In this document: positions 1-64,000 of the stretch, piece after piece
Layout: each line of letters starts with the position of its first letter
Position numbering within the stretch: the stretch's first letter is position 1
Origin: Glaciimonas sp. PCH181
GTDB taxonomy: Bacteria > Pseudomonadota > Gammaproteobacteria > Burkholderiales > Burkholderiaceae_D
DNA: 64,000 bases
NCBI RefSeq assembly: GCF_003056055.1
Contig: NZ_PYFP01000001.1
Coordinates: 2,728,001-2,792,000 of the forward strand
Direction: 5' to 3'
Notes under the pieces: generated by a model
Database searches by the model: none
The model's input: the letters and a program-made list of their open reading frames with translations, nothing else
What the model was told of the DNA's origin: nothing
Program-made: the position numbers and the translations under genes

Positions 1-662
1 TAACGTTCATGTAGATTCCAGAATGCAACGTTCAAGCCTTCATCGTGAAGCACTTGCATATTCGGGAAGAAATTTGGGGCTAGATTCATCCATTTTTGAT
101 CAACTCCCAATCCAAGTTGGGGCTCATAAAAACCATAGCGCAAACACCGCTCCGACCACCAATCAAGAAATGCCGATCCTTCTTTGCAACGCGATACTCC
201 CACAAAACCAAGATTAAAAGCTCCAAATTTCAAAAAATCCAAATCATCAGGTTTATTACCATCAAGAATAGGAGTATTACTGTGAGGCGTTACTACTAAT
301 GAAGCAGTTTCCAATGCTTGAAATACCGAAGTTAAAGGAGCATACACTTTCATATCTGGATCCAGATATAACACAGCATCATGTTTTGTTAACGCAAATT
401 TGAGTGCTGTCGGTTTTACATTCGTATTAAATTCAATTACATCAAAAGCAAATGCATGCTGTTCAAAATTGGCAATAAGTAAATCTTCAACCCAAATAAT
501 ATTAAGCCCAAAACGATTAACCTTAAGATCACTTACTTTTCGATCCACGAGTACGAGGTAAAAACTATCGTCGGGATTGTGCTTTCTATATGAATCGAAT
601 AAAACAAGGGCTTTAGCGATGTAATTAATAGAGCAAATTGTGACTGCCGCTTGATTTTTCAT
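1..662 (-). CDS. Glycosyltransferase, GT-A-like, partial (3' end outside window)
   Basis: The frame is open from an ATG at 662 to the window edge, about 220 codons. The protein begins MKNQAAVTICSINYIAKALV and has a short acidic motif LDPDMKVYAPL near residue 100. This resembles the metal-binding DxD loop of GT-A glycosyltransferases acting on nucleotide sugars. An upstream AGG (AGGTGTTAAATAG) gives a plausible ribosome-binding site. It lies 37 bp after the polymerase-like gene in a minus-strand polysaccharide cluster and shares its AT-rich composition. It probably adds a sugar to the lipid-linked repeat unit on the cytoplasmic face. Donor, acceptor and exact family cannot be told from the sequence. 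The call as a glycosyltransferase is likely; the role is inferred from context. Confidence 0.7.
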   Translation of the reverse strand, partial: MKNQAAVTICSINYIAKALVLFDSYRKHNPDDSFYLVLVDRKVSDLKVNRFGLNIIWVEDLLIANFEQHAFAFDVIEFNTNVKPTALKFALTKHDAVLYLDPDMKVYAPLTSVFQALETASLVVTPHSNTPILDGNKPDDLDFLKFGAFNLGFVGVSRCKEGSAFLDWWSERCLRYGFYEPQLGLGVDQKWMNLAPNFFPNMQVLHDEGLNVAFWNLHER

Positions 663-699
663 CTATTTAACACCTAAGCTTATATAAATATTAATTATC

Positions 700-1923
700 T
701 TATTTTCCATTTTGTTCCATGCCACAAAAATCGTTGCCATTATCCAATAACACATTGCACACTTTATCTTTACGAAATTCCGAACTTTCCGTATCTGTAT
801 TAAAGATATATGACATGAAACTATTTTGATAGTCTTCAACCCAAACACTTTGAGCTGGTTGCATAATTAGTCTTATCAAGAAAGTTAGTCCAAACAACAG
901 AGTAATTAATTTATTTAACTCAATCTTTAAAAAATCACGAGTACCACTAACACTCCCATACGAAACCAATGCGAATGGAAGCAAAAGAAGAAAATAATGT
1001 TCAAATCTGGTAAAAATGGCAATCAATCTTAAAATTGGACCGACCATGCACCAAATCATCCCCATTGACCATGCAAACGATAACCAATAATTATCTTTAA
1101 CAATTACATATTTTCGCCTTGCCAACAATATAACAAACCCGATTGGATAAATAAGCAAGCCAACATTCAATAACGAGGAAGATGAAATTTCATCATTTAT
1201 ATAATAATTAATCTTTTCTTGTAATATTAACGGAATATAATATTGTAAAAAATTAACTTTTGAAATCACAATTATTGAAATAAAGCAAAAAACGACGAAA
1301 TAAAATACCTTTAATAATTCATTATTTTTTAATGGCTTCCTATTATTATCAATAATCCTTTTTGCAACATAAAGATATAAAACTCCAAATATTGCACTAT
1401 TATGAAATCCAATTGCTATAAATATCAATAAATAACTTCGTTTTTTGTTATTTAAAAAAAATTCATATGCAGCATACAAACACAAGATCACTGCAATAGA
1501 CTGCCTAATTTGCTCTTGAAATAAACTCCAGCCTTCGATAAAAAATATTATCAAGAAGAGAAAGGGAATATTACTCACCTTAACTCTATTGGCAATAAAC
1601 ATTAAAAAGAACAAATTAAAGAAAGCTATAACAACCACAAATGACTGATAGTTAAAATAATTCACTGAAAAAAATTTTAACGCAAGCGAATACAAAATTT
1701 CAAATGGCGGATTTTGAAAAACGTCGATCCATGGCAATTCGTTTAATTTATCAAATACATTAGTATAATTTATCCAATCGGCACCATTAAAATGACTACC
1801 TCCGAGTATAAAAAATAAAATGATAAAAACTAATACAACTTGCGTTTTTTTGAATAAATATAAAAATTCACAAAAAATCAGAAGTACAGCAGTAATTCCG
1901 TAATAAACTATCGCCAAATTCAT
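700..1923 (-). CDS. EpsG/Wzy-like polysaccharide polymerase (membrane protein)
   Basis: This 407-residue protein is almost entirely hydrophobic, with about ten or more predicted membrane segments from residue 5 onward. The N-terminal third carries the EpsG-family pattern: GGSHFNGADWINYTNVF, then PPFEILYSLALKFF, then EQIRQSIAVILCLYAAYEF. EpsG-like proteins are Wzy-type polymerases that join undecaprenyl-linked repeat units on the periplasmic side. The gene lies between a rhamnosyltransferase-like gene and another glycosyltransferase, downstream of a Wzx flippase, which fits a Wzx/Wzy pathway. It is very AT-rich compared with the rfb genes upstream. Sequence conservation in Wzy proteins is poor, so the name rests on topology, the short motifs and position. 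Confidence 0.7.
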   Translation of the reverse strand: MNLAIVYYGITAVLLIFCEFLYLFKKTQVVLVFIILFFILGGSHFNGADWINYTNVFDKLNELPWIDVFQNPPFEILYSLALKFFSVNYFNYQSFVVVIAFFNLFFLMFIANRVKVSNIPFLFLIIFFIEGWSLFQEQIRQSIAVILCLYAAYEFFLNNKKRSYLLIFIAIGFHNSAIFGVLYLYVAKRIIDNNRKPLKNNELLKVFYFVVFCFISIIVISKVNFLQYYIPLILQEKINYYINDEISSSSLLNVGLLIYPIGFVILLARRKYVIVKDNYWLSFAWSMGMIWCMVGPILRLIAIFTRFEHYFLLLLPFALVSYGSVSGTRDFLKIELNKLITLLFGLTFLIRLIMQPAQSVWVEDYQNSFMSYIFNTDTESSEFRKDKVCNVLLDNGNDFCGMEQNGK

Positions 1924-1956
1924 ATATTCTCATAATTATTAAATTTATTAGTAAAT

Positions 1957-2835
1957 CTATCTTCCTCCGCTTTTTCCAATAATTCCATGTGTAATTCCAG
2001 ATAAAACACTACTAATATATTTTATGCGTGGCTTACAAAATAATACTATTAAAATAATTCGTCGAATTGTGACAAGGCTATCAGCCAATACCCAGTTGAT
2101 TGGATATTTTAAAGATTTATATAACAAAATAGCATTACGTGCCATATAGTATGCTCTTGTTGGCGAATGCATGGGGTAGCGTTTTCCTCTGGCTTCTAAG
2201 GCTCCATCCCCAACACTATGAAACATCTTTGCATCAAAAACGCCATAAGACTTATAACCAAGACTCAAGGCTCGCAGGCCCCATTCTATGTCTATATAAT
2301 CAATAAACAATTCATCTTTCATATTCCCGATAATCATAAGTATATCCATTCGCAATAGCTGACCGGATGAAATCAGAAATGTAGCTTCGGTATACTGATC
2401 AAAATCAGGAGCATATAATTTCTTAAATCGAAATTGGTTTAATTTATAAAATGGATTAATAGTTAATGATGCTCTATCGATACAAACAGGGCCGACAGCA
2501 GCAACATTTTTGCCTAAATTTAATAATTTCTTTTCTGCTTCATAAAGTTTACAAACCATATTAGGCTCAGGCTCACTATCCTGATCAAGGATTAATATGT
2601 GGCTTGCCTTATTATTCTTTGCCCACTCGATTCCCTGATTTTGCGCTACTGCCAGACCTAGATTAGTTTGATTGCAGATTATCTCAGTACAAATAATTTC
2701 ATTTACATGTGGTAGCTTACCGCCATTATTGACGATTACCAACAGATTAACTTGATGACTTATTGTAGATAGTAGCTTATTCAGAATATTTATATCTGGT
2801 TCATAAGTTACAATAATTGCACAAATATGTGTCAT
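1957..2835 (-). CDS. Rhamnosyltransferase-like family 2 glycosyltransferase
   Basis: The 292-residue protein has the GT2 fold signature: a CAIIVTYEPD start at residues 5-14, the VIVNNGG strand near 33-39, and the ILILDQDSEP metal-binding motif near residues 80-89. The C-terminal half has the RfbF/RhlC-like pattern SSGQLLRMD, FIDYIDIEWGLRALSLGY and MFHSVGDG. This is the typical layout of dTDP-rhamnose-dependent rhamnosyltransferases, and the dTDP-L-rhamnose genes stand just upstream in the same direction. It therefore probably transfers rhamnose to the growing lipid-linked oligosaccharide at the inner membrane. It starts 8 bp after the flippase gene, and is preceded by AAGG. Its AT-rich composition matches its immediate neighbours. 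The linkage made is not predictable. Confidence 0.8.
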   Translation of the reverse strand: MTHICAIIVTYEPDINILNKLLSTISHQVNLLVIVNNGGKLPHVNEIICTEIICNQTNLGLAVAQNQGIEWAKNNKASHILILDQDSEPEPNMVCKLYEAEKKLLNLGKNVAAVGPVCIDRASLTINPFYKLNQFRFKKLYAPDFDQYTEATFLISSGQLLRMDILMIIGNMKDELFIDYIDIEWGLRALSLGYKSYGVFDAKMFHSVGDGALEARGKRYPMHSPTRAYYMARNAILLYKSLKYPINWVLADSLVTIRRIILIVLFCKPRIKYISSVLSGITHGIIGKSGGR

Positions 2836-2843
2836 ATAAAGAA

Positions 2844-4115
2844 TTACCTTGTTAATGATTTTTTCGCAAAAATCAACAATAATACCAAATCCAGTCCAAC
2901 TCTAATTACCCAAACAATAGCGGCACCAATTAGTCCAAATAAATGTAAAAATAAAAATAATAACGGTACGTAGATCAATAACTCAAATATATGTAAACGA
3001 GCAGTAATTTTTGCATCACCAGCGGCCTGAACAGCTGCAAATGGTACAAACGCTATTCCATTTAATAGAAGTCCCAGACTCATTACACTTACAATTATCC
3101 AAGATTTTTCTGCAAAATCCTTTCCAAGCCAAAGCGATATTCCCCAGTAGGAGCCAATAGCAATTATTAAGCAAGTTGGTAACAGTACCGCTGCGACTAT
3201 TTTTATAGAATTTCGATATAAAATATTTGCCTCGGCGATATCGTCTCTGATTTTTGATGCCAGTCTTGGAAATAAGGCGCTAGTTAATGCCGCAGGAACA
3301 ACTAAAACGCGAATCAACACTTCAAAAGGGACAGTATAATAAGCGACTGCACTCGCTCCTAAAATTGCAGATATTACGAAACGGTCTGCGGTTACCATCA
3401 AAGGGCTGATAATATTTGAAACGGTCATCCATATTCCAAACGAAAGCAGTCCTTTGACATCTTTTGTACTAGATTTACTTTTAATCCATCCCTTCGGCAC
3501 TTTGCGATTCATCATTAGCACATGGGCACCAAGTACTATAAGGCGCGTAACTATTAAAGTAATCACAATCAATGTCAATGATGGCCCGAAGAACATGACA
3601 CTTAAGGCAGGGAGGCCAAAGTTTGCAGCTCCTAAGCCTATCCGTAAAAGATTAACCCCCTTAAAATCTTCATAAGCCTCCAATACTCCACGCAAACCAG
3701 TCGTAACCGTAGTAAGAGGAATACCTAAAGCTGCGATTAGTAAACACCGTGCTGTATCCTCTTGCAGCGATAAGCTAACTTTCAACCAATTATGACCAAG
3801 TTCGCCTGATAAGATTGCCAAAATAAAACCACCAAAGATTCCGGCAACAGCTGTAAAAATTAATCCAGACTTAACTAAATGCGGCACTCGACTTTGATCA
3901 TTAGATGTCAAACATGATGCTACTTGCTGCGTCAATGCTCGGCCTAATCCAAAATCAAAAAGGCTAAAGTAACCAATTAATGCCCAAACAAGTGTAAGAA
4001 TTCCAAAGGCTTCGACACCAATATGTTTAACTAAATAAGGAATAGTTACTGCACCAAGCAAAAATGGTAATCCAGTTCCGGCCAAATTCCAGACAGTGTT
4101 ACGCTTTAAAGACAT
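2844..4115 (-). CDS. Oligosaccharide flippase, Wzx family
   Basis: The 423-residue protein opens with SLKRNTVWNLAGTGLPFLLG, the usual start of Wzx/RfbX proteins of the MOP superfamily, and has about twelve predicted membrane segments. The motif FGILTLVWALIGYFSLFDFGLGRALTQ around residues 37-63 is typical of polysaccharide flippases. These proteins move undecaprenyl-diphosphate-linked repeat units across the inner membrane. Together with the EpsG/Wzy-like polymerase it defines a Wzx/Wzy-dependent surface polysaccharide locus. It is the first gene of the AT-rich block, separated from rfbD by 173 bp. I found no frameshift or truncation. Confidence 0.85.
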   Translation of the reverse strand: MSLKRNTVWNLAGTGLPFLLGAVTIPYLVKHIGVEAFGILTLVWALIGYFSLFDFGLGRALTQQVASCLTSNDQSRVPHLVKSGLIFTAVAGIFGGFILAILSGELGHNWLKVSLSLQEDTARCLLIAALGIPLTTVTTGLRGVLEAYEDFKGVNLLRIGLGAANFGLPALSVMFFGPSLTLIVITLIVTRLIVLGAHVLMMNRKVPKGWIKSKSSTKDVKGLLSFGIWMTVSNIISPLMVTADRFVISAILGASAVAYYTVPFEVLIRVLVVPAALTSALFPRLASKIRDDIAEANILYRNSIKIVAAVLLPTCLIIAIGSYWGISLWLGKDFAEKSWIIVSVMSLGLLLNGIAFVPFAAVQAAGDAKITARLHIFELLIYVPLLFLFLHLFGLIGAAIVWVIRVGLDLVLLLIFAKKSLTR

Positions 4116-4288
4116 TAATAGGTGTACCCTTACTTTAATACTTGAGTTTTATTGATTTCGACATGAATTAAAAAATATCGAAACTATCAATGAGTGCAGA
4201 AAAATTAATCTAATAAAAGATATAAATTTATCAATAATCATATAATTTATTAATTATAAAAATAATATTTAAATTTCATCGAACTGCA
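4116..4288. other. AT-rich spacer between rfbD and wzx
   Basis: This 173-bp spacer is made almost wholly of A and T, with many TAAT and ATAA steps. It marks the change from the ordinary-composition rfb genes to the AT-rich assembly genes. It may hold a promoter for the flippase gene, but the sequence is too AT-rich to choose one -10 or -35 box. No gene or clear terminator is seen. Confidence 0.5.
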
Positions 4289-5218
4289 TTATGAAATTTG
4301 ACCAATGCAAACCTTGAGGCTCTGATTCCAATTAGGAATCGGGGAACTAAGTAAGGCCTGCAATTTGGTTGTGCTAAGTCGTGAATTACTTGGCCTCGCG
4401 GCAGGAACCGGATACTCCAAGGTCGATATAGGTAATACTTTAGGCTCGGACGTTCTTAAAAACCGTCCCTCCAAAGCAGCATCCGCAAAAATTTGACGGG
4501 CAAATCTGCACCAAGTGGTATATCCGGAGTTGACAAAATTATATATACCGCCGATTTCCAGCAACCGAGAATTCACTTCATCCGCGTCTAGGGGCGCATC
4601 CGAAGGTCCCTGAATTAATTGTGCCGTCGTATCGGCTATCCACCCAGCCCAGGTAGGCGAGCCCCATTGATCATCCACAACCTTTAATTCAGTACGCTCA
4701 TTTCCTAACCGCAGCATAGTTAACAGAAAATTCTTACCGTGTGCGGAATAAACCCAACTAGTGCGTAAAATTAAATGCGTGCAACCGCTGTTCTTGATGG
4801 CTTGTTCGCCAGCCAATTTCGTTTTCCCATAAATGTTAATCGGATTCGGCAGATCACTTTCTGTGTAGCTTTGATATTCTCCGTGCGAATCGCGCTTGAT
4901 ACCGTCAAAGACATAATCGGTACTGTAGTGAATCATCGTAGCCCCCAGCTTCTTGGCTTCCTCTGCCATCACACCCGGCGCTTCGCCATTAATCCGCATA
5001 GCCAGTTCCGGCTCGCTCTCGGCCTTATCTACTGCAGTATATGCGGCTGGATTAACAATCAAATTGGGTTTCACCGCACGAATAACATCGCGCACCTGAT
5101 CCAAATTCGATAAGTCCATTTGACTGCGATCTACAGCAATGATTTCACCCAGACCTTGCAGACTGCGTTCAAGCTCATAGCCGACCTGACCAGTTTTACC
5201 GGTAAGTAAAATCTTCAT
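4289..5218 (-). CDS. rfbD: dTDP-4-dehydrorhamnose reductase
   Basis: This short-chain dehydrogenase reduces dTDP-4-dehydro-L-rhamnose to dTDP-L-rhamnose, the last step of rhamnose donor synthesis in the cytoplasm. The 309 residues begin with the nucleotide-binding motif KILLTGKTGQVGYEL. They then show the STDYVFDG strand and the YGKTKLAGEQ active-site segment with the Tyr-x-x-x-Lys pair. The C-terminal part has the RPSNSRLST motif typical of RmlD. The start overlaps the end of rfbC by 4 bp (5215-5218), so the two are translationally coupled. It is the fourth gene of an rfbBACD order. Confidence 0.95.
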   Translation of the reverse strand: MKILLTGKTGQVGYELERSLQGLGEIIAVDRSQMDLSNLDQVRDVIRAVKPNLIVNPAAYTAVDKAESEPELAMRINGEAPGVMAEEAKKLGATMIHYSTDYVFDGIKRDSHGEYQSYTESDLPNPINIYGKTKLAGEQAIKNSGCTHLILRTSWVYSAHGKNFLLTMLRLGNERTELKVVDDQWGSPTWAGWIADTTAQLIQGPSDAPLDADEVNSRLLEIGGIYNFVNSGYTTWCRFARQIFADAALEGRFLRTSEPKVLPISTLEYPVPAARPSNSRLSTTKLQALLSSPIPNWNQSLKVCIGQIS

Positions 5219-5760
5219 ATAAAAACCTCAGCATCAATAAGTAATTTTCCGGCTTGATCTTTCCCTGACAATAATGGCGCACCATCTATCGGCCACTGTA
5301 TGCCAATCGCTGGATCATTCCAGAGAATCGAGCGTTCAAATTCCGGCGCCCAATAATCCGTTGTTTTATATAAAAATTCTGCGGAATCACTCGTCACCAC
5401 AAAACCATGGGCAAAGCCTGGCGGCACCCATAATTGTCGCTTATTGTCGGCAGATAAAATCACGCCCACCCAATGCCCAAAAGTAGATGAGTTTTTTCGT
5501 ATATCCACAGCAACATCAAACACCTCACCTGCGACTACGCGGACTAACTTTCCCTGCGGTTGTTGAATCTGATAGTGCAAACCCCGTAAAACATTTTTGG
5601 CCGATTTGGAATGATTATCTTGAACAAAATTGGTCGTAACACCGGTTAACTCTTTAAAGCGGCGTTCATTAAAGCTTTCGTAAAAGAAACCCCGATCATC
5701 TCCGAATGATTGAGGTTCAATAATCAAAACATCAGGAATGTCTGTTGTATGTAATTGCAT
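5215..5760 (-). CDS. rfbC: dTDP-4-dehydrorhamnose 3,5-epimerase
   Basis: RmlC-type cupin that epimerises dTDP-4-dehydro-6-deoxy-glucose at C3 and C5. Its 181 residues match the family length. The motif VLRGLHYQ places the catalytic His at residue 62, and the segments VFDVAVDIRKNSSTFG and WVPPGFAHGF are the hallmark strands of the cupin active site. It sits 2 bp after rfbA and overlaps rfbD by 4 bp, so it is in the middle of a tight four-gene operon for dTDP-rhamnose. Confidence 0.95.
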   Translation of the reverse strand: MQLHTTDIPDVLIIEPQSFGDDRGFFYESFNERRFKELTGVTTNFVQDNHSKSAKNVLRGLHYQIQQPQGKLVRVVAGEVFDVAVDIRKNSSTFGHWVGVILSADNKRQLWVPPGFAHGFVVTSDSAEFLYKTTDYWAPEFERSILWNDPAIGIQWPIDGAPLLSGKDQAGKLLIDAEVFI

Positions 5761-5762
5761 CT

Positions 5763-6650
5763 TTAAAACACCTTATCTGTCAGTAAGCGCAGTAAATACT
5801 GCCCATAGCCATTTTTCTTCAACGGCTGCGCCAATATTTCGAGTTGTTCTGCCGTGATATAACCCTTGCGATAGGCGATTTCTTCAGGGCAGGCTACTTT
5901 GAGCCCCTGACGATTTTCTATGGTGGCAATGAATTGGCCCGCCTCCAGTAATGATTCGTGCGTACCGGTATCGAGCCAAGCCATTCCCCGGCCCATTAAT
6001 TCAACATTAAGTTGCTGACTTTCAAGATAGACACGATTGACATCGGTGATCTCAAGTTCGCCTCTAGCCGACGGTTTAATATGTGCGGCAATCTCGCACA
6101 CCTGTTGGTCGTAGAAATAAAGACCCGTCACAGCATAATTTGATTTTGGTTTTAACGGCTTTTCTTCAATGCTGATCGCCTGACGCTCACTATCGAATTC
6201 GACTACGCCATAACGTTCGGGGTCATGGACATGATAAGCAAACACGGTGGATCCGCTCGTGCGCGCCGAAGCCTCGCTTAGCTGTTTCTCGAAGTCGTGG
6301 CCGTAATAAATGTTATCGCCAAGAATAAGAGCGGAAGGCGAATCTCCGACAAACTCACGCCCGATGACAAATGCCTGGGCCAATCCGTCTGGGGTGGGCT
6401 GGACTGCATAGGTTAACACGAGACCCCATTGGCTCCCATCGCCGAGTAACTCTCTGAAGCGCGGTGTGTCCTGGGGTGTCGATATAATCAGGATTTCACG
6501 GATACCTGCCAACATTAATGTCGTAAGCGGGTAATAAATCATCGGTTTGTCGTATACCGGCAGCAACTGTTTGGACACTGCCATCGTCACCGGATATAAA
6601 CGCGTGCCGGAACCACCTGCGAGAATAATACCTTTGCGCGCTGTCGTCAT
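5763..6650 (-). CDS. rfbA: Glucose-1-phosphate thymidylyltransferase
   Basis: RmlA joins dTTP and glucose 1-phosphate to give dTDP-glucose, the first step of the pathway. The 295-residue protein has the nucleotidyltransferase signature [12 protein letters not shown] at residues 11-22, followed by [17 protein letters not shown]. It also has [12 protein letters not shown] and LGDNIYYG, all canonical for the short RmlA type. The start overlaps the end of rfbB by 4 bp. The family is feedback-inhibited by dTDP-L-rhamnose; nothing in the sequence argues against that here. Confidence 0.96.
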
Positions 6651-7729
6651 ACCGGGACCTCCTCACCAGCGTTACGCTCGCTGTAGTTCTGCTCCACCCA
6701 TTTCAAATAGTCGCCTGATTGAACATTGCTGACCCACTCCTGATGATCCAAATACCACTGTACCGTCTTGCGAATACCTGTTTCAAAGGTTTCCGCTGGC
6801 TTCCAGCCTAATTCGCGTTGTATTTTGCGTGCATCAATGGCGTAGCGACGGTCATGCCCGGGACGGTCGGTAACATACGTGATTTGATCACGATAGCTGC
6901 CGGCGCTCTTAGGATCAAGTTGATCGAGAATGTCACACAACACGTGAACCACATCCAGATTAGCTTTTTCATTCCAGCCACCGATGTTATAAACCTCGCC
7001 CGGCGTTCCAGCTTCCAGCACACGGCGAATTGCAGCGCAATGATCGCTGACATACAACCAGTCGCGCACTTGTTGGCCATCACCATAAATGGGCAATGGT
7101 TTGCCCGCGCGGGCGTTGGTGATAATCAATGGAATGAGTTTTTCGGGAAAATGATAAGGGCCGTAATTGTTGGAACAATTGCTCGTCAGCGTCGGCAAAC
7201 CGTAAGTGTGATGGTAAGACCGCACGAGGTGATCCGATGCAGCTTTGGATGCAGAATAGGGGCTATTTGGTGCATATTGAGTCGTTTCTGTGAATGGCGC
7301 GTCATCCGGGCCAAGCGTGCCGTATACCTCATCGGTCGAGACATGCAGAAAACGGAAGGCGGCTTTGTCATCTGAAGGCAATGTGCCCCAGTGCGCACGG
7401 ACTGCTTCGAGCAAACCAAAAGTGCCATTGACATTTGTTTCGATAAACGCGGCAGGACCATGGATCGAACGATCAACGTGGCTTTCTGCAGCGAAGTGGA
7501 CGACAGCCCGCGGCTTGTGTTGTGCCAGCAATGCAGCGACATGCGCGGTATCACCGATATCGCCCTGCACAAAAATATGGCGAGGGTCGTTAATCACGCT
7601 GGCAAGGTTATTAATATTGCCAGCGTAAGTCAATTTATCGAGGTTAATTACCGGCTCATCATTTTTTGCGAGCCAGTCAAGTACAAAATTGGAACCGATA
7701 AATCCGGCTCCGCCAGTAATTAGAATCAT
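6647..7729 (-). CDS. rfbB: dTDP-glucose 4,6-dehydratase
   Basis: RmlB oxidises, dehydrates and reduces dTDP-glucose to dTDP-4-dehydro-6-deoxy-glucose with bound NAD. The 360 residues show the Rossmann motif [10 protein letters not shown] at 5-14, the STDEVYG catalytic segment (Thr132, Asp133, Glu134) and the Tyr158-x-x-x-Lys162 pair in YSASK. An AGGG seven bases before the ATG is a good ribosome-binding site. It is the promoter-proximal gene of the locus, so the polysaccharide operon is probably transcribed from the gap upstream. Confidence 0.96.
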
Positions 7730-8247
7730 AGAATTGCCCTGAATGCGTTTAACAAAATGGCTAGATATTGACTCAAAAAGAAGAGATCAAAATGCAAACG
7801 TACCGAAATTTGGGATTAGCCCCGAATTATCTACTATTATCGCTATGATTAAATTATCAAAAAAACATTAGACAATCCCCCTACTGTAGAAAGGGCAGTT
7901 AATGTAACATTTTGTTGCAAAGTATCGGTCAATTGTTGCGATGGTCGAACCGCAAATGAGAGTGTCTATTTTTATAGACGATACGTATGCAGGTATCGGA
8001 ACACGTTTCGCTATTAAGAATAACCGGTTTTACTGCGCTAACCGCAGCACTTTCAGTTCTGATTGCGTTGCGAATATTTAGTGCGAGTAATTACATCGCA
8101 GACTGCCGCTCAGGTTAAGCTTAATTGCAATTATGCAGACATTCAAATCGATAATAGAAAATCGGGCTATTGCCGAGGTAGTAATACATACAAGTACGCA
8201 TGCCCTCTACAATAGCGTATTCGAATCTACGCATCCAGCAAAAATAC
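7730..8247. other. Divergent intergenic region between rfbB and apaH
   Basis: This 518-bp gap separates two divergently read genes and must hold the promoter of the rhamnose operon and of apaH. On the minus strand TTGTCT followed 17 bp later by TTAATC (about 7850-7880) is a weak candidate promoter. A small perfect hairpin with arms GTCTAT/ATAGAC and a TTTT loop lies at 7964-7979. I looked for the JUMPstart/ops core GGCGGTAG, which would suggest RfaH control, and did not find it. A 43-codon frame at 7987-8118 has no convincing ribosome-binding site and is not called as a gene. Confidence 0.5.
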
Positions 8248-9081
8248 ATGACCACTCCTCATTCCGACGTATACGCGATCGGTGACCTGCAAGGCTGCTA
8301 TCAAAGCTTGGTCGGGTTATTAGCGCGCATTGACGATGCTACGCCAAATGCCAGATTGATTTTTGTTGGTGATTTGGTGAATAGGGGGCCGGATTCACTG
8401 GCGACATTAAGGCTGATCCGTTCATTGGGTGACCGTGCGCAGTCGGTATTAGGCAATCACGACCTGCATTTATTTGCGGCCGCGCATGGAATTCGCAAAT
8501 TGCACCGTCAAGACACACTGGCGCAAGTGCTTGATGCGCCAGATCGTGAGGAATTGCTGGAGTGGTTACGACATCGGCCGCTGGCATTATTTGAGAACGA
8601 TCATTTGCTATTGCACGCGGGAGTTTTGCCGCAATGGTCCGCAAATCAAACTTTAAGCTTGGCGCGCGAAGTCGAGGCTATTTTGCAAGGCCCTAATTGG
8701 GTCGGCTTTTTGCGTGAAATGTATGGCAATGAGCCGACACGCTGGGATGATGCACTTCAAGGTAATGCTCGCTTACGCTGCATCGTCAATGCATTGACCC
8801 GGCTACGCTTTTGTACCGAGGATGGGACGATGGAGTTTGCTGCAAAAGAAAGTACCGGCGCTTCTCTGCCCGGTTATTTGCCTTGGTTCGACGCTCCGAG
8901 TAGAAAAACTGCCGATGTTACCGTCGTATTTGGTCATTGGTCGACGTTGGGACTGACATTGCGACCAAATTTGATTGGTTTGGATACAGGTTGCGTCTGG
9001 GGTGGAAAATTGACAGCCGTGCGACTGCGAGATCGCGCATTGTTGCAAGTGAGCTGTCCGCAAGCACAAAAGCCGGGATAA
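8248..9081 (+). CDS. apaH: Symmetrical bis(5'-nucleosyl)-tetraphosphatase
   Basis: ApaH cleaves Ap4A to two ADP and also removes Np4-type caps from RNA in E. coli. The metallophosphatase motifs are all present: GDLQGC near residue 12, [12 protein letters not shown] near 40, LGNHDLH near 70, and later LLLHAGVLP and FGHWS. I place the start at the ATG at 8248 rather than the in-frame ATG at 8200, because this gives 277 residues, the usual ApaH length, and puts GDLQGC at the expected distance from the N-terminus. The gene appears to be monocistronic. It converges with the acyltransferase gene, with no strong terminator in the 35-bp gap. Confidence 0.93.
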
Positions 9082-9116
9082 CGCTGCGGTTAGATTGTTG
9101 CTTGCCTGAGTTCTGA

Positions 9117-9908
9117 CTAGGCCGAATGGATCGATTTATCTAGCAATGACTGTACGATATCAGCCTGCTCCTCCGATTGCCCCTGCCCCAATGCCTCCGC
9201 TATCGCCGCATGCGCGATTATTGCCAGATTGCGTCTATGCATTTCCAGGGTCGCAATTGATGCCAATTGAATCAACTCCGCCTTCATCGGCGGTGCTTTC
9301 ATGATGGCAATCATGCTCTGCGCAAAGGTCATATCACCGATAAAATCGGCCGCCGAATGCAAGTTTCCTGCTGCGTCGACGTAGCGCAATGCATATGGCT
9401 GGATTGGCACCTGAGCATCCACCGCCGCCTCGAACAAATTTGCATGAAAAGGCAATATTGCGCCTTGAGCCGCAGTCGTGCCCTCGGGAAAGAAGGCGAC
9501 GCGCTCGCCCGCATGAATGCTGCTGACCAAGCCCTGAAAAATGCGACGGACATCGCGCTGTTTACCCCGAGCGATAAAAATCGTATCGGCCTGCGCGCAC
9601 AGCCACCCAATCAACGGCCAGTCGCGGATATCTGACTTAGCGACAAAACGGCAAGGCTCGATCGAATTAATCACAAAAATATCCAGCCACGACACGTGAT
9701 TAGCAATAATCAATGCCCTGGATGGTGCATCAAGATGATGGGGATTTTGAATCTCGACAGTTACCCGACAAATGGCTAATACCTTCATCGACCAGTCGCG
9801 AATCCGCTCATGACGGCCGGCAGCATCGGTAAACGGAAACACAAAAGCGCACGTCGCCAGTCCGGCGAACAAGTGCGCGATTATTCGTAACAAACGATAG
9901 GCGATCAT
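9117..9908 (-). CDS. Lysophospholipid acyltransferase, PlsC family
   Basis: Members of this family acylate lysophosphatidate or related lysophospholipids at the inner membrane. The 263 residues have one N-terminal hydrophobic helix (about 5-25), the catalytic His71-x4-Asp76 motif in NHVSWLD, and the substrate-binding FFPEGTT motif at about 139-145. It overlaps the end of the dihydroorotase-like gene by 4 bp and so ends the yqgE-ruvX-pyr operon. Whether it is the main 1-acyl-glycerol-3-phosphate acyltransferase or a paralogue cannot be decided here. Confidence 0.85.
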   Translation of the reverse strand: MIAYRLLRIIAHLFAGLATCAFVFPFTDAAGRHERIRDWSMKVLAICRVTVEIQNPHHLDAPSRALIIANHVSWLDIFVINSIEPCRFVAKSDIRDWPLIGWLCAQADTIFIARGKQRDVRRIFQGLVSSIHAGERVAFFPEGTTAAQGAILPFHANLFEAAVDAQVPIQPYALRYVDAAGNLHSAADFIGDMTFAQSMIAIMKAPPMKAELIQLASIATLEMHRRNLAIIAHAAIAEALGQGQSEEQADIVQSLLDKSIHSA

Positions 9909-11206
9909 GCCTGTTCAGCCGCCCGTTCGTAAGCAATGTGACCGGCAACAATGGTCGCCTTTACCTGTCCTGTCAGCTCGTAACCCAAAAACGGCGTGTG
10001 CTTGCCCTGACTAGCCAGAGTTTTGGCTTCCACCGTCCAGCGTACTGCTGGATCAAAAAGGCAGATATCAGCTATGCTACCGACCCCCAATTGACCTGCA
10101 GGCAACCCTGCAACGCGTGCGGCATCGGTAGTGATTTTAGCTAATGCGCGGCTGAGTGGTTGTTCTGAAGCGGCAACGTTTTCTTCCGCCCATTTGAGAG
10201 CTAACGATAATAGCAACTCAAGACCAGTTGCGCCAGGCGTAGCCTCACCGAACGGCAGCAATTTTTCATCATCATCGACCGGTGTATGATCCGAGCAAAT
10301 CGCATCTATCGTGCCATCAAGCAATCCTTGGCGAATCGCATCACGGTCGCGTTGCGAACGGAACGGCGGCGTCATTCTGGCATTTGAATCAAAGAAACCA
10401 ATATCGATCTCAGTCATATGGACGTGATGCGCGCCGACGTCGCAAGTAATCGGCAGACCTTCCTTTTTAGCCTGACGTACCAACGCAACGCCCGCACCAG
10501 ATGAAATCCGGCATAAATGTACGCGTGCACCGGTGGCCCGCACCAACTCAAAAATCGTGTACAAACGGATGGTTTCTGACATGACCGGCACACCAGATAA
10601 ACCCAAGCGCGAGGCGACGGCACCACTATTCGCAATACCGTCGTGACCAAGATATGGATCTTGTGGACGCAGCCAGACGGTGAAATTAAACGTCTGCGCA
10701 TATTGCAACGCACGCAATAGCACCGTGGTATCGAGAATCGGCGCATCCGCTTGCGCAAAACCGATGCAACCAGCGTCGGTTAACTCAGCCATTTCCGTCA
10801 GCTCACGCCCTTTCAGCCCCACCGTCAACGCGCCGAGTGGATAGACATGCGCCTGATTCAACGATTTTGCGCGATGCTTCAACATTTCGACCAGACCGGG
10901 TTCGTCTAGCACCGGATCGGTGTCTGGCGGACACACCAGACTTGTCACGCCGCCCTGCATTGCCGCTTGCATTTCGGATTCCAGCGTGGCTTTGTATTCA
11001 TAGCCGGGCTCACGCAAACGCGCACTTAAATCAACCAGACCAGGAGCAACGATCAGGCCACTCGCATCGATCGTTTTATTCGGGCTGAAATCGGCAGGAG
11101 GCTGACCGATACCCACAATCTTGCCGTTAGCAATATAGATATCTTGGCTGGCGTCGATACCATTTGCAGGATCGATCAAATGGCCGTTTTTAATATGCAG
11201 TTTCAT
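9905..11206 (-). CDS. pyrX: Dihydroorotase-like protein PyrC' (probably non-catalytic)
   Basis: The 433-residue protein has the full length and fold markers of class I dihydroorotase (APGLVDL, REPGYEYKATLESE, SDHTPVD). Most zinc ligands are missing, however. The HxH pair is Ser61 and Arg63, the Asp near 153 is Ala, the His near 180 is Arg, and the His near 232 is Arg233. Only the Asp in SDHTP (306) remains. In Pseudomonas an inactive dihydroorotase of this kind, encoded next to pyrB, is needed to assemble the dodecameric aspartate carbamoyltransferase. I infer the same structural role here. A working pyrC must then lie elsewhere. It follows pyrB by 36 bp and overlaps plsC by 4 bp. Confidence 0.88.
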   Translation of the reverse strand: MKLHIKNGHLIDPANGIDASQDIYIANGKIVGIGQPPADFSPNKTIDASGLIVAPGLVDLSARLREPGYEYKATLESEMQAAMQGGVTSLVCPPDTDPVLDEPGLVEMLKHRAKSLNQAHVYPLGALTVGLKGRELTEMAELTDAGCIGFAQADAPILDTTVLLRALQYAQTFNFTVWLRPQDPYLGHDGIANSGAVASRLGLSGVPVMSETIRLYTIFELVRATGARVHLCRISSGAGVALVRQAKKEGLPITCDVGAHHVHMTEIDIGFFDSNARMTPPFRSQRDRDAIRQGLLDGTIDAICSDHTPVDDDEKLLPFGEATPGATGLELLLSLALKWAEENVAASEQPLSRALAKITTDAARVAGLPAGQLGVGSIADICLFDPAVRWTVEAKTLASQGKHTPFLGYELTGQVKATIVAGHIAYERAAEQA

Positions 11207-11242
11207 GTGTTATTTTTTCTTGTTCAGGTATTTTCAGAAAAC

Positions 11243-12202
11243 TCAATTCCCAGCCAGAATACTCATCACCGCCATCCGCACCGCGATCCCAAACGTGACT
11301 TGCGGCAGAATCACCGCTTGCGCACCGTCTGCAACGGCGGAATCAATTTCGACGCCGCGATTCATTGGCCCCGGATGCATGACGATTGCGTCAGGTTTTG
11401 CCAGCGCCAGTCGCTCTGGCGTCAAACCGTAACTCTTGAAAAATTCCTGCGCTGACGGCAGCAATGCACCGGTCATACGTTCATTCTGCAGACGCAACAT
11501 AATGATCACATCAACGCCCTTCAGACCTTCGTTCATGTCGGTAAATACCCGCACACCCATTTGCTCCAATCCACTCGGCAACAGCGTGCGTGGACCAATT
11601 GCCCGCACTTCCGGCACGCCCAATGTCGTCAGCCCATGAATATCTGAGCGAGCAACGCGACTATGCAGAATATCGCCGACAATCGCCACCGTCAGATTGG
11701 TGAAATCTTTTTTGTAGTGACGAATCGTGTACATGTCGAGCAGACCCTGCGTCGGATGTGCATGACGACCATCACCCGCATTCACCACGTGCACGTGCGA
11801 CTGTTTGGTATCGATCAGATGCTTGGCAATCAGATACGGGGCACCTGACTGAGAATGGCGCACCACAAACATATCCGCATGCATGGCGGCAAGGTTGTCG
11901 ATCGTATCCAGCAACGATTCGCCTTTGCTGGCGCTGGAGGCAGAGATGTTCAGATTGATGACATCGGCTGAGAGCCGCTTTGATGCGATCTCAAACGTCG
12001 TCCGCGTACGGGTGGAGTTCTCAAAAAACAGGTTGAAGACGCTTTTTCCGCGCATCAACGGTACTTTTTTGACTTCGCGGTCACTGATACCGACGAAAGA
12101 AGACGCCGTGTCCAAAATGTGCGTCACCACCGAAGTCGGTAACCCTTCGATGGTCAACAGATGTTGGAGTTCGCCGTTTTTATTGAGTTGAGGATTAAGC
12201 AT
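11243..12202 (-). CDS. pyrB: Aspartate carbamoyltransferase catalytic chain
   Basis: PyrB makes carbamoyl-aspartate from carbamoyl phosphate and aspartate, the committed step of pyrimidine synthesis. The 319 residues carry the carbamoyl-phosphate loop [13 protein letters not shown] (Ser63 to Arg67) and the [13 protein letters not shown] segment with the HPxQ motif. The start overlaps the end of pyrR by 8 bp. No pyrI regulatory chain is present; the neighbour is a dihydroorotase-like gene instead. This arrangement fits the class of enzyme that forms a complex with a DHOase-like partner. Confidence 0.95.
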
Positions 12203-12716
12203 TACGATGTACCGTCAGAGAGAGTTCGCCATTGTCGGCGCGTTGAAGTTCTAGCGATTCGCCGGCGACCAGCGACACGGTATCGGCGACAAAATCAGCG
12301 CGTATCGGCAGCTCACGTCCACCTCGGTCGATTAATGCTGCCAGCATGATTTTTGCCGGTCGACCGTAGTCGAATAATTCATTAATCGCAGCGCGTGTGG
12401 TGCGTCCGGTATACAGCACGTCGTCCACCAACAAAATGGTGGCGCCATTCACATCGAATGTAATTTGGGCTGGTTTGACGTCAGCGCGCAGGCCTTTTTC
12501 CGCAAAGTCATCACGATAAAACGAAACGTCGATAAAGCCTAAACGATCGTTATCAGTGAGTTTCAGGGCTGCCATCAAGCGCTCGGCTAGCCAGGCGCCA
12601 CCGGAATAAATGCCGACTACGGCGACATTTTCAGCATTGGCTAAACCGGCAATGACTTGCTTTTCCAGGACCTGATAAAGCGCTTCGGCATCATATGTTG
12701 CGTGAGATGTTGTCAT
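12195..12716 (-). CDS. pyrR: PyrR family phosphoribosyltransferase / pyrimidine regulator
   Basis: PyrR proteins have uracil phosphoribosyltransferase activity and in many bacteria regulate pyr genes. The 173 residues show the PRPP-binding motif [17 protein letters not shown] at about 94-110 and the [11 protein letters not shown] segment near 37-47. It is the gene immediately before pyrB and overlaps it, as in Pseudomonas. I could not identify a Bacillus-type PyrR attenuator in the upstream 77 bp. If it regulates, it would have to do so in another way. Confidence 0.9.
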
Positions 12717-12793
12717 GAAAATTCATCTTTTTGTCAGTATGCAATCTGGTTAATCATAAAGTCCGCATGAGCCTGCCGTAAAGTTGGCGCAGC

Positions 12794-13180
12794 TCAGCCC
12801 CCTAAATCATCGAAATATTGCTGCAAAATGATCGCCGCAGCACGGTCGTCAATTAACTCACCGCGTTGATGTTGGATGACTGCCGACGAATAACGCTCAT
12901 CAACGAGCACCACGGCGACGCCATAGCGCCCATGCAATTGGTTGGCAAAACGACGACAACGCACGCTCATTTCATGCGGTGCGCCATCTGGATGTAAGGG
13001 TAAGCCGACGATACAACGTGTAGGTTGCCACTCTTTGAGCAAAGTGGCGATTTCGATAAATTTGGCATCGTTGCTGATGGCGCTGATGATGGTCAAAGGT
13101 TGCGCTTGCTTCAGCAAAGTATTACCGACGGCAACGCCCACGCGTTTGAGGCCGAAATCAAAGCCGAGAATAGTCTCCAT
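12794..13180 (-). CDS. ruvX: RuvX/YqgF RNase H-like nuclease
   Basis: YqgF-family proteins are RNase H-fold nucleases linked to Holliday junction resolution and to 16S rRNA 5'-end processing. The 128 residues are slightly short for the family but keep the start ILGFDFGLKRVGVAVGN with Asp7 and the VLVDERYSS motif with Asp94 and Glu95. The region near 122 (DDRAAAIILQQYF) gives the third acidic residue. It lies 39 bp downstream of yqgE, the same pairing as in E. coli. Confidence 0.9.
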   Translation of the reverse strand: METILGFDFGLKRVGVAVGNTLLKQAQPLTIISAISNDAKFIEIATLLKEWQPTRCIVGLPLHPDGAPHEMSVRCRRFANQLHGRYGVAVVLVDERYSSAVIQHQRGELIDDRAAAIILQQYFDDLGG

Positions 13181-13219
13181 TAACGCGTCACCGCTGCAGG
13201 TTCAGCGCCTGCCATCAAC

Positions 13220-13918
13220 TCATGCACGACCGGATTCTCCTGTCAGCATGTAGGGATCAATGCCGAGCAATTTAAGCGCCGCAACAAAGCGCTCTTCCAC
13301 CGGCAAATCGAAAATGATAGACGGATCAGCGACCACGGTCAGCCAGCCATTGCGGGCAATTTCATCCTCGAGCTGACCGGCATCCCAGCCGGAACAGCCC
13401 AAACTGACCATCAATTGCGTCGGACCGGTGCCATGAGCAACCTCTTCCAACACATCTTTTGAAGTAGTCATTGCAATGTGATCCGTGACTTTAAGCGTCG
13501 ATGAGTAGATTTTGAGCGGCGAATGCAGCACAAATCCGCGCTCCACCTGCACCGGACCGCCAAACATCACCGGTCGTGCCGACATGCTGTCGCCAAATTT
13601 AGCGTGGCTGTCGGAGTAAGCGGCGGCATGCGTATGCTGCGGAGCAATTTCCAGCGTCAGATCAATGCGTTCAAATAGCACGTCCATCGTCATATCGGTT
13701 GGCTTATTAATGACAACGCCCAGCGCGCCATTCACGTTATGTTCGCACAAATAGACGACAGTTCCGCCAAACACCGGGTCTTGCATAGTCGGCATGGCGA
13801 TCAGAAAATGATTCGTCAGATCCAGCAGAGAGGGATCGGACAAGGTAGAAGTCGCCGTCAAGGTGTCAAGCGGCGCGGATACTGCGGGATTTTTGTGTTG
13901 CTTAGCCATGACCGACAT
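13220..13918 (-). CDS. YqgE/AlgH family protein (DUF179)
   Basis: The body of the protein matches YqgE/AlgH: LTNHFLIAMPTMQDPVFGGTVVYLCEHN, then GALGVVINKP, then VFGGPVQVERGFVLHS-like and SLGCSGWDAGQLEDEIARNGWL. The biochemical role is unknown. In Pseudomonas algH was reported to affect alginate genes. The longest frame begins at 13993, but family members are near 190 residues, so I use the ATG at 13918; the ATG at 13909 (MAKQHKN) is equally possible. No strong ribosome-binding site decides between them. It is the first gene of the yqgE-ruvX-pyrR-pyrB-pyrC'-plsC run. Confidence 0.88.
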   Translation of the reverse strand: MSVMAKQHKNPAVSAPLDTLTATSTLSDPSLLDLTNHFLIAMPTMQDPVFGGTVVYLCEHNVNGALGVVINKPTDMTMDVLFERIDLTLEIAPQHTHAAAYSDSHAKFGDSMSARPVMFGGPVQVERGFVLHSPLKIYSSTLKVTDHIAMTTSKDVLEEVAHGTGPTQLMVSLGCSGWDAGQLEDEIARNGWLTVVADPSIIFDLPVEERFVAALKLLGIDPYMLTGESGRA

Positions 13919-14065
13919 TTTATCAGTTTTAAATGCCGCTATCCTGCTTTGAATAGCGCCCGTCCTAGCGTAAAGTACTGGATTTGGGATCAATCCAACT
14001 TGCCAGACTGCAATCTACTGCATTTCAGTTTTTTCGGCTTTATCCTACACCCTCAAGTAAAGCCA

Positions 14066-14146
14066 CATAACTGTTTAAACCAAACACCCCGACGCAGACA
14101 GCGCGACTGTATGGCAAGAAGGGCCAGCGATGCATAAACAGTTATG
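14066..14146. repeat. Perfect 12-bp inverted repeat before phrB, 57-bp spacer
   Basis: CATAACTGTTTA at 14066-14077 is exactly repeated in reverse at 14135-14146 (TAAACAGTTATG), 44 bp before the photolyase start. The left arm runs into the 8-bp palindrome GTTTAAAC (14073-14080). The spacer of 57 bp is GC-richer and holds no gene. No T-run follows either arm, so it is not an ordinary terminator. It could be a pair of operator half-sites, a long hairpin in the leader, or the ends of a tiny element. Confidence 0.6.
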
Positions 14147-14190
14147 CCGACTTACTTACCAGTCTCTTCATTTTTTAGGTCTACGCTAAT

Positions 14191-15684
14191 ATGCCTCAAT
14201 TTGACAAGTCTCTCGTCTGGTTTCGTCGCGACCTGCGCGTATTCGATCATGCCGCATTGCATCATGCGCTGAAGGCTAGCCGTGCCGTATTTTGCGTGTT
14301 CGTGTTTGACACCGATATTTTGGAACCGTTGCAGAACGCAGGATTAAAAGCGGACCGCCGCATTGAATTTATTCACGCCAGCATTCTGGAATTAGACGCA
14401 GAGCTGCAAAAGCTGGGCGGCGGCCTGATCGTGCGGCACGGCGCGGCAATGACAGAAATTCCCGCCTTGGCGGCGCAATTAGGCGTCGATGCCGTGTTCG
14501 CCAATCGCGACTACGAACCGCAAGCTGTCGCCCGCGATCTCGCTGTGACAAACGCTTTGGCGGGGCATGGCTGTGGCTGGCATAGCTATAAAGATCAGGT
14601 TATTTTTGAAATAGATGAGGTCTTATCGCTATCTGCGAAGCCTTTTTCGGTGTTTACGCCCTATAAAAATGCCTGGATGAGACGGCTGGCTGCGGCAGAC
14701 GGTGAGTTTTTCTTAAAACCGTATCCCATCACGCCTTACGCAGAGCGGTTAGCAACCCTCCCGCCGCCGCATGTAACCGCGATACCGACATTGTCAACGC
14801 TGGGCTTTGAACCGACCAATCTGAGCGCACTAAAAATCCCTACAGGTATTTCCGGAGCGGAACAATTGCTGGAAGATTTCATGCCCAGAATCGGTGATTA
14901 CGAAGAGACGCGCAACTTTCCTGCCGTGAAAGGGCCGTCTTATCTTTCAGTGCATTTACGTTTCGGCACAATTTCAATCCGGACGATGGCACGTCAAGCT
15001 TATCAAACGATGCGTCAGGGCACAGAAGGAACTGGCGCAGCAGTATGGTTATCTGAACTGATATGGCGCGATTTTTATTTCATGATTTTGCATCACCATC
15101 CTCACGTGGCGCAACGCGCATTCAAACCGGATTACGACGCGATTGCCTGGGAAAGCGGCGCACACGCGGAACAGGTTTTTCAGGCCTGGTGCGACGGCCG
15201 CACCGGTTATCCGTTGGTAGACGCTGCTATGCTCCAAATCAACCAAACCGGTTATATGCATAACCGCCTGCGGATGGTCGTTGCATCGTTTTTAATCAAA
15301 GACCTTGGTATCGACTGGCGCTGGGGCGAGGCTTATTTTGCGGCGCAGCTTAACGACTTTGATTTATCCGCCAACAATGGCGGCTGGCAATGGGCGGCTT
15401 CATCAGGTTGCGATGCCCAACCCTACTTCCGCATCTTTAATCCGATTACCCAATCAGAAAAATTCGATAGCGAAGGAAAATTTATCCGGCGCTATCTGCC
15501 GCAATTAAGTGGCCTGAGCAACAAAGCGATCCACGCGCCGTGGCTGGCTACGCCGATCGAATTACAGAGCGCAGGCATCAAGTTAGATGTCGACTATCCA
15601 AGGCCGTTGGTGCAACACGATGAAGCGCGCAAGTTAACACTGGCGCGCTACGCTGTAGTGAAAAAAGTAACGATTGAGCAATAA
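14191..15684 (+). CDS. phrB: Deoxyribodipyrimidine photo-lyase (class I CPD photolyase)
   Basis: Photolyase repairs cyclobutane pyrimidine dimers using light and FADH-. The 497 residues start with the class I mark SLVWFRRDLRVFDHAALHHAL (antenna-binding Rossmann domain). The C-terminal FAD domain has WLSELIWRDFYFMIL, then GRTGYPLVDAAMLQINQTGYMHNRLRMV, then LNDFDLSANNGGWQWAASSGCDAQPYFRIFNP. All are canonical. The gene is alone between a divergent yqgE and the convergent chpA. It is flanked by two separate inverted-repeat structures described elsewhere. The closest alternative, a cryptochrome-DASH, lacks this C-terminal pattern. Confidence 0.94.
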   Translation: MPQFDKSLVWFRRDLRVFDHAALHHALKASRAVFCVFVFDTDILEPLQNAGLKADRRIEFIHASILELDAELQKLGGGLIVRHGAAMTEIPALAAQLGVDAVFANRDYEPQAVARDLAVTNALAGHGCGWHSYKDQVIFEIDEVLSLSAKPFSVFTPYKNAWMRRLAAADGEFFLKPYPITPYAERLATLPPPHVTAIPTLSTLGFEPTNLSALKIPTGISGAEQLLEDFMPRIGDYEETRNFPAVKGPSYLSVHLRFGTISIRTMARQAYQTMRQGTEGTGAAVWLSELIWRDFYFMILHHHPHVAQRAFKPDYDAIAWESGAHAEQVFQAWCDGRTGYPLVDAAMLQINQTGYMHNRLRMVVASFLIKDLGIDWRWGEAYFAAQLNDFDLSANNGGWQWAASSGCDAQPYFRIFNPITQSEKFDSEGKFIRRYLPQLSGLSNKAIHAPWLATPIELQSAGIKLDVDYPRPLVQHDEARKLTLARYAVVKKVTIEQ

Positions 15685-15694
15685 TTTAGTCAAT

Positions 15695-15737
15695 GGCCTA
15701 ACTATAAATAACAGTTAGGCCTGTAAAAAGGCCTAAC
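15695..15737. terminator. Three alternating copies of GGCCTAAC: mutually exclusive hairpins between phrB and chpA
   Basis: GGCCTAACT (15695-15703) pairs perfectly with AGTTAGGCC (15713-15721) over a 9-nt loop. The second arm can instead pair through GTTAGGCC (15714-15721) with a third copy GGCCTAAC (15730-15737) over an 8-nt loop. The structure lies between convergent genes and probably ends transcription on one or both strands. Neither strand has a long T-run right after a stem, so it is not a textbook terminator. Confidence 0.5.
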
Positions 15738-15769
15738 CTAAAAGCCCCGCCCGAAGACCTATCCCTTTA

Positions 15770-18700
15770 TCAAGGTACAGATAGCGCCACTTCTTTGCGT
15801 ATAAACGTCCCTATCATTCCTAACAGCACGTCTTCCTGATAAGGCTTGCCAAGATAGTCGTTCACGCCCAATTCCATTGCATACGTCCGATGTTTGGCTG
15901 CCGTCCGCGACGTAATCATAATGATGGGGATGTCACGGGTACGCTCATCGTTGCGAATATTGCGTGTCAAATCGAAGCCATCCATCCTCGGCATTTCGAT
16001 ATCCACCAGCATCAAGTCGGGCGTAATAGCCTGCAGCTGTTGCAGCGCATCGATACCATCTTTCGCCAGCACGACCTGATAACCTTCACGCGATAACAAA
16101 CGCTGAGTGACACGTCGCACGGTCAATGAATCATCGACCACCATGACAATTTTTTGGGTGCGTAATCCCGGCACCGGTTCAAATGTCTTTTCAGCTCCAG
16201 GATTATCGGCAACCGCACCAACTGGCAGCACATGCTCAATTTCAACTGCATTTGCATTCTGCATGATCGGTGCAGTCTGCGGTAAGCGCATCTCCTGCAT
16301 ATACCGTTGCGCCAACGGAACCGGGTTCAAAATCAATACAACCTCACCCGAACCCAATACCGTTGCGCCCACGATGCCGATCAAACGGGATAACTGTGGG
16401 CCGATATTTTTAACAACCACTTCGCGGTTCCCAATAATTTCATCGACGTGAATCGCTACACGATCATTGCCACTGCGCAAAATGATGATCGGCGTGTATT
16501 GCTGCGTTACCGGGGCGACATGATGCTTGCCTAATAATGTCGACAAATAATGCAACGGCACTCTTTGCTCTTGCCATAACACCGATCCGTCGTTGTAGGC
16601 GCTTGCCAATAAGGTCGCTTTCAACTGCAGCACTTGCTCAACCAGCGCCGACGGCACGGCGTAAGTATTCCCGCCAGTAGAGAAAATGACGACTTGGGTC
16701 ACAGCAAGCGTCAGCGGCAGGTGAATGGTGAAATGCGTGCCTTTACCAGCCTCACTGGTGACGGCAACTCGGCCGCCAAGCGCTGCGGCTTCCGAGCGCA
16801 CGACATCCATGCCCACGCCCCGACCGGCAAGTTTGGTAATTTCTGTCACGGTGGTAAAGCCCGGTCTAAAAATCAAATCGGTGGTCTCTACATCAGAGAG
16901 TTCCTGATGGGGATGTAATAGGCCGATCGATTTAGCTTTACCGCGAATTTCGGGCAGATTCAAACCTTGCCCATCGTCAGATAACTGGATCAATACTTCA
17001 TTACCGTTCTGACGAATTTCGATCTTCAATTCACCAATATCGCTTTTGCCAGCGGCACGCCGCCCCTCACGACTTTCAATCCCGTGCACGATCGCATTAC
17101 GCAATAAATGTTCGAATGGTCCGACCATCTTTTCCAGAACGCTTCGATCAATCTCAACCGTACTTCCGCGAATATCCAGATTGACCCGTTTATCCATCTC
17201 CTTCGATACCTGGCGCGTCAGACGATATAAGCGCTCGGCAACACTCGCAAACGGGACCATTCGCACGTGCATCAAATCCCGTTGCAAATCGCGCGTCAAC
17301 CGTCCTTGTGTGACGAGGTCGGTATTAGCATCATCGACCGTTTTGGTCAGCGTTTTTTGTAGCGTAGAAACATCATTAACGCTCTCTGCCATCATCCGCG
17401 TTAGTTCTTGTAAACGCGTGAAGCGATCAAACTCAAGCGGATCAAATTCTCGCTCGCCAGCCAGTGTCATACGGGATGACATCTGCGTTTCTGCCTGTAT
17501 TTCGATCTCGCGCAACTGCCCGCGCAAACGGTCAACGTTTTCGGTTAACTCCAGCAATGATTGCTGCAATGTACCGACGCCAGATTCCAGTCGCGAGCGG
17601 ACAATCGCCACTTCACCGGCTTGATTTACCAGCCGATCCAGCACTTCTGCGTTAACCCGCACTTGCGCCACAGCGGCAACATTGGATGTGGCGGCCAACA
17701 CTGGTGCAGTTCCCGTTGCACTTATAGGAACGACGACTGAAGATGACGTCATTGCGATTGACTGATTGACTGACGCTGCGGAATGCGGTTGCGGGTGCTC
17801 TAGATTCTCGAACATCTGCACGCCGTAATCGTAATGCGCCAATAACTCATCGATCATATGCGGCGATGGCGTCGCACTATATAACGTGGCCGCGATATGG
17901 CTTTCCATTTCATGCATATGCTGGCCGAGTACCATTGCTCCGGCCATGCGCGCACTGCCTTTGATAGTATGCAAATGTCGCAAAATGGCTTGTGCGGTTT
18001 CTACCGGAATTGGCGCAACCGATTGATCATTAACGCTATTAACATTGATGATACTTGCCGACTGTTTCCAACTACGTAGCCCACTTTCGATTTGAGGCAG
18101 AATGTCGCGCCCCTCCTCCAAAAATATCGGCAATAAATCAACATCAATCTCATCGCGCAACGCCAGCGCCGGATCGAATTCTATCGGCGCAGCTTCATAC
18201 GCTTGCGATGTCACCGCTATAGTCGGGAGCCCGATAACCATCGCGCTTTGCGGTGCATCCTCCGATAAAATCGGCGCTATAGACGTAACAACCGACGTGA
18301 CGTGAACAGTATCTTCTGCCTGTTCTTCTGATTGCTGCGAATCAACCGTCAATCCAATGGCTGCATCGCCAACAGATCCGTTGAGCAGGCTAACGTCAGA
18401 CGGATTCGGCGGTATGTGCGATAAATCTTCGAGGGCCAAATTTTTATCGGAATCGGGATCGAAAGCAGCAAAGCGCACTTCCTGCCCGTGTCGTAAACTA
18501 TCCAACGTGCTGACCAATGCCGGTTCGTAATAAGGCATATCGCTTTGTGCAAACTGCTGCAACATCCACTTGGCACGAGAGACCGCCTCATCGATTATGT
18601 CGAACTCTTGCGCTCGCACTGGCGTTAGCTGCATCGCCATCCGCTGCAAAACCATTTCTAGCGCGTGTGCGACATCGCGTAATGGCTTAAAGCCAACCGT

Positions 18701-21700
18701 CGCAGAACTTCCAGCCAGCGAATGCGCCGCGTGCATCGCGTGGACGGCTACCGGCCGCTCTGGCTCATGCCGCCACTCGGAAAAATCTTGCGATAACAAA
18801 CGAACTAACTGGTCGGTTTCAGATAAATAAATGTTGTACAACGGCAGACTAATGGACAAGTCGCCAATTTTTTTAATACTGTCGTCCTGCCGCAATTCGG
18901 GCAAGCCGGGAAAACTGATAATGGCTGCGGAAGGATCGATTCCCGTCAACTTTGGCACCGTGACGGCAATCTCAATATCCTCGTCCTGCGCATCCCGATA
19001 TTCATATTCATGCTGAGAAAAATCATCAATATCCGTCAACGTTGGTACATCTGGCAACGCTGAAAAAAGCACCATCTCAACATCTGATACTGCAATTTCT
19101 TCTGCCTGAGTTGGTAATGGCGGCAAGTCAGCGATTTGCTCAGCTACATCAGTCGCTTCAATAAAATCGGTAGCCGACTCAACCGCTGGAACCAGCTCGC
19201 CATCGCGCATTTTTTGTGCGCACTCAGACAGTATCTGCGCGGTGCGTGGTGAATCTCCCTTAAGGTAGATTTCCTTTATCCAGTCGTCCAGAAATACAAA
19301 GGCTTGGTCCAGCAGCGCGTACAAAGCTGGCGTACCTTCTTTATTCTCCGTCAGCCAACTGTTCAACACCTGCTCAATGCTCCAGGCGGCATCGCCAAAT
19401 GCATTCATGCCGATCATCCGGCTGCTACCCTTCAACGTATGAAAGGCACGCCGCAATACCACCAAATGTTCCTGATGAAGGGGCGCGAGACGGGCTTTAG
19501 GGATAGTAAGACGAACGCTGGTTAAGACTTCTTCCGCCTCGGATAAGAAAATTTCCAACAGCTCTGCATCAGCCTCTTCTTCGGTTACTTGCGCTGGTAT
19601 CGACAAACTATTATTCGACGCATTTTCAACAAGATGACGTGGCTGAAGGGTTGCAAGAAGGTCGCTCAAAGATTGTTGCGAAAGAGCAGTGTTCGCATCA
19701 TTCAGCATATTTAACGCAGCTTGCGCGCGCTCGGTCGCGGCGTGATCATCGCTCAAGGCCGCATCGACCCGCATCTGCGTCAACGATTGCTGGAGCTGAG
19801 TCAGCAAGATTGGATTCTGTGGCTCTTCCATCAGCAACAGAATCAACTCAATTGCGCGCTGCTGACGCTGTAACAATTCCTCTTCTACTGTCGGCAAATC
19901 GGGTAACGACAATAATGGTAATGACGCAATATTTGAAGCTGCGGCGAGGTTATCACCAGAATTTTCGTTGAGGATATTGTCCTGCGCGGACGGCGCAAGT
20001 GCCATCGTCGCGGGCGTCACAGAAATCGACAGATCGGGATGCGACAACTCAGGTATGGCGGACATGACAATCGGCGCATAAGGCAGCGTCGCTGCCTTAT
20101 GCCGCCGGTCTAGCAGATCGACACGATAAACACCGCGCTGTGCGTCGAAATTCAAGTGAATACTGGGTGCATTCGATCCATCGGGTTGATGATGCATGGT
20201 CTCTACATAGAAACTCAATGCCCCAATGTTTTGCGCAATCCGTTCAAATTCCTGTTGCCCCGGCGTCGGTGCATCCGGCGCATCCAAAAACTGTTGTAGC
20301 GTGGCGCGGGTATGCGTGACGACAGCTAAAGCCTCAGGCTCTTCTTGTATCGCCAGCGCGCCTTGAATCTGATGCAGGACGTGATCGATCTGCGGCAGCA
20401 CATCGCGCTTTTCTGGCGCACCGAAATACACGTCTAACAAATTTTCTACGTGACGCAGACTGGTTAATATTTCCCCAGCCAACGCTCTGACAACTTTTTT
20501 CTGTTGCGCAGCGCGGTAAATATCGTCTAACCAACGTGCAGGCGCTGACGGAGTTTCACCCGACATCACCGACAGCAAATGCACAGTTATTGCATCCGCG
20601 TGCTCAGAAAAATTCGCTGGCAGACGGTTGATTTGTGTCAGTGTATTTTCGACAAATAACAAACTGGTAGCAATCTCCAGACCTATCGGCTCGCCCGGTC
20701 TGGAATGGGCGGCATGCCGCGCTATGCCGCTGAGCTCTCGCAGTAGCTTGGATAAGGATGGAGCATTTAATTGGCAACCGGCACTGCTTAAGCTGAGCAT
20801 TTCCTGCTCAAACTCGTCCGCCGCGCTGGCATCGCCTGCGGCTAGCCGATCCCAACTATTTTTAGCGCGGGCAACATGTTCTTTCGCATCACGCAGGGCA
20901 TCAAAATTGACCTGCTCATACAGGCGTGTCTGAAAGTCTGCGGGCACCACACCATCCAGACGATAAATGCTACGAATCTGCGCGTTGAGGGCCGACGGCT
21001 TTTGTATTCCGGCAACGAAAAATAAGGCATCGCGTAGTAGCCGCTCGGAGGTACTCGACGATCCCTGACTCAAACGACGTAACTGTAAATTGATACGCGC
21101 AAACAGCTGTTTTACATACAATTCATTTGGCACTTGCGCGTGCGCCACACCATCGGCGAAGCCTTGCATAACCCACCAAAATGCCCGCGCTTGCTGGTTA
21201 TGCTGTAACTGCACGACCTCGGCAATTACGGCACACATGCTGGTGGCATTGGCTAACTCCACTGCGGTATCGGCGCTTTTTAAAAATGGCAACAACGCCA
21301 TCTCGAAACGCTTACGCAGCGACAGATAATCAATCACATGATCAAACCCCGCGCTGCCAGACGTGGCGGCTTCTGCAAATTGCGGACGTATCGTGAGATC
21401 GGGAAAAAACAGATCCGCTGGATGCACTCTGTCGGCACCGCGAATTTCTAGCAGGGCTTTGTAATAAGGAAATAATTTGACTGGCTGATGCGCGCCGCCT
21501 GATAAAAGGTCTTCCAGATATTCGATGAGCGCCTGATAAGCATTTTGAATGCTTTGGACGTGCGCAGTCGTTACCGCCGTACGACCCAAAGCTTGCTCCG
21601 CAAGCGCACGCTCAAGCAAATCTTCCACGGTTTCGGTAATGATCGTGACGCCATTAATGTCCACCATCTGCAATGCGCCGTGGGCTTGGTGCAGATACGT

Positions 21701-21934
21701 TTTCGCGTAATGCAAAGCGGTAGTGCGATCGTATGGAAAGGCAGCCGAATTCCCAGAATGAGAAGTAAGCAACTTTGGCTTAGTATCTGGCGTTGCATCT
21801 GGCTTTGTGAGGTACTGCAAAGCGCTGATGGACTGCCCGAGCGCTTCGCGAATTTCGTTCATTACCCAAGATAATGGGCCGGTATCGAGCTGCGCCGCGA
21901 CAACTGCGGACTGGCTTGGAAAATCGGTGGTCAT
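15770..21934 (-). CDS. chpA: ChpA/PilL-type hybrid CheA histidine kinase with several Hpt domains and a receiver
   Basis: This 2054-residue protein is the kinase of a type IV pilus (twitching) chemosensory system. Phosphotransfer-type helices are seen at about residue 85 (LHQAHGALQMV, weak), His832 (RRAFHTLKGSSRMIG), His1071 (HAAHSLAGSSATVG) and His1322 (LRHLHTIKGSARMAG). These are followed by a CheA dimerisation segment (LVNQAGEVAIVRSRLES, about 1425), the HATPase N box (HLLRNAIVHGIE, about 1612), and G boxes (DDGQGLNL, GRGVGMDVV). A CheW domain (from about 1748) and a C-terminal receiver (MVVDDSLTVRR near 1933, phospho-Asp in VDIEMPRMDG near 1978) complete it. Pseudomonas ChpA is larger and has more Hpt-like modules. 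The ATG has GAGG five bases before it. It is the last gene of the operon, 269 bp after pilJ. Confidence 0.92.
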   Translation of the reverse strand: MTTDFPSQSAVVAAQLDTGPLSWVMNEIREALGQSISALQYLTKPDATPDTKPKLLTSHSGNSAAFPYDRTTALHYAKTYLHQAHGALQMVDINGVTIITETVEDLLERALAEQALGRTAVTTAHVQSIQNAYQALIEYLEDLLSGGAHQPVKLFPYYKALLEIRGADRVHPADLFFPDLTIRPQFAEAATSGSAGFDHVIDYLSLRKRFEMALLPFLKSADTAVELANATSMCAVIAEVVQLQHNQQARAFWWVMQGFADGVAHAQVPNELYVKQLFARINLQLRRLSQGSSSTSERLLRDALFFVAGIQKPSALNAQIRSIYRLDGVVPADFQTRLYEQVNFDALRDAKEHVARAKNSWDRLAAGDASAADEFEQEMLSLSSAGCQLNAPSLSKLLRELSGIARHAAHSRPGEPIGLEIATSLLFVENTLTQINRLPANFSEHADAITVHLLSVMSGETPSAPARWLDDIYRAAQQKKVVRALAGEILTSLRHVENLLDVYFGAPEKRDVLPQIDHVLHQIQGALAIQEEPEALAVVTHTRATLQQFLDAPDAPTPGQQEFERIAQNIGALSFYVETMHHQPDGSNAPSIHLNFDAQRGVYRVDLLDRRHKAATLPYAPIVMSAIPELSHPDLSISVTPATMALAPSAQDNILNENSGDNLAAASNIASLPLLSLPDLPTVEEELLQRQQRAIELILLLMEEPQNPILLTQLQQSLTQMRVDAALSDDHAATERAQAALNMLNDANTALSQQSLSDLLATLQPRHLVENASNNSLSIPAQVTEEEADAELLEIFLSEAEEVLTSVRLTIPKARLAPLHQEHLVVLRRAFHTLKGSSRMIGMNAFGDAAWSIEQVLNSWLTENKEGTPALYALLDQAFVFLDDWIKEIYLKGDSPRTAQILSECAQKMRDGELVPAVESATDFIEATDVAEQIADLPPLPTQAEEIAVSDVEMVLFSALPDVPTLTDIDDFSQHEYEYRDAQDEDIEIAVTVPKLTGIDPSAAIISFPGLPELRQDDSIKKIGDLSISLPLYNIYLSETDQLVRLLSQDFSEWRHEPERPVAVHAMHAAHSLAGSSATVGFKPLRDVAHALEMVLQRMAMQLTPVRAQEFDIIDEAVSRAKWMLQQFAQSDMPYYEPALVSTLDSLRHGQEVRFAAFDPDSDKNLALEDLSHIPPNPSDVSLLNGSVGDAAIGLTVDSQQSEEQAEDTVHVTSVVTSIAPILSEDAPQSAMVIGLPTIAVTSQAYEAAPIEFDPALALRDEIDVDLLPIFLEEGRDILPQIESGLRSWKQSASIINVNSVNDQSVAPIPVETAQAILRHLHTIKGSARMAGAMVLGQHMHEMESHIAATLYSATPSPHMIDELLAHYDYGVQMFENLEHPQPHSAASVNQSIAMTSSSVVVPISATGTAPVLAATSNVAAVAQVRVNAEVLDRLVNQAGEVAIVRSRLESGVGTLQQSLLELTENVDRLRGQLREIEIQAETQMSSRMTLAGEREFDPLEFDRFTRLQELTRMMAESVNDVSTLQKTLTKTVDDANTDLVTQGRLTRDLQRDLMHVRMVPFASVAERLYRLTRQVSKEMDKRVNLDIRGSTVEIDRSVLEKMVGPFEHLLRNAIVHGIESREGRRAAGKSDIGELKIEIRQNGNEVLIQLSDDGQGLNLPEIRGKAKSIGLLHPHQELSDVETTDLIFRPGFTTVTEITKLAGRGVGMDVVRSEAAALGGRVAVTSEAGKGTHFTIHLPLTLAVTQVVIFSTGGNTYAVPSALVEQVLQLKATLLASAYNDGSVLWQEQRVPLHYLSTLLGKHHVAPVTQQYTPIIILRSGNDRVAIHVDEIIGNREVVVKNIGPQLSRLIGIVGATVLGSGEVVLILNPVPLAQRYMQEMRLPQTAPIMQNANAVEIEHVLPVGAVADNPGAEKTFEPVPGLRTQKIVMVVDDSLTVRRVTQRLLSREGYQVVLAKDGIDALQQLQAITPDLMLVDIEMPRMDGFDLTRNIRNDERTRDIPIIMITSRTAAKHRTYAMELGVNDYLGKPYQEDVLLGMIGTFIRKEVALSVP

Positions 21935-22203
21935 GACTGCCTCATCGGTTCAACGGGTCATCAATCGGGCACTGTCCGCTCAGGTTTAGCCCATTTGACA
22001 GGCCCTGGCGATACGGCCCGATTAACACGGCCGGATCTTCTTCAACATACATAAAATGAATCGCATTTTCTCAACCGCTACTAGCTGATACTCATCCACT
22101 CATTTAAATCAAGTCTGGCGAAATACGTTCAATAACAAACTATGGCAATAAACGACGTTTAGCCGTTTGATAACCCAGTCAGCGGCCCTATAGCGGAGGT
22201 CTA

Positions 22204-24693
22204 CTAATTAGTGACCCGAAAACGCGATACAGAACTTTTCAGATCTTCCGCGAGTTTGGATAACTCACGAATCGACACAGCAGTCTGGCTTGTTCCTTCT
22301 CGTGTTTTTTCCGTCACCGAAAGAATGTTCTGAATATTCGTCGCCACACCGTTCGCCGAATTTGCCTGCTGTTCGGTCGCCAACGAAATATTTTGAATCA
22401 ACTCAGCCAAACGGTTCGACACGCGACGAATATCCGACAATGCAGCGCCAGCAGCATCTGACAGCTTTGCTCCCTCAACCACACCCTGCGTAGATTTTTC
22501 CATCGCCACGACAGCATCGTGCGTATCGGTCTGAATCGTTCGTACCAACGCACCAATCTGCTTGGTCGCCGCACCAGAACGTTCCGCCAGACGCTGAACT
22601 TCCTCTGCCACCACCGAAAATCCGCGCCCCGCTTCACCAGCCGACGCCGCCTGAATCGCAGCATTCAACGCCAGCACGTTAGTCTGTTCGGTAATATCGG
22701 AAATCAATTCGGTGATTTCGCCAATTTCTTGCGAGGATTCACCCAACCGCTTGATGCGCTTGGAGGTTTCCTGTATTTGCTCACGGATTTCGTTCATACC
22801 AACGATCGCATTTTCCACCGCCTTAGCGCCCTCTTCCGCGGCGCTAACCGATTGACGCGCTACATCCGCCGAGGCACTGGCCGACTTGGAAACGTCGGTG
22901 ATCTGCGTTGCCATTTCCAATACGGCTTGCGTGGTTTCCTTGATCTCACGAGATTGCTTTTGCGACGCTTGAAGCAATTCAATCGACACACTTTGGGCCT
23001 GATCGGATGCTGCCGTCACTTGCTGCGCAGTCGCGGTAACGCGTCCCACCAATCCGCGCAACTCTTCTACCGTGTAATTCACCGAATCGGCAATCGCGCC
23101 GGTAATGTCTTCTGACACCGTCGCCTGCACTGTCAAGTCGCCATCAGCGACCTCTTGCAACTCATTCATCAAACGCAAAATCGCTGCCTGATTCTGATCG
23201 TTGACGTTACTGGCATCCACTTCTTGCTTGATCGCCTGCAAACGCTGGCCCTCGGCTTCCACCCGACGCAAATCGGCTTCCTGCGTTCTACGCCGACCAT
23301 CCTGCAACTGCACCCAGGCAATTCCGGTAGCAGCCAACAGCGCCGTCAATGCAGATGCCAGCATCAACCAGAAGGAAATGCTTTGCTCGTCCTGCGCTGC
23401 ACGATAGCTTTCCTGCAAGGTACTCAGGCGTTGCTTTAAGGTTTCGTTCTCGGTAAAGATTAATTGCTCGGATTGCTTGGCTGATACGAAATTTTGCATG
23501 TTGCCCAGAATCCCTGCGACGGCTATTTGATATTCGCCAAAACTCTTTTGCAACTCGGTTAACTTTTGCCGCTCTTCTTCATTTTTTGCCGCAGGTAGCC
23601 GCAATATGTCGCTGCCATCCAAAAATCCACTAACGATGTCGCGGAAGGTATTGGTGTCCTTGCCAAGCAAGAATGCGGTTTCTGGATTTACCCCTTCAGA
23701 AGTCAGGAATTCATTTGCACTGCGGCCCAGACGCTGGGTCAGCATCACCAATTGTGAAGAGGCAGAAATTTCACGCGGAGTAGCGCCACTTTCGGATTTC
23801 AGTGTGGCGATCTGTTCGGATAAATCGAGTAATACAGGGGAAATGCTGTTCAGCTTTTGCAAAGTCTGTCCGAAACCGGACAATGCTTTTTGCAACTTTA
23901 AAATAGTATCTGCAGCCTTATCGGTATTCGACCAGACCTTCTGCACATCTGCCACTGCAGAGATCATTCCCGAGTTAGGCGCGGGGATATCATTACCTTT
24001 GTAATTTCCCCCTCTGGCTAACAAAAGAAGATCCTGATTGAATTCTTTTCGGCTGTCGGCCAATTGTTTAAATGCTATAGGATTACCCTGGATAGCATTC
24101 GGTGTCGCCTTCCCTATCCGCTGAGAATGCATCAACGCATCCCCTGCAATTTGGGTCTGAGTCGCACTCAACGTGGCATTTTTGGTACTGAGGTATAAAA
24201 AGACGATTGTCATTACCAGCCCTGCGCCCAACACGATCAACAAGGTGCGGACTTGCTGTTGGGGCGGTAATTTTCCAATTAGCGGCAGAGGCTTGTCCTG
24301 ATACGAAGCGCCTGATTCTGTTGGTGTACTAAATTGGTCGGAGATCGCTGCGGCAGCCGTTGCTGCGCCAGCCGTCGCTGCGGCAGCCGGTGTTGTGCCA
24401 AATATTGATGTGGATGCAGTCGCTGCGGCAGGTCTTACCGCACTCGCTGCTAATGCTGCAAACGGCGTTGATACGTCGGCTGATTGCAAAGTTGCTTCGG
24501 CAGGCATACGTTCTATCAGCATCGTATCTTGCGCGTCGTTTGCAATGAAGTCGTGCTGACCCAATGCATTTACCAAGACTGATGCGGCTGGCCCCGTTGT
24601 TCCGGTTGCTATTGCGTCTTCACCAAAAAACGCGCCACCTTCGATTTTCTCTTCTTTCGCCGTCTTGAACAGGAACGGTAGTTTAAAAGCCAT
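22204..24693 (-). CDS. pilJ: PilJ-type methyl-accepting chemotaxis protein
   Basis: The transducer of the Pil-Chp system. I start it at the ATG at 24693 ([10 protein letters not shown]), which has AGGAG well placed upstream, rather than at 24729; this gives 829 residues. A cytoplasmic N-terminal stretch of about 148 residues, rich in Ala (about 80-120), precedes the first membrane helix ([19 protein letters not shown]). The periplasmic part shows two PilJ-type segments (HSQRIGKA and [12 protein letters not shown]). The second helix is near 440-460, then HAMP, then a classical MCP tip ([28 protein letters not shown], [18 protein letters not shown]). Known PilJ proteins are shorter because they lack the N-terminal stretch. 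It stands between pilI and chpA. Confidence 0.9.
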
Positions 24694-24781
24694 TACAAAA
24701 TCTCCTGATTGCCAATTCGATGCGACCACATATCAACACCCGATTTCTGACGTCAATCAAATGGCCTTCTGATCATTGAAT

Positions 24782-25417
24782 TCATATGCCCACATGTAAA
24801 AATCGAGGGTCGCGTATAAGCTGAGTCAGCTTGAGTTCGGTCCACAACTGGGACTCGCTATCCATATACCTTGCGGGACTTGTTTCGGCTAACGCGGCCG
24901 CTTCGTGATCATTCAGAATGTCACGCCCAATCATTCGCGGCACTGACTGCAATGTCATCTCATCGACATTACGCAGACCAAGTACGCGCCTGACGAGCAA
25001 CGCGCTGTTGAATGCCAAGGTGGTAGAAAATGAAATGATCCGCGCGTCCTTATCAATCACTGTCATTGGGTGACCTTGGAAACACGCAAAATCAACGACG
25101 CTGATAAGTGTGCCGCGAATATTTGTCAGTCCGAGATACCAATCCTGCGTCAGCGGGACTTGCGTAATGCTGTCGACTGCGACAATTTCGCCCGCCTCTT
25201 GCAGGCTAAGCAGCAAACGCTCTTCTCCGACCAATAAACCTAATTGATTATTGTGCGTGTCTGCACCGCTGCGCGCGGCTTGCATCCGTTCCAGTAAATG
25301 CGATTGGAATTCGCGCAAACGATTACGGCGTGCCTCGGCGCTTGTTTCACCATCTGCGCCGCGGGTCGGTAAAAATGCCGACCGCTTTAGTTGAAGGTCA
25401 GAGTTTGATTGACTCAT
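24782..25417 (-). CDS. pilI: CheW-like adaptor PilI
   Basis: The 211-residue protein has an N-terminal polar segment of about 60 residues and then a CheW domain: LLVGEERLLLSLQEAGEIVAV near 62-82, then QDWYLGLTNIRGTLISVVDFACF near 90-113, which is the typical CheW core. It should couple the PilJ receptor to the ChpA kinase. Gene order pilH-pilI-pilJ supports the name. No second CheW-like gene (chpC) is seen in the window. The ribosome-binding site is weak. Confidence 0.88.
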   Translation of the reverse strand: MSQSNSDLQLKRSAFLPTRGADGETSAEARRNRLREFQSHLLERMQAARSGADTHNNQLGLLVGEERLLLSLQEAGEIVAVDSITQVPLTQDWYLGLTNIRGTLISVVDFACFQGHPMTVIDKDARIISFSTTLAFNSALLVRRVLGLRNVDEMTLQSVPRMIGRDILNDHEAAALAETSPARYMDSESQLWTELKLTQLIRDPRFLHVGI

Positions 25418-25434
25418 GTGGATACAATTTGGAG

Positions 25435-25800
25435 TTAGCCGAGTGCAGCGATTTTTGCCAGCAGCTCCTGCGGATTAATCGGTTTAACCAGATAATCACG
25501 CGCGCCTTGACGCAAACCCCAGATGCGGTCTGTTTCCAAGCCTTTGCTGCTGCAAATAATAATAGGGATGTCTTGCAATTCCGGATCACGCGAAATCGAG
25601 CGTGTCACCTGAAAACCGTTCTGGCCGGGCATCACAATATCCATCAGGATCAAGTCTGGCTTATCGGCTTTAATCTTGCTAATAACGCCATCGCCGCTCT
25701 CAGAAGTGGAAACGCTATAACCGCTCTTTACCAAAATATCTGTCAAAAAATAACGCTCAGTGGGAGAGTCGTCTACAACGAGAACCTTTTGTATGGCCAT
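25435..25800 (-). CDS. pilH: Response regulator PilH
   Basis: A single receiver domain of 121 residues with the acidic pair and phospho-acceptor in VLVVDDSPTERYF and LILMDIVMPGQNGF, and the conserved Lys in DYLVKPINP. The longest frame begins with TTG at 25806. I use the ATG at 25800, which has AAGG six bases upstream. In Pseudomonas PilH acts with ChpA to control pilus retraction. No output domain is present. Confidence 0.9.
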   Translation of the reverse strand: MAIQKVLVVDDSPTERYFLTDILVKSGYSVSTSESGDGVISKIKADKPDLILMDIVMPGQNGFQVTRSISRDPELQDIPIIICSSKGLETDRIWGLRQGARDYLVKPINPQELLAKIAALG

Positions 25801-25818
25801 GTTCAACCTTTACTTCAA

Positions 25819-26331
25819 TTACGTGTGAGTAGATACCAATACCGGGATATCGACGATATCTACAGATATTCCTGATGGCGCGGCAACCCCGGTCGCTGGA
25901 ATTACTGCAACCGTTGCGGTCATTGCCACGCTGGCGTTCGGATTGGGTTGAGTATGCTGGTGTACAGTCTTTAGCAGACTATCTTTGGTGAACGGCTTGG
26001 TCAGATATTCGTCGGACCCTACCATTGCGCCTCTGGCGCGATCAAATAAACCATCTTTAGATGACAGCATGATGACCGGTGTGGAATGAAATCTGGCGCT
26101 CTTCTTAATGAGCGCACAAGTCTGGTAACCATCCAGCCTTGGCATCAAAATATCGCAAAAAATCACTGCTGGATGATGGTCGTTAATTTTAGCCAACGCA
26201 TCAAAGCCATCTTCGGCAAGAATGACCTGATAGCCAGCCTGACTCAAAAAAATTTCTGCCGACCTGCGGATAGTGCTGCTGTCGTCAATCACCATAACCT
26301 TCAGGCTGGTGGCGCCGAGTGCTAGTGTCAT
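25819..26331 (-). CDS. pilG: Response regulator PilG with a C-terminal tail
   Basis: The receiver domain occupies about residues 10-125: VMVIDDSSTIRRSAEIFLSQAGY, then VIFCDILMPRLDGYQTC with the phospho-Asp, and EYLTKPFTKDSLL. This matches PilG, which drives pilus extension in Pseudomonas. The protein is 170 residues, about 35 longer than usual, because of a hydrophobic and Ala/Val/Pro-rich tail (MTATVAVIPATGVAAPSG onward). It is the first gene of the pilGHIJ-chpA operon, with GGA eight bases before the ATG and a candidate promoter just upstream. Confidence 0.88.
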   Translation of the reverse strand: MTLALGATSLKVMVIDDSSTIRRSAEIFLSQAGYQVILAEDGFDALAKINDHHPAVIFCDILMPRLDGYQTCALIKKSARFHSTPVIMLSSKDGLFDRARGAMVGSDEYLTKPFTKDSLLKTVHQHTQPNPNASVAMTATVAVIPATGVAAPSGISVDIVDIPVLVSTHT

Positions 26332-26353
26332 GAGTTTTGTCCAAGCCGAATTT

Positions 26354-26383
26354 AATTTACAGAATCACTGTAACAAAGTTCAA
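26354..26383 (-). promoter_or_regulatory. Candidate sigma-70 promoter of the pilG operon
   Basis: On the minus strand TTGAAC (26378-26383) is followed after 18 bp by TAAATT (26354-26359). Transcription would begin about 15 bases before the pilG ATG. The match is moderate and no other signal supports it; it is the best pair in the 232-bp gap between rubredoxin and pilG. Confidence 0.4.
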
Positions 26384-26563
26384 GATACTTTAGAACAACA
26401 TTTCTTTGCAGCGCTAAACTGGCTGCGGTTTTTAAGCTTCAGACGCCGCACAAAACTAATCATATTGACAATACGCAGGGGGCTAGCTCTCAGCAAAAAC
26501 CACCGTTATTTGGCAAGTTTAAGTAATTCACTAGATATGCAAAGGCACACCGATTTCAGCGCG

Positions 26564-26773
26564 TTAAATTGCCACCATTTCGAAATCTTCCTTCCGCGCG
26601 CCACATTCCGGACAAGTCCAGTTCATCGGCACATCATCCCAAAGGGTCCCTGCGGCAATTCCTTCTTCCGGTAAACCTTGCTCTTCGTCGTAAATCCAGC
26701 CGCAGATCAGGCACATCCAGGTTTTATATGCTGGTTTTGATGTTTCGTTCGATGTTTCGGTGGTATTGCTCAC
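26564..26773 (-). CDS. rubA: Rubredoxin
   Basis: A 69-residue electron carrier with one iron bound by four cysteines: CLICG (Cys21, Cys24) and CPECG (Cys54, Cys57), with the typical YDEEQGLPEEGIAAGTLWDD region between. A polar 15-residue N-terminal extension precedes the domain. The start codon is GTG at 26773 with AAGGG upstream. It is divergent from thiD, a neighbourhood often seen in Burkholderiales. The redox partner is not in the window. Confidence 0.94.
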   Translation of the reverse strand: MSNTTETSNETSKPAYKTWMCLICGWIYDEEQGLPEEGIAAGTLWDDVPMNWTCPECGARKEDFEMVAI

Positions 26774-26829
26774 GGCGACGACCCTTCAATCAAGTAAAAT
26801 GCAAAGTCGGATATCTTAATCTAACCGCC

Positions 26830-27744
26830 GTGCAAAACCAAACTTCTCCTCTTATATTGACATTCGGTGTTGCTGATCCTGTTGGCGCAGCCGGAATTCA
26901 GGCAGATCTTGCCACATTCTCATCCATGGGTTGCCATGGCTTATCAGTCATTACCTCCATTTTGATAGGAGACACTGCGCGTATCGAAGATACCCAGCAA
27001 ATTGACGCGGATTGGGTTGCTGACCAAGCCCGCGTATTGCTGGAAGATATGCCTGTGGCTGCTTTCAAAGTGGGCGCTGTCGGCAGTATCGAAAGCGTCT
27101 CGGTGATAGCAGAAATCGTCTCGGACTATCCTGATATCCCCTTAATTCTCGACCCTTTCCTTTCTGCCATGCCCGATCAGGGGCAAGATAGCGAAGATTT
27201 ACTGACCGCGATGCGTGAGTTGTTAATCCCACAAAGTACCGTCGTCGTGCTGTCAGCGGTCGAGCTATCCCGAATGGCTGAGACCTGGCGCGAACCGTCC
27301 TCAGAAGACCTGTCCACCGTCGATGCCATGCATCTGATCGAACTGGGTTGCGAATATCTGTTCATCACCGGCACGCCCGGCACTGCGGCGGAAGTCAGCA
27401 ATACCCTGTTCAATGACACGGGTATTTTGCGCCAGGATAGCTGGCCACGCGTCTCCGGTTCGTTTAGCGGCGCCGGGACCACCCTTTCTGCCGCTATCGC
27501 CGCGATGCTGGCGAATGGGCTGGATGTGCCCGAGGCCGTCTCGGAAGCGCAGGAGTTCACTCTCGCATCATTGATGGCCGGACAACGATTGGGTATGGGG
27601 AAATTGGTCCCGGACCGTTTTTTCTGGGCGCGTGAGGATGTTCTGGACGGGCTTTCTGACACAGACGCTGCCGACAAAGACGATACTGACAAAGCAGACG
27701 GTGCAGACCTCAAAGGTGATGAAAAGCCAGCATCGCCGCCATGA
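26830..27744 (+). CDS. thiD: Divergent hydroxymethylpyrimidine/phosphomethylpyrimidine kinase
   Basis: A ribokinase-fold protein of the ThiD family, which phosphorylates the pyrimidine part of thiamine. The N-terminal FGVADPVGAAGIQADLATFSSMG corresponds to the family's AGSDPSGGAGIQADLKTF. The anion-hole motif is GAGTTLSAAIAA near 214; the residue matching the catalytic Cys of ThiD is Thr217. The C-terminus carries an acidic repeat-like tail (DTDAADKDDTDKADGADLK). I start it at GTG 26830; earlier codons in the frame belong to the rubredoxin region on the other strand. With these changes the kinase activity is uncertain. It is followed by hemL after about 80 bp. Confidence 0.75.
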   Translation: MQNQTSPLILTFGVADPVGAAGIQADLATFSSMGCHGLSVITSILIGDTARIEDTQQIDADWVADQARVLLEDMPVAAFKVGAVGSIESVSVIAEIVSDYPDIPLILDPFLSAMPDQGQDSEDLLTAMRELLIPQSTVVVLSAVELSRMAETWREPSSEDLSTVDAMHLIELGCEYLFITGTPGTAAEVSNTLFNDTGILRQDSWPRVSGSFSGAGTTLSAAIAAMLANGLDVPEAVSEAQEFTLASLMAGQRLGMGKLVPDRFFWAREDVLDGLSDTDAADKDDTDKADGADLKGDEKPASPP

Positions 27745-27826
27745 AATTTCCTGCTTTTATCGCGTAGGCGTCGGCTTTTCCGCTGACACGCCGGTCGCCC
27801 CCTTAATTTAATTGATGCATACCAAC

Positions 27827-29113
27827 ATGACTTCCAATAACGATACCCTGTTCGCACGAGCGCAATTAACCACGCCAGGTGGCGTCAATTCGCCAGTGCG
27901 GGCTTTCCGCTCAGTCGGCGGCACGCCACGCTTTATTACCCGCGCTGAAGGCCCTTATTTCTGGGATGCCGACGAGCGCCGCTATATCGACTACATCGGC
28001 TCATGGGGTCCCGCCATCGTTGGTCACGCTCATCCGACCGTTGTCAAAGCCGTACAAGATGCTGCCGCACGCGGTCTGAGCTTCGGTGCGCCGACCGAAG
28101 GCGAAATTCTGATCGCTGAAGAGATTTGCAAGCTGGTGCCCTCGATTGAGCAAGTCCGTCTGGTCTCTAGCGGCACCGAAGCCACCATGAGCGCATTGCG
28201 TCTGGCACGTGGCGCAACTGGTCGCGACAAAATTGTCAAATTTGAAGGCTGCTATCACGGCCACGCCGATTCGTTGTTGGTCAAAGCGGGCAGCGGCTTG
28301 CTGACCTTTGGTAATCCGACGTCTTCCGGCGTCCCTGCGGATTTCGTCAAACACACGCTAGTCCTTGACTACAACAACGTCGCGCAACTAGAAGAAGCCT
28401 TTCAAGACATGGGCGACCAAATTGCCTGCGTGATCGTCGAACCGGTGGCTGGCAACATGAATTTGATTCGCGCTACGCCAGAATTCTTGCAGGCGATGCG
28501 CAATTTATGTACCAAACACGGCGCTATCCTGATTTTTGATGAGGTCATGTGCGGCTTTCGCGTTGCTTTGGGCGGTGCGCAAGACCTGTATCAGATTCAG
28601 CCGGATATTACCGCGCTGGGCAAGGTTATTGGCGGCGGTTTGCCGGTTGCAGCATTCGGCGGTCGGGCGGATTTGATGCAACATATGGCCCCGCTTGGTG
28701 GCGTCTATCAGGCAGGTACGCTGTCGGGAAATCCGGTAGCGGTTGCGGCTGGCCTGACAACATTGAAGTTAATCCAGGAGCCGGGCTTCTATCAACATCT
28801 CAGCGCCCAGACGCTCAAGTTGACGCAAGGCCTGACCCAAGCTGCGGCAGATGCTGGTGTAGTTTTCTGCGCCGATGCCATCGGCGGTATGTTTGGTCTG
28901 TATTTCTCAAAAGAAGTGCCAACTACTTTTGCCGAGATGATGTCCATCGACAAAGCCCAATTCAACCGGTTTTTCCACGCGATGCTAGACGCAGGCGTGT
29001 ATTTAGCGCCATCGGCATTTGAAGCAGGCTTTGTTTCTGCGCAGCATGATGATGCGGTAATTGAGGCGACTATCACGGCGGCGCGTGGCGCGTTTGCGCA
29101 GTTGTCCCGCTAA
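27827..29113 (+). CDS. hemL: Glutamate-1-semialdehyde 2,1-aminomutase
   Basis: PLP enzyme that turns glutamate 1-semialdehyde into 5-aminolevulinate for haem synthesis by the C5 route. Family motifs are all visible: [12 protein letters not shown] near the N-terminus, [48 protein letters not shown] and the PLP-Lys segment [16 protein letters not shown]. The frame begins with TTG at 27812 and has ATG codons at 27815 and 27827. I chose 27827 (MTSNNDTLF) because it fits the usual N-terminus. A strong bidirectional terminator follows. Confidence 0.95.
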
Positions 29114-29196
29114 ACCAGGACGATGCGGCGCATTTCGTTGAGATGGCTGCGGCCATCACAAGAATGCGTCGATATAAATACGTTGATTCAAAAATG

Positions 29197-29235
29197 AAAA
29201 ACGGCGGTAAAGCTCAGTGCTTTACCGCCGTTTTT
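29197..29235. terminator. Bidirectional rho-independent terminator, hemL / mtgA
   Basis: AAAAACGGCGGTAAAGC (29197-29213) and GCTTTACCGCCGTTTTT (29219-29235) form a perfect 17-bp stem with a TCAGT loop. The A-run and T-run serve both convergent genes. Confidence 0.93.
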
Positions 29236-29253
29236 ACGTTTTTCAAGCCAAAT

Positions 29254-29949
29254 CTATGGCAATTCCGCCGATCCCATACGTCGCAAAATCAATCCGGTAC
29301 GTTTCGACAAATAAGCTGATCCCCGATTTTTGTCATAAAAGCGTGGGCGCGGCAGCATCACCGCCAGACGTGCAGCCTGACTAGCGCCGAGATTCGCGGC
29401 TGAAATCTTGTAATAGTGCCGCGATGCCGCTTCGGCCCCATAGACACCGCTGCCCCACTCCACCACGTTCAGATAAATTTCGTAAATCCGCTCTTTATCC
29501 ATCAAGTATTCCAACATATAAGTGATGACCAGTTCCTGACCTTTGCGGATATAACTACGCTCACCGGATAAAAACAAATTCTTCGCCAGTTGCTGCGTAA
29601 TTGTCGAGCCGCCAACCATCACCTTGCCCTTTTTTGCATTGCGTTCGTAGGCTTTTTCCAACGCATCCCAATCAACACCTTCATGCTCCGAAAAATTAGC
29701 ATCTTCAGAAGCGATAATGGCGCGCTTCAAATTGCCCGAAATGCGGTTATACGGCACCCAGATATATTGCAATTGAATATTTGGATCGGTTTCCCGCAAA
29801 ATCGATAGTTGATGCCGCATAAAACTGGTGGAACTGGGATTGTGATCAACCCACCACCAAATCTGGACGAAAAAATACAGTTGGAGAGCAACGATTGCTA
29901 CGACAACAATCAGAAGCACGCGCCAGATCAATTTACCGAAAGACTTCAT
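29254..29949 (-). CDS. mtgA: Monofunctional biosynthetic peptidoglycan transglycosylase
   Basis: A family GT51 enzyme that polymerises lipid II into glycan strands at the inner membrane. After one N-terminal membrane helix (about 8-28) it has the catalytic motif [17 protein letters not shown] with the Glu near 82, then [27 protein letters not shown], then [19 protein letters not shown]. There is no transpeptidase domain, as expected. I use the second ATG (29949), seven bases after GGA; the ATG at 29955 is too close to it. It follows aroE by about 17 bp. Confidence 0.94.
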
Positions 29950-29966
29950 ATGCATTTCCAGGCAAC

Positions 29967-30842
29967 TTAAAGCTGGGCGCGCAACGCAGAAAACGTAGCG
30001 TCGGTTTGCGGGCGTACACCGCGCCAGACAAAAAAGGCCTCCGCTGCCTGTTCGACCAACATCCCTAATCCATCACGTACCATCGCCCCTTGCGCACTGG
30101 CAAATTGCATGAAAACAGTCGGCTGTTTGCCATACATCATGTCGTAAGCCAGGGTCTGTGGGCCAAAAATACTGGCGGCAACGGTGGGGACATCGGCTTG
30201 CAGACTGGCCGACGTCGCGTTAATGATGAGGTCAAATTGGTCATTAATGCTGGCAACATCGGTAAAGCTGCTAACAACAATCTCGCCTTCGTTAGGGAAT
30301 TTTTGGGAAAATTGCTGCACCAAGGCTTGCGCGTTCGTAACTGTCCGATTCGCTAAAACAAGTTGTGCTGGGTTGGCCTGCATCAACGGCAATAAAACAC
30401 CGCGCGCCGCACCGCCTGCGCCCAACAGCAAAACACGCTTTCCGGCGATCTCAAAACCTGCATTTCGCACAATATCCGTCACTAAACCAATGCCATCGGT
30501 GTTGTCGCCGTGGATTTGTCCATTCGCAAAACTGAGTGTGTTAACCGCACCCGCCGCCTCCGCGCGCGGCGTTAGCGTCGTTGCCAAAGCATAGGCCTCC
30601 AATTTGAATGGCACCGTGACATTGGCACCTTTTCCGCCTTGCTGAATAAATTCCTGCACGGCCTCGGCGAAGCCATTTAACGGCGCCAGCAAATGTCGAT
30701 AGTCGATATTTTGGGCGGTATCGGCAGCGAAACGCGCATGAATGTCAGGGGACTTGCTGTGCCCGATTGGATTGCCAATAACGACGTAGCAATCAGTTTC
30801 CAATACAGAGTCGGCCATCGGAGTAGATATAAGAACAGACAT
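29967..30842 (-). CDS. aroE: Shikimate dehydrogenase (NADP+)
   Basis: AroE reduces 3-dehydroshikimate in the common aromatic pathway. The motifs [15 protein letters not shown] (shikimate binding), [12 protein letters not shown] with the catalytic Lys, and [17 protein letters not shown] (NADP Rossmann) are present in order in 291 residues. The true start may be the ATG at 30818 ([10 protein letters not shown]), which would give 283 residues. No ribosome-binding site separates the two options. It lies upstream of mtgA in the same direction. Confidence 0.94.
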
Positions 30843-30998
30843 AAATGAGTTTTTTGATGTTATTTTTTTGAAACGTCGACCATCCGTGTTTTACCGTCGC
30901 TGAAGACTATCTCCCTGATTGCCCGCAGCAAAAATCGGCAAACCCGATATTATTACTTATTGAATATGCGCGTATCTAATATTACGTATCTACCACTA

Positions 30999-31907
30999 TT
31001 AATTATAATTACCACTTCGCAATTCCGCTGCAACTTGCCCCTCGCGAGAGAAGTCTAGCGTCACGATAACTTCCCATACTTCATCCGGCGCACCGTGCCG
31101 CATATTATGGGGAAATCGACTAAAAGGTGCGGCGCTTTCGATGATTCTCAACGCAGCTGCATCGAGACCGGGAATCTGCGAACTGCGCTCAATCTGTAGA
31201 CCGCCGTCTTTCCTATAAATAGTGCCATCCTGAAAAATCGGCACCGAAACGACTAATTTTCCATATAACTTTGCGCCATTTTTTTTGGGGAAATTCAGCG
31301 TACCAACACGTTCAACCCGATCCGCGAAGGTCTTGTAATACATCGCATATTCCACACCCTGCGTACTAGGCGTAATCTGGGTTTTCTTGGGGCGCTTGTT
31401 GTAATCCTCGATACTTTTCGCAATTTCGGCTTCCTGACGGCGCAACGCCTTGGCGTCCGGCATCGCATCGGTGCCGTCTTGCCGCTGCACCGCATCGATC
31501 ACCTTATCCTGCGGCGTCGGCTCTGGCACTGAAAATGCCGCAGCTTTTTGCATCTGCGCCAGCATTTGCTGCTGTTTTTTTTCTAATTCCTCAATCCGCT
31601 GCTGGGCAGTGCTCACGTTATCGCCGTCCTCAGACCGATGCATGTCAGGCAAAGGCGATTTGGCCCGTCCAGCGTCGGCATTCCCGCCACCGTCCAGATT
31701 GACTTGCGCCAGTGCTTCGGCTTTTAACGGTGCATTCTGGTGTTTGGCATTCACCAGAATGACTTCCAGTCCGGGATCGGTCGGTTTTAATTTGACCGCG
31801 GCTGGCGTCGTAAACCGAACGGCAAGCAATGCGCCATGCACCACCAACGAAATGGCGAGGGCGCTATATAAAAGCCGGTTCTTAGAAATGGATTTCACGC
31901 GCAGCAA
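30999..31907 (-). CDS. TonB-family energy transducer-like protein
   Basis: The 302 residues have an N-terminal membrane helix (about 12-30, LLYSALAISLVVHGALLAV), a long charged periplasmic part with a coiled-coil region (TAQQRIEELEKKQQQMLAQMQ), and a C-terminal TonB-like domain (KLYGKLVVSVPIFQDGTIYRKDGG ... PGLDAAALRIIESAAPFSRFP). The Pro-rich linker usual in TonB is weak. No exbB or exbD is nearby. The frame has a TTG start at 31907 and a GTG three codons later; an in-frame stop lies just upstream, so the gene begins in this area. It stands 52 bp after the RNase II-like gene. Confidence 0.75.
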   Translation of the reverse strand: MLRVKSISKNRLLYSALAISLVVHGALLAVRFTTPAAVKLKPTDPGLEVILVNAKHQNAPLKAEALAQVNLDGGGNADAGRAKSPLPDMHRSEDGDNVSTAQQRIEELEKKQQQMLAQMQKAAAFSVPEPTPQDKVIDAVQRQDGTDAMPDAKALRRQEAEIAKSIEDYNKRPKKTQITPSTQGVEYAMYYKTFADRVERVGTLNFPKKNGAKLYGKLVVSVPIFQDGTIYRKDGGLQIERSSQIPGLDAAALRIIESAAPFSRFPHNMRHGAPDEVWEVIVTLDFSREGQVAAELRSGNYN

Positions 31908-31959
31908 GGGAAGTCGTTCGAGTAGGGAGTTCAGTTTATGTCAGCGCCTATACGTCGGT

Positions 31960-34083
31960 TTATAAATTCACAGCAGCGGAAGCGCCATCTGCATCGCGGC
32001 GCGGCGCACTATCCAGGTCTTCATCCGCATCCGACACATCAGGATGAGCAGGGTCAGAACCTGCCTCTGGCAGTTCCGGCGGGTCATGCGGCAAGTCCAT
32101 TGCGGCATCCAGTTCTTGCGTGGTTTCGTCATCTTCCAACGCATCCATCTGATCATCTTCGGTCACAGAACCGGACGGCGTCAATACCTCCAGCAACCGT
32201 ACTTCCAGACTTAAATCGATTTCGTCCCAACGCAGCAAATCAAGTTTGACCGATGCGCCCCGCGCAACTGGCTGCATGCCCGGTAATTTGATGACCAGCG
32301 GAATATCGACCAGACGCAGAATCTCATCTTTTAACACCACTGCCTCGACATGTTTTGCCTGTTCCTGCGCCAGCCAGCGCAAGCACCAATAGCGTTCCAT
32401 CGTCGACTGAAAATCGCCATACCCGGCATAAACAGAATCAAAAGAAGACACAATCGCGAATAAATCTGCGTCACGCGGTTTAAACGGCGCGACCAGCGGC
32501 GCGGCAACACCGCCTTCCACGCATGCCAGAATCTGCCACTGATTCACCAGATCGGTATAACGACGCAACGGCGAGGTGCTCCACGCATATTGATCAACGC
32601 CCAAACCCTGATGGGGCGCAGCGTGCGTCACCATCCGGACTTGCATTTTCGTCGCCCAGCCACCGCTGCCGCCGCCTTGCGCCCGATAAATCCCCGGCAC
32701 GCCGTGGTCGGCCATGAGTTTTCCCCAAGTGCTATTAGCGAAAATCATCAGCTCTGCGACGATCTTGTCGAGCGGTGCGCCGCGCTTGCGGCGCGCGATG
32801 GTAACAACGTCGTCCTCAACGTAAAAATTGAAATCGACGCGGTTATTTTGCTCTGGCCGCAATCCAAAACTTTCACGCTTAGCCATACGGCCTTGCTCCA
32901 ATACCGAAATCCATTGCCACAAAACAGCGATATCGGCTTTATGCGGATATTCGCCCTCTCCGTTAGCCAGATTTTCTTCAGTCACCAACATATCGAGCGT
33001 GTTGTGACGCAGATTGGCAGAAATGGGAACCAGTTCTGCTTTAGTTTCCGTGCTGATCAAACGCCAGTCTTGCGGATCCAGCGTGGCATATAAAGATAAT
33101 GCCGGGCAATTTTTTCCCTGATCCAGCGAGAACGCCTCAACCAATGCATCCGGCAGCATCGTGATTTTATCGCCCGGCATATACACGGTCGACATCCGTT
33201 GACGGGCCATGACATCAATGGCGTCGTCGCGCTTGATCGCCAAACCCGGCGCGGCGATATGAATACCGATCCGCACATTGCCGTCCGCCAGCATCGTGAC
33301 CGATAACGCGTCATCGATTTCAGTCGTCGTCACATCATCGATTGAAAACGCCTGCACATCAGCCACCGGCAATGCTGCCAGCGTTGGGACCACGGGGATA
33401 TTAATCGCAGGAAAGCCGACCCCTTTCGGGAAAAACTCAAACAAAAATTTGGAGAAATGTAACTCTTTCGGTGACGCCAACCCGCCAACAGCCAGCATCA
33501 GGCGTGCCGGTGTAATTTGCAACGCACTGCATGCCGCGTCGAACGCTTTATATTCAATACTATTTTTATCCGGCTTGAAGAGTAATTGCAGCGCCAACGG
33601 CTTCATCACCTCCGGCAACTGATTGGCTTTTAGCTGCTCAACGTATTGCGCCTGTATGACTGCTTGCTGGCGTTTTTTTTCAATCCCGGCCAATGCCGCC
33701 TTCAGCGATGCTTCCGGGGCAGCTTTATAACGACCGCGACCCTTTTTATAGAAATAAATCGGGGCGGAATGCAAACACATTAACAACCCGGCCGCTTCAG
33801 CAGCGATGGGCGCATGTCCAAAATATTCAGCCCCCAACTCGGCAAATCCAAATTCTTCCTGACCGGCAACTTCCCACAAAAAATCGACATCAACGTCTTG
33901 CGAAACTTTATGTGCGTCTTCTAATAATTGCTGTGGCGAGGGTGCGGCATATTGCAACAACACATCTTTCGCCTTGATCTTGCTGCGTTTTCCAGTAGGC
34001 AATTCGACTTGATACGCTTCGCCTTGCTGCGACATAACAGACCCTGCTTTAAAATCGCCGGATTCTTCAAAAAATAGATTCAT
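31960..34083 (-). CDS. RNase II/R family 3'-5' exoribonuclease
   Basis: A 707-residue RNB-domain exonuclease that degrades RNA processively from the 3' end. The catalytic core begins near residue 248: SIDDVTTTEIDDALSV supplies the acidic metal ligands, followed by VRIGIHIAAPG and MSTVYMPGDKITMLP. The conserved YAWSTSPLRRYTDLVNQWQ segment lies near 525-543. The N-terminal part is less conserved and the C-terminus ends in a long acidic tail (EDDQMDALEDDETTQELDAAMD). It is longer than E. coli RNase II (644) and shorter than RNase R, so I do not assign rnb or rnr. Confidence 0.9.
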   Translation of the reverse strand: MNLFFEESGDFKAGSVMSQQGEAYQVELPTGKRSKIKAKDVLLQYAAPSPQQLLEDAHKVSQDVDVDFLWEVAGQEEFGFAELGAEYFGHAPIAAEAAGLLMCLHSAPIYFYKKGRGRYKAAPEASLKAALAGIEKKRQQAVIQAQYVEQLKANQLPEVMKPLALQLLFKPDKNSIEYKAFDAACSALQITPARLMLAVGGLASPKELHFSKFLFEFFPKGVGFPAINIPVVPTLAALPVADVQAFSIDDVTTTEIDDALSVTMLADGNVRIGIHIAAPGLAIKRDDAIDVMARQRMSTVYMPGDKITMLPDALVEAFSLDQGKNCPALSLYATLDPQDWRLISTETKAELVPISANLRHNTLDMLVTEENLANGEGEYPHKADIAVLWQWISVLEQGRMAKRESFGLRPEQNNRVDFNFYVEDDVVTIARRKRGAPLDKIVAELMIFANSTWGKLMADHGVPGIYRAQGGGSGGWATKMQVRMVTHAAPHQGLGVDQYAWSTSPLRRYTDLVNQWQILACVEGGVAAPLVAPFKPRDADLFAIVSSFDSVYAGYGDFQSTMERYWCLRWLAQEQAKHVEAVVLKDEILRLVDIPLVIKLPGMQPVARGASVKLDLLRWDEIDLSLEVRLLEVLTPSGSVTEDDQMDALEDDETTQELDAAMDLPHDPPELPEAGSDPAHPDVSDADEDLDSAPRRDADGASAAVNL

Positions 34084-34271
34084 TGATTACTTTACTTATG
34101 GATGCTGAGTAGGGCGTGAAGGGTACTTTGCTGATTGAAACCGTTTGTATTTAATAATCCGTATTGATAGCGCCAAACAAGAAAAATATTAACAAAAAAG
34201 TAACTGCAATTATATCGGTAGCGCATAGAGGAAATTTTGCGCATCGCTACAATTCGCTTAAATTTTGAGCA

Positions 34272-34838
34272 TTAACGCGCCGTTGTTCGCAACGCGTCAA
34301 TCTCGGGAAAAAACACTTCAGTCACTAGCATCACACCGCTTTTACGTCGAAAAGTGGAGCGTCGGGCAAACAATGGCGTGGGAAATTGGCTGACACCCAC
34401 CGCCTCACACATGCGCTGCACCAACGGATGCCCCTGATATAAGCGCGCAAAGTGTAATTGTCCACGCGCCACCAGCGGATCGCCAAATAACGTCGTGCCC
34501 AATGAGCGCTCGCCTAACGTGCCAAAAAATGGCCACTCCGACGTCGTCGCCGTCAATGACAGGACAGTATGACCCAATACCGTCGGGCGTCCGTCACAGC
34601 GCAGCAATACATCGCGCTCTTGCACTTGCAGCCGCCGTGGCAAGCCTATCGCCGCATATTCGTCCGCCAGACACAGTGCGTGCCGCTGATGCAAACGTTG
34701 TACCCGAAACTGATCGCTATGCGCAATTAACTTAGTCGTCAGCGACGAGCGATCGGTCAGCCAATCACGCATGTATGGCGAAGGATGAACGCCATTCGCG
34801 TGCGCATACCAATTAGCAGAAGTCAGCGAGCGCCCCAT
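34272..34838 (-). CDS. ubiC: Chorismate pyruvate-lyase
   Basis: UbiC splits chorismate into 4-hydroxybenzoate and pyruvate, the first step of ubiquinone synthesis. The 188-residue protein begins MGRSLTSANWYAHANG and shows the family segments MRDWLTDRSSLTTKLIAHS, QERDVLLRCDGRPTVLGHTVLS and LGERSLGTTLFGD with the substrate-binding Arg and the late Glu in TEVFFPEI. I start it at 34838 instead of 34877. This ATG overlaps the TGA of the upstream esterase gene by one base and has AAGGA six bases before it. The two genes are therefore translationally coupled. Confidence 0.92.
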   Translation of the reverse strand: MGRSLTSANWYAHANGVHPSPYMRDWLTDRSSLTTKLIAHSDQFRVQRLHQRHALCLADEYAAIGLPRRLQVQERDVLLRCDGRPTVLGHTVLSLTATTSEWPFFGTLGERSLGTTLFGDPLVARGQLHFARLYQGHPLVQRMCEAVGVSQFPTPLFARRSTFRRKSGVMLVTEVFFPEIDALRTTAR

Positions 34839-35431
34839 CAGCAATCCTTTAAAGCCGGATGAACGTCCACGCCGCAAAACGTCAACACGGTGTCAGCGTA
34901 GTCCGCGAATTCGCTGATCCCATGATCGCTGCCCTCTATCACTACCTGCTGCGCCTGTGGATAATGGTCCACCATTTCATGCCAGTCGAGCACTTCATCG
35001 CCGGTGGCGGCAATCAGCAAATAGCGTTGCGGCTGGGTAATCCTGGCAATCGTTAGCGCTTCCAACTCAGCAATATACGCACGCTTGAATTCAAACGGCG
35101 CGTCGGAATGATATTGCGTATGCACGCCAATATACTTTTCCAAGTCGCGTGGCGGTTTCACGGCGGGATTCAGCAGGACTGCACGGCAACCGGTCTGCTC
35201 TGCCAGCCAAGTCGCGTAAAAACCGCCTAGGGAAGAGCCAACAACGGTCAGCTCAGCGGGATTAATCTGCGCAATACAGTTTTGCGCCAGAGCAATGGCG
35301 GCGCGTGGTGAAGCCGGCAATTGAGGGCAAATGTAGACGCTCTGCTGGCCTAAGCCTTCCAAGCGCTCAGCCAGAAAACGCGCTTTAAATGACAATGGCG
35401 ATGAACGGAAACCGTGCAGATAAAGAATCAT
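34838..35431 (-). CDS. YqiA/YcfP family alpha/beta-hydrolase esterase
   Basis: A small 197-residue alpha/beta hydrolase beginning MILYLHGFRSSPLSFKARFL. The nucleophile elbow is VVGSSLGGFYATWLA with Ser67, the acid is probably in AATGDEVLDW and the His in EGSDHGISEF. This is the YqiA pattern; E. coli YqiA hydrolyses short acyl esters, but the natural substrate is unknown. It lies 8 bp after mpl and overlaps ubiC. Confidence 0.88.
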   Translation of the reverse strand: MILYLHGFRSSPLSFKARFLAERLEGLGQQSVYICPQLPASPRAAIALAQNCIAQINPAELTVVGSSLGGFYATWLAEQTGCRAVLLNPAVKPPRDLEKYIGVHTQYHSDAPFEFKRAYIAELEALTIARITQPQRYLLIAATGDEVLDWHEMVDHYPQAQQVVIEGSDHGISEFADYADTVLTFCGVDVHPALKDC

Positions 35432-35439
35432 GATCGGAC

Positions 35440-36891
35440 TTAGGTTGATGCAGGAAGGTGGGATGCGCGATTAGTGGGCGCCGCCAACGCGTCCAGCAGT
35501 TTTTGATGAACACCGCCGAAACCACCATTGCTCATGACCAATATCTGATCGCCGGGCCGTGCCGCCTGCGCAACCGCCGCCACCAACTGATCAAGCACAT
35601 CGTAAGCCCGCGCTTTCTCGCCCAGCGGTGCCAAAGCCTCGCCCAGATCCCATCCCAGCGCTTCTTTGCCCTGCCCTTGTGCGCCATAGCCGAAAACCAG
35701 ATCCGCATCGATCAGGCTATCCGGCAAAGCATCCTTCATCGCGCCCAACTTCATCGTATTAGAGCGCGGCTCCAACACTGCCAGAATCCGGATCTCTCCA
35801 ACCTTTTTACGCAAGCCAGCGACGGTGGTGGCGATTGCGGTAGGATGGTGGGCAAAATCGTCATAGACGGCAATCTGATTAACCGTTCCCCGCAGCTCCA
35901 TGCGTCGCTTGACGTTCTCAAACGTTGCTAACGCCTTGATGGCTTGTTCAGCCGGGACACCGACGTGACGCGCAGCAGCGATGGCAGCAACAGCATTCAT
36001 CCGGTTATGTTCACCGGTTAGCGCCCACTCTACGGTCCCTAGGCTAACGCCATTAAAACTGACATCGAAGTTTCCGTCAGCATGGGTTGTCAAAGACCAA
36101 CCTTGTTGATCGACGCTTTCGCGCTGATCAGATTGATTTTCTATGCCGAATAACTCTTTATCGCTCCAGCATCCACGCGCCAAAACCCGCTGCAACGAGG
36201 CTTCACGGGCATTCACGACCAAGCGACCGATGCCGGGCACGGTGCGGACCAAATGATGGAATTGGGTTTCAATTGCGGCTAAATCGGGAAAAATATCGGC
36301 GTGATCGTATTCAAGATTGTTCAGAATCGCTGTTTTAGCATGGTAATGGACAAATTTGCTGCGTTTATCAAAAAACGCCGTGTCGTACTCATCCGCTTCA
36401 ATGACAAAGAACGATGAGGCCGATGCGTCCGCGCCCTTGCCTGACAGACGCGCCGAGATACCGAAATTCATCGGTACGCCGCCAATCAGAAAGCCCGGAT
36501 CGTAGCCAGCATCCTCCAAAATCCACGCCAGCATCGCTGAAGTAGTCGTTTTGCCATGCGTCCCGGCAACCGCCAACACCCATTTATCGGCCAATATATG
36601 TTCTCCGATCCATTGCGGGCCGGAGGTATAAGGCAAGCCACGATTGAGAATTTCTTCCATCAGCGGATTGCCACGAGACACTACGTTTCCGACCACAAAC
36701 AAATCTGGCGCCAGCGCAATTTGTTCAGCACCGAAGCCCTGAACCAGCGCTATTCCTTGCGCCTCTAGCTGCGTGCTCATCGGTGGATAGACGTTGGCAT
36801 CGCAGCCAGTGACTTCATGACCGGCCTGTTTTGCCAAAACGGCTAAACCGCCCATAAAGGTGCCGCAAATACCAAGAATATGGATGTGCAT
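35440..36891 (-). CDS. mpl: UDP-N-acetylmuramate:L-Ala-gamma-D-Glu-meso-DAP ligase
   Basis: Mpl attaches recycled murein tripeptide to UDP-MurNAc in peptidoglycan recycling. The 483 residues start with MHIHILGICGTFMGGLAVLAKQAGHEVTG, which separates Mpl from MurC. They continue with the ATP loop AGTHGKTTTSAML near 110 and NLEYDHADIFPDL, EHNRMNAVAAIAAARH and YDDFAHHPTA of the Mur ligase family. It is the first gene of the mpl-yqiA-ubiC unit. Confidence 0.95.
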   Translation of the reverse strand: MHIHILGICGTFMGGLAVLAKQAGHEVTGCDANVYPPMSTQLEAQGIALVQGFGAEQIALAPDLFVVGNVVSRGNPLMEEILNRGLPYTSGPQWIGEHILADKWVLAVAGTHGKTTTSAMLAWILEDAGYDPGFLIGGVPMNFGISARLSGKGADASASSFFVIEADEYDTAFFDKRSKFVHYHAKTAILNNLEYDHADIFPDLAAIETQFHHLVRTVPGIGRLVVNAREASLQRVLARGCWSDKELFGIENQSDQRESVDQQGWSLTTHADGNFDVSFNGVSLGTVEWALTGEHNRMNAVAAIAAARHVGVPAEQAIKALATFENVKRRMELRGTVNQIAVYDDFAHHPTAIATTVAGLRKKVGEIRILAVLEPRSNTMKLGAMKDALPDSLIDADLVFGYGAQGQGKEALGWDLGEALAPLGEKARAYDVLDQLVAAVAQAARPGDQILVMSNGGFGGVHQKLLDALAAPTNRASHLPAST

Positions 36892-37056
36892 TCTAAAGTG
36901 TCAACATTCGTAAAAGAAGAATAGGGGATTTTACCTGACCAGCCAGCCACGACGCCAAAGTCCGATGCGTATTTATTTTAGCGGCGACTGCGTTATAGTA
37001 TATTTCCCTCTACTTTCACACCGGCAACTCGCTTCATATATCATTTTGGTCCAATC

Positions 37057-37713
37057 ATGGTTACAAAATCCCCAACCGAACTCGCCCCGCTTCGCCAGGA
37101 AATTGCCGCTGTTGCTGCGCGCATGATCGCTGAGGATGGCGCAGATTACCGCACTGCTAAGCGCAAAGCGGCGCAACAAATCCTGGGCAATCGTCGGCTT
37201 CATGGCGATTTCCTGCCAAATAACAGCCAGATAGTGGAAGAAGTGCGTTTATATAACGCGTTGTTCTTTGCCGATACGCAGCCAGCCAGATTGGCCCATT
37301 TGCGCCGACTCGCGGTCGAGATAATGAGCGAAATGGGCGGCTTTAATCCCTATTTGACCGGCGCGGTATGTAATGGCACTGCTGGCGACCATGCAGATAT
37401 CCATTTACAGTTATTTGTGGATAGTGCCAAAGATGTAGAGATTTACTTATTGAATAAAAACGTGCAATTCGAGGTTTCAGAGAGCGAGAATAGCAACCGC
37501 CCGGCAAAACATGCGCGCAACGGCGGCAGCGAACCACTGGAAATCCTGAGTTTCATCTATAAGCGTGAAGGGGTGCATTTAGCACTCTATGAAACGGACG
37601 CCTTACGCGGTAGTATCAGGCCGGGCGGAACGGCTGCGGACTCGGGCGAATATAGAGATCGTGTCGATCTTGCCGCAGCGCGCTTGCTCATTACAGACCA
37701 AAATCAACCGTAA
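37057..37713 (+). CDS. Conserved protein of unknown function, possible nucleotidyltransferase-like fold
   Basis: The 218-residue protein is soluble, with a helical N-terminal half (MIAEDGADYRTAKRKAAQQIL, VRLYNALFFADTQPARLAHLRRLAVEIM). A central segment, FNPYLTGAVCNGTAGDHADIHLQLFVD, looks like the glycine-then-acidic strand of minimal nucleotidyltransferases (G-x...DxD/H), followed by KDVEIYLLNKNVQFEV. A catalytic role is not proven by this. Proteins of this kind often sit beside mpl and tlpA in related bacteria. It is divergent from mpl; TATAGT at 36994-36999 is a possible -10 box. Function not recognised. Confidence 0.7.
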   Translation: MVTKSPTELAPLRQEIAAVAARMIAEDGADYRTAKRKAAQQILGNRRLHGDFLPNNSQIVEEVRLYNALFFADTQPARLAHLRRLAVEIMSEMGGFNPYLTGAVCNGTAGDHADIHLQLFVDSAKDVEIYLLNKNVQFEVSESENSNRPAKHARNGGSEPLEILSFIYKREGVHLALYETDALRGSIRPGGTAADSGEYRDRVDLAAARLLITDQNQP

Positions 37714-37756
37714 TATTTCTAAAAATTGATTTTACGCACAGGAACAACGAAGCCGA

Positions 37757-38284
37757 ATGAAACAAAAATTACTCCTCTATATCCCGATTGCGATCCTATT
37801 TGGCGCGATTGGCTTCTATTTTAATCATCAACGTTTAACACCATCCGCCCCGGCCGCACCTGCGGTTGCTAATCTTTTTGCGCAATCCATGGTCGAAGCG
37901 ACAGGAAAACCGGAACCTCTCTCTGAATGGAAAGGCAAGCCACTAATCGTTAACTTTTGGGCAACTTGGTGCGGTCCTTGCGTAGAAGAAATGCCCGAAT
38001 TGAATGCTTTACGTGCAGAATTAGTGAGCAAAAACATTCATGTAATCGGCATCGGCATCGATTCACAAGACAATATTGCGAAATTCGCTGAAAAATACAA
38101 GATTACCTATCCTTTATACGTCGCTGGCGTGAATGGCACGGCGCTGCTCCGTCAATTTGGCAATGATGCAGGCGGCTTACCGTTTACCGTTCTCATCGGT
38201 GCAGACGGACAAGTAAAAAAAATGTATCTTGGCAGCATTAAATTTGATGAGTTACGGAAAGATTTAGCATTACTAGGGGCTTGA
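37757..38284 (+). CDS. TlpA-like thiol-disulfide oxidoreductase
   Basis: A membrane-anchored thioredoxin-fold protein of 175 residues. An N-terminal helix (about 5-22) anchors or exports it. The active site is NFWATWCGPCVEEMPEL with Cys72 and Cys75, and the cis-Pro loop is in GGLPFTVLIGADG. It should act in the periplasm as a reductant, for example in cytochrome c maturation or protein repair; the partner is unknown. It starts 43 bp after the unknown gene. Confidence 0.9.
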   Translation: MKQKLLLYIPIAILFGAIGFYFNHQRLTPSAPAAPAVANLFAQSMVEATGKPEPLSEWKGKPLIVNFWATWCGPCVEEMPELNALRAELVSKNIHVIGIGIDSQDNIAKFAEKYKITYPLYVAGVNGTALLRQFGNDAGGLPFTVLIGADGQVKKMYLGSIKFDELRKDLALLGA

Positions 38285-38440
38285 TGTGATTGTCGTAGTT
38301 GCAATTAAAGCGACATTCACATAACCTGCATCACGCTTCTGAAATCTTGGAAAAACGGTAGCAAAAACAAATTCCTCTTGCCAGTTAAAGTCATTTGACG
38401 GCAAAATGCGCCCATCGTCGTCAAACGAAGCACCATCTAC

Positions 38441-38878
38441 ATGGCAAAAAATATACTTCTTCTCAATGGCCCTAACCTGAATTTACTGGGCACACGTGAG
38501 CCAGAAGTTTACGGATCGACCACACTGGCAGACATCGTGCTGGCAGCGCAAACGCAAGCGGCGACGGCGGGCGTGCGACTAGCGCATTTTCAAAGTAACC
38601 ATGAAGGTGCGTTGATTGATCGCATCCATGCCGCCAGAACTGAAGGCGTAGACGCCATCGTGATCAATCCCGGCGGACTAACGCATACCAGCGTTGCGCT
38701 AAGAGATGCATTAGCAGGCGTCGCCATTCCCTTTGTCGAGGTACACATTTCCAACGTTCATAAACGTGAGGATTTCCGGCATCATTCTTACCTGTCGGGC
38801 ATTGCCGTCGGGGTCATTTGCGGGTTGGGCGTAGAAGGTTATCCCATCGCTATCGGATTCGCAGTCAATCAGCTTTAA
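38441..38878 (+). CDS. aroQ: 3-Dehydroquinate dehydratase, type II
   Basis: AroQ dehydrates 3-dehydroquinate in the shikimate pathway. The 145 residues have [19 protein letters not shown] with the catalytic Tyr and Arg, [16 protein letters not shown], and [18 protein letters not shown] with the active-site His. All are family hallmarks. It precedes accB in the arrangement common in Burkholderiales. This and aroE give two shikimate pathway genes in the window, in separate operons. Confidence 0.95.
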
Positions 38879-38991
38879 TCACCACAGACTTACAAATTCG
38901 CTATAAATGCGTCGATCTGCCCATTAAAAACAAGAATGGCAGTTATTTCCAATTTAATTTTTTAAAAACATACACTCTGAAGGATGGCATT

Positions 38992-39444
38992 ATGGATTTG
39001 AGAAAACTCAAAACGTTAATCGATCTGGTCGCTGAATCGGATATCGAAGAGCTGGAAGTCACCGAGGGTGAAAGTAAAGTCCGCATCGTCAAATCATCGG
39101 CATCGCATAATCAAGTTGTCATGATGCAACCGCAAGTTGCCCATCAGGCTGCGCAAATGCAAGTTGCAGCGCCAGTTGCCGCTGCAGTGGAAGTGCCTGC
39201 AATCCCAGAAGGTCATATTGTCAAATCGCCAATGGTCGGTACTTTCTACCGTTCTTCAGCGCCCGGCGCGGCAGTATTCGTCGAAGTCGGCTCGGAAATC
39301 AAGGAAGGCGAAACCTTGTGCATTATCGAAGCCATGAAATTGCTCAATGAAATCGAATCCGACAAAACCGGCGTAGTAAAGAAAATCCTGGTGGAAAACG
39401 GCCAACCAGTTGAATTCGGACAACCTTTGTTTATCATCGGTTAA
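38992..39444 (+). CDS. accB: Biotin carboxyl carrier protein of acetyl-CoA carboxylase
   Basis: AccB carries biotin between the carboxylase and carboxyltransferase of acetyl-CoA carboxylase. I start it at the ATG at 38992, which has AAGGA seven bases upstream, giving 150 residues. The start [23 protein letters not shown] is typical. A flexible Ala/Gln/Pro-rich linker follows (about 40-70), then the biotinyl domain with the biotin Lys at about 116 in [12 protein letters not shown]. The usual AMKM is AMKL here. Confidence 0.95.
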
Positions 39445-39588
39445 GTTGACACCAACAGCGAGTTAGTTCGGCCCAGCCGGACAAGCTTGCTGGTAGAAAT
39501 TACCGGTGGCGAATAGGACGGCAGAGAGCATTGCGCGCAATCGTAGCCAAGATGGCAGCGCTCCCTCACCCCGCCAGCCTAACGCTTA

Positions 39589-39618
39589 ATCTGCTTGAAT
39601 TTGCTTGAATCTGCTTGA
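39589..39618 (+). repeat. Three tandem decamers (ATCTGCTTGA) between accB and accC
   Basis: ATCTGCTTGA, ATTTGCTTGA and ATCTGCTTGA follow one another exactly, at 39589-39598, 39599-39608 and 39609-39618. They end 27 bp before the accC start. The 10-bp period is close to one helix turn, so a protein-binding array is possible; a chance slippage product is also possible. Confidence 0.65.
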
Positions 39619-39645
39619 CTCTTAGCGACGGAAATACCATTTACT

Positions 39646-41016
39646 ATGTTTGAAAAAATTCTCATCGCCAATCGCGGCGAAATCGCCCTGCGCATACAAC
39701 GCGCGTGTCGTGAAATGGGCATCAAAACCGTGGTGGTCCATTCAGAAGCCGACCGCGAAGCCAAATACGTGAAGCTGGCCGATGAATCGGTCTGTATCGG
39801 CCCGGCGCCGTCAAGCCTGAGTTACCTGAACATGCCTGCGATCATTAGCGCAGCAGAAGTGACCGATGCTGAGGCGATTCATCCCGGCTACGGTTTCTTA
39901 TCGGAAAACGCCGATTTCGCTGAACGTGTAGAACAATCCGGCTTTGTCTTTATCGGCCCACGTCCAGCGAATATCCGCTTGATGGGCGATAAAGTCTCCG
40001 CCAAACAGGCCATGATCCGTGCCGGCGTACCTTGTGTTCCCGGTTCTGAAGGCGCATTGCCGGACGATCCGAAAGAAGTCATCAAGATCGCCCGCAAAAT
40101 CGGGTATCCGGTCATCATTAAAGCCTCCGGCGGCGGCGGCGGACGCGGCATGCGCGTAGTGCACACAGAAGCAGCGCTGGCAAATGCCGTCACCATGACC
40201 AAAACTGAGGCTGGTGCAGCATTTGGCAATCCAGAAGTGTATATGGAGAAATATCTGGAAAATCCACGTCACGTGGAAATCCAGATTCTGGCCGATCAAT
40301 ATAAAAATGCGATCTGGCTAGGCGAACGCGATTGCTCCATGCAACGCCGCCATCAAAAAGTCATCGAGGAAGCCCCAGCACCGGGCATCCCTCGCAAAGT
40401 CGTTGAGAAAATTGGCGATCGTTGCGCTGAAGCCTGTCGCAAGATGGACTATCGCGGTGCTGGTACGTTTGAATTTCTTTACGAAAACGGCGAATTCTAT
40501 TTCATTGAAATGAATACCCGCGTGCAGGTTGAACATCCAATCACTGAAATGATCACCGGTGTCGATATTGTTCAAGAGCAAATTCACATCGCAGCCGGTG
40601 AAAAACTGCGTTATCGCCAACGCGATATCCAATTGACCGGCCATTCGATAGAATGCCGTATCAACGCAGAAGACCCCTTCAAGTTCACGCCATCGCCGGG
40701 TAAAATCCTGTCATGGCATGCACCGGGCGGCCCTGGCATTCGGGTTGATTCGCACGCCTACGCCGGTTATTACGTCCCGCCGCATTACGATTCGATGATC
40801 GGTAAAGTCATTTCATACGGCACCACGCGTGAGCAAGCGATCAAACGCATGCAAATCGCTTTGTCTGAAATGGTGGTCGAAGGTATCAGCACCAACATCC
40901 CTCTGCATCGCGAGTTGATGATTGATGCACGCTTCATCGAAGGCGGTACAAACATCCATTATCTAGAGCATAAACTGGCCGAAAGACCAGAATTGCCTAA
41001 ATCTGAAAAGAAGTAA
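39646..41016 (+). CDS. accC: Acetyl-CoA carboxylase, biotin carboxylase subunit
   Basis: AccC carboxylates biotin on AccB using ATP and bicarbonate. The 456 residues show the N-terminal [24 protein letters not shown], the ATP-grasp glycine loop [14 protein letters not shown], the [20 protein letters not shown] segment and [22 protein letters not shown]. All match the family throughout. It lies 201 bp after accB; the gap holds the tandem decamers and may contain its own control site. Confidence 0.97.
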
Positions 41017-41024
41017 GGTTGCAC

Positions 41025-41957
41025 ATGAGCTGGACCGAAATAGTCATAGAAGTAGCCCGTAATCACGCTGAGGCATTGTCGGATGCGTTGATGGAGGCTG
41101 GCGCGTTATCGGTCTCAGTGGAAGACGCCGACGAAGGCACTGCCGCCGAACAACCGTTGTTCGGCGAGCCGGGGATGGAGCCGGAAGCCGCAGCATGGGA
41201 ACGTAGCCGCGTAGTGGCGCTGAGTGATATCGATGCGGATCATCCCGCCATCGTCAGCGCAGCGGCCCTTGCCTGCGGCCTGGAAACTGCCCCGGTTTAT
41301 ACCTTGCGCGCAGTCGGCGATCAGGATTGGGTTCGTCTCACCCAATCCCAGTTTGCGCCTATCCATATCGGCAAAAATATCTGGGTCGTGCCCAGCTGGC
41401 ACGATGCACCGGACGCGAATGGCCTGATTCTGGAGCTTGATCCCGGTCTCGCGTTCGGCACCGGCAGTCATCCCACTACACGGTTATGCATGGAATGGCT
41501 AGAAAGCCATCTCGGCGAACAAAAGGTCGCCTCCGTACTCGACTATGGTTGCGGATCAGGTATTTTGGCGATGGTGGCTAAAAAACTTGGTGCCGCCAAT
41601 GTTATCGGTGTGGATATCGACCCGCAGGCGATTGTATCGGCGCACGATAATAGCGCCCGTAATCACTGTGAGATTGCTTACTATCTTCCTGACGAGTTCG
41701 TCAGCCTGTCGCCGCAAGGGACTTTCGATATCGTCGTGGCGAATATCTTGTCAGGCCCGCTGAAATTGATGTCGCCAATGTTATGCGCCCGCATTGCGCC
41801 GGGCGGCAGTCTGACTTTGTCAGGCGTTTTGGCAGAACAGGCACAGGATGTTATCGCCGCTTACGCACCATGGCTACAAATGACGGTGTGGCGCGAGCTA
41901 GATGGATGGGTTGCCTTATCTGGAACGCTTCCCCTGCAAACCGAACGGGCCGCATAG
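41025..41957 (+). CDS. prmA: Ribosomal protein L11 methyltransferase
   Basis: PrmA methylates ribosomal protein L11 with S-adenosylmethionine. I use the ATG at 41025 ([30 protein letters not shown]) with AAGG six bases before it; the frame also offers a TTG at 41019. The SAM-binding core is seen in [21 protein letters not shown] and [20 protein letters not shown], with the NPPY-like segment [10 protein letters not shown]. 310 residues is slightly above the E. coli length. It is 8 bp downstream of accC. Confidence 0.95.
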
Positions 41958-41963
41958 ATAATC

Positions 41964-43490
41964 ATGGCTCTGGCGACGCAATGCCCCCATTGTCAGACCA
42001 TTTTTCGGGTCGCTAACGACCAATTAAAATTGCGCGCAGGGCTGGTCCGTTGCGGTGCCTGCCGTGAAGTATTCAACGGCATTGAGCACTTAGTAAGACC
42101 GGGCCATGCAACTTCCGGCGACAGCAATAGCTTTCCGTCTACCAGCCAACATGGCAATCCATCGCCCACGGCGACGTGGACCAACGAACGTTCGGCGCCA
42201 ATAGCACCACCTTTGGCAATATCGGCACCGATGCCTCTACCAACGCCGCCCGCGCCTGAAATAGTTTCTCCGCGGGCTTCGAATCCGCTACCAAACAACA
42301 CTGCGACACCCACTCCGGTTGATACATTTCACGCGGCACCAAATTACTCTGCCCAGCCTGCTGCTGAACAGCCGATATTCGGTGAGACTAAAGAGTCACC
42401 ATCAATCCAAAAAGTACCGTCACCCTACCCGCATTTTGCCCCTCCAAGCCAAATCGACAAGGAAAGTGCTTATTCTCCAACCCCCGCCAGCGCTCTCCAA
42501 TCCGAATTCGCAGAGAAACGCCAAGAGGTATCTCCGATACCTGCAGCCTCATCTGGATACGCGGTGCAAAAGCTGCACGTTACCGTCCCGCTGACAAGTT
42601 CGCCCAATGTCTGGCATCGCCATGTCAACGCGATCCCAACTAACGTTGGCGATAGCGCCAGCGAAGATCCGTTGCAACGCATGACCTTGTTTCAAATAGA
42701 GCCCGGGGCATTGGATGGTACGGATTATTCGGCTGATGACGACGAGTTAGATCGACTTATCGATGAATTACAAAATAGACCGTGGCGCGGAAAAAAACAA
42801 AACGCGCCGGGAATTGCCGCCCCAAAGGTCCCCGACGTCATTTTAGGTGAGGCCCGCGATACGCTCGGCGAGAAAGCTGGCAATCGCGTCAACGAGTACA
42901 GTACCCCTCCTACAACCGTTACCGAAGATAGCGAAGATATCATCGCCGAACCACGCTTCATGCAGGAAGCAAGGCGTAAACAGCGTGTCGGCGGCGCAAT
43001 AAGAACGAGTATGTGGTTAGGCTGTGTATTGCTGCTGATCACGCTAATCGGACAAGCCGGTTACACATTTCGGAATCAGTTAGCAGCAAGTTTGCCGCCG
43101 CTAAAGCCTGCGTTACAGAGGGCTTGTAATTATCTGGGCTGCAAGATTGGCTTACCGATGAACATCGACGGCATATCCATTGATGCTAACGATCTGCAAT
43201 TAATCGTTCCAGCACGCAATCAGTTCGCTCTCTCTGTGCTCATGCGCAATCGAAATAGTAGCGTTCAGGCTTGGCCAAATATTGAACTCACCTTAAACGA
43301 TACCAGCGAAAAAGCGATTGCGCGTCGCGTGTTTACGCCAACTGACTATTTGCCCGCCACGATCAACGCAACTAACGCGACACTATTGACACAAGGATTT
43401 GCCCGCAATACAGAGCAGTCCGTCAAATTGACATTTGAACTGTCTCAATTGAAAGCATCTGGCTATCGCGTTTATCTGTTTTATCCGTAA
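41964..43490 (+). CDS. Zinc-ribbon (MJ0042) and DUF3426 membrane protein
   Basis: This 508-residue protein has an N-terminal zinc ribbon with two CxxC pairs (CPHC and CGAC, within residues 8-36). It is followed by a very long Pro/Ser/Thr-rich low-complexity linker (about 50-330), one membrane helix (near 355-375, MWLGCVLLLITLIG) and a C-terminal DUF3426 domain (IDANDLQLIVPARNQFALSVLMRNRN onward). The zinc ribbon should be cytoplasmic and DUF3426 periplasmic. The function is unknown; the prmA neighbour is conserved in this group. The linker is where length varies. Confidence 0.85.
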   Translation: MALATQCPHCQTIFRVANDQLKLRAGLVRCGACREVFNGIEHLVRPGHATSGDSNSFPSTSQHGNPSPTATWTNERSAPIAPPLAISAPMPLPTPPAPEIVSPRASNPLPNNTATPTPVDTFHAAPNYSAQPAAEQPIFGETKESPSIQKVPSPYPHFAPPSQIDKESAYSPTPASALQSEFAEKRQEVSPIPAASSGYAVQKLHVTVPLTSSPNVWHRHVNAIPTNVGDSASEDPLQRMTLFQIEPGALDGTDYSADDDELDRLIDELQNRPWRGKKQNAPGIAAPKVPDVILGEARDTLGEKAGNRVNEYSTPPTTVTEDSEDIIAEPRFMQEARRKQRVGGAIRTSMWLGCVLLLITLIGQAGYTFRNQLAASLPPLKPALQRACNYLGCKIGLPMNIDGISIDANDLQLIVPARNQFALSVLMRNRNSSVQAWPNIELTLNDTSEKAIARRVFTPTDYLPATINATNATLLTQGFARNTEQSVKLTFELSQLKASGYRVYLFYP

Positions 43491-43626
43491 AATCCACTCA
43501 GATTTTTTAGCACCGCATTGCTGGCTGATGCCGCAATATCGATGCGCATTATGCGCGGTAAGATACGGCGTTAGAACACCTCCAGCACGATCAGGATTCC
43601 GATTACTCTCTCTCTGAAAACCACTT

Positions 43627-44568
43627 ATGACATCCCTCATCTCCGGTTCGTTAGCTTACGACGTCATCATGCAATACCCAGGCCGTTTCGCCGATGCTTT
43701 GCTGGCGGACCAATTGCACAAAATCAACGTTTCCTTTCTGGTGCCGACGATGCGTCGCGACTTCGGCGGGTGTGCAGGAAATATTGGCTATAACCTGAAG
43801 CTACTCGGCGGTGAGCCGTTGATCATGGCAACCGTCGGCAATGACGCTGCACCGTATCTGGATCGCTTGAAACAACTGGATATTTCTTGCGCAGGTATTC
43901 GCACCATCGAATCGATTTATACCGCCCAATGTTTTATCACCACCGACGCCGGAAATAATCAAATTACCGCCTTTCATCCGGGTGCGATGACCCATTCGCA
44001 TGAAGTGACGATTGCGGCGCTGGAAGAGCGCAGTGAAATCAAGCTGGCTATCGTTGCCCCCGACGGGCGTGACGGCATGTTGCAGCATGCAGAACATGCG
44101 GTATCGCATGGCATTCCGTTGATTTTTGATCCAGGCCAAGGGATGCCGATGTTTGATGGCGCAGAATTGCGCCACTTTATCGCGCTTGCTACCTATATTG
44201 CCGTCAACGACTACGAGGCAGAATTACTGACTGCGCGCACAGGTCTGAGCCTGACCCAAATTGCAGAACAAGTGACCGCACTGGTCGTAACACGCGGCGA
44301 ATTGGGCGCAGATATTTTTACGGGCGGCGAAAAAATCGCCATTCCTTGCGTTAAACCAGATCGCATTTTAGACCCAACTGGCTGCGGCGATGCTTTCCGC
44401 GCGGGGATGCTATACGGTCTGACCAACGGTATGGATTGGGCGACTATCGGACGTTTATCGAGTTTGATGGGCAGTATCAAGATCGCGGCGCAAGGGCCAC
44501 AAAATCATCAGCCTAGCCGTGCAGAAATCGATGATCGCTTCCAGCAGGCTTTTGGTTACCAATTGTAA
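43627..44568 (+). CDS. PfkB-family sugar/nucleoside kinase
   Basis: The 313 residues form a ribokinase-fold kinase: GGCAGNIGYNLKLLGGEPLIMATVG near 40-65 is the substrate-lid signature, and DPTGCGDAFRAGMLYGL near 246-262 is the anion hole with the catalytic Asp. Adenosine kinase-like members have the same start (SGSLAYDVIMQYPGRFAD). Substrate could be adenosine or another nucleoside or sugar; the sequence does not decide. It stands alone after the DUF3426 gene. Confidence 0.85.
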   Translation: MTSLISGSLAYDVIMQYPGRFADALLADQLHKINVSFLVPTMRRDFGGCAGNIGYNLKLLGGEPLIMATVGNDAAPYLDRLKQLDISCAGIRTIESIYTAQCFITTDAGNNQITAFHPGAMTHSHEVTIAALEERSEIKLAIVAPDGRDGMLQHAEHAVSHGIPLIFDPGQGMPMFDGAELRHFIALATYIAVNDYEAELLTARTGLSLTQIAEQVTALVVTRGELGADIFTGGEKIAIPCVKPDRILDPTGCGDAFRAGMLYGLTNGMDWATIGRLSSLMGSIKIAAQGPQNHQPSRAEIDDRFQQAFGYQL

Positions 44569-44773
44569 AAGGTAGGTCTAGCGCTAAGGATACACTCTGG
44601 TGCAAGAAAGCGTTATTACGAAAAATTATCATCAATTAGCGTGTGTTATGGCTATTTTTATCTAATAACCGGCATTTAATTATATTTAAAACATGATTTT
44701 GCAGAATCTCAATGGCTGAACTTCATTTGTCCATTTGCATCCAATCTTGCATCAAGACAAGGAAGGCAAGATC

Positions 44774-45085
44774 ATGAAAAAAATTCTTTTAATAGGCACG
44801 TTGGGCGCAGCGCTATTGTTAGGTGGTTGCGTCGCGGTCCCCTATGACAGCCCCTACGCTTATGGCGGCGGCTATAACACCTACACGCCTTATGGTGCAG
44901 TAGACGGCGCGTATATTGCCGGCGGACCGGCTTACTTTGGGCCGGCGGTTTCTCTGGGTTTCGGCTACTCCAGCTATCGCCCGTATCGCTGGGGTAATGG
45001 CTGGCGCGGTGGACGTGGCGGCGGGTGGGGCCACGGTGGTGGATGGGGTGGCGGTCGCGGCAGATGGCAAGGCGGCGCGCATTAA
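44774..45085 (+). CDS. Small Gly/Tyr-rich lipoprotein
   Basis: A 103-residue predicted lipoprotein. MKKILLIGTLGAALLLGGCVAV is a signal peptide with lipobox LLGGC, so the mature protein starts at the Cys near residue 19. The rest is made of Tyr/Pro/Gly segments and ends in repeated GGRGGGWGHGGGWGGGRG units. I begin it at the ATG at 44774, seven bases after AAGGAAGG, rather than at 44735. The function is unknown; outer-membrane or surface location is likely. Confidence 0.8.
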   Translation: MKKILLIGTLGAALLLGGCVAVPYDSPYAYGGGYNTYTPYGAVDGAYIAGGPAYFGPAVSLGFGYSSYRPYRWGNGWRGGRGGGWGHGGGWGGGRGRWQGGAH

Positions 45086-45181
45086 CAGCCACAGAATCCA
45101 GTCGACAAAATAGTGCTCTAGCGGCATGATTACTATTTGCCACACCACAGCATCGGTAACGGCTCTCTTTAAAGGAATAAC

Positions 45182-45721
45182 ATGAAACGATGGATTGCCG
45201 GACTGGTTATCAGCACAACGATCATGGCCCCTGCTTTTGCTGTGCTTAAGGTTGGCGATAAAGCACCTGTTTTCTCTACGCAGGCCTCTTTGGGCGGTAA
45301 AGTATTTACCTATTCACTCGCTGATGCGCTGAAAAAAGGACCAGTAGTACTGTATTTTTATCCGGCAGCGTTCACAAAAGGCTGCACCATTGAAGCCCAT
45401 TTGTTCGCGGATGCGACGGATCGATACAAAGCGCTGGGCGCGACTGTGATCGGTGTATCAAATGACAATATCGATACGCTGAATAAATTCTCGGTAAGCG
45501 AATGCCGTAGTAAATTTGCGGTCGCTGCAGATACTACGCAAAGCATCATGAAATCGTATGATTCAGTGCTTTTATCGAAAACAAGTTACGCCGACCGCGT
45601 GTCTTACGTCATCACGCCAGATAGCAAGATTCTGTATGAATACAGCAGTCTAAGTCCTGAAAAGCATGTCGAAAACACGATGCAGGCATTGCAACAATGG
45701 GCAGACAAAAACAAAAAATAA
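45182..45721 (+). CDS. Exported peroxiredoxin, BCP/PrxQ-like
   Basis: A 179-residue thiol peroxidase with a cleavable signal peptide (about 1-20, ending APAFA), so it works in the periplasm. The peroxidatic Cys68 is in PAAFTKGCTIEAHLFAD. The second Cys expected five residues later in E. coli BCP is absent; instead there is Cys108 in SECRSKFAVAAD, at the distance seen in PrxQ enzymes with the resolving Cys in the next helix. The gene is followed by a strong terminator. Confidence 0.88.
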   Translation: MKRWIAGLVISTTIMAPAFAVLKVGDKAPVFSTQASLGGKVFTYSLADALKKGPVVLYFYPAAFTKGCTIEAHLFADATDRYKALGATVIGVSNDNIDTLNKFSVSECRSKFAVAADTTQSIMKSYDSVLLSKTSYADRVSYVITPDSKILYEYSSLSPEKHVENTMQALQQWADKNKK

Positions 45722-45750
45722 GTTTTTGAAGCATTTTGTTGAGGCGCAAT

Positions 45751-45786
45751 AAAAAGCGCGCTTACTTCATAGTAAGCGCGCTTTTT
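45751..45786. terminator. Bidirectional rho-independent terminator, peroxiredoxin / MFS pump
   Basis: AAAAAGCGCGCTTAC (45751-45765) and GTAAGCGCGCTTTTT (45772-45786) form a perfect 15-bp stem with a 6-nt loop. It lies between convergent genes and works on both strands. Confidence 0.93.
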
Positions 45787-45816
45787 TCATGGTCGTTTCA
45801 ATCGTTTAATGCAGGA

Positions 45817-47061
45817 TTAACTGGCTGGCGTAGCTGCAAGCTTGCGCCGGTGGGCATCCAGATTCGGCAGAAAAATGGCGAATATACCAATCAGCGGCAG
45901 GAATGAACAGACATGATATACGAAGCTAATATCAGTAATATCCGCTAACTTGCCTAGCGCGGCAGCGCCAATCCCGCCCATACCGAACGCAAACCCAAAG
46001 AATAATCCGGATACTGTGCCAACTTTGCCCGGGACCAATTCCTGCGCAAACACCAAAATAGCCGAAAATGCAGAAGCCAGAATAACGCCGATAATCACCG
46101 TCAAAATCCCGGTCCAAAACAAATTGGCATACGGCAGCATCAAGGTAAATGGCGCAACGCCTAAAATCGATACCCAAATGACTAGCTTGCGACCGACGCG
46201 ATCCCCAATCGGACCGCCTAATACCGTACCGGCTGCCACTGAAAACAGGAAGACAAACAAATGCACCTGCGCCGATTGCACTGACAAATGGAATTTATCG
46301 ATAAGGTAAAAAGTAAAATAGCTGCTCAGACTTGCCATGTAGAAATACTTCGAGAAAATCAGTAATAGCAAAATACCGATAGAAATGAGGACTTTCTTAC
46401 GCGGCAAGGCAACATAACCGAGGTGTGGCTTGGCTTTTTTTCCTTTGCTGAGACGGTTTTGCTGTTTATACCAATTGCCGATTTGCCACAACACACCGAT
46501 TGCCAATAATGCTGCCAACGAAAACCAGGCGATACTAGTTTGTCCGTGCGGAATAATAATCCACGCCGCCAATAACGGTCCCATCGAGCTGCCAGCATTG
46601 CCGCCCACCTGAAATATCGATTGCGCAAGCCCATGTCGTCCGCCCGAAGCCATCCGCGCGACGCGGGACGACTCTGGATGGAAAATCGAAGAACCAGTTC
46701 CCACCAATGCGGCCGCAACCAACAACACACCGAAACTAGGTGCCATCGCCAGCGTCAACAAACCCACCAGCGTGAAGCACATTCCGGCAGCCAGCGAATA
46801 AGGCTTTGGATGTTTGTCGGTGTATAGACCTACGACCGGCTGCAAAATCGAGGCAGTAATCTGATAAGTCAGTGTGATCAAACCGATCTCGGCGAAACTC
46901 AGATGGAAATTATCCTTGAGCAGCGGATAAATCGACAAGATCAGCGACTGGATCATGTCGTTCAAAAAGTGCGCAAAACTAATCGCGCCTAATACCCGGA
47001 ACCCGGTTTTTTGCGTATTTTGCTGATCCTGCGCAGACGATATGTTGATAGCTGTTTGCAT
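45817..47061 (-). CDS. fsr: MFS efflux pump, fosmidomycin resistance (Fsr) family
   Basis: The 414-residue protein has about twelve membrane helices and matches Fsr closely: FRVLGAISFAHFLNDMIQSLILSIYPLLK at the start, LVGTGSSIFHPESSRVARMASGGRHGLAQSIFQVGGNAGSS near 127-167, and GDRVGRKLVIWV in the second half. E. coli Fsr exports fosmidomycin; the natural substrate is unknown. It is divergent from an AraC-family regulator 118 bp away, which is a likely controller. Confidence 0.92.
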   Translation of the reverse strand: MQTAINISSAQDQQNTQKTGFRVLGAISFAHFLNDMIQSLILSIYPLLKDNFHLSFAEIGLITLTYQITASILQPVVGLYTDKHPKPYSLAAGMCFTLVGLLTLAMAPSFGVLLVAAALVGTGSSIFHPESSRVARMASGGRHGLAQSIFQVGGNAGSSMGPLLAAWIIIPHGQTSIAWFSLAALLAIGVLWQIGNWYKQQNRLSKGKKAKPHLGYVALPRKKVLISIGILLLLIFSKYFYMASLSSYFTFYLIDKFHLSVQSAQVHLFVFLFSVAAGTVLGGPIGDRVGRKLVIWVSILGVAPFTLMLPYANLFWTGILTVIIGVILASAFSAILVFAQELVPGKVGTVSGLFFGFAFGMGGIGAAALGKLADITDISFVYHVCSFLPLIGIFAIFLPNLDAHRRKLAATPAS

Positions 47062-47179
47062 GATGGATGAGGTGAAGAGTGTTAAAACTGGTATGTGAGG
47101 CGACTTTTAACAAGTGGCCCGGCAATTTCGGAGAATATCAGCAGTGTATGCAAAAAAGAGACGACTGTTTTAAGATAAC

Positions 47180-48061
47180 ATGTCATCTTCTATCGAATTT
47201 CTGCCAATTACATTTTTCCGGCAGCCATTTCATCGCCCTCTTATGCCCGTACCAATACTGAATCATACGCAAATAAACATGCCCGATATGGTGCCCGATG
47301 CGCAACATCCGGTCCGTATGCGTGCAAGAAATCTTGGCCCTTCAGCCATATTGCAAGCGCATACCCATGCGTGGGGACAGGTGACTTATGCGTCCGAGGG
47401 CACCCTGCGTGTTTCCGTTGGGAACAGTACTTGGATAGTGCCACCCCTGCGCGCGATTTGGATTCCGCCGCAAGTGGTACACGAAATCAAGACGCTGGAA
47501 AAATCCCAACTGCGAGCGCTGTATATCCATTCCAGCGCCATGCCATTTCGCGGGGATCAATGCATCGTCGTTGAAGTGTCGTCGCTATTGCGTGAGCTGA
47601 TCGCCGCTTTATCGAAGGCCGATGAAGAGACATTACGCGCGTCGCTGATAGGCCAACTCATATTGAGCGAATTAGCCGATTCCGAAACGCAGGCAATACG
47701 CGTTGCTTTACCCACAGAAAAACGGTTAATCGTCTTATGCAAAGCCTTGCTGGATGATCCCGGTTCAGCCATGACGCTGGGCGATTGGGCCCAGCATGTC
47801 GGCGCATCAGAAAGAACTTTGGCACGTTTATTTGAGCGGGATTTGGGCATTACATTTGGCCAATGGCGCCAGCAAATAAGGCTGGCCCATGCTGCGCCGA
47901 TGATCACCCGTGGCATGCCTTTATCGATGGTCGCTTCCGAATTGGGCTATGCCAGCCAATCGGCATTTTCGGCAATGTTCAAAAAAACTTTTGGCGAGTC
48001 GCCATCAGTTTTCTTTATGCCGAAAAAAAGCCGCTTAACCAAACAAGTTAAGCGGCAATAA
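47180..48061 (+). CDS. AraC-family transcriptional regulator
   Basis: A 293-residue regulator with a cupin-like sensing domain (HTHAWGQVTYASEGTLRVSV, PPLRAIWIPPQVVHEI) and a C-terminal double helix-turn-helix (LGDWAQHVGASERTLARLFERDLGITFGQWRQQIRLAHA, then SMVASELGYASQSAFSAMFKKTFGESPS). Position suggests control of the divergent fsr pump. The start is uncertain: later in-frame ATGs lie at 47243 and 47279, and no clear ribosome-binding site is visible. Its last codons overlap the terminator of the convergent gst gene. Confidence 0.88.
   Translation: MSSSIEFLPITFFRQPFHRPLMPVPILNHTQINMPDMVPDAQHPVRMRARNLGPSAILQAHTHAWGQVTYASEGTLRVSVGNSTWIVPPLRAIWIPPQVVHEIKTLEKSQLRALYIHSSAMPFRGDQCIVVEVSSLLRELIAALSKADEETLRASLIGQLILSELADSETQAIRVALPTEKRLIVLCKALLDDPGSAMTLGDWAQHVGASERTLARLFERDLGITFGQWRQQIRLAHAAPMITRGMPLSMVASELGYASQSAFSAMFKKTFGESPSVFFMPKKSRLTKQVKRQ
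48023..48056 (-). terminator. Rho-independent terminator of gst, inside the AraC coding sequence
   Basis: On the minus strand GCCGCTTAAC (48047-48056) and GTTAAGCGGC (48030-48039) form a perfect 10-bp stem with a 7-nt loop, followed directly by seven T (48023-48029). On the plus strand no T-run follows, so it serves only the minus-strand gene. The whole signal lies within the last 13 codons of the AraC gene. Confidence 0.9.
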
Positions 48062-48110
48062 TAGTGTTTAGCGCTACATTAACGCTATTTAGTGATCGTT
48101 ACAATAATCG

Positions 48111-48719
48111 TTATTGCGGAACAGTATCTTTAAACGATGGACGCTCGGACAATTTTTCTAATAATTTAGTCAGCGTTGGATAGGTCTCACGCCATTCAAT
48201 TTCAGGGAATCTAAAGCTAATCCAGGCTAATGCGCAACCAACCGCGACGTCCGCCAGTGTGTAATGATTTCCCGAACAAAATGGTTTTTCACCCAATCCA
48301 GCTGCCATTGCTTTTAAACCGGCATCGACTTTACGCTGCTGACGGGCGATCCAGACTTCGCTTTGTTGTTCCGGCGTGCGCTGCAAACGTTCCAACCGCA
48401 TTAATACGCCAGCCTCCAGAACACCATCGGCCAACGCCTCCCAGCATTTGACTTCTGCGCGCTCACGCGTATTGGCAGGAATCAATTTACCGACTGGTGT
48501 CAGCGTATCCAGATATTCCACAATCACATGCGAATCAAACATCGCGCCGCCATCTTCCATAATCAGGCAAGGCACTTTGCCAAGCGGATTTGAGATCTGG
48601 ATTGTGGTGGTTTCTGCCCATACATCTTCGAGCACAAATGTATAGTCGAGTTTCTTTTCCGCCATGACAACGCGGACTTTACGCACATAGGGACTACCTA
48701 GGGAACCGATCAGCTTCAT
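48111..48719 (-). CDS. Glutathione S-transferase family protein
   Basis: The 202-residue protein has the thioredoxin-like N-terminal domain: MKLIGSLGSPYVRKVRVVMAEKKLDY with the Ser active-site region, NPLGKVPCLIMEDG with the cis-Pro, and FDSHVIVEYLD with the gamma-Glu binding Asp-Ser. A helical C-terminal domain follows (HYTLADVAVGCALAWISFRF). It resembles E. coli YibF. The substrate is unknown. Confidence 0.9.
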   Translation of the reverse strand: MKLIGSLGSPYVRKVRVVMAEKKLDYTFVLEDVWAETTTIQISNPLGKVPCLIMEDGGAMFDSHVIVEYLDTLTPVGKLIPANTRERAEVKCWEALADGVLEAGVLMRLERLQRTPEQQSEVWIARQQRKVDAGLKAMAAGLGEKPFCSGNHYTLADVAVGCALAWISFRFPEIEWRETYPTLTKLLEKLSERPSFKDTVPQ

Positions 48720-48946
48720 ACGCTACTTATAGAAATAATTGGACACGATTATAGCATCGGGGTTTGCCATTTTCGGCATCTCCCATCCCCGCCGGTGTGC
48801 AAAACAACAGATCGAAGAGGCCGCAAATGGTAAAATTCGGCTCTGATTGCATCGTCGAGGTGTACTTCGGTTTATGGTTGGCCTGCGTTCTTGGGCACCA
48901 TCCACGACAAAATACATGCAAACGCACACGATATCTCATGCAATAG

Positions 48947-50368
<1,422 letters not shown>

Positions 50369-50390
50369 GCACGTTTTTTAAGCACCATGC

Positions 50391-50425
50391 AAAAATGGCT
50401 ACCGTTTTCGGTAGCCATTTTTTTT
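50391..50425. terminator. Rho-independent terminator after purB
   Basis: AAAAATGGCTACCG (50391-50404) pairs with CGGTAGCCATTTTT (50409-50422) over a TTTT loop, followed by more T. The A-run on the other side lets it also serve the convergent ABC transporter gene. Confidence 0.93.
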
Positions 50426-50444
50426 GCTCTCACTGAAGCAGACT

Positions 50445-52274
50445 TCAGATCACCGGCGCTAACGGTATTTCTGCTGCACCCATCCAGCCTTCGATTGCAG
50501 CCAAGTGCCACTTTCCGGCCCCCAGCAATACCAGTTCCTGCGCATGAAATACCGCCAGACTGCTGCGATGTCCTACGCTGACCAAAATAACTTGTGGCAG
50601 CGATTCGCGCACCAATTGATACATCGCATGTTCCATTCCTTCATCCATCGCCGAACTCGCTTCATCCAGGAACAACACTTGCGGGCGGCGCAGCAACACG
50701 CGGCCAATTGCCAGCCGTTGCTGTTCGCCTAGCGATAAAATATTGCTCCAATCGGCTTCATCGTCCAGCCTCGGGATCAAATGCGCTAGCTGACATTTGC
50801 GCAGCACGTCAGCGGCGTCATCATCATTGGTCTGGGCAACGCTGGGATAAAGCAAAGCGGTACGTAGCGTGCCCAAAGGCAAATAGGGTTTTTGCGGCAA
50901 GAACAACGCGTGCTGGGAATCTGGGCGCACGATGCTGCCGTCGACATAAGGCCATAAACCGGAAACAGCGCGCAGCAATGTCGTCTTACCAACACCTGAA
51001 CGACCTCGGATGAGCAGCGATGCCGCGGGTGCCAGATGCAGATTCAAGTTCTCAACCAGCATGGTCTGTGCCGGGCTTTTCACCGTCAGTCCATTCACTT
51101 CGAACGCATTTTGCTGATAACCAATCTGCGCGCCCGGTAATTTTGCCGCCGCATCAATTGAATCGAGATAGCCGGTCAGACGATTCATGGTGGCGCGGTA
51201 ACTGGCAAAATCATCGTAAGCGTTACGGAAAAACGATAGCGCGTCCTGCACCTGACCAAAGGCCTGCGCCGTTTGCATCATGTCGCCCAGCGTAATTTGC
51301 TTACTAAAAAAACGCGGTGCTTGAATAATTAAAGGAAATACTACGGCGACCTGGCTGACTACCAAATTCAGCCCCTGGAATTTGAGTGATCGCGAGACAA
51401 TCGCCCACATATTCGCAATCAGGCTGCTAAATCTTGCTGCCAACGTGCCGCGCTCGACGCTTTCTCCCCGAAAAAAGGCAATACTTTCGGCGTATTCGCG
51501 GATGCGTACCAAGGCATAACGAAAGTCCGCATTGAATTTTTCGCTCAAGAAAGATAAGCGCATCAATGGGTGACCGACTTTGATAGCAAAAATCGTCGCA
51601 ATCAATACGTAGATGTACACAAGAAATACCATTGCACGTGGTATCTCCATACCGAACATGGCCAACGCGCCTGACAAACCCCAGAGGATGAAACTGAACG
51701 AGAATAAAGACACCACTGAATCCAGCACGCCCATCGACAGCGCCAGCGAACTGGCGACAAATGACTCGACATCCTGCTGGATACGTTGATCGGGGTTATC
51801 GATTTTTTGAGCGACAAACTGGGTGCGGTGATAGGCTTGATTGGCAAACCAGCGATCGACTAAATTGTTGGTAAGCCAGACCCGCCAATGAATCAAAAAT
51901 GCCTGCCGAACGTAAAAATTTACCAAGACACGGAAGACATGGATCGTCGCCAGCACCGAAAATATGATGACCATGGTCCAAAATGCTTTGGCATCGAGCT
52001 TTTGCAAAGCGCTGTAAAGACCATTACTCCAAAATGAAAACAAGACATTCATGCGGACCGAAAACAGTGTCAGGAAAACAATCACCGCTAACCAGAACAA
52101 TGGCCACTTGCTGCGGCCCGGTCTGAAAAAATCCCAGGTCAGACGGCCGAATTGACGGCCCCACACAGTAAAGCGCGACAACAACCAGACAATCAGGCTT
52201 ACGCAAACAATGCTGATAATGAAAGCTTTCCCTAACCAGATCAAGCTCAGCAGCACTTCGTTATTCCAATCCAT
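50445..52274 (-). CDS. ABC transporter, fused membrane and ATPase domains, SbmA/YddA type
   Basis: The 609-residue protein joins an ABC_membrane_2-type transmembrane domain (about 20-340; IDNPDQRIQQDVESF is the marker segment) to a C-terminal ATPase. The ATPase has Walker A GRSGVGKTT, signature LSLGEQQRLAIGR and Walker B VLFLDEASSAMDE. E. coli YddA and rhizobial BacA relatives are the closest known types; substrates range from peptides to vitamin B12 and are not predictable. I use the ATG at 52274, with AGGAG five bases upstream, instead of 52307. Confidence 0.9.
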   Translation of the reverse strand: MDWNNEVLLSLIWLGKAFIISIVCVSLIVWLLSRFTVWGRQFGRLTWDFFRPGRSKWPLFWLAVIVFLTLFSVRMNVLFSFWSNGLYSALQKLDAKAFWTMVIIFSVLATIHVFRVLVNFYVRQAFLIHWRVWLTNNLVDRWFANQAYHRTQFVAQKIDNPDQRIQQDVESFVASSLALSMGVLDSVVSLFSFSFILWGLSGALAMFGMEIPRAMVFLVYIYVLIATIFAIKVGHPLMRLSFLSEKFNADFRYALVRIREYAESIAFFRGESVERGTLAARFSSLIANMWAIVSRSLKFQGLNLVVSQVAVVFPLIIQAPRFFSKQITLGDMMQTAQAFGQVQDALSFFRNAYDDFASYRATMNRLTGYLDSIDAAAKLPGAQIGYQQNAFEVNGLTVKSPAQTMLVENLNLHLAPAASLLIRGRSGVGKTTLLRAVSGLWPYVDGSIVRPDSQHALFLPQKPYLPLGTLRTALLYPSVAQTNDDDAADVLRKCQLAHLIPRLDDEADWSNILSLGEQQRLAIGRVLLRRPQVLFLDEASSAMDEGMEHAMYQLVRESLPQVILVSVGHRSSLAVFHAQELVLLGAGKWHLAAIEGWMGAAEIPLAPVI

Positions 52275-52431
52275 CTTTACTCCTGCCCAAGTTTTCGGAA
52301 ATGACACATTACGATTGATAATCGTCCAAAGCTATCAGGAAAATACACGAGCAAGCGGCACAATTTATGCCGCCGTCCGGCCTGAAGAGACTGACTGCCA
52401 GCAATTATGGCGGTTTAACGTTTCTTTTGCT

Positions 52432-53097
52432 TCAGGCTACGATAGAGCGAATGCGATAGACGCATCGGCGTGCTCCGGCAAACAAATGCTCCTCTCTACT
52501 CACCTCAGCGCCACCGCCCACAACTTCTTGAAATAGCTCGAGTTCGGACCGACAAAAGCCCTGACAAGTTCTTGCGGCTGCGCAAATAGGGCAATGATCT
52601 TCTATCAGCAACCAATCTGCGCCATCGCGTTCAACCGTTGCCATATAGCCCTCGGCCTCGCGTAGCGAAGCCAATTTCGCTAGTCTGTCCTCCACTGCCG
52701 TCAGTCCTTCGCAGGCTTGAAAATAAGTTACCCGCAGCGTATCTTCGCGCTGACTAATCAGTTTTTCCAAGCCACTCTCGCCAAATAATTGCCTGACTGA
52801 GCCAATCAGATCGACCGTCAATTGCGCGTGCGTATCGGGAAAACGGGCATGGCCAGTGGCGGTCAGCACCCAATTTTGGCGCGGTCGCCCAGCGCCTGAA
52901 GAGGCCTCTTGCAAACCGGCAACCAAATGACCGGAGAACAGTTTCTGCATTTGCAGACGCGCGGCTTCAACCGTGATGTCAAGTTCTTGCGCAAGGGTCG
53001 CGGTCGAAGCGGCGCCTTTGGTCTTCAGACGCAAAAGAATACGGTCGGCGGTAGATTGCGCTTCGCTATTATCCAAGTTATTTCTTGTATATTCCAT
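52432..53097 (-). CDS. SufR-like winged-helix regulator with a Cys-rich C-terminus
   Basis: The 221-residue protein has an N-terminal winged helix (ILLRLKTKGAASTATLAQELDITVEAARLQMQKL, GRPRQNWVLT). The C-terminal region carries Cys169, Cys172, Cys178, Cys182 and Cys212 in HCPICAAARTCQGFC and RRCVYRI. This matches the layout of SufR-type regulators that bind an iron-sulfur cluster, including a 12-residue gap between Cys169 and Cys182. No suf genes are near; the divergent neighbour is an MFS exporter. A palindrome lies inside codons 2-10 and a second before the MFS gene, so autoregulation and control of the exporter are likely. The sensed signal is unknown. Confidence 0.85.
   Translation of the reverse strand: MEYTRNNLDNSEAQSTADRILLRLKTKGAASTATLAQELDITVEAARLQMQKLFSGHLVAGLQEASSGAGRPRQNWVLTATGHARFPDTHAQLTVDLIGSVRQLFGESGLEKLISQREDTLRVTYFQACEGLTAVEDRLAKLASLREAEGYMATVERDGADWLLIEDHCPICAAARTCQGFCRSELELFQEVVGGGAEVSREEHLFAGARRCVYRIRSIVA
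53068..53093. promoter_or_regulatory. Putative operator 1, within codons 2-10 of the SufR-like gene
   Basis: This 26-bp site (ATTATCCAA-N8-TTGTATATT) matches operator 2 at 22 of 26 positions. The two centres are 50 bp apart, about five helix turns. It lies entirely inside the coding start of the regulator. Confidence 0.6.
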
Positions 53098-53117
53098 TTT
53101 TCGGCTTTACACTCCGC

Positions 53118-53143
53118 AATATCCAACTAATTTCTTGGATATT
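53118..53143. promoter_or_regulatory. Putative operator 2, before the MFS gene
   Basis: AATATCCAA (53118-53126) and TTGGATATT (53135-53143) form a perfect 9-bp inverted repeat with an 8-bp spacer. A weak plus-strand promoter, TTTACA (53106-53111) with TAATTT (53128-53133), would be covered by it, which fits repression. It lies between the two divergent starts. Confidence 0.7.
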
Positions 53144-53174
53144 AAAGCCGATTAATGCAATTGTCGAGGTGCAC

Positions 53175-54599
53175 TTGAAGACCCTATCCACCGCCGCTCC
53201 CACTTGGGGAGATTTACTCGCCGGTCGCAATGCTTTGCGCGCCATCGCACTGACCGGCGGCGTCGCTCTGCACGCCATTAATGTTCACATTGTGACCACG
53301 ATATTGCCATCGGTCGTGCGCGATATCGGAGGGCTGCCTTATTACGCCTGGAACACCACGCTGTTTATAGTCGCCTCGATTCTTGGCTCCACGCTCTCCA
53401 CAAAATTGATCGATATATTCCAGCCACGCGCTGCCTATTTATGCGCACTGACATTGTTTTCCATCGGTACGATAGGCTGCGCGACGGCCCCGACAATGGC
53501 ATGGTTATTAGTCGGCCGTAGCGTTCAGGGCTTGGGGGGCGGAATTCTGGCAGCTCTCAGCTATGCGTTGATCAGGATCGTATTTGAGCAGCGCTTATGG
53601 TCGCGAGCGGTGGCGCTAGTTTCGGGCATGTGGGGCATTGCGACGCTATTCGGACCTGCGGTGGGTGGCCTATTTGCCCAAACCGGCAACTGGCGGCTGG
53701 CATTCTGGGTGCTATTACCAATCGCAGCGTTGCAAGCCGTGATCGTTAGCAGTCAACTCGATAGTCGTCAGGATAACGCGGCAGACCGCGGAACGCTGCG
53801 AGTTCCCTTCGGTAAAATTTGCTTGCTGGCCGCATCGGTATTGGTGATCGCTATCGGCGACTTATTCACGCAAACGATAGGAAAAATCATCGGCGTCGCC
53901 ATCGGTTTGGGCCTCGGCATTTTGTTGGCCTGGCTGGATCAGCGTGCAACAGTGCGGCTATTGCCCAGCGGCGCGTATTCGCTTCACTCGCCGCTGGGGG
54001 CCATTTTTGCGTGCGTCTGTCTGTTGATGATGGGTACCACGACTGAAATTTTTGTGCCCTACTTTCTGCAAGTAATTCATCTTCACACACCGCTAATGGC
54101 CGGTTATATGACCGCCGCCATGGCAGGTGGCTGGAGCATCGCATCGCTCATCAGCTCAAGTCGCAACGGTATCGCCGCTGATCGAATGATTCGCATTGGT
54201 CCTGTGTGCGTGGCGCTGGCGCTGATCGTGCTGGCAATCGTCATGCCAGAGCACGACCGTCTGCCGTTGGCATTAGAAACGACAATATTGGTCATCGCCT
54301 TAGCCGGAGTCGGCTTTGGCGTAGGACTCGGCTGGCCGCATTTGCTGACACGTGTCATGAAAGCCGCGCCGGTCGGAGAAGAAAATCTGGCCTCATCCGC
54401 CATCACGACGGTGCAACTGTATGCGATGGCTATCGGTGCGGCATTGGCTGGTCTGCTGGCAAATACCGCAGGGCTATCGACGCCGGGTGGATTACGTGGC
54501 GCAAGCAGTGCTGCATATTGGCTATTCGGCAGCTTTGCGATTGCGCCGATATTAGCCATTTGGCTAAGTCGCAGGATGCTACCTCCATCATTTCATTGA
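53175..54599 (+). CDS. MFS drug-exporter-like transporter
   Basis: A major facilitator protein of about 474 residues with roughly 12-14 membrane helices. MFS marks include the motif C-like GMWGIATLFGPAVGGLFAQTGNWRLAFWV and GRSVQGLGGGILAALSYALI, typical of the DHA-type exporters. The longest frame begins at 53085, but that start lies inside the divergent regulator. I use the TTG at 53175, five bases after GAGG; a GTG at 53169 is also possible. It is probably controlled by the adjacent SufR-like protein. The substrate is unknown. Confidence 0.85.
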   Translation: MKTLSTAAPTWGDLLAGRNALRAIALTGGVALHAINVHIVTTILPSVVRDIGGLPYYAWNTTLFIVASILGSTLSTKLIDIFQPRAAYLCALTLFSIGTIGCATAPTMAWLLVGRSVQGLGGGILAALSYALIRIVFEQRLWSRAVALVSGMWGIATLFGPAVGGLFAQTGNWRLAFWVLLPIAALQAVIVSSQLDSRQDNAADRGTLRVPFGKICLLAASVLVIAIGDLFTQTIGKIIGVAIGLGLGILLAWLDQRATVRLLPSGAYSLHSPLGAIFACVCLLMMGTTTEIFVPYFLQVIHLHTPLMAGYMTAAMAGGWSIASLISSSRNGIAADRMIRIGPVCVALALIVLAIVMPEHDRLPLALETTILVIALAGVGFGVGLGWPHLLTRVMKAAPVGEENLASSAITTVQLYAMAIGAALAGLLANTAGLSTPGGLRGASSAAYWLFGSFAIAPILAIWLSRRMLPPSFH

Positions 54600-54690
54600 T
54601 GACAAAAGTGGCCGCAAAACGATGGTCGCGCTAAACCTCTGAATAAAGCCAAGAAAAATAAACGGTCATTTAACATGTGTTAATCGCCAT

Positions 54691-54720
54691 AAAAAAACCA
54701 GTCCGAAGACTGGTTTTTTT
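54691..54720. terminator. Bidirectional rho-independent terminator, MFS / secF
   Basis: AAAAAAACCAGTC (54691-54703) and GACTGGTTTTTTT (54708-54720) form a perfect 13-bp stem with a CGAA tetraloop, between convergent genes. Confidence 0.95.
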
Positions 54721-54731
54721 ATCGACTGCGC

Positions 54732-55679
54732 TTAAACGACCGCGCCTTCTGTTTCATCTTTTTCCTTGATCGGCTTGATCAAGTCTTCACGCTTCACGCC
54801 TAGCCACATGGCAAGCGCTGCGGCGACGAACACCGAAGAATAAATACCGAACAAAATACCGATAGTCAGTGCCGCAGCAAAATAATGCAGGGTCGGGCCA
54901 CCAAAGACCAGCATCGACAACACCATGATTTCAGTACTTCCGTGGGTAATAATAGTCCGGGAAATAGTGCTGGTAATCGCATGATTCAAGACATCCGGCG
55001 TCGCCATTTTTCCGAACTTGCGGTCCCGGAAAGTTTCACGTACCCGGTCAAATACCACGACCGATTCGTTCACCGAATAACCCAGTACCGCCAGCACCGC
55101 CGCCAATACCGTGAGTGAAAACTCCCACTGGAAGAACGCAAAAAATCCCAAAATAATCACCACGTCATGCAAGTTCGCGATAATCGCGGCAACCGCATAT
55201 TTCCACTCAAAGCGAATCGCCAGGTACAGCATGATGCCGACCACAACGAACAGCAGCGCCATCAAACCATCGTGCGCCAACTCATCACCCACCTGCGGAC
55301 CGACAAACTCATTCCGTTTCAATACAACATCAGGATCTTTAGCCTTCAGTGCATTCAAAACAGTTTCGCTTTGTTGCGATGAACTAACGCCTTTTTTAGC
55401 TGGCAAGCGGATCAAAACGTCTTGTGCAGTCCCAAAACTTTGAATCTGATTGTCGGTAAAACCGATATCCTCAACCGTTTTGCGGATGCCCTCAATATTC
55501 GCTGGCTGGCTATACGTGACCTCCATCACCGTACCGCCGGTGAACTCGATCGACAAATGCAGACCTTTATGAAAAAGGAAAAACACTGCCAAGACAAACG
55601 TCAGCGCCGACACCACATTCAAAATCAATGCGTGGCGCATAAACGGAATATCTTTTTTAATTCGGAAAAACTCCATCAC
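54732..55679 (-). CDS. secF: Protein translocase subunit SecF
   Basis: SecF works with SecD to drive protein export across the inner membrane using the proton gradient. The 315 residues show a first helix near 18-36, the FTGGTVMEVTYSQP strand, and the later helix cluster with LAVLGYSVNESVVVFDRVRE and STISRTIITHGSTEIMVLSMLVFGG. These are SecF hallmarks. It lies 168 bp downstream of secD, a longer gap than usual, and ends at a strong terminator. Confidence 0.96.
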   Translation of the reverse strand: MMEFFRIKKDIPFMRHALILNVVSALTFVLAVFFLFHKGLHLSIEFTGGTVMEVTYSQPANIEGIRKTVEDIGFTDNQIQSFGTAQDVLIRLPAKKGVSSSQQSETVLNALKAKDPDVVLKRNEFVGPQVGDELAHDGLMALLFVVVGIMLYLAIRFEWKYAVAAIIANLHDVVIILGFFAFFQWEFSLTVLAAVLAVLGYSVNESVVVFDRVRETFRDRKFGKMATPDVLNHAITSTISRTIITHGSTEIMVLSMLVFGGPTLHYFAAALTIGILFGIYSSVFVAAALAMWLGVKREDLIKPIKEKDETEGAVV

Positions 55680-55847
55680 ATTCCTTTCGGTTCGACCTTG
55701 CCATTTTACTCATCCAGTTAAGGGTAAATATAAAATGGCAGTACGGTCATATCAACATCTATTTTTGCGGTTTTTTGGTCTGTTTAGCGCCTGTTATTAG
55801 CGCGCCATTCAGTCACTTTAAAAACCGGGTAATGGTCTTTTCAATCG

Positions 55848-57707
55848 TTATTCGCCGGGATGCCAGACTTTTCCAATCGACAAAGTCGTCAGTTTCTTGC
55901 GGCGGCCGTACCACAAATTAGCCAAGCCACGCGAGAAGAACACCGCCGAAAACATTGAAGTCAGAATACCCAGACAATGCACCACGGCAAAGCCGCGAAT
56001 CGCACCGGAACCAAAAATCAGCAATGCGACACCGGCAATCAATGCCGTCACGTTGGAGTCAAGAATGGTATGCCACGCATGCTCAAAACCTAATGCAATT
56101 GCCGCCTGAGGAGAATTTCCCTTACGCAGTTCTTCACGTATCCGTTCATTCACCAGCACGTTCGCATCAATCGCCATACCCAGCGTCAGCGCGATCGCGG
56201 CGATACCGGGCAGCGTTAAAGTTGCCTGCAAAGTCGACAATACCGCTACTAGCAGCAACAGGTTGACCGACAATGCGATCACACTGAATGCACCGAACAG
56301 CAAGTAATAAGAAATCATGAATACTGAAACAACCAAAAAGCCATACAAGGTTGAATCAAAACCTTTTTTGATATTCTCAGCACCAAGTTGCGGTCCGATA
56401 GTACGTTCTTCGATGATTTCCATCGGTGCAGCCAGCGAACCGGCGCGCATCAGCAAGGCCAGATCAGCGGCGGCTTGCGGAGTACCCATGCCGGTAATCT
56501 GGAAGCTGGAACCCAATTCGCTTTGAATCGTTGCGACCGTCAGGACTTCGCCCTTGCCTTTTTCAAACAGCACGACAGCCATCGCTTTACCGACTTTATC
56601 GCGTGTGGCAGAGCGCATCTTACGACCGCCATCGCCGTTCAAATCGATGCTGACCGCTGGTTGGTGATTCTGGTCGAAAGACACCGAAGCGTTAGAGATA
56701 TAGTCGCCGGTTAACACAGGATCTTTGTACAGGATGACCGGTGCATTCTTACCGACCTTGAACAGTTCGGAGCCAAATGGTACGGCGGCAGTTTCTTCAG
56801 TGCCACGCGTGACCGACTCATCGACCATGCGTACTTCCAGCGTCGCGGTACGACCAATGATGTCTTTAGCGCGCGAAACATCTTGCACACCTGGCAACTG
56901 CACAACGATGCGGTCTGCACCCTGACGTTGAATAATCGGCTCGGCAACACCTAATTCATTCACGCGTTTGGAGAGGGTCAGAATATTTTGCTGTACACCT
57001 TCATCGGTAGTTTTTTTCAATACGTCCGGCTTCAACGTGGCGATCAGCTTGATATCCCCGCCCGCCGGTCCGTCTGTCAGCGTCAGATCAGGCAATTGCC
57101 CTGATAACAAATCCCTGGCTTTGCTCAACGTATCTTGATCCGGGAAGCGCATCTCAATTGCGTCGCCGTTACGGTCGATGCCGCTATAGCGAATATCCTT
57201 GTCGCGCATAATGCTGCGGGCGCTCGATTGCAGGCCTTGAATACGCTTGTTTGCCACGGCCTTTACATCGACTTGCATCAGAAAATGCACACCGCCGCGC
57301 AAATCCAGCCCCAGAAACATCGGGAACGCATGGATGCTTTGCAGCCATTGCGGTGTGTTTGGGACCAAATTGAAGGCGACGACATAAGTCGGATCGGTAG
57401 GGTCGGTATTTAATTCTTTTTCCAGCAAGGCCTTAGCCTTGAACTGGGCATCGGTATCGGCGAAACGCGCACGTACAGAACCTTGCGGACCGGCGTCATC
57501 AAAAACGATACTGAGGGGCGCCAAATTGGCTTGCTGGAGGACTTGCTCCACCCGTCCGCTCAGCGCGCTGTCTACCTTCAGGGTAGATTTTCCGCTGCTG
57601 ATTTGCACCGCAGGTGATTCGCCAAAAAAGTTCGGCAGTGTGTACAGCACGCCAAACAACAGCGCGAAGACGATCACAATATATTTCCAGAGGGGGTAGC
57701 GATTCAT
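55848..57707 (-). CDS. secD: Protein translocase subunit SecD
   Basis: The 619-residue SecD has an N-terminal helix (about 8-26), a large periplasmic region (LGLDLRGGVHFLMQVD near 130, QLPGVQDVSRAKDIIGRTATLEVRMVD) and five C-terminal helices with IALTLGMAIDANVLVNERIREELRKG. The order yajC-secD-secF in one direction is standard. The gap to yajC is 331 bp, which is unusually long and contains a small hairpin. Confidence 0.96.
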   Translation of the reverse strand: MNRYPLWKYIVIVFALLFGVLYTLPNFFGESPAVQISSGKSTLKVDSALSGRVEQVLQQANLAPLSIVFDDAGPQGSVRARFADTDAQFKAKALLEKELNTDPTDPTYVVAFNLVPNTPQWLQSIHAFPMFLGLDLRGGVHFLMQVDVKAVANKRIQGLQSSARSIMRDKDIRYSGIDRNGDAIEMRFPDQDTLSKARDLLSGQLPDLTLTDGPAGGDIKLIATLKPDVLKKTTDEGVQQNILTLSKRVNELGVAEPIIQRQGADRIVVQLPGVQDVSRAKDIIGRTATLEVRMVDESVTRGTEETAAVPFGSELFKVGKNAPVILYKDPVLTGDYISNASVSFDQNHQPAVSIDLNGDGGRKMRSATRDKVGKAMAVVLFEKGKGEVLTVATIQSELGSSFQITGMGTPQAAADLALLMRAGSLAAPMEIIEERTIGPQLGAENIKKGFDSTLYGFLVVSVFMISYYLLFGAFSVIALSVNLLLLVAVLSTLQATLTLPGIAAIALTLGMAIDANVLVNERIREELRKGNSPQAAIALGFEHAWHTILDSNVTALIAGVALLIFGSGAIRGFAVVHCLGILTSMFSAVFFSRGLANLWYGRRKKLTTLSIGKVWHPGE

Positions 57708-58038
57708 AGTGTTTCAGCGTTTTGTGTGAGTCCGCAACTTGCTACAAACTCTTACTTCTATAAATGGTGCCCGATGCTGACTGGGACGCTTGGTGAAATG
57801 GGACGTGCCGCATTTCAGGATCAACCCAAAAAAATACTGGCCGGCAACGGAGTTTGCTGGTTTTCATACCCAATAGCGAGACACCATTGGTAAAAACGAT
57901 GATAAACCGGTGTATCTCGGCTAACGGCCATTTAACTTTTTTGCAGCTAATAAATAAGTACGACACCAACCTATGGACCTGATCATGTGAATAAAGCGCC
58001 CCAAGAGGCGCTTCTCGATCAGCGACCAAAGACGCCAA
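57708..58038. other. 331-bp gap between yajC and secD
   Basis: In most Proteobacteria this gap is short. A 98-codon minus-strand frame (57742-58038) fills most of it, but it begins immediately after yajC, resembles nothing known to me and looks like chance. A hairpin lies near the yajC end (57994-58013). secD may have its own promoter here; I could not choose one. Confidence 0.5.
57994..58013 (-). terminator. Hairpin after yajC, possible weak terminator or attenuator
   Basis: On the minus strand AAGCGCC and GGCGCTT form a 7-bp stem with a 6-nt loop, 25 bases after the yajC stop, followed by TATTC. The T-run is poor, so partial termination before secD is possible but unproven. Confidence 0.4.
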
Positions 58039-58386
58039 TTACAGCGTCTTGATCGTGCCCTTAGGCAGCAATGTCGTTACTGCACTTTTTTGCAGAGTAA
58101 CTTCAGTGCCACTAGCAATTTCCAGCGTGACATAACCGTCAGCAACTTTCGTTACTTTGCCCAATATGCCGCCAGCTGTAACGATTTCATCGCCCTTGCC
58201 CAGTGCATCCATCATGGATTTTTGCTCTTTTTGACGTTTCATCTGTGGACGAATCATCAGGAAATACAGTACAACAAACATCAAAATGATCGGCAGGAAG
58301 CTGGTCAGATTGCCACCAAGGCCAAAAGGGCCGGCAGAAGTTGTTGCGGCAGGCGCAGTCTGCGCATATGCAGTAGTAATGAACAC
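58039..58386 (-). CDS. yajC: Sec translocon accessory subunit YajC
   Basis: YajC is a small membrane protein of the SecDF-YajC complex. The longest frame begins at 58458. The GTG at 58386, with GGAG seven bases upstream, instead gives 115 residues starting FITTAYAQTAPAATT, close to the E. coli length of 110. One membrane helix follows (about 30-48, SFLPIILMFVVLYFLMIRPQMKRQ). Then come GDEIVTAGGILGKVTKVADGYVTLEIASGTEVTL and a basic C-terminus. It is followed by secD and secF and preceded by tgt. Confidence 0.93.
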   Translation of the reverse strand: MFITTAYAQTAPAATTSAGPFGLGGNLTSFLPIILMFVVLYFLMIRPQMKRQKEQKSMMDALGKGDEIVTAGGILGKVTKVADGYVTLEIASGTEVTLQKSAVTTLLPKGTIKTL

Positions 58387-58517
58387 TAGAATGCTCCAAA
58401 AAAGTGGTTGTTTTAAAATAACTTCGCATTTTAGCATTGGGCGGTGCAGGAATCGCATTCTGCTTATGCTTGGCGTGTCAATGGGGAAGTTTATTACTAT
58501 AAAGCGATACTTTAATC

Positions 58518-59654
<1,137 letters not shown>

Positions 59655-60689
59655 TTAAATGTTTTTTTGAGTGGTCAGCAGCATGGCATCGCCATAACTG
59701 AAGAAACGATACTGTTGCACAATCGCGTGTGCATACGCTGCTTTGATCACGTCATAACCGGCAAAAGCCGAAACCAGCATCAGCAACGTCGATTTTGGCA
59801 GATGGAAATTGGTGATCAGACGATCCACCGTCTTAAAACGATAACCCGGCGTAATAAATAGCGCCGTATCCGCGCCGCCAGCCTGCAATTCGCCCGATTG
59901 CGATGCCGATTCCAGCGCCCGCAAGCTGGTCGTGCCCACCGCTACCACGCTCCTGCCAGCAGCCTTGGTTGCACGTATCGCCTCTACGGTCGCGACATCG
60001 ATGGTGTACCACTCTGTATGCATTTTATGATCTGCGAGGTTTTCTGTGCGCACTGGCTGGAAGGTGCCCGCGCCGACGTGCAGCGTAACATAGGCAAAAT
60101 TAATCCCTTTTTGACGCAAACGTTCGAGCAACGCCAGATCGAAATGCAAACCGGCTGTCGGGGCCGCTACCGCCCCCAACTCCTTTGCATAGACGGTCTG
60201 ATAACGGGTTTCATCGAACGCATCCGCGGTGTGTTCGATATAGGGCGGCAACGGCAACCGACCGTGTGCCTCAATCAATTCGAACACGTCAGTCGGAAAA
60301 ATCAGCGTGAAAAATTCGCCTACGCGCGGACCGACGGTGACATCGAAAGCCTCCGCCAGACGTATGTTGGTTCCCGTTGGCGGCGATTTTGATGCCCGCA
60401 CCTGCGCGTGGACTGTACGATTATCGAGCACACGTTCAACCAGCACTTCGACGTTGCCGCCGGTGTCTTTCACACCGAAAAATCGTGCTTTTAACACCCG
60501 TGTATCGTTAAAAACCAGTAAATCGCCGGGCAACAATAGATCAACCACGTCGGTGAACTGACGATCAATCAACGCCGCGCCATTGGTATTATCAACATGC
60601 AATAAGCGCGAAGCGCTGCGCTCAGACAGCGGCAATTGGGCAATCAGTTCAGGTGGGAGCGTGAAATCGTAATCGGAAAGAGAATGCAT
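59655..60689 (-). CDS. queA: S-adenosylmethionine:tRNA ribosyltransferase-isomerase
   Basis: QueA builds epoxyqueuosine on the tRNA from preQ1 and S-adenosylmethionine. The 344 residues have [67 protein letters not shown] and YGDAMLL, all diagnostic. It is the first gene of the queA-tgt-yajC unit and divergent from recG. Confidence 0.96.
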
Positions 60690-60920
60690 ACTTAACTAAG
60701 GCCAATAAATAATTAATAAAAAATCAAAACATGCGTTCAAGGCCAAATTTCAAGACTTCTCCACCTTACGCATGCAGCAAGTAGCCTTTACAATGGCAAC
60801 CGAAAAGACTCTCTCGGAGTGCAGCGCCAACTATTACCGACTATCGGAATCGTTCATCAGCGCCGCATTTATCTCGAACAACCCGCTATTTTACGCCCAG
60901 CCGCTCCATTTACGGCCTAT

Positions 60921-63056
60921 ATGCCCGACCCAACGCGAAAATCAACTCCACCCAATAAGTCTGGCAAGGCCGTCAAAGCCCCGGCTGCAAGTCGTGAAAC
61001 CAAGCTGGCACGGCTTGGCCTACGCACCGATATGGATCTGGTGCTGCATCTTCCGATGCGTTACGAAGACGAAACCGAAGTCGTGCCGATTCATCAGGGA
61101 AATATGATGGGGACCACGGTTGCGCAGGTAGAAGGCATCGTCACCAGCTGCGATATCCAATATCGACCGCGACGCCAGCTGGTGGTAACACTGGCCGACG
61201 ATAGCGGTCAGCTAATGATGCGGTTTCTGAATTTTTACGGTAGCCAGACCAAACAATTGGCAGTCGGCACTCGGGTGCGCGCACGCGGTGAAATTCGGCA
61301 TGGTTTTTTCGGTGCCGAGGTGGTCCATCCAACCTACAAGATCGTGCTTGAAGGGGCCCCGCTACCGAAGGCGTTGACCCCGGTTTATCCATCAGGCGAA
61401 GGATTATCGCAAATTTTCCTGCGCAAATCGATCGTCGATGCGATGCAAAAAATCGAATGGCGCGATACTTTGTCGCCAGCGCAGCTACAGACTTACCAAT
61501 TAACGACTTTTGAGGCCGCGGTCCGACTGCTACATAATCCCCCGCCAGAGATCGATGAAGGCGCGCTGGAAGATCGTTCACATCCTGCATGGGTAAGGAT
61601 GAAATTTGACGAATTACTGGCACAACAATTGTCATTGAAGCGCGCACAATTTGAGCGTCGGGCGCAAAATGCCCGTGCATTGCCGCTAGTGGGAAAATTG
61701 TCCAAGGCTTTTCTGAAGACCTTGCCGTTCAAACTGACTGGCGCGCAAGAACGTGTCATGGCAGAGATTCGGGCTGACATCAAAGAGTCATTTCCTATGC
61801 AGCGTTTGCTACAAGGCGATGTCGGCAGCGGCAAAACCGTGGTGGCGGCACTGGCGGCCGCGCAAGCGATCGACAGCGGGTTTCAAGCAGTGTTAATGGC
61901 ACCGACCGAAATTCTGGCTGATCAGCATTTCCGTAAAATCGCGGCCTGGATGGCGCCATTGGGCATCAGCGTGGCGTGGCTTACGGGAAGCCTGAAAAAG
62001 AAAGAAAAACAGGCATCGCTAGAACGCATCGCCTCTGGACAAGCGCAATTGGTGATTGGTACGCATGCGTTGATTCAAGAGACGGTGCAATTTGCCAAGC
62101 TCGGTCTGGTAATTGTGGATGAGCAGCACCGTTTCGGCGTAGGCCAGCGCTTGACGCTACGACAAAAATCAGCAACCGAAAGCAATGGCGAGAGCGAACG
62201 TCACGGCGTCGCCTCTGACATCGTTCCCCATCAATTGATGATGAGCGCCACGCCGATCCCACGGACCCTGGCGATGACCTATTACGCCGATCTGGAAATC
62301 TCGGTGATCGACGAATTACCGCCAGGCCGCACGCCGATCGTCACTCGCAGCGTCGATCAGAATCGGCGCGATGAAGTCATTGAGCGGGTCCACGCGGCGG
62401 CACAAGAAGGACGCCAGGTATATTGGGTCTGCCCGCTGATCGAAGAGTCCGAAGCCTTACAATTACAAACTGCCACCGAGACTTACGCCATGCTGGTGGA
62501 AGCGCTGCCCGATTTGCAGGTCGGCCTGGTGCATGGACGTTTGAAACCGCTTGAAAAACAGGCCGTAATGGAGGCTTTCATCGCAGGCCAGATTCACGTA
62601 CTGGTCGCCACCACGGTGATTGAAGTCGGCGTCGATGTGCCGAATGCCTCGCTGATGGTGATCGAACATGCCGAGCGTTTTGGCTTGTCGCAATTGCATC
62701 AATTACGCGGGCGGGTTGGACGTGGGACCGCTGCCAGCGTATGCTTGCTGCTGTATCAAAGTCCATTGGGCCTGATCGCCAAGCAACGCCTGATGACAAT
62801 GCGAGAAACCACGGACGGTTTTGAAATTGCACGGCGTGATCTGGAAATACGCGGTCCCGGAGAATTTTTGGGCGCGCGCCAGTCAGGACAAGCGATGTTA
62901 CGCTTCGCCGACTTGAGCACCGATCAATGGATAGTCGATCAGGCCAGTGCGCTAGCCGAACAGTTATTGCATCATCCAACGCCAGAAAACGTGACGACGG
63001 TAGAATGTCATCTGACACGCTGGCTGAATGGCCGGGAGGATTTTCTGAAGGTATAA
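60921..63056 (+). CDS. recG: ATP-dependent DNA helicase RecG
   Basis: RecG remodels stalled forks and branched DNA. The frame is open from 60819, but I use the ATG at 60921 (MPDPTRKSTPPNK), giving 711 residues, close to the family size. The wedge domain (RPRRQLVVTLADDSGQLMMRFLNFYG) is followed by helicase motif I GDVGSGKTVVAALAA, motif II VDEQHRFG, motif III MSATPIPRTLAMT, and later VEVGVDVPNASLMVIEHAERFGLSQLHQLRGRVGRG. All match RecG. Confidence 0.96.
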   Translation: MPDPTRKSTPPNKSGKAVKAPAASRETKLARLGLRTDMDLVLHLPMRYEDETEVVPIHQGNMMGTTVAQVEGIVTSCDIQYRPRRQLVVTLADDSGQLMMRFLNFYGSQTKQLAVGTRVRARGEIRHGFFGAEVVHPTYKIVLEGAPLPKALTPVYPSGEGLSQIFLRKSIVDAMQKIEWRDTLSPAQLQTYQLTTFEAAVRLLHNPPPEIDEGALEDRSHPAWVRMKFDELLAQQLSLKRAQFERRAQNARALPLVGKLSKAFLKTLPFKLTGAQERVMAEIRADIKESFPMQRLLQGDVGSGKTVVAALAAAQAIDSGFQAVLMAPTEILADQHFRKIAAWMAPLGISVAWLTGSLKKKEKQASLERIASGQAQLVIGTHALIQETVQFAKLGLVIVDEQHRFGVGQRLTLRQKSATESNGESERHGVASDIVPHQLMMSATPIPRTLAMTYYADLEISVIDELPPGRTPIVTRSVDQNRRDEVIERVHAAAQEGRQVYWVCPLIEESEALQLQTATETYAMLVEALPDLQVGLVHGRLKPLEKQAVMEAFIAGQIHVLVATTVIEVGVDVPNASLMVIEHAERFGLSQLHQLRGRVGRGTAASVCLLLYQSPLGLIAKQRLMTMRETTDGFEIARRDLEIRGPGEFLGARQSGQAMLRFADLSTDQWIVDQASALAEQLLHHPTPENVTTVECHLTRWLNGREDFLKV

Positions 63057-63065
63057 GTGACAGAA

Positions 63066-63110
63066 AAAGTGCTTCTTAGGTGCGATTTAAGTATGCCTAG
63101 GGGGCACTTT
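63066..63110 (+). terminator. Long hairpin after recG, possible terminator
   Basis: AAAGTGCTTCTTAGG (63066-63080) can pair with CCTAGGGGGCACTTT (63096-63110) over a 15-nt loop. The middle four pairs (UUCU with GGGG) include three G-U wobbles. Only a short T-run follows. It lies 10 bp after the recG stop and is a plausible, imperfect terminator. Confidence 0.55.
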
Positions 63111-63201
63111 CGGTGCAGCTTTTATCGCATCCTGTCCATCAAAATGTGTCGCCGGCTCCGACCGGTTATCTGCGATTTAAAAAATATACGAAGATAACAA
63201 C

Positions 63202-64000
63202 ATGACTCTGACCGAATTGAAATACATCGTGGCAGTAGCCCGCGTAAAGCATTTTGGGCACGCCGCTGAAGCTTGCTTCGTCGCCCAGCCGACTTTGTCC
63301 GTCGCCATCAAAAAATTGGAAGACGAATTAGGCGTCGTGATTTTTGAACGCGGCGGCAGTGAAATTTCTGTCACGCCGTTAGGCTTACAGATTGTCGCCC
63401 AAGCTGAGCGCGTATTGGAGCAGACCGCCACCATCCGCGAGATTGCCAATCAAAACAAAGATCCACTAGCTGGCCCGCTGCGATTGGGCATCATCTATAC
63501 CATCGGACCTTATTTGCTGCCGCCATTGGTCAAAACCATGATCGATCGCGTGCCGCAAATGCCGCTGGTTTTGCAAGAAAATTTCACCGTCCGGCTGCTT
63601 GAATTACTCCGTCAGGGTGAGTTGGATGCCGCGATTATGGCGCTGCCATTTCAAGAACATGGCTTGATGGTGCAGCCGCTGTACGATGAAGAATTCGTCG
63701 TCGCTCTGCCGAAAGATCACGCATGGGCCAGTCGCGAAAGTATCCGCGCCGAAGATCTGAAATCCGAAACCATGCTGTTATTAGGCAACGGTCATTGCTT
63801 CCGCGATCAGGTGCTGGAAGTCTGCCCGGAAATGTCGCGCTTCTCTACCACTGGCGACGGCATCGCCCGTACCTTCGAAGGTTCGTCGCTGGAAACCATT
63901 CGCCATATGGTGGCCTCGGGCATCGGCATTACCGCCTTGCCCCAAGCATCCGTGCCAGACCTCAACACCAAAGTTGGCAATCTGCGTTACATCCCGTTCT
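63202..64000 (+). CDS. oxyR: LysR-family peroxide sensor OxyR, partial (3' end outside window)
   Basis: The frame is open from the ATG at 63202 to the window edge, about 266 codons. The LysR helix-turn-helix is TELKYIVAVARVKHFGHAAEACFVAQPTLSVAIKKLE. The redox cysteines fall at exactly the E. coli positions, Cys199 and Cys208, in GNGHCFRDQVLEVC. In E. coli these form the disulfide that activates genes against peroxide. The neighbour recG is common beside oxyR in this group. Confidence 0.94.
   Translation, partial: MTLTELKYIVAVARVKHFGHAAEACFVAQPTLSVAIKKLEDELGVVIFERGGSEISVTPLGLQIVAQAERVLEQTATIREIANQNKDPLAGPLRLGIIYTIGPYLLPPLVKTMIDRVPQMPLVLQENFTVRLLELLRQGELDAAIMALPFQEHGLMVQPLYDEEFVVALPKDHAWASRESIRAEDLKSETMLLLGNGHCFRDQVLEVCPEMSRFSTTGDGIARTFEGSSLETIRHMVASGIGITALPQASVPDLNTKVGNLRYIPF

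Follow-up and report, generated by a model that had tools for sequence, protein, structure and literature searches.

SoxR is a regulator of the MerR type. In Stenotrophomonas maltophilia, SoxR and MfsA are arranged head-to-head, with autorepression and with induction by paraquat, menadione, and plumbagin, as given in an excerpt of PMC4411124. In Pseudomonas aeruginosa, the SoxR regulon comprises the MFS transporter PA3718 and the RND pump mexGHI-opmD, activated by paraquat and pyocyanin (excerpt of PMC8466533). The cysteine pattern of SufR is C-X12-C-X13-C-X14-C and its operator is CAAC-N6-GTTG, to which the holo form binds as a repressor and autorepressor (excerpt of PMC8593673); the same operator is found in an excerpt of PMC4755962. 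Rv1460, the SufR of Mycobacterium tuberculosis, needs each of C203, C216, and C244 for its function, while C242 is dispensable; its Cys variants lost function in M. tuberculosis, yet repressed a reporter at the wild-type level in M. smegmatis (excerpt of PMC6034842). Thus, the cysteines need not govern DNA binding. In the open-licence PMC literature, no published description of the regulator-exporter pair analyzed here was found.

The pair lies in Glaciimonas sp. PCH181, in a 64-kb stretch of DNA that was analyzed as a whole (the window; Table 1). It had been predicted from the letters of the DNA that a SufR-like regulator is divergent from an MFS exporter with no suf genes close by; both genes are indeed there, and no suf gene was found by reading the ORFs at 48-60 kb. 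Residues 15-216 of the regulator align to positions 1-208 of the NCBIfam SufR model TIGR02702, which indicates homology over the whole model, but the score (97.9 bits, E 6.2e-28) does not reach the curated cut-off of 178.8. A suf-linked relative in the same genus (L010) scores 133.2 bits and is also below 178.8. The weak match of HTH_20 (PF12840) has 20.2 bits, while the Pfam cut-off is 27. A single-sequence PDB search found no solved structure for the regulator. A profile made from the regulator alignment (A1) gave 75 PDB matches up to E 1; among the 60 of these 75 that were listed, the best are helix-turn-helix proteins aligned to the N-terminal part, and no solved relative of the C-terminal part was found. 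The SoxR family TIGR01950 is absent from the four NCBIfam families matching the regulator at E up to 1. The resemblance to SoxR is by analogy of role only.

Table 1. Features of the regulator-exporter locus (positions in the window).
Feature	Position	Strand	Basis
SufR-related repressor gene, predicted	52432..53097	-	ORF, 221 aa; TIGR02702 match
Cys/His region C169-x2-C172-x5-C178-x3-C182 ... H204-x7-C212, putative Fe-S or other metal site	52462..52593	-	conservation
Helix-turn-helix part, regulator residues 19-53	52939..53043	-	PF12840 and PF08279 matches, weak, both below cut-off
Predicted operator site 2, over regulator codons 2-10	53068..53093		18/26 self-complementary; kept in relatives
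Predicted operator site 1, intergenic, over the predicted -10 of the regulator	53118..53143		22/26 self-complementary; kept in relatives
Predicted regulator promoter: TCGACA 53162-53167, 17 nt, TAATAT 53139-53144	53139..53167	-	consensus scan
DHA2-like MFS exporter gene, 474 aa from TTG	53175..54599	+	PF07690; adjacent and divergent in 53/84 loci

The likely start of the exporter gene is the TTG at 53175, with a GAGG at 53166-53169 upstream; the first TTG of the ORF (53085) would fall within the regulator gene. The exporter matches MFS_1 (PF07690) with 121.3 bits and TIGR00711 with 79.7 bits (cut-off 230.2). Its best partial NCBIfam matches, SdrM and EmrB-type, are below the cut-offs, and a sequence search of solved structures at E up to 1e-5 gave a single relative, the distant transporter 8pnl. 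A consensus scan gave no promoter for the MFS gene.

The original prediction included two related palindromes flanking the starts. The palindromes are as described: they are identical at 22 of 26 positions, and their starts are 50 bp apart. Their placement needs correction, since one is intergenic, with the predicted regulator -10 inside it, while the other covers the beginning of the regulator ORF. In the window, five positions reach a self-complementarity of 22/26 and 79 positions reach 18/26 or more; thus, the site 2 palindrome is weak when taken alone. Within one mismatch, the pattern TATCCAA-N8-TTGGATA occurs in the Glaciimonas genome only at sites 1 and 2 and at one place inside an ORF. 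The core in the set of related loci described below is CAAG-N6-CTTG, and that of site 1 of the window is a hybrid, CAAC-N6-CTTG. The published SufR operator was not found; compared with it, CAAG-N6-CTTG has the same N6 and one base changed in each half site. The placement of the sites, at the -10 and across the start region, predicts repression. I judge it very probable that the regulator binds both sites.

Is the site pair conserved? I compared 84 loci, mostly of Burkholderiales: the window (L001), three loci from whole genomes (L002-L004, of which L004 is identical to L036), and the best 80 of 155 regulator relatives found among candidate stretches of named genomes. A site pair was defined as the two best non-overlapping matches to AATATCCAAG-N6-CTTGGATATT, each with at least 13/20. 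Such a pair, one site on the regulator -10 and one over the start region, is present in 82 of the 84 loci. The consensus was derived from the window and its relatives and therefore favors them; in the control, random windows of the same loci, only 2 of 2448 carry such a pair. The exceptions, L071 and L080, have one site each. When identical stretches were removed, both sites were kept in 67/69. Compared with the best score among 100 shuffles, both sites are higher in 65 loci and at least one in all 84. In 74 loci, a -35 hexamer with at least 4/6 to TTGACA lies at a spacer of 17, while any other single spacer from 13 to 21 has one in at most 5; the hexamer is TCGACA in 54 loci and TGGACA in 14 (ties broken towards spacer 17). 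The distance between the two sites is 40-43 bp in 49 loci, 50-57 bp in 33, and 20 bp in the two exceptions. These spacings, which are not independent observations because the loci are related, amount to roughly four or five helical turns and would suit two dimers on one face, with the 50 bp of the window slightly off the helical phase. In 16 of the 84 loci (including the one-site L071), all possible in-frame starts lie downstream of the first base of the site 2 core, which counts against mere conservation of the protein. Translation could start no earlier than an ATG past the end of site 2 in L053, L056, and L067, and no earlier than its last base in L094.

The partner of the regulator is less constant than the sites. 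A DHA2-like MFS gene is adjacent and divergent in 53 of the 84 loci, including the window, and in eight DHA2 loci a DUF2165 gene lies downstream of it. In 20 loci, a DUF2165 gene is followed by genes for a membrane-fusion protein and an RND pump, although the stretches of L003 and L004 do not extend far enough to include the RND gene of this cluster. One further locus has an adjacent fusion protein and RND pump (21 adjacent RND clusters in total), four have them 2.9-4.5 kb off, separated by other genes, and in six none of the transporter types searched for is present. Neighbors were assigned by tblastn, and Pfam confirmed ACR_tran, HlyD, and DUF2165 in L036. Both sites are kept in all 78 loci with an MFS (53), an adjacent RND (21), or a more distant RND (4). 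When the RND label (also given to two loci with a different, TolC-linked arrangement) is mapped on a maximum-likelihood tree of 85 regulators, it requires 5 changes, while shuffled labels require 10.6. Thus, the pump has probably been replaced several times while the sites stayed. The prediction of a regulator-exporter module is supported, with the refinement that in many loci an RND cluster takes the place of the MFS. The conserved regulator-operator-exporter module is real, as seen from the gene arrangement, the sites, their conservation, and the neighbor swaps. One redox regulator for both an MFS and an RND pump is also what the excerpt of PMC8466533 gives for P. aeruginosa SoxR, mirroring these swaps, although that regulator family is unrelated to the SufR-like one here. 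In the excerpt of PMC12114271, a DUF2165 gene is co-expressed with a DHA2 pump cluster, cdeAB-oprM of Chromobacterium subtsugae, which differs in having a MarR-family gene within the operon and quorum-sensing control.

Homologues that had not been used for the consensus were assessed by a core-only count (at least 7/8 letters of CAAG-N6-CTTG, cores 33-58 bp apart). Among 20 DHA2-linked rows (18 distinct loci), paired cores were found in 8, with a shuffle expectation of 0.0; six DHA2 loci of other proteobacteria have two cores 41-56 bp apart. The remaining 12 rows have no paired cores, and 9 of them have no core at all. Thus, not every such gene pair has the operator, and the palindromes predicted for relatives with the same pair hold for the main set but not for these 12 more distant rows. 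Some homologues sit elsewhere, in the suf, glpX/murB-side, and TolC operon contexts. The core pair is absent from 10 operon-type MFS loci (one single core was seen), 2 suf-linked loci, 7 glpX/murB-side loci, and 4 TolC-RND loci.

In eight loci on alphaproteobacterial plasmids, homologues of the regulator lie opposite a superoxide dismutase (SOD) gene, and paired cores are present in 8/8 of these loci (shuffle expectation 0.0). The loci were taken from plasmid records, of which 16 of the 27 with a match were opened. The homologue in an Ancylobacter plasmid is accompanied by SOD, DoxX, a membrane-fusion protein, and an RND pump, and that of Salipiger abyssi by SOD, FdxA, a flavin reductase, a ferredoxin-NADP reductase, DoxX, and a truncated hemoglobin. 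Further SOD-linked plasmid homologues were found in Azospirillum, Sulfitobacter, and Salipiger profundus, as well as in two Ensifer records and one Sinorhizobium record, where SOD was assigned by tblastn and one of the three was checked with Pfam. A truncated hemoglobin gene lies beside two homologues and is the only neighbor supporting nitric oxide. In a sample of 289 genomes of one class, taken as Alphaproteobacteria since one of its members, L198, shares its tail with Tistrella mobilis L182, 35 genomes have a regulator match. Of 30 loci fetched from this sample, 10 have a divergent DHA2 exporter (three of them, L201, L209, and L223, coincide with L169, L172, and L159), and SOD was not found within 1.5 kb in any of the 30. 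Thus, only a subset of homologues is linked to SOD, and these were seen among the plasmids.

The C-terminal cysteines 169, 172, 178, 182, and 212, which the original prediction had pointed out, are as stated, and the 12-residue gap between Cys169 and Cys182 is correct. Among 95 aligned regulator homologues, C169 is kept in 94, C172 in 90, C178 in 91, C182 in 94, H204 in 91, and C212 in all 95, while a sixth, Cys129, is poorly conserved (55/95). It had also been noted correctly that the four-Cys pattern of SufR is incomplete: C169-x12-C182 and C212 are kept, the third Cys is missing, and Cys172, Cys178, and His204 are extra to the pattern. The spacings differ, and it is not claimed that His204 directly replaces the third SufR Cys. 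Nonetheless, the three positions needed in Rv1460 are matched: C203, C216, and C244 correspond in order to C169, C182, and C212, with the same first spacing of x12 and a second one of x27 in Rv1460 and x29 here (excerpt of PMC6034842). I judge it fairly likely that the regulator holds an Fe-S cluster; the sign seen here of the [4Fe-4S] cluster that belongs to SufR is the conservation of the cysteines. The same Cys/His motif was found, by reading, in homologues on the glpX/murB side without an adjacent pump, so the motif by itself does not mean efflux. Cys172 was considered as a mark of efflux and rejected; by reading, it is present beside glpX/murB-type genes, and it is missing in the DHA2-linked L159 (= L223), L210, L224, and L225. 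It separates the main group from the two suf-linked homologues, L010 and L131, which lack it, and not pump-linked from all other homologues. Cys178 and His204 are also retained in the suf-linked L010.

In the excerpts of PMC8593673 and PMC4755962, cyanobacterial SufR shares with the regulator the near-whole-model homology, an N-terminal DNA-binding part and a C-terminal cysteine part, the C-x12-C spacing, the divergence from the target, and an N6 between 4-bp half sites; it is autoregulated, to which the autoregulation predicted here from the sites may be likened. On the other hand, the regulator lies away from suf genes and beside an exporter, scores below the cut-off, lacks the third Cys while having Cys172, Cys178, and His204, and has the half site CAAG instead of CAAC. 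By the tests defining SufR (score, C-X12-C-X13-C-X14-C, operator, and suf location), it is not SufR. Rv1460 also differs, being the first gene of a suf operon with no exporter partner described in the excerpt of PMC6034842. The likeness to SoxR-MfsA lies in a head-to-head redox regulator and a 14-helix MFS exporter of 456-473 aa (excerpt of PMC4411124), although SoxR activates its pump, while the SufR-type protein here is expected to repress. Still, its action on DNA is probably that of a SufR, and its cellular role that of a SoxR.

Taken together, the regulator and the exporter may form a self-contained redox-responsive efflux switch under a SufR-related Fe-S autorepressor (a probability of roughly 0.55). 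I infer DNA binding, the cluster, the signal, and the exported compound from sequence, as follows. A regulator dimer whose C-terminal cysteines carry an Fe-S cluster would occupy both CAAG-N6-CTTG sites. Occupancy of site 1 would block the -10 of the regulator itself and the MFS promoter region, and site 2, about four or five helical turns off over the start region, would assist, either through cooperativity or by acting as a roadblock. The cluster would be oxidized or stripped by a redox-cycling or electrophilic compound, or by the accompanying superoxide or NO; the repressor would then be released, and the exporter and the regulator would be made. Such a switch would be akin to Stenotrophomonas SoxR-MfsA, but with a repressor on a SufR scaffold. 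SOD, ferredoxin, and flavin reductase neighbors of homologues, together with multidrug pumps, point to redox-cycling compounds, and these neighbors give the redox signal of the original prediction indirect support; a redox-cycler or superoxide-type signal is slightly favored.

The conserved cysteines would also fit a structural zinc or a thiol switch, with no Fe-S cluster and with the exported drug itself as the ligand, as for MarR/ArsR pump repressors. In my judgement, C-x2-C-x5-C-x3-C with the conserved His is a plausible zinc site too, and homologues are named as ArsR/SmtB or MarR type in several source databases; the confinement of one-mismatch sites in the genome to this pair and one ORF also agrees with a local drug-responsive repressor. 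I regard it as unlikely, since the SufR model matches residues 15-216, the three Cys positions needed in Rv1460 (excerpt of PMC6034842) are among the most invariant, the operator core has the SufR spacing (excerpts of PMC8593673 and PMC4755962), and superoxide and ferredoxin genes are neighbors. If a cluster is present, the repressor might instead, in the manner of SufR, read the cellular Fe-S or iron status, with the exporter moving an iron chelator, a metal, or a sulfur compound. The suf linkage of two homologues, L010 (same genus as the window, with SufA- and SufBD-type genes beside it) and L131, speaks for this; these are the only suf-linked cases seen. However, the two branch together on the tree, apart from the main group, and lack Cys172 and the paired operator; the partners in general are multidrug-type MFS, RND, and SOD, and no annotated neighbor of the homologues is named as iron uptake. 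A sensor of iron status is therefore improbable.

Could chance palindromes and a chance gene order, with no functional link, explain the locus? Site 2 by itself would allow it, its 18/26 being matched or passed at 79 window positions, but the frequency of the site pair in the loci and in the control windows, the site 2 cores lying upstream of any in-frame start, and the same arrangement in the SOD-linked loci leave this with almost no probability, and it is refuted by the comparison across loci.

More broadly, a redox-responsive Fe-S repressor here would allow a tentative proposal, which I rate somewhat below even odds: Fe-S repressors descended from SufR may make up a family, widespread in proteobacteria, that acts as a second SoxR and was taken over from Fe-S homeostasis for the sensing of redox-cycling toxins. 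It would have its own dual operator CAAG-N6-CTTG and control an interchangeable defense cargo: DHA2 MFS, RND, or SOD together with flavin reductase and ferredoxin. DUF2165 would be an accessory of the pumps, and the extra Cys172, Cys178, and His204 would give a cluster site unlike that of SufR. If true, a SufR-related protein would be a common proteobacterial sensor for efflux and superoxide, hidden under ArsR, MarR, and "helix-turn-helix" labels. The proposal offers a testable operator, a swap series in which the sites are constant and the pump differs, and a possible role for DUF2165, and it bears on how environmental bacteria turn on multidrug pumps without an antibiotic present.

The genome of the window has no match to the SoxR model above the cut-off (best 44.3 bits, cut-off 116.9). 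SoxR is above the cut-off in 5 of 60 relatives, none of which is among the 14 relatives with a SufR-like match, numbers too few to carry meaning. None of the five SoxR loci examined has a DHA2 homologue (one weak match is to a fusion protein), so the idea that the pump is under SoxR in relatives is unsupported. Neither SoxR nor the SufR-like regulator was found in the 1.5-kb flanks of five more distant pumps (31-39% identical).

With up to two mismatches, TATCCAA-N8-TTGGATA has 23 places in the Glaciimonas genome, while the reversed pattern has 6. Sixteen distinct places other than the pair itself were set against mechanically opened ORFs of at least 80 aa; 15 fall within such an ORF, and L118 falls outside. 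A wider regulon is not claimed. One of the 15, L116, has a full CAAG-N6-CTTG core, is probably in the leader of a gene, and may be a second target besides the exporter pair.

Whether the module carries an MFS or an RND pump, it can be accompanied by a gene for a DUF2165-like small membrane protein, which is perhaps a pump accessory. By tblastn, this gene lies in MFS loci L024, L052, L059, L062, L064, L066, L070 and L094 and in 20 RND loci; the DUF2165 assignment itself comes from Pfam for L036 and from tblastn for the remaining loci. In the window's own genome the search gave no match, nor did its controls.

In the window, the regulator gene is immediately followed, after a gap of 124 bp, by a co-directional gene for an SbmA/BacA-like ABC transporter, and the two are possibly co-transcribed. 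The same order is present in the same-genus genome G004 (locus L106), where the gap is 174 bp with a mechanically opened ORF. Elsewhere in the window's own genome (G000), a perfect palindrome (locus L116) lies near the mechanically set start of a 441-aa ORF whose product reads like a secreted binding protein. This predicted site may be a second target of the regulator.

Coordinates of the ABC transporter gene and the L116 palindrome
Feature	Position	Strand	Description
SbmA/BacA-like ABC transporter gene	50445-52307	-	ABC_membrane_2 and ABC_tran domains
L116 palindrome	G000:C1:1245722-1245739		ATACAAG-TCAGCA-CTTGTAT, perfect, full CAAG-N6-CTTG core

At L096, L099, L100 and L101 and their relatives L132, L133, L138 and L141, a related regulator gene lies directly downstream of a different, co-directional MFS gene (weakly Tet-like at L099), and the paired operator is absent from these loci. 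More distant homologues have a C-x12-C-x19-C-x7-C pattern (L011, L012, L014) or, where shown, a similar one (L144-L150). At L103, L104 and L144, the homologue gene is divergent from that of a small, secreted-looking protein. Gammaproteobacterial homologues at L152-L154, L156-L158 and L167 carry an HCPIC motif and lie beside putative glpX or murB-type genes, called solely from reading ORF starts.

I also found a regulator-MFS pair with both operator cores on Klebsiella pneumoniae plasmid p2020C07-229-90k (L183), which is typed as conjugative; there, an IS110 transposase gene adjoins the regulator gene.
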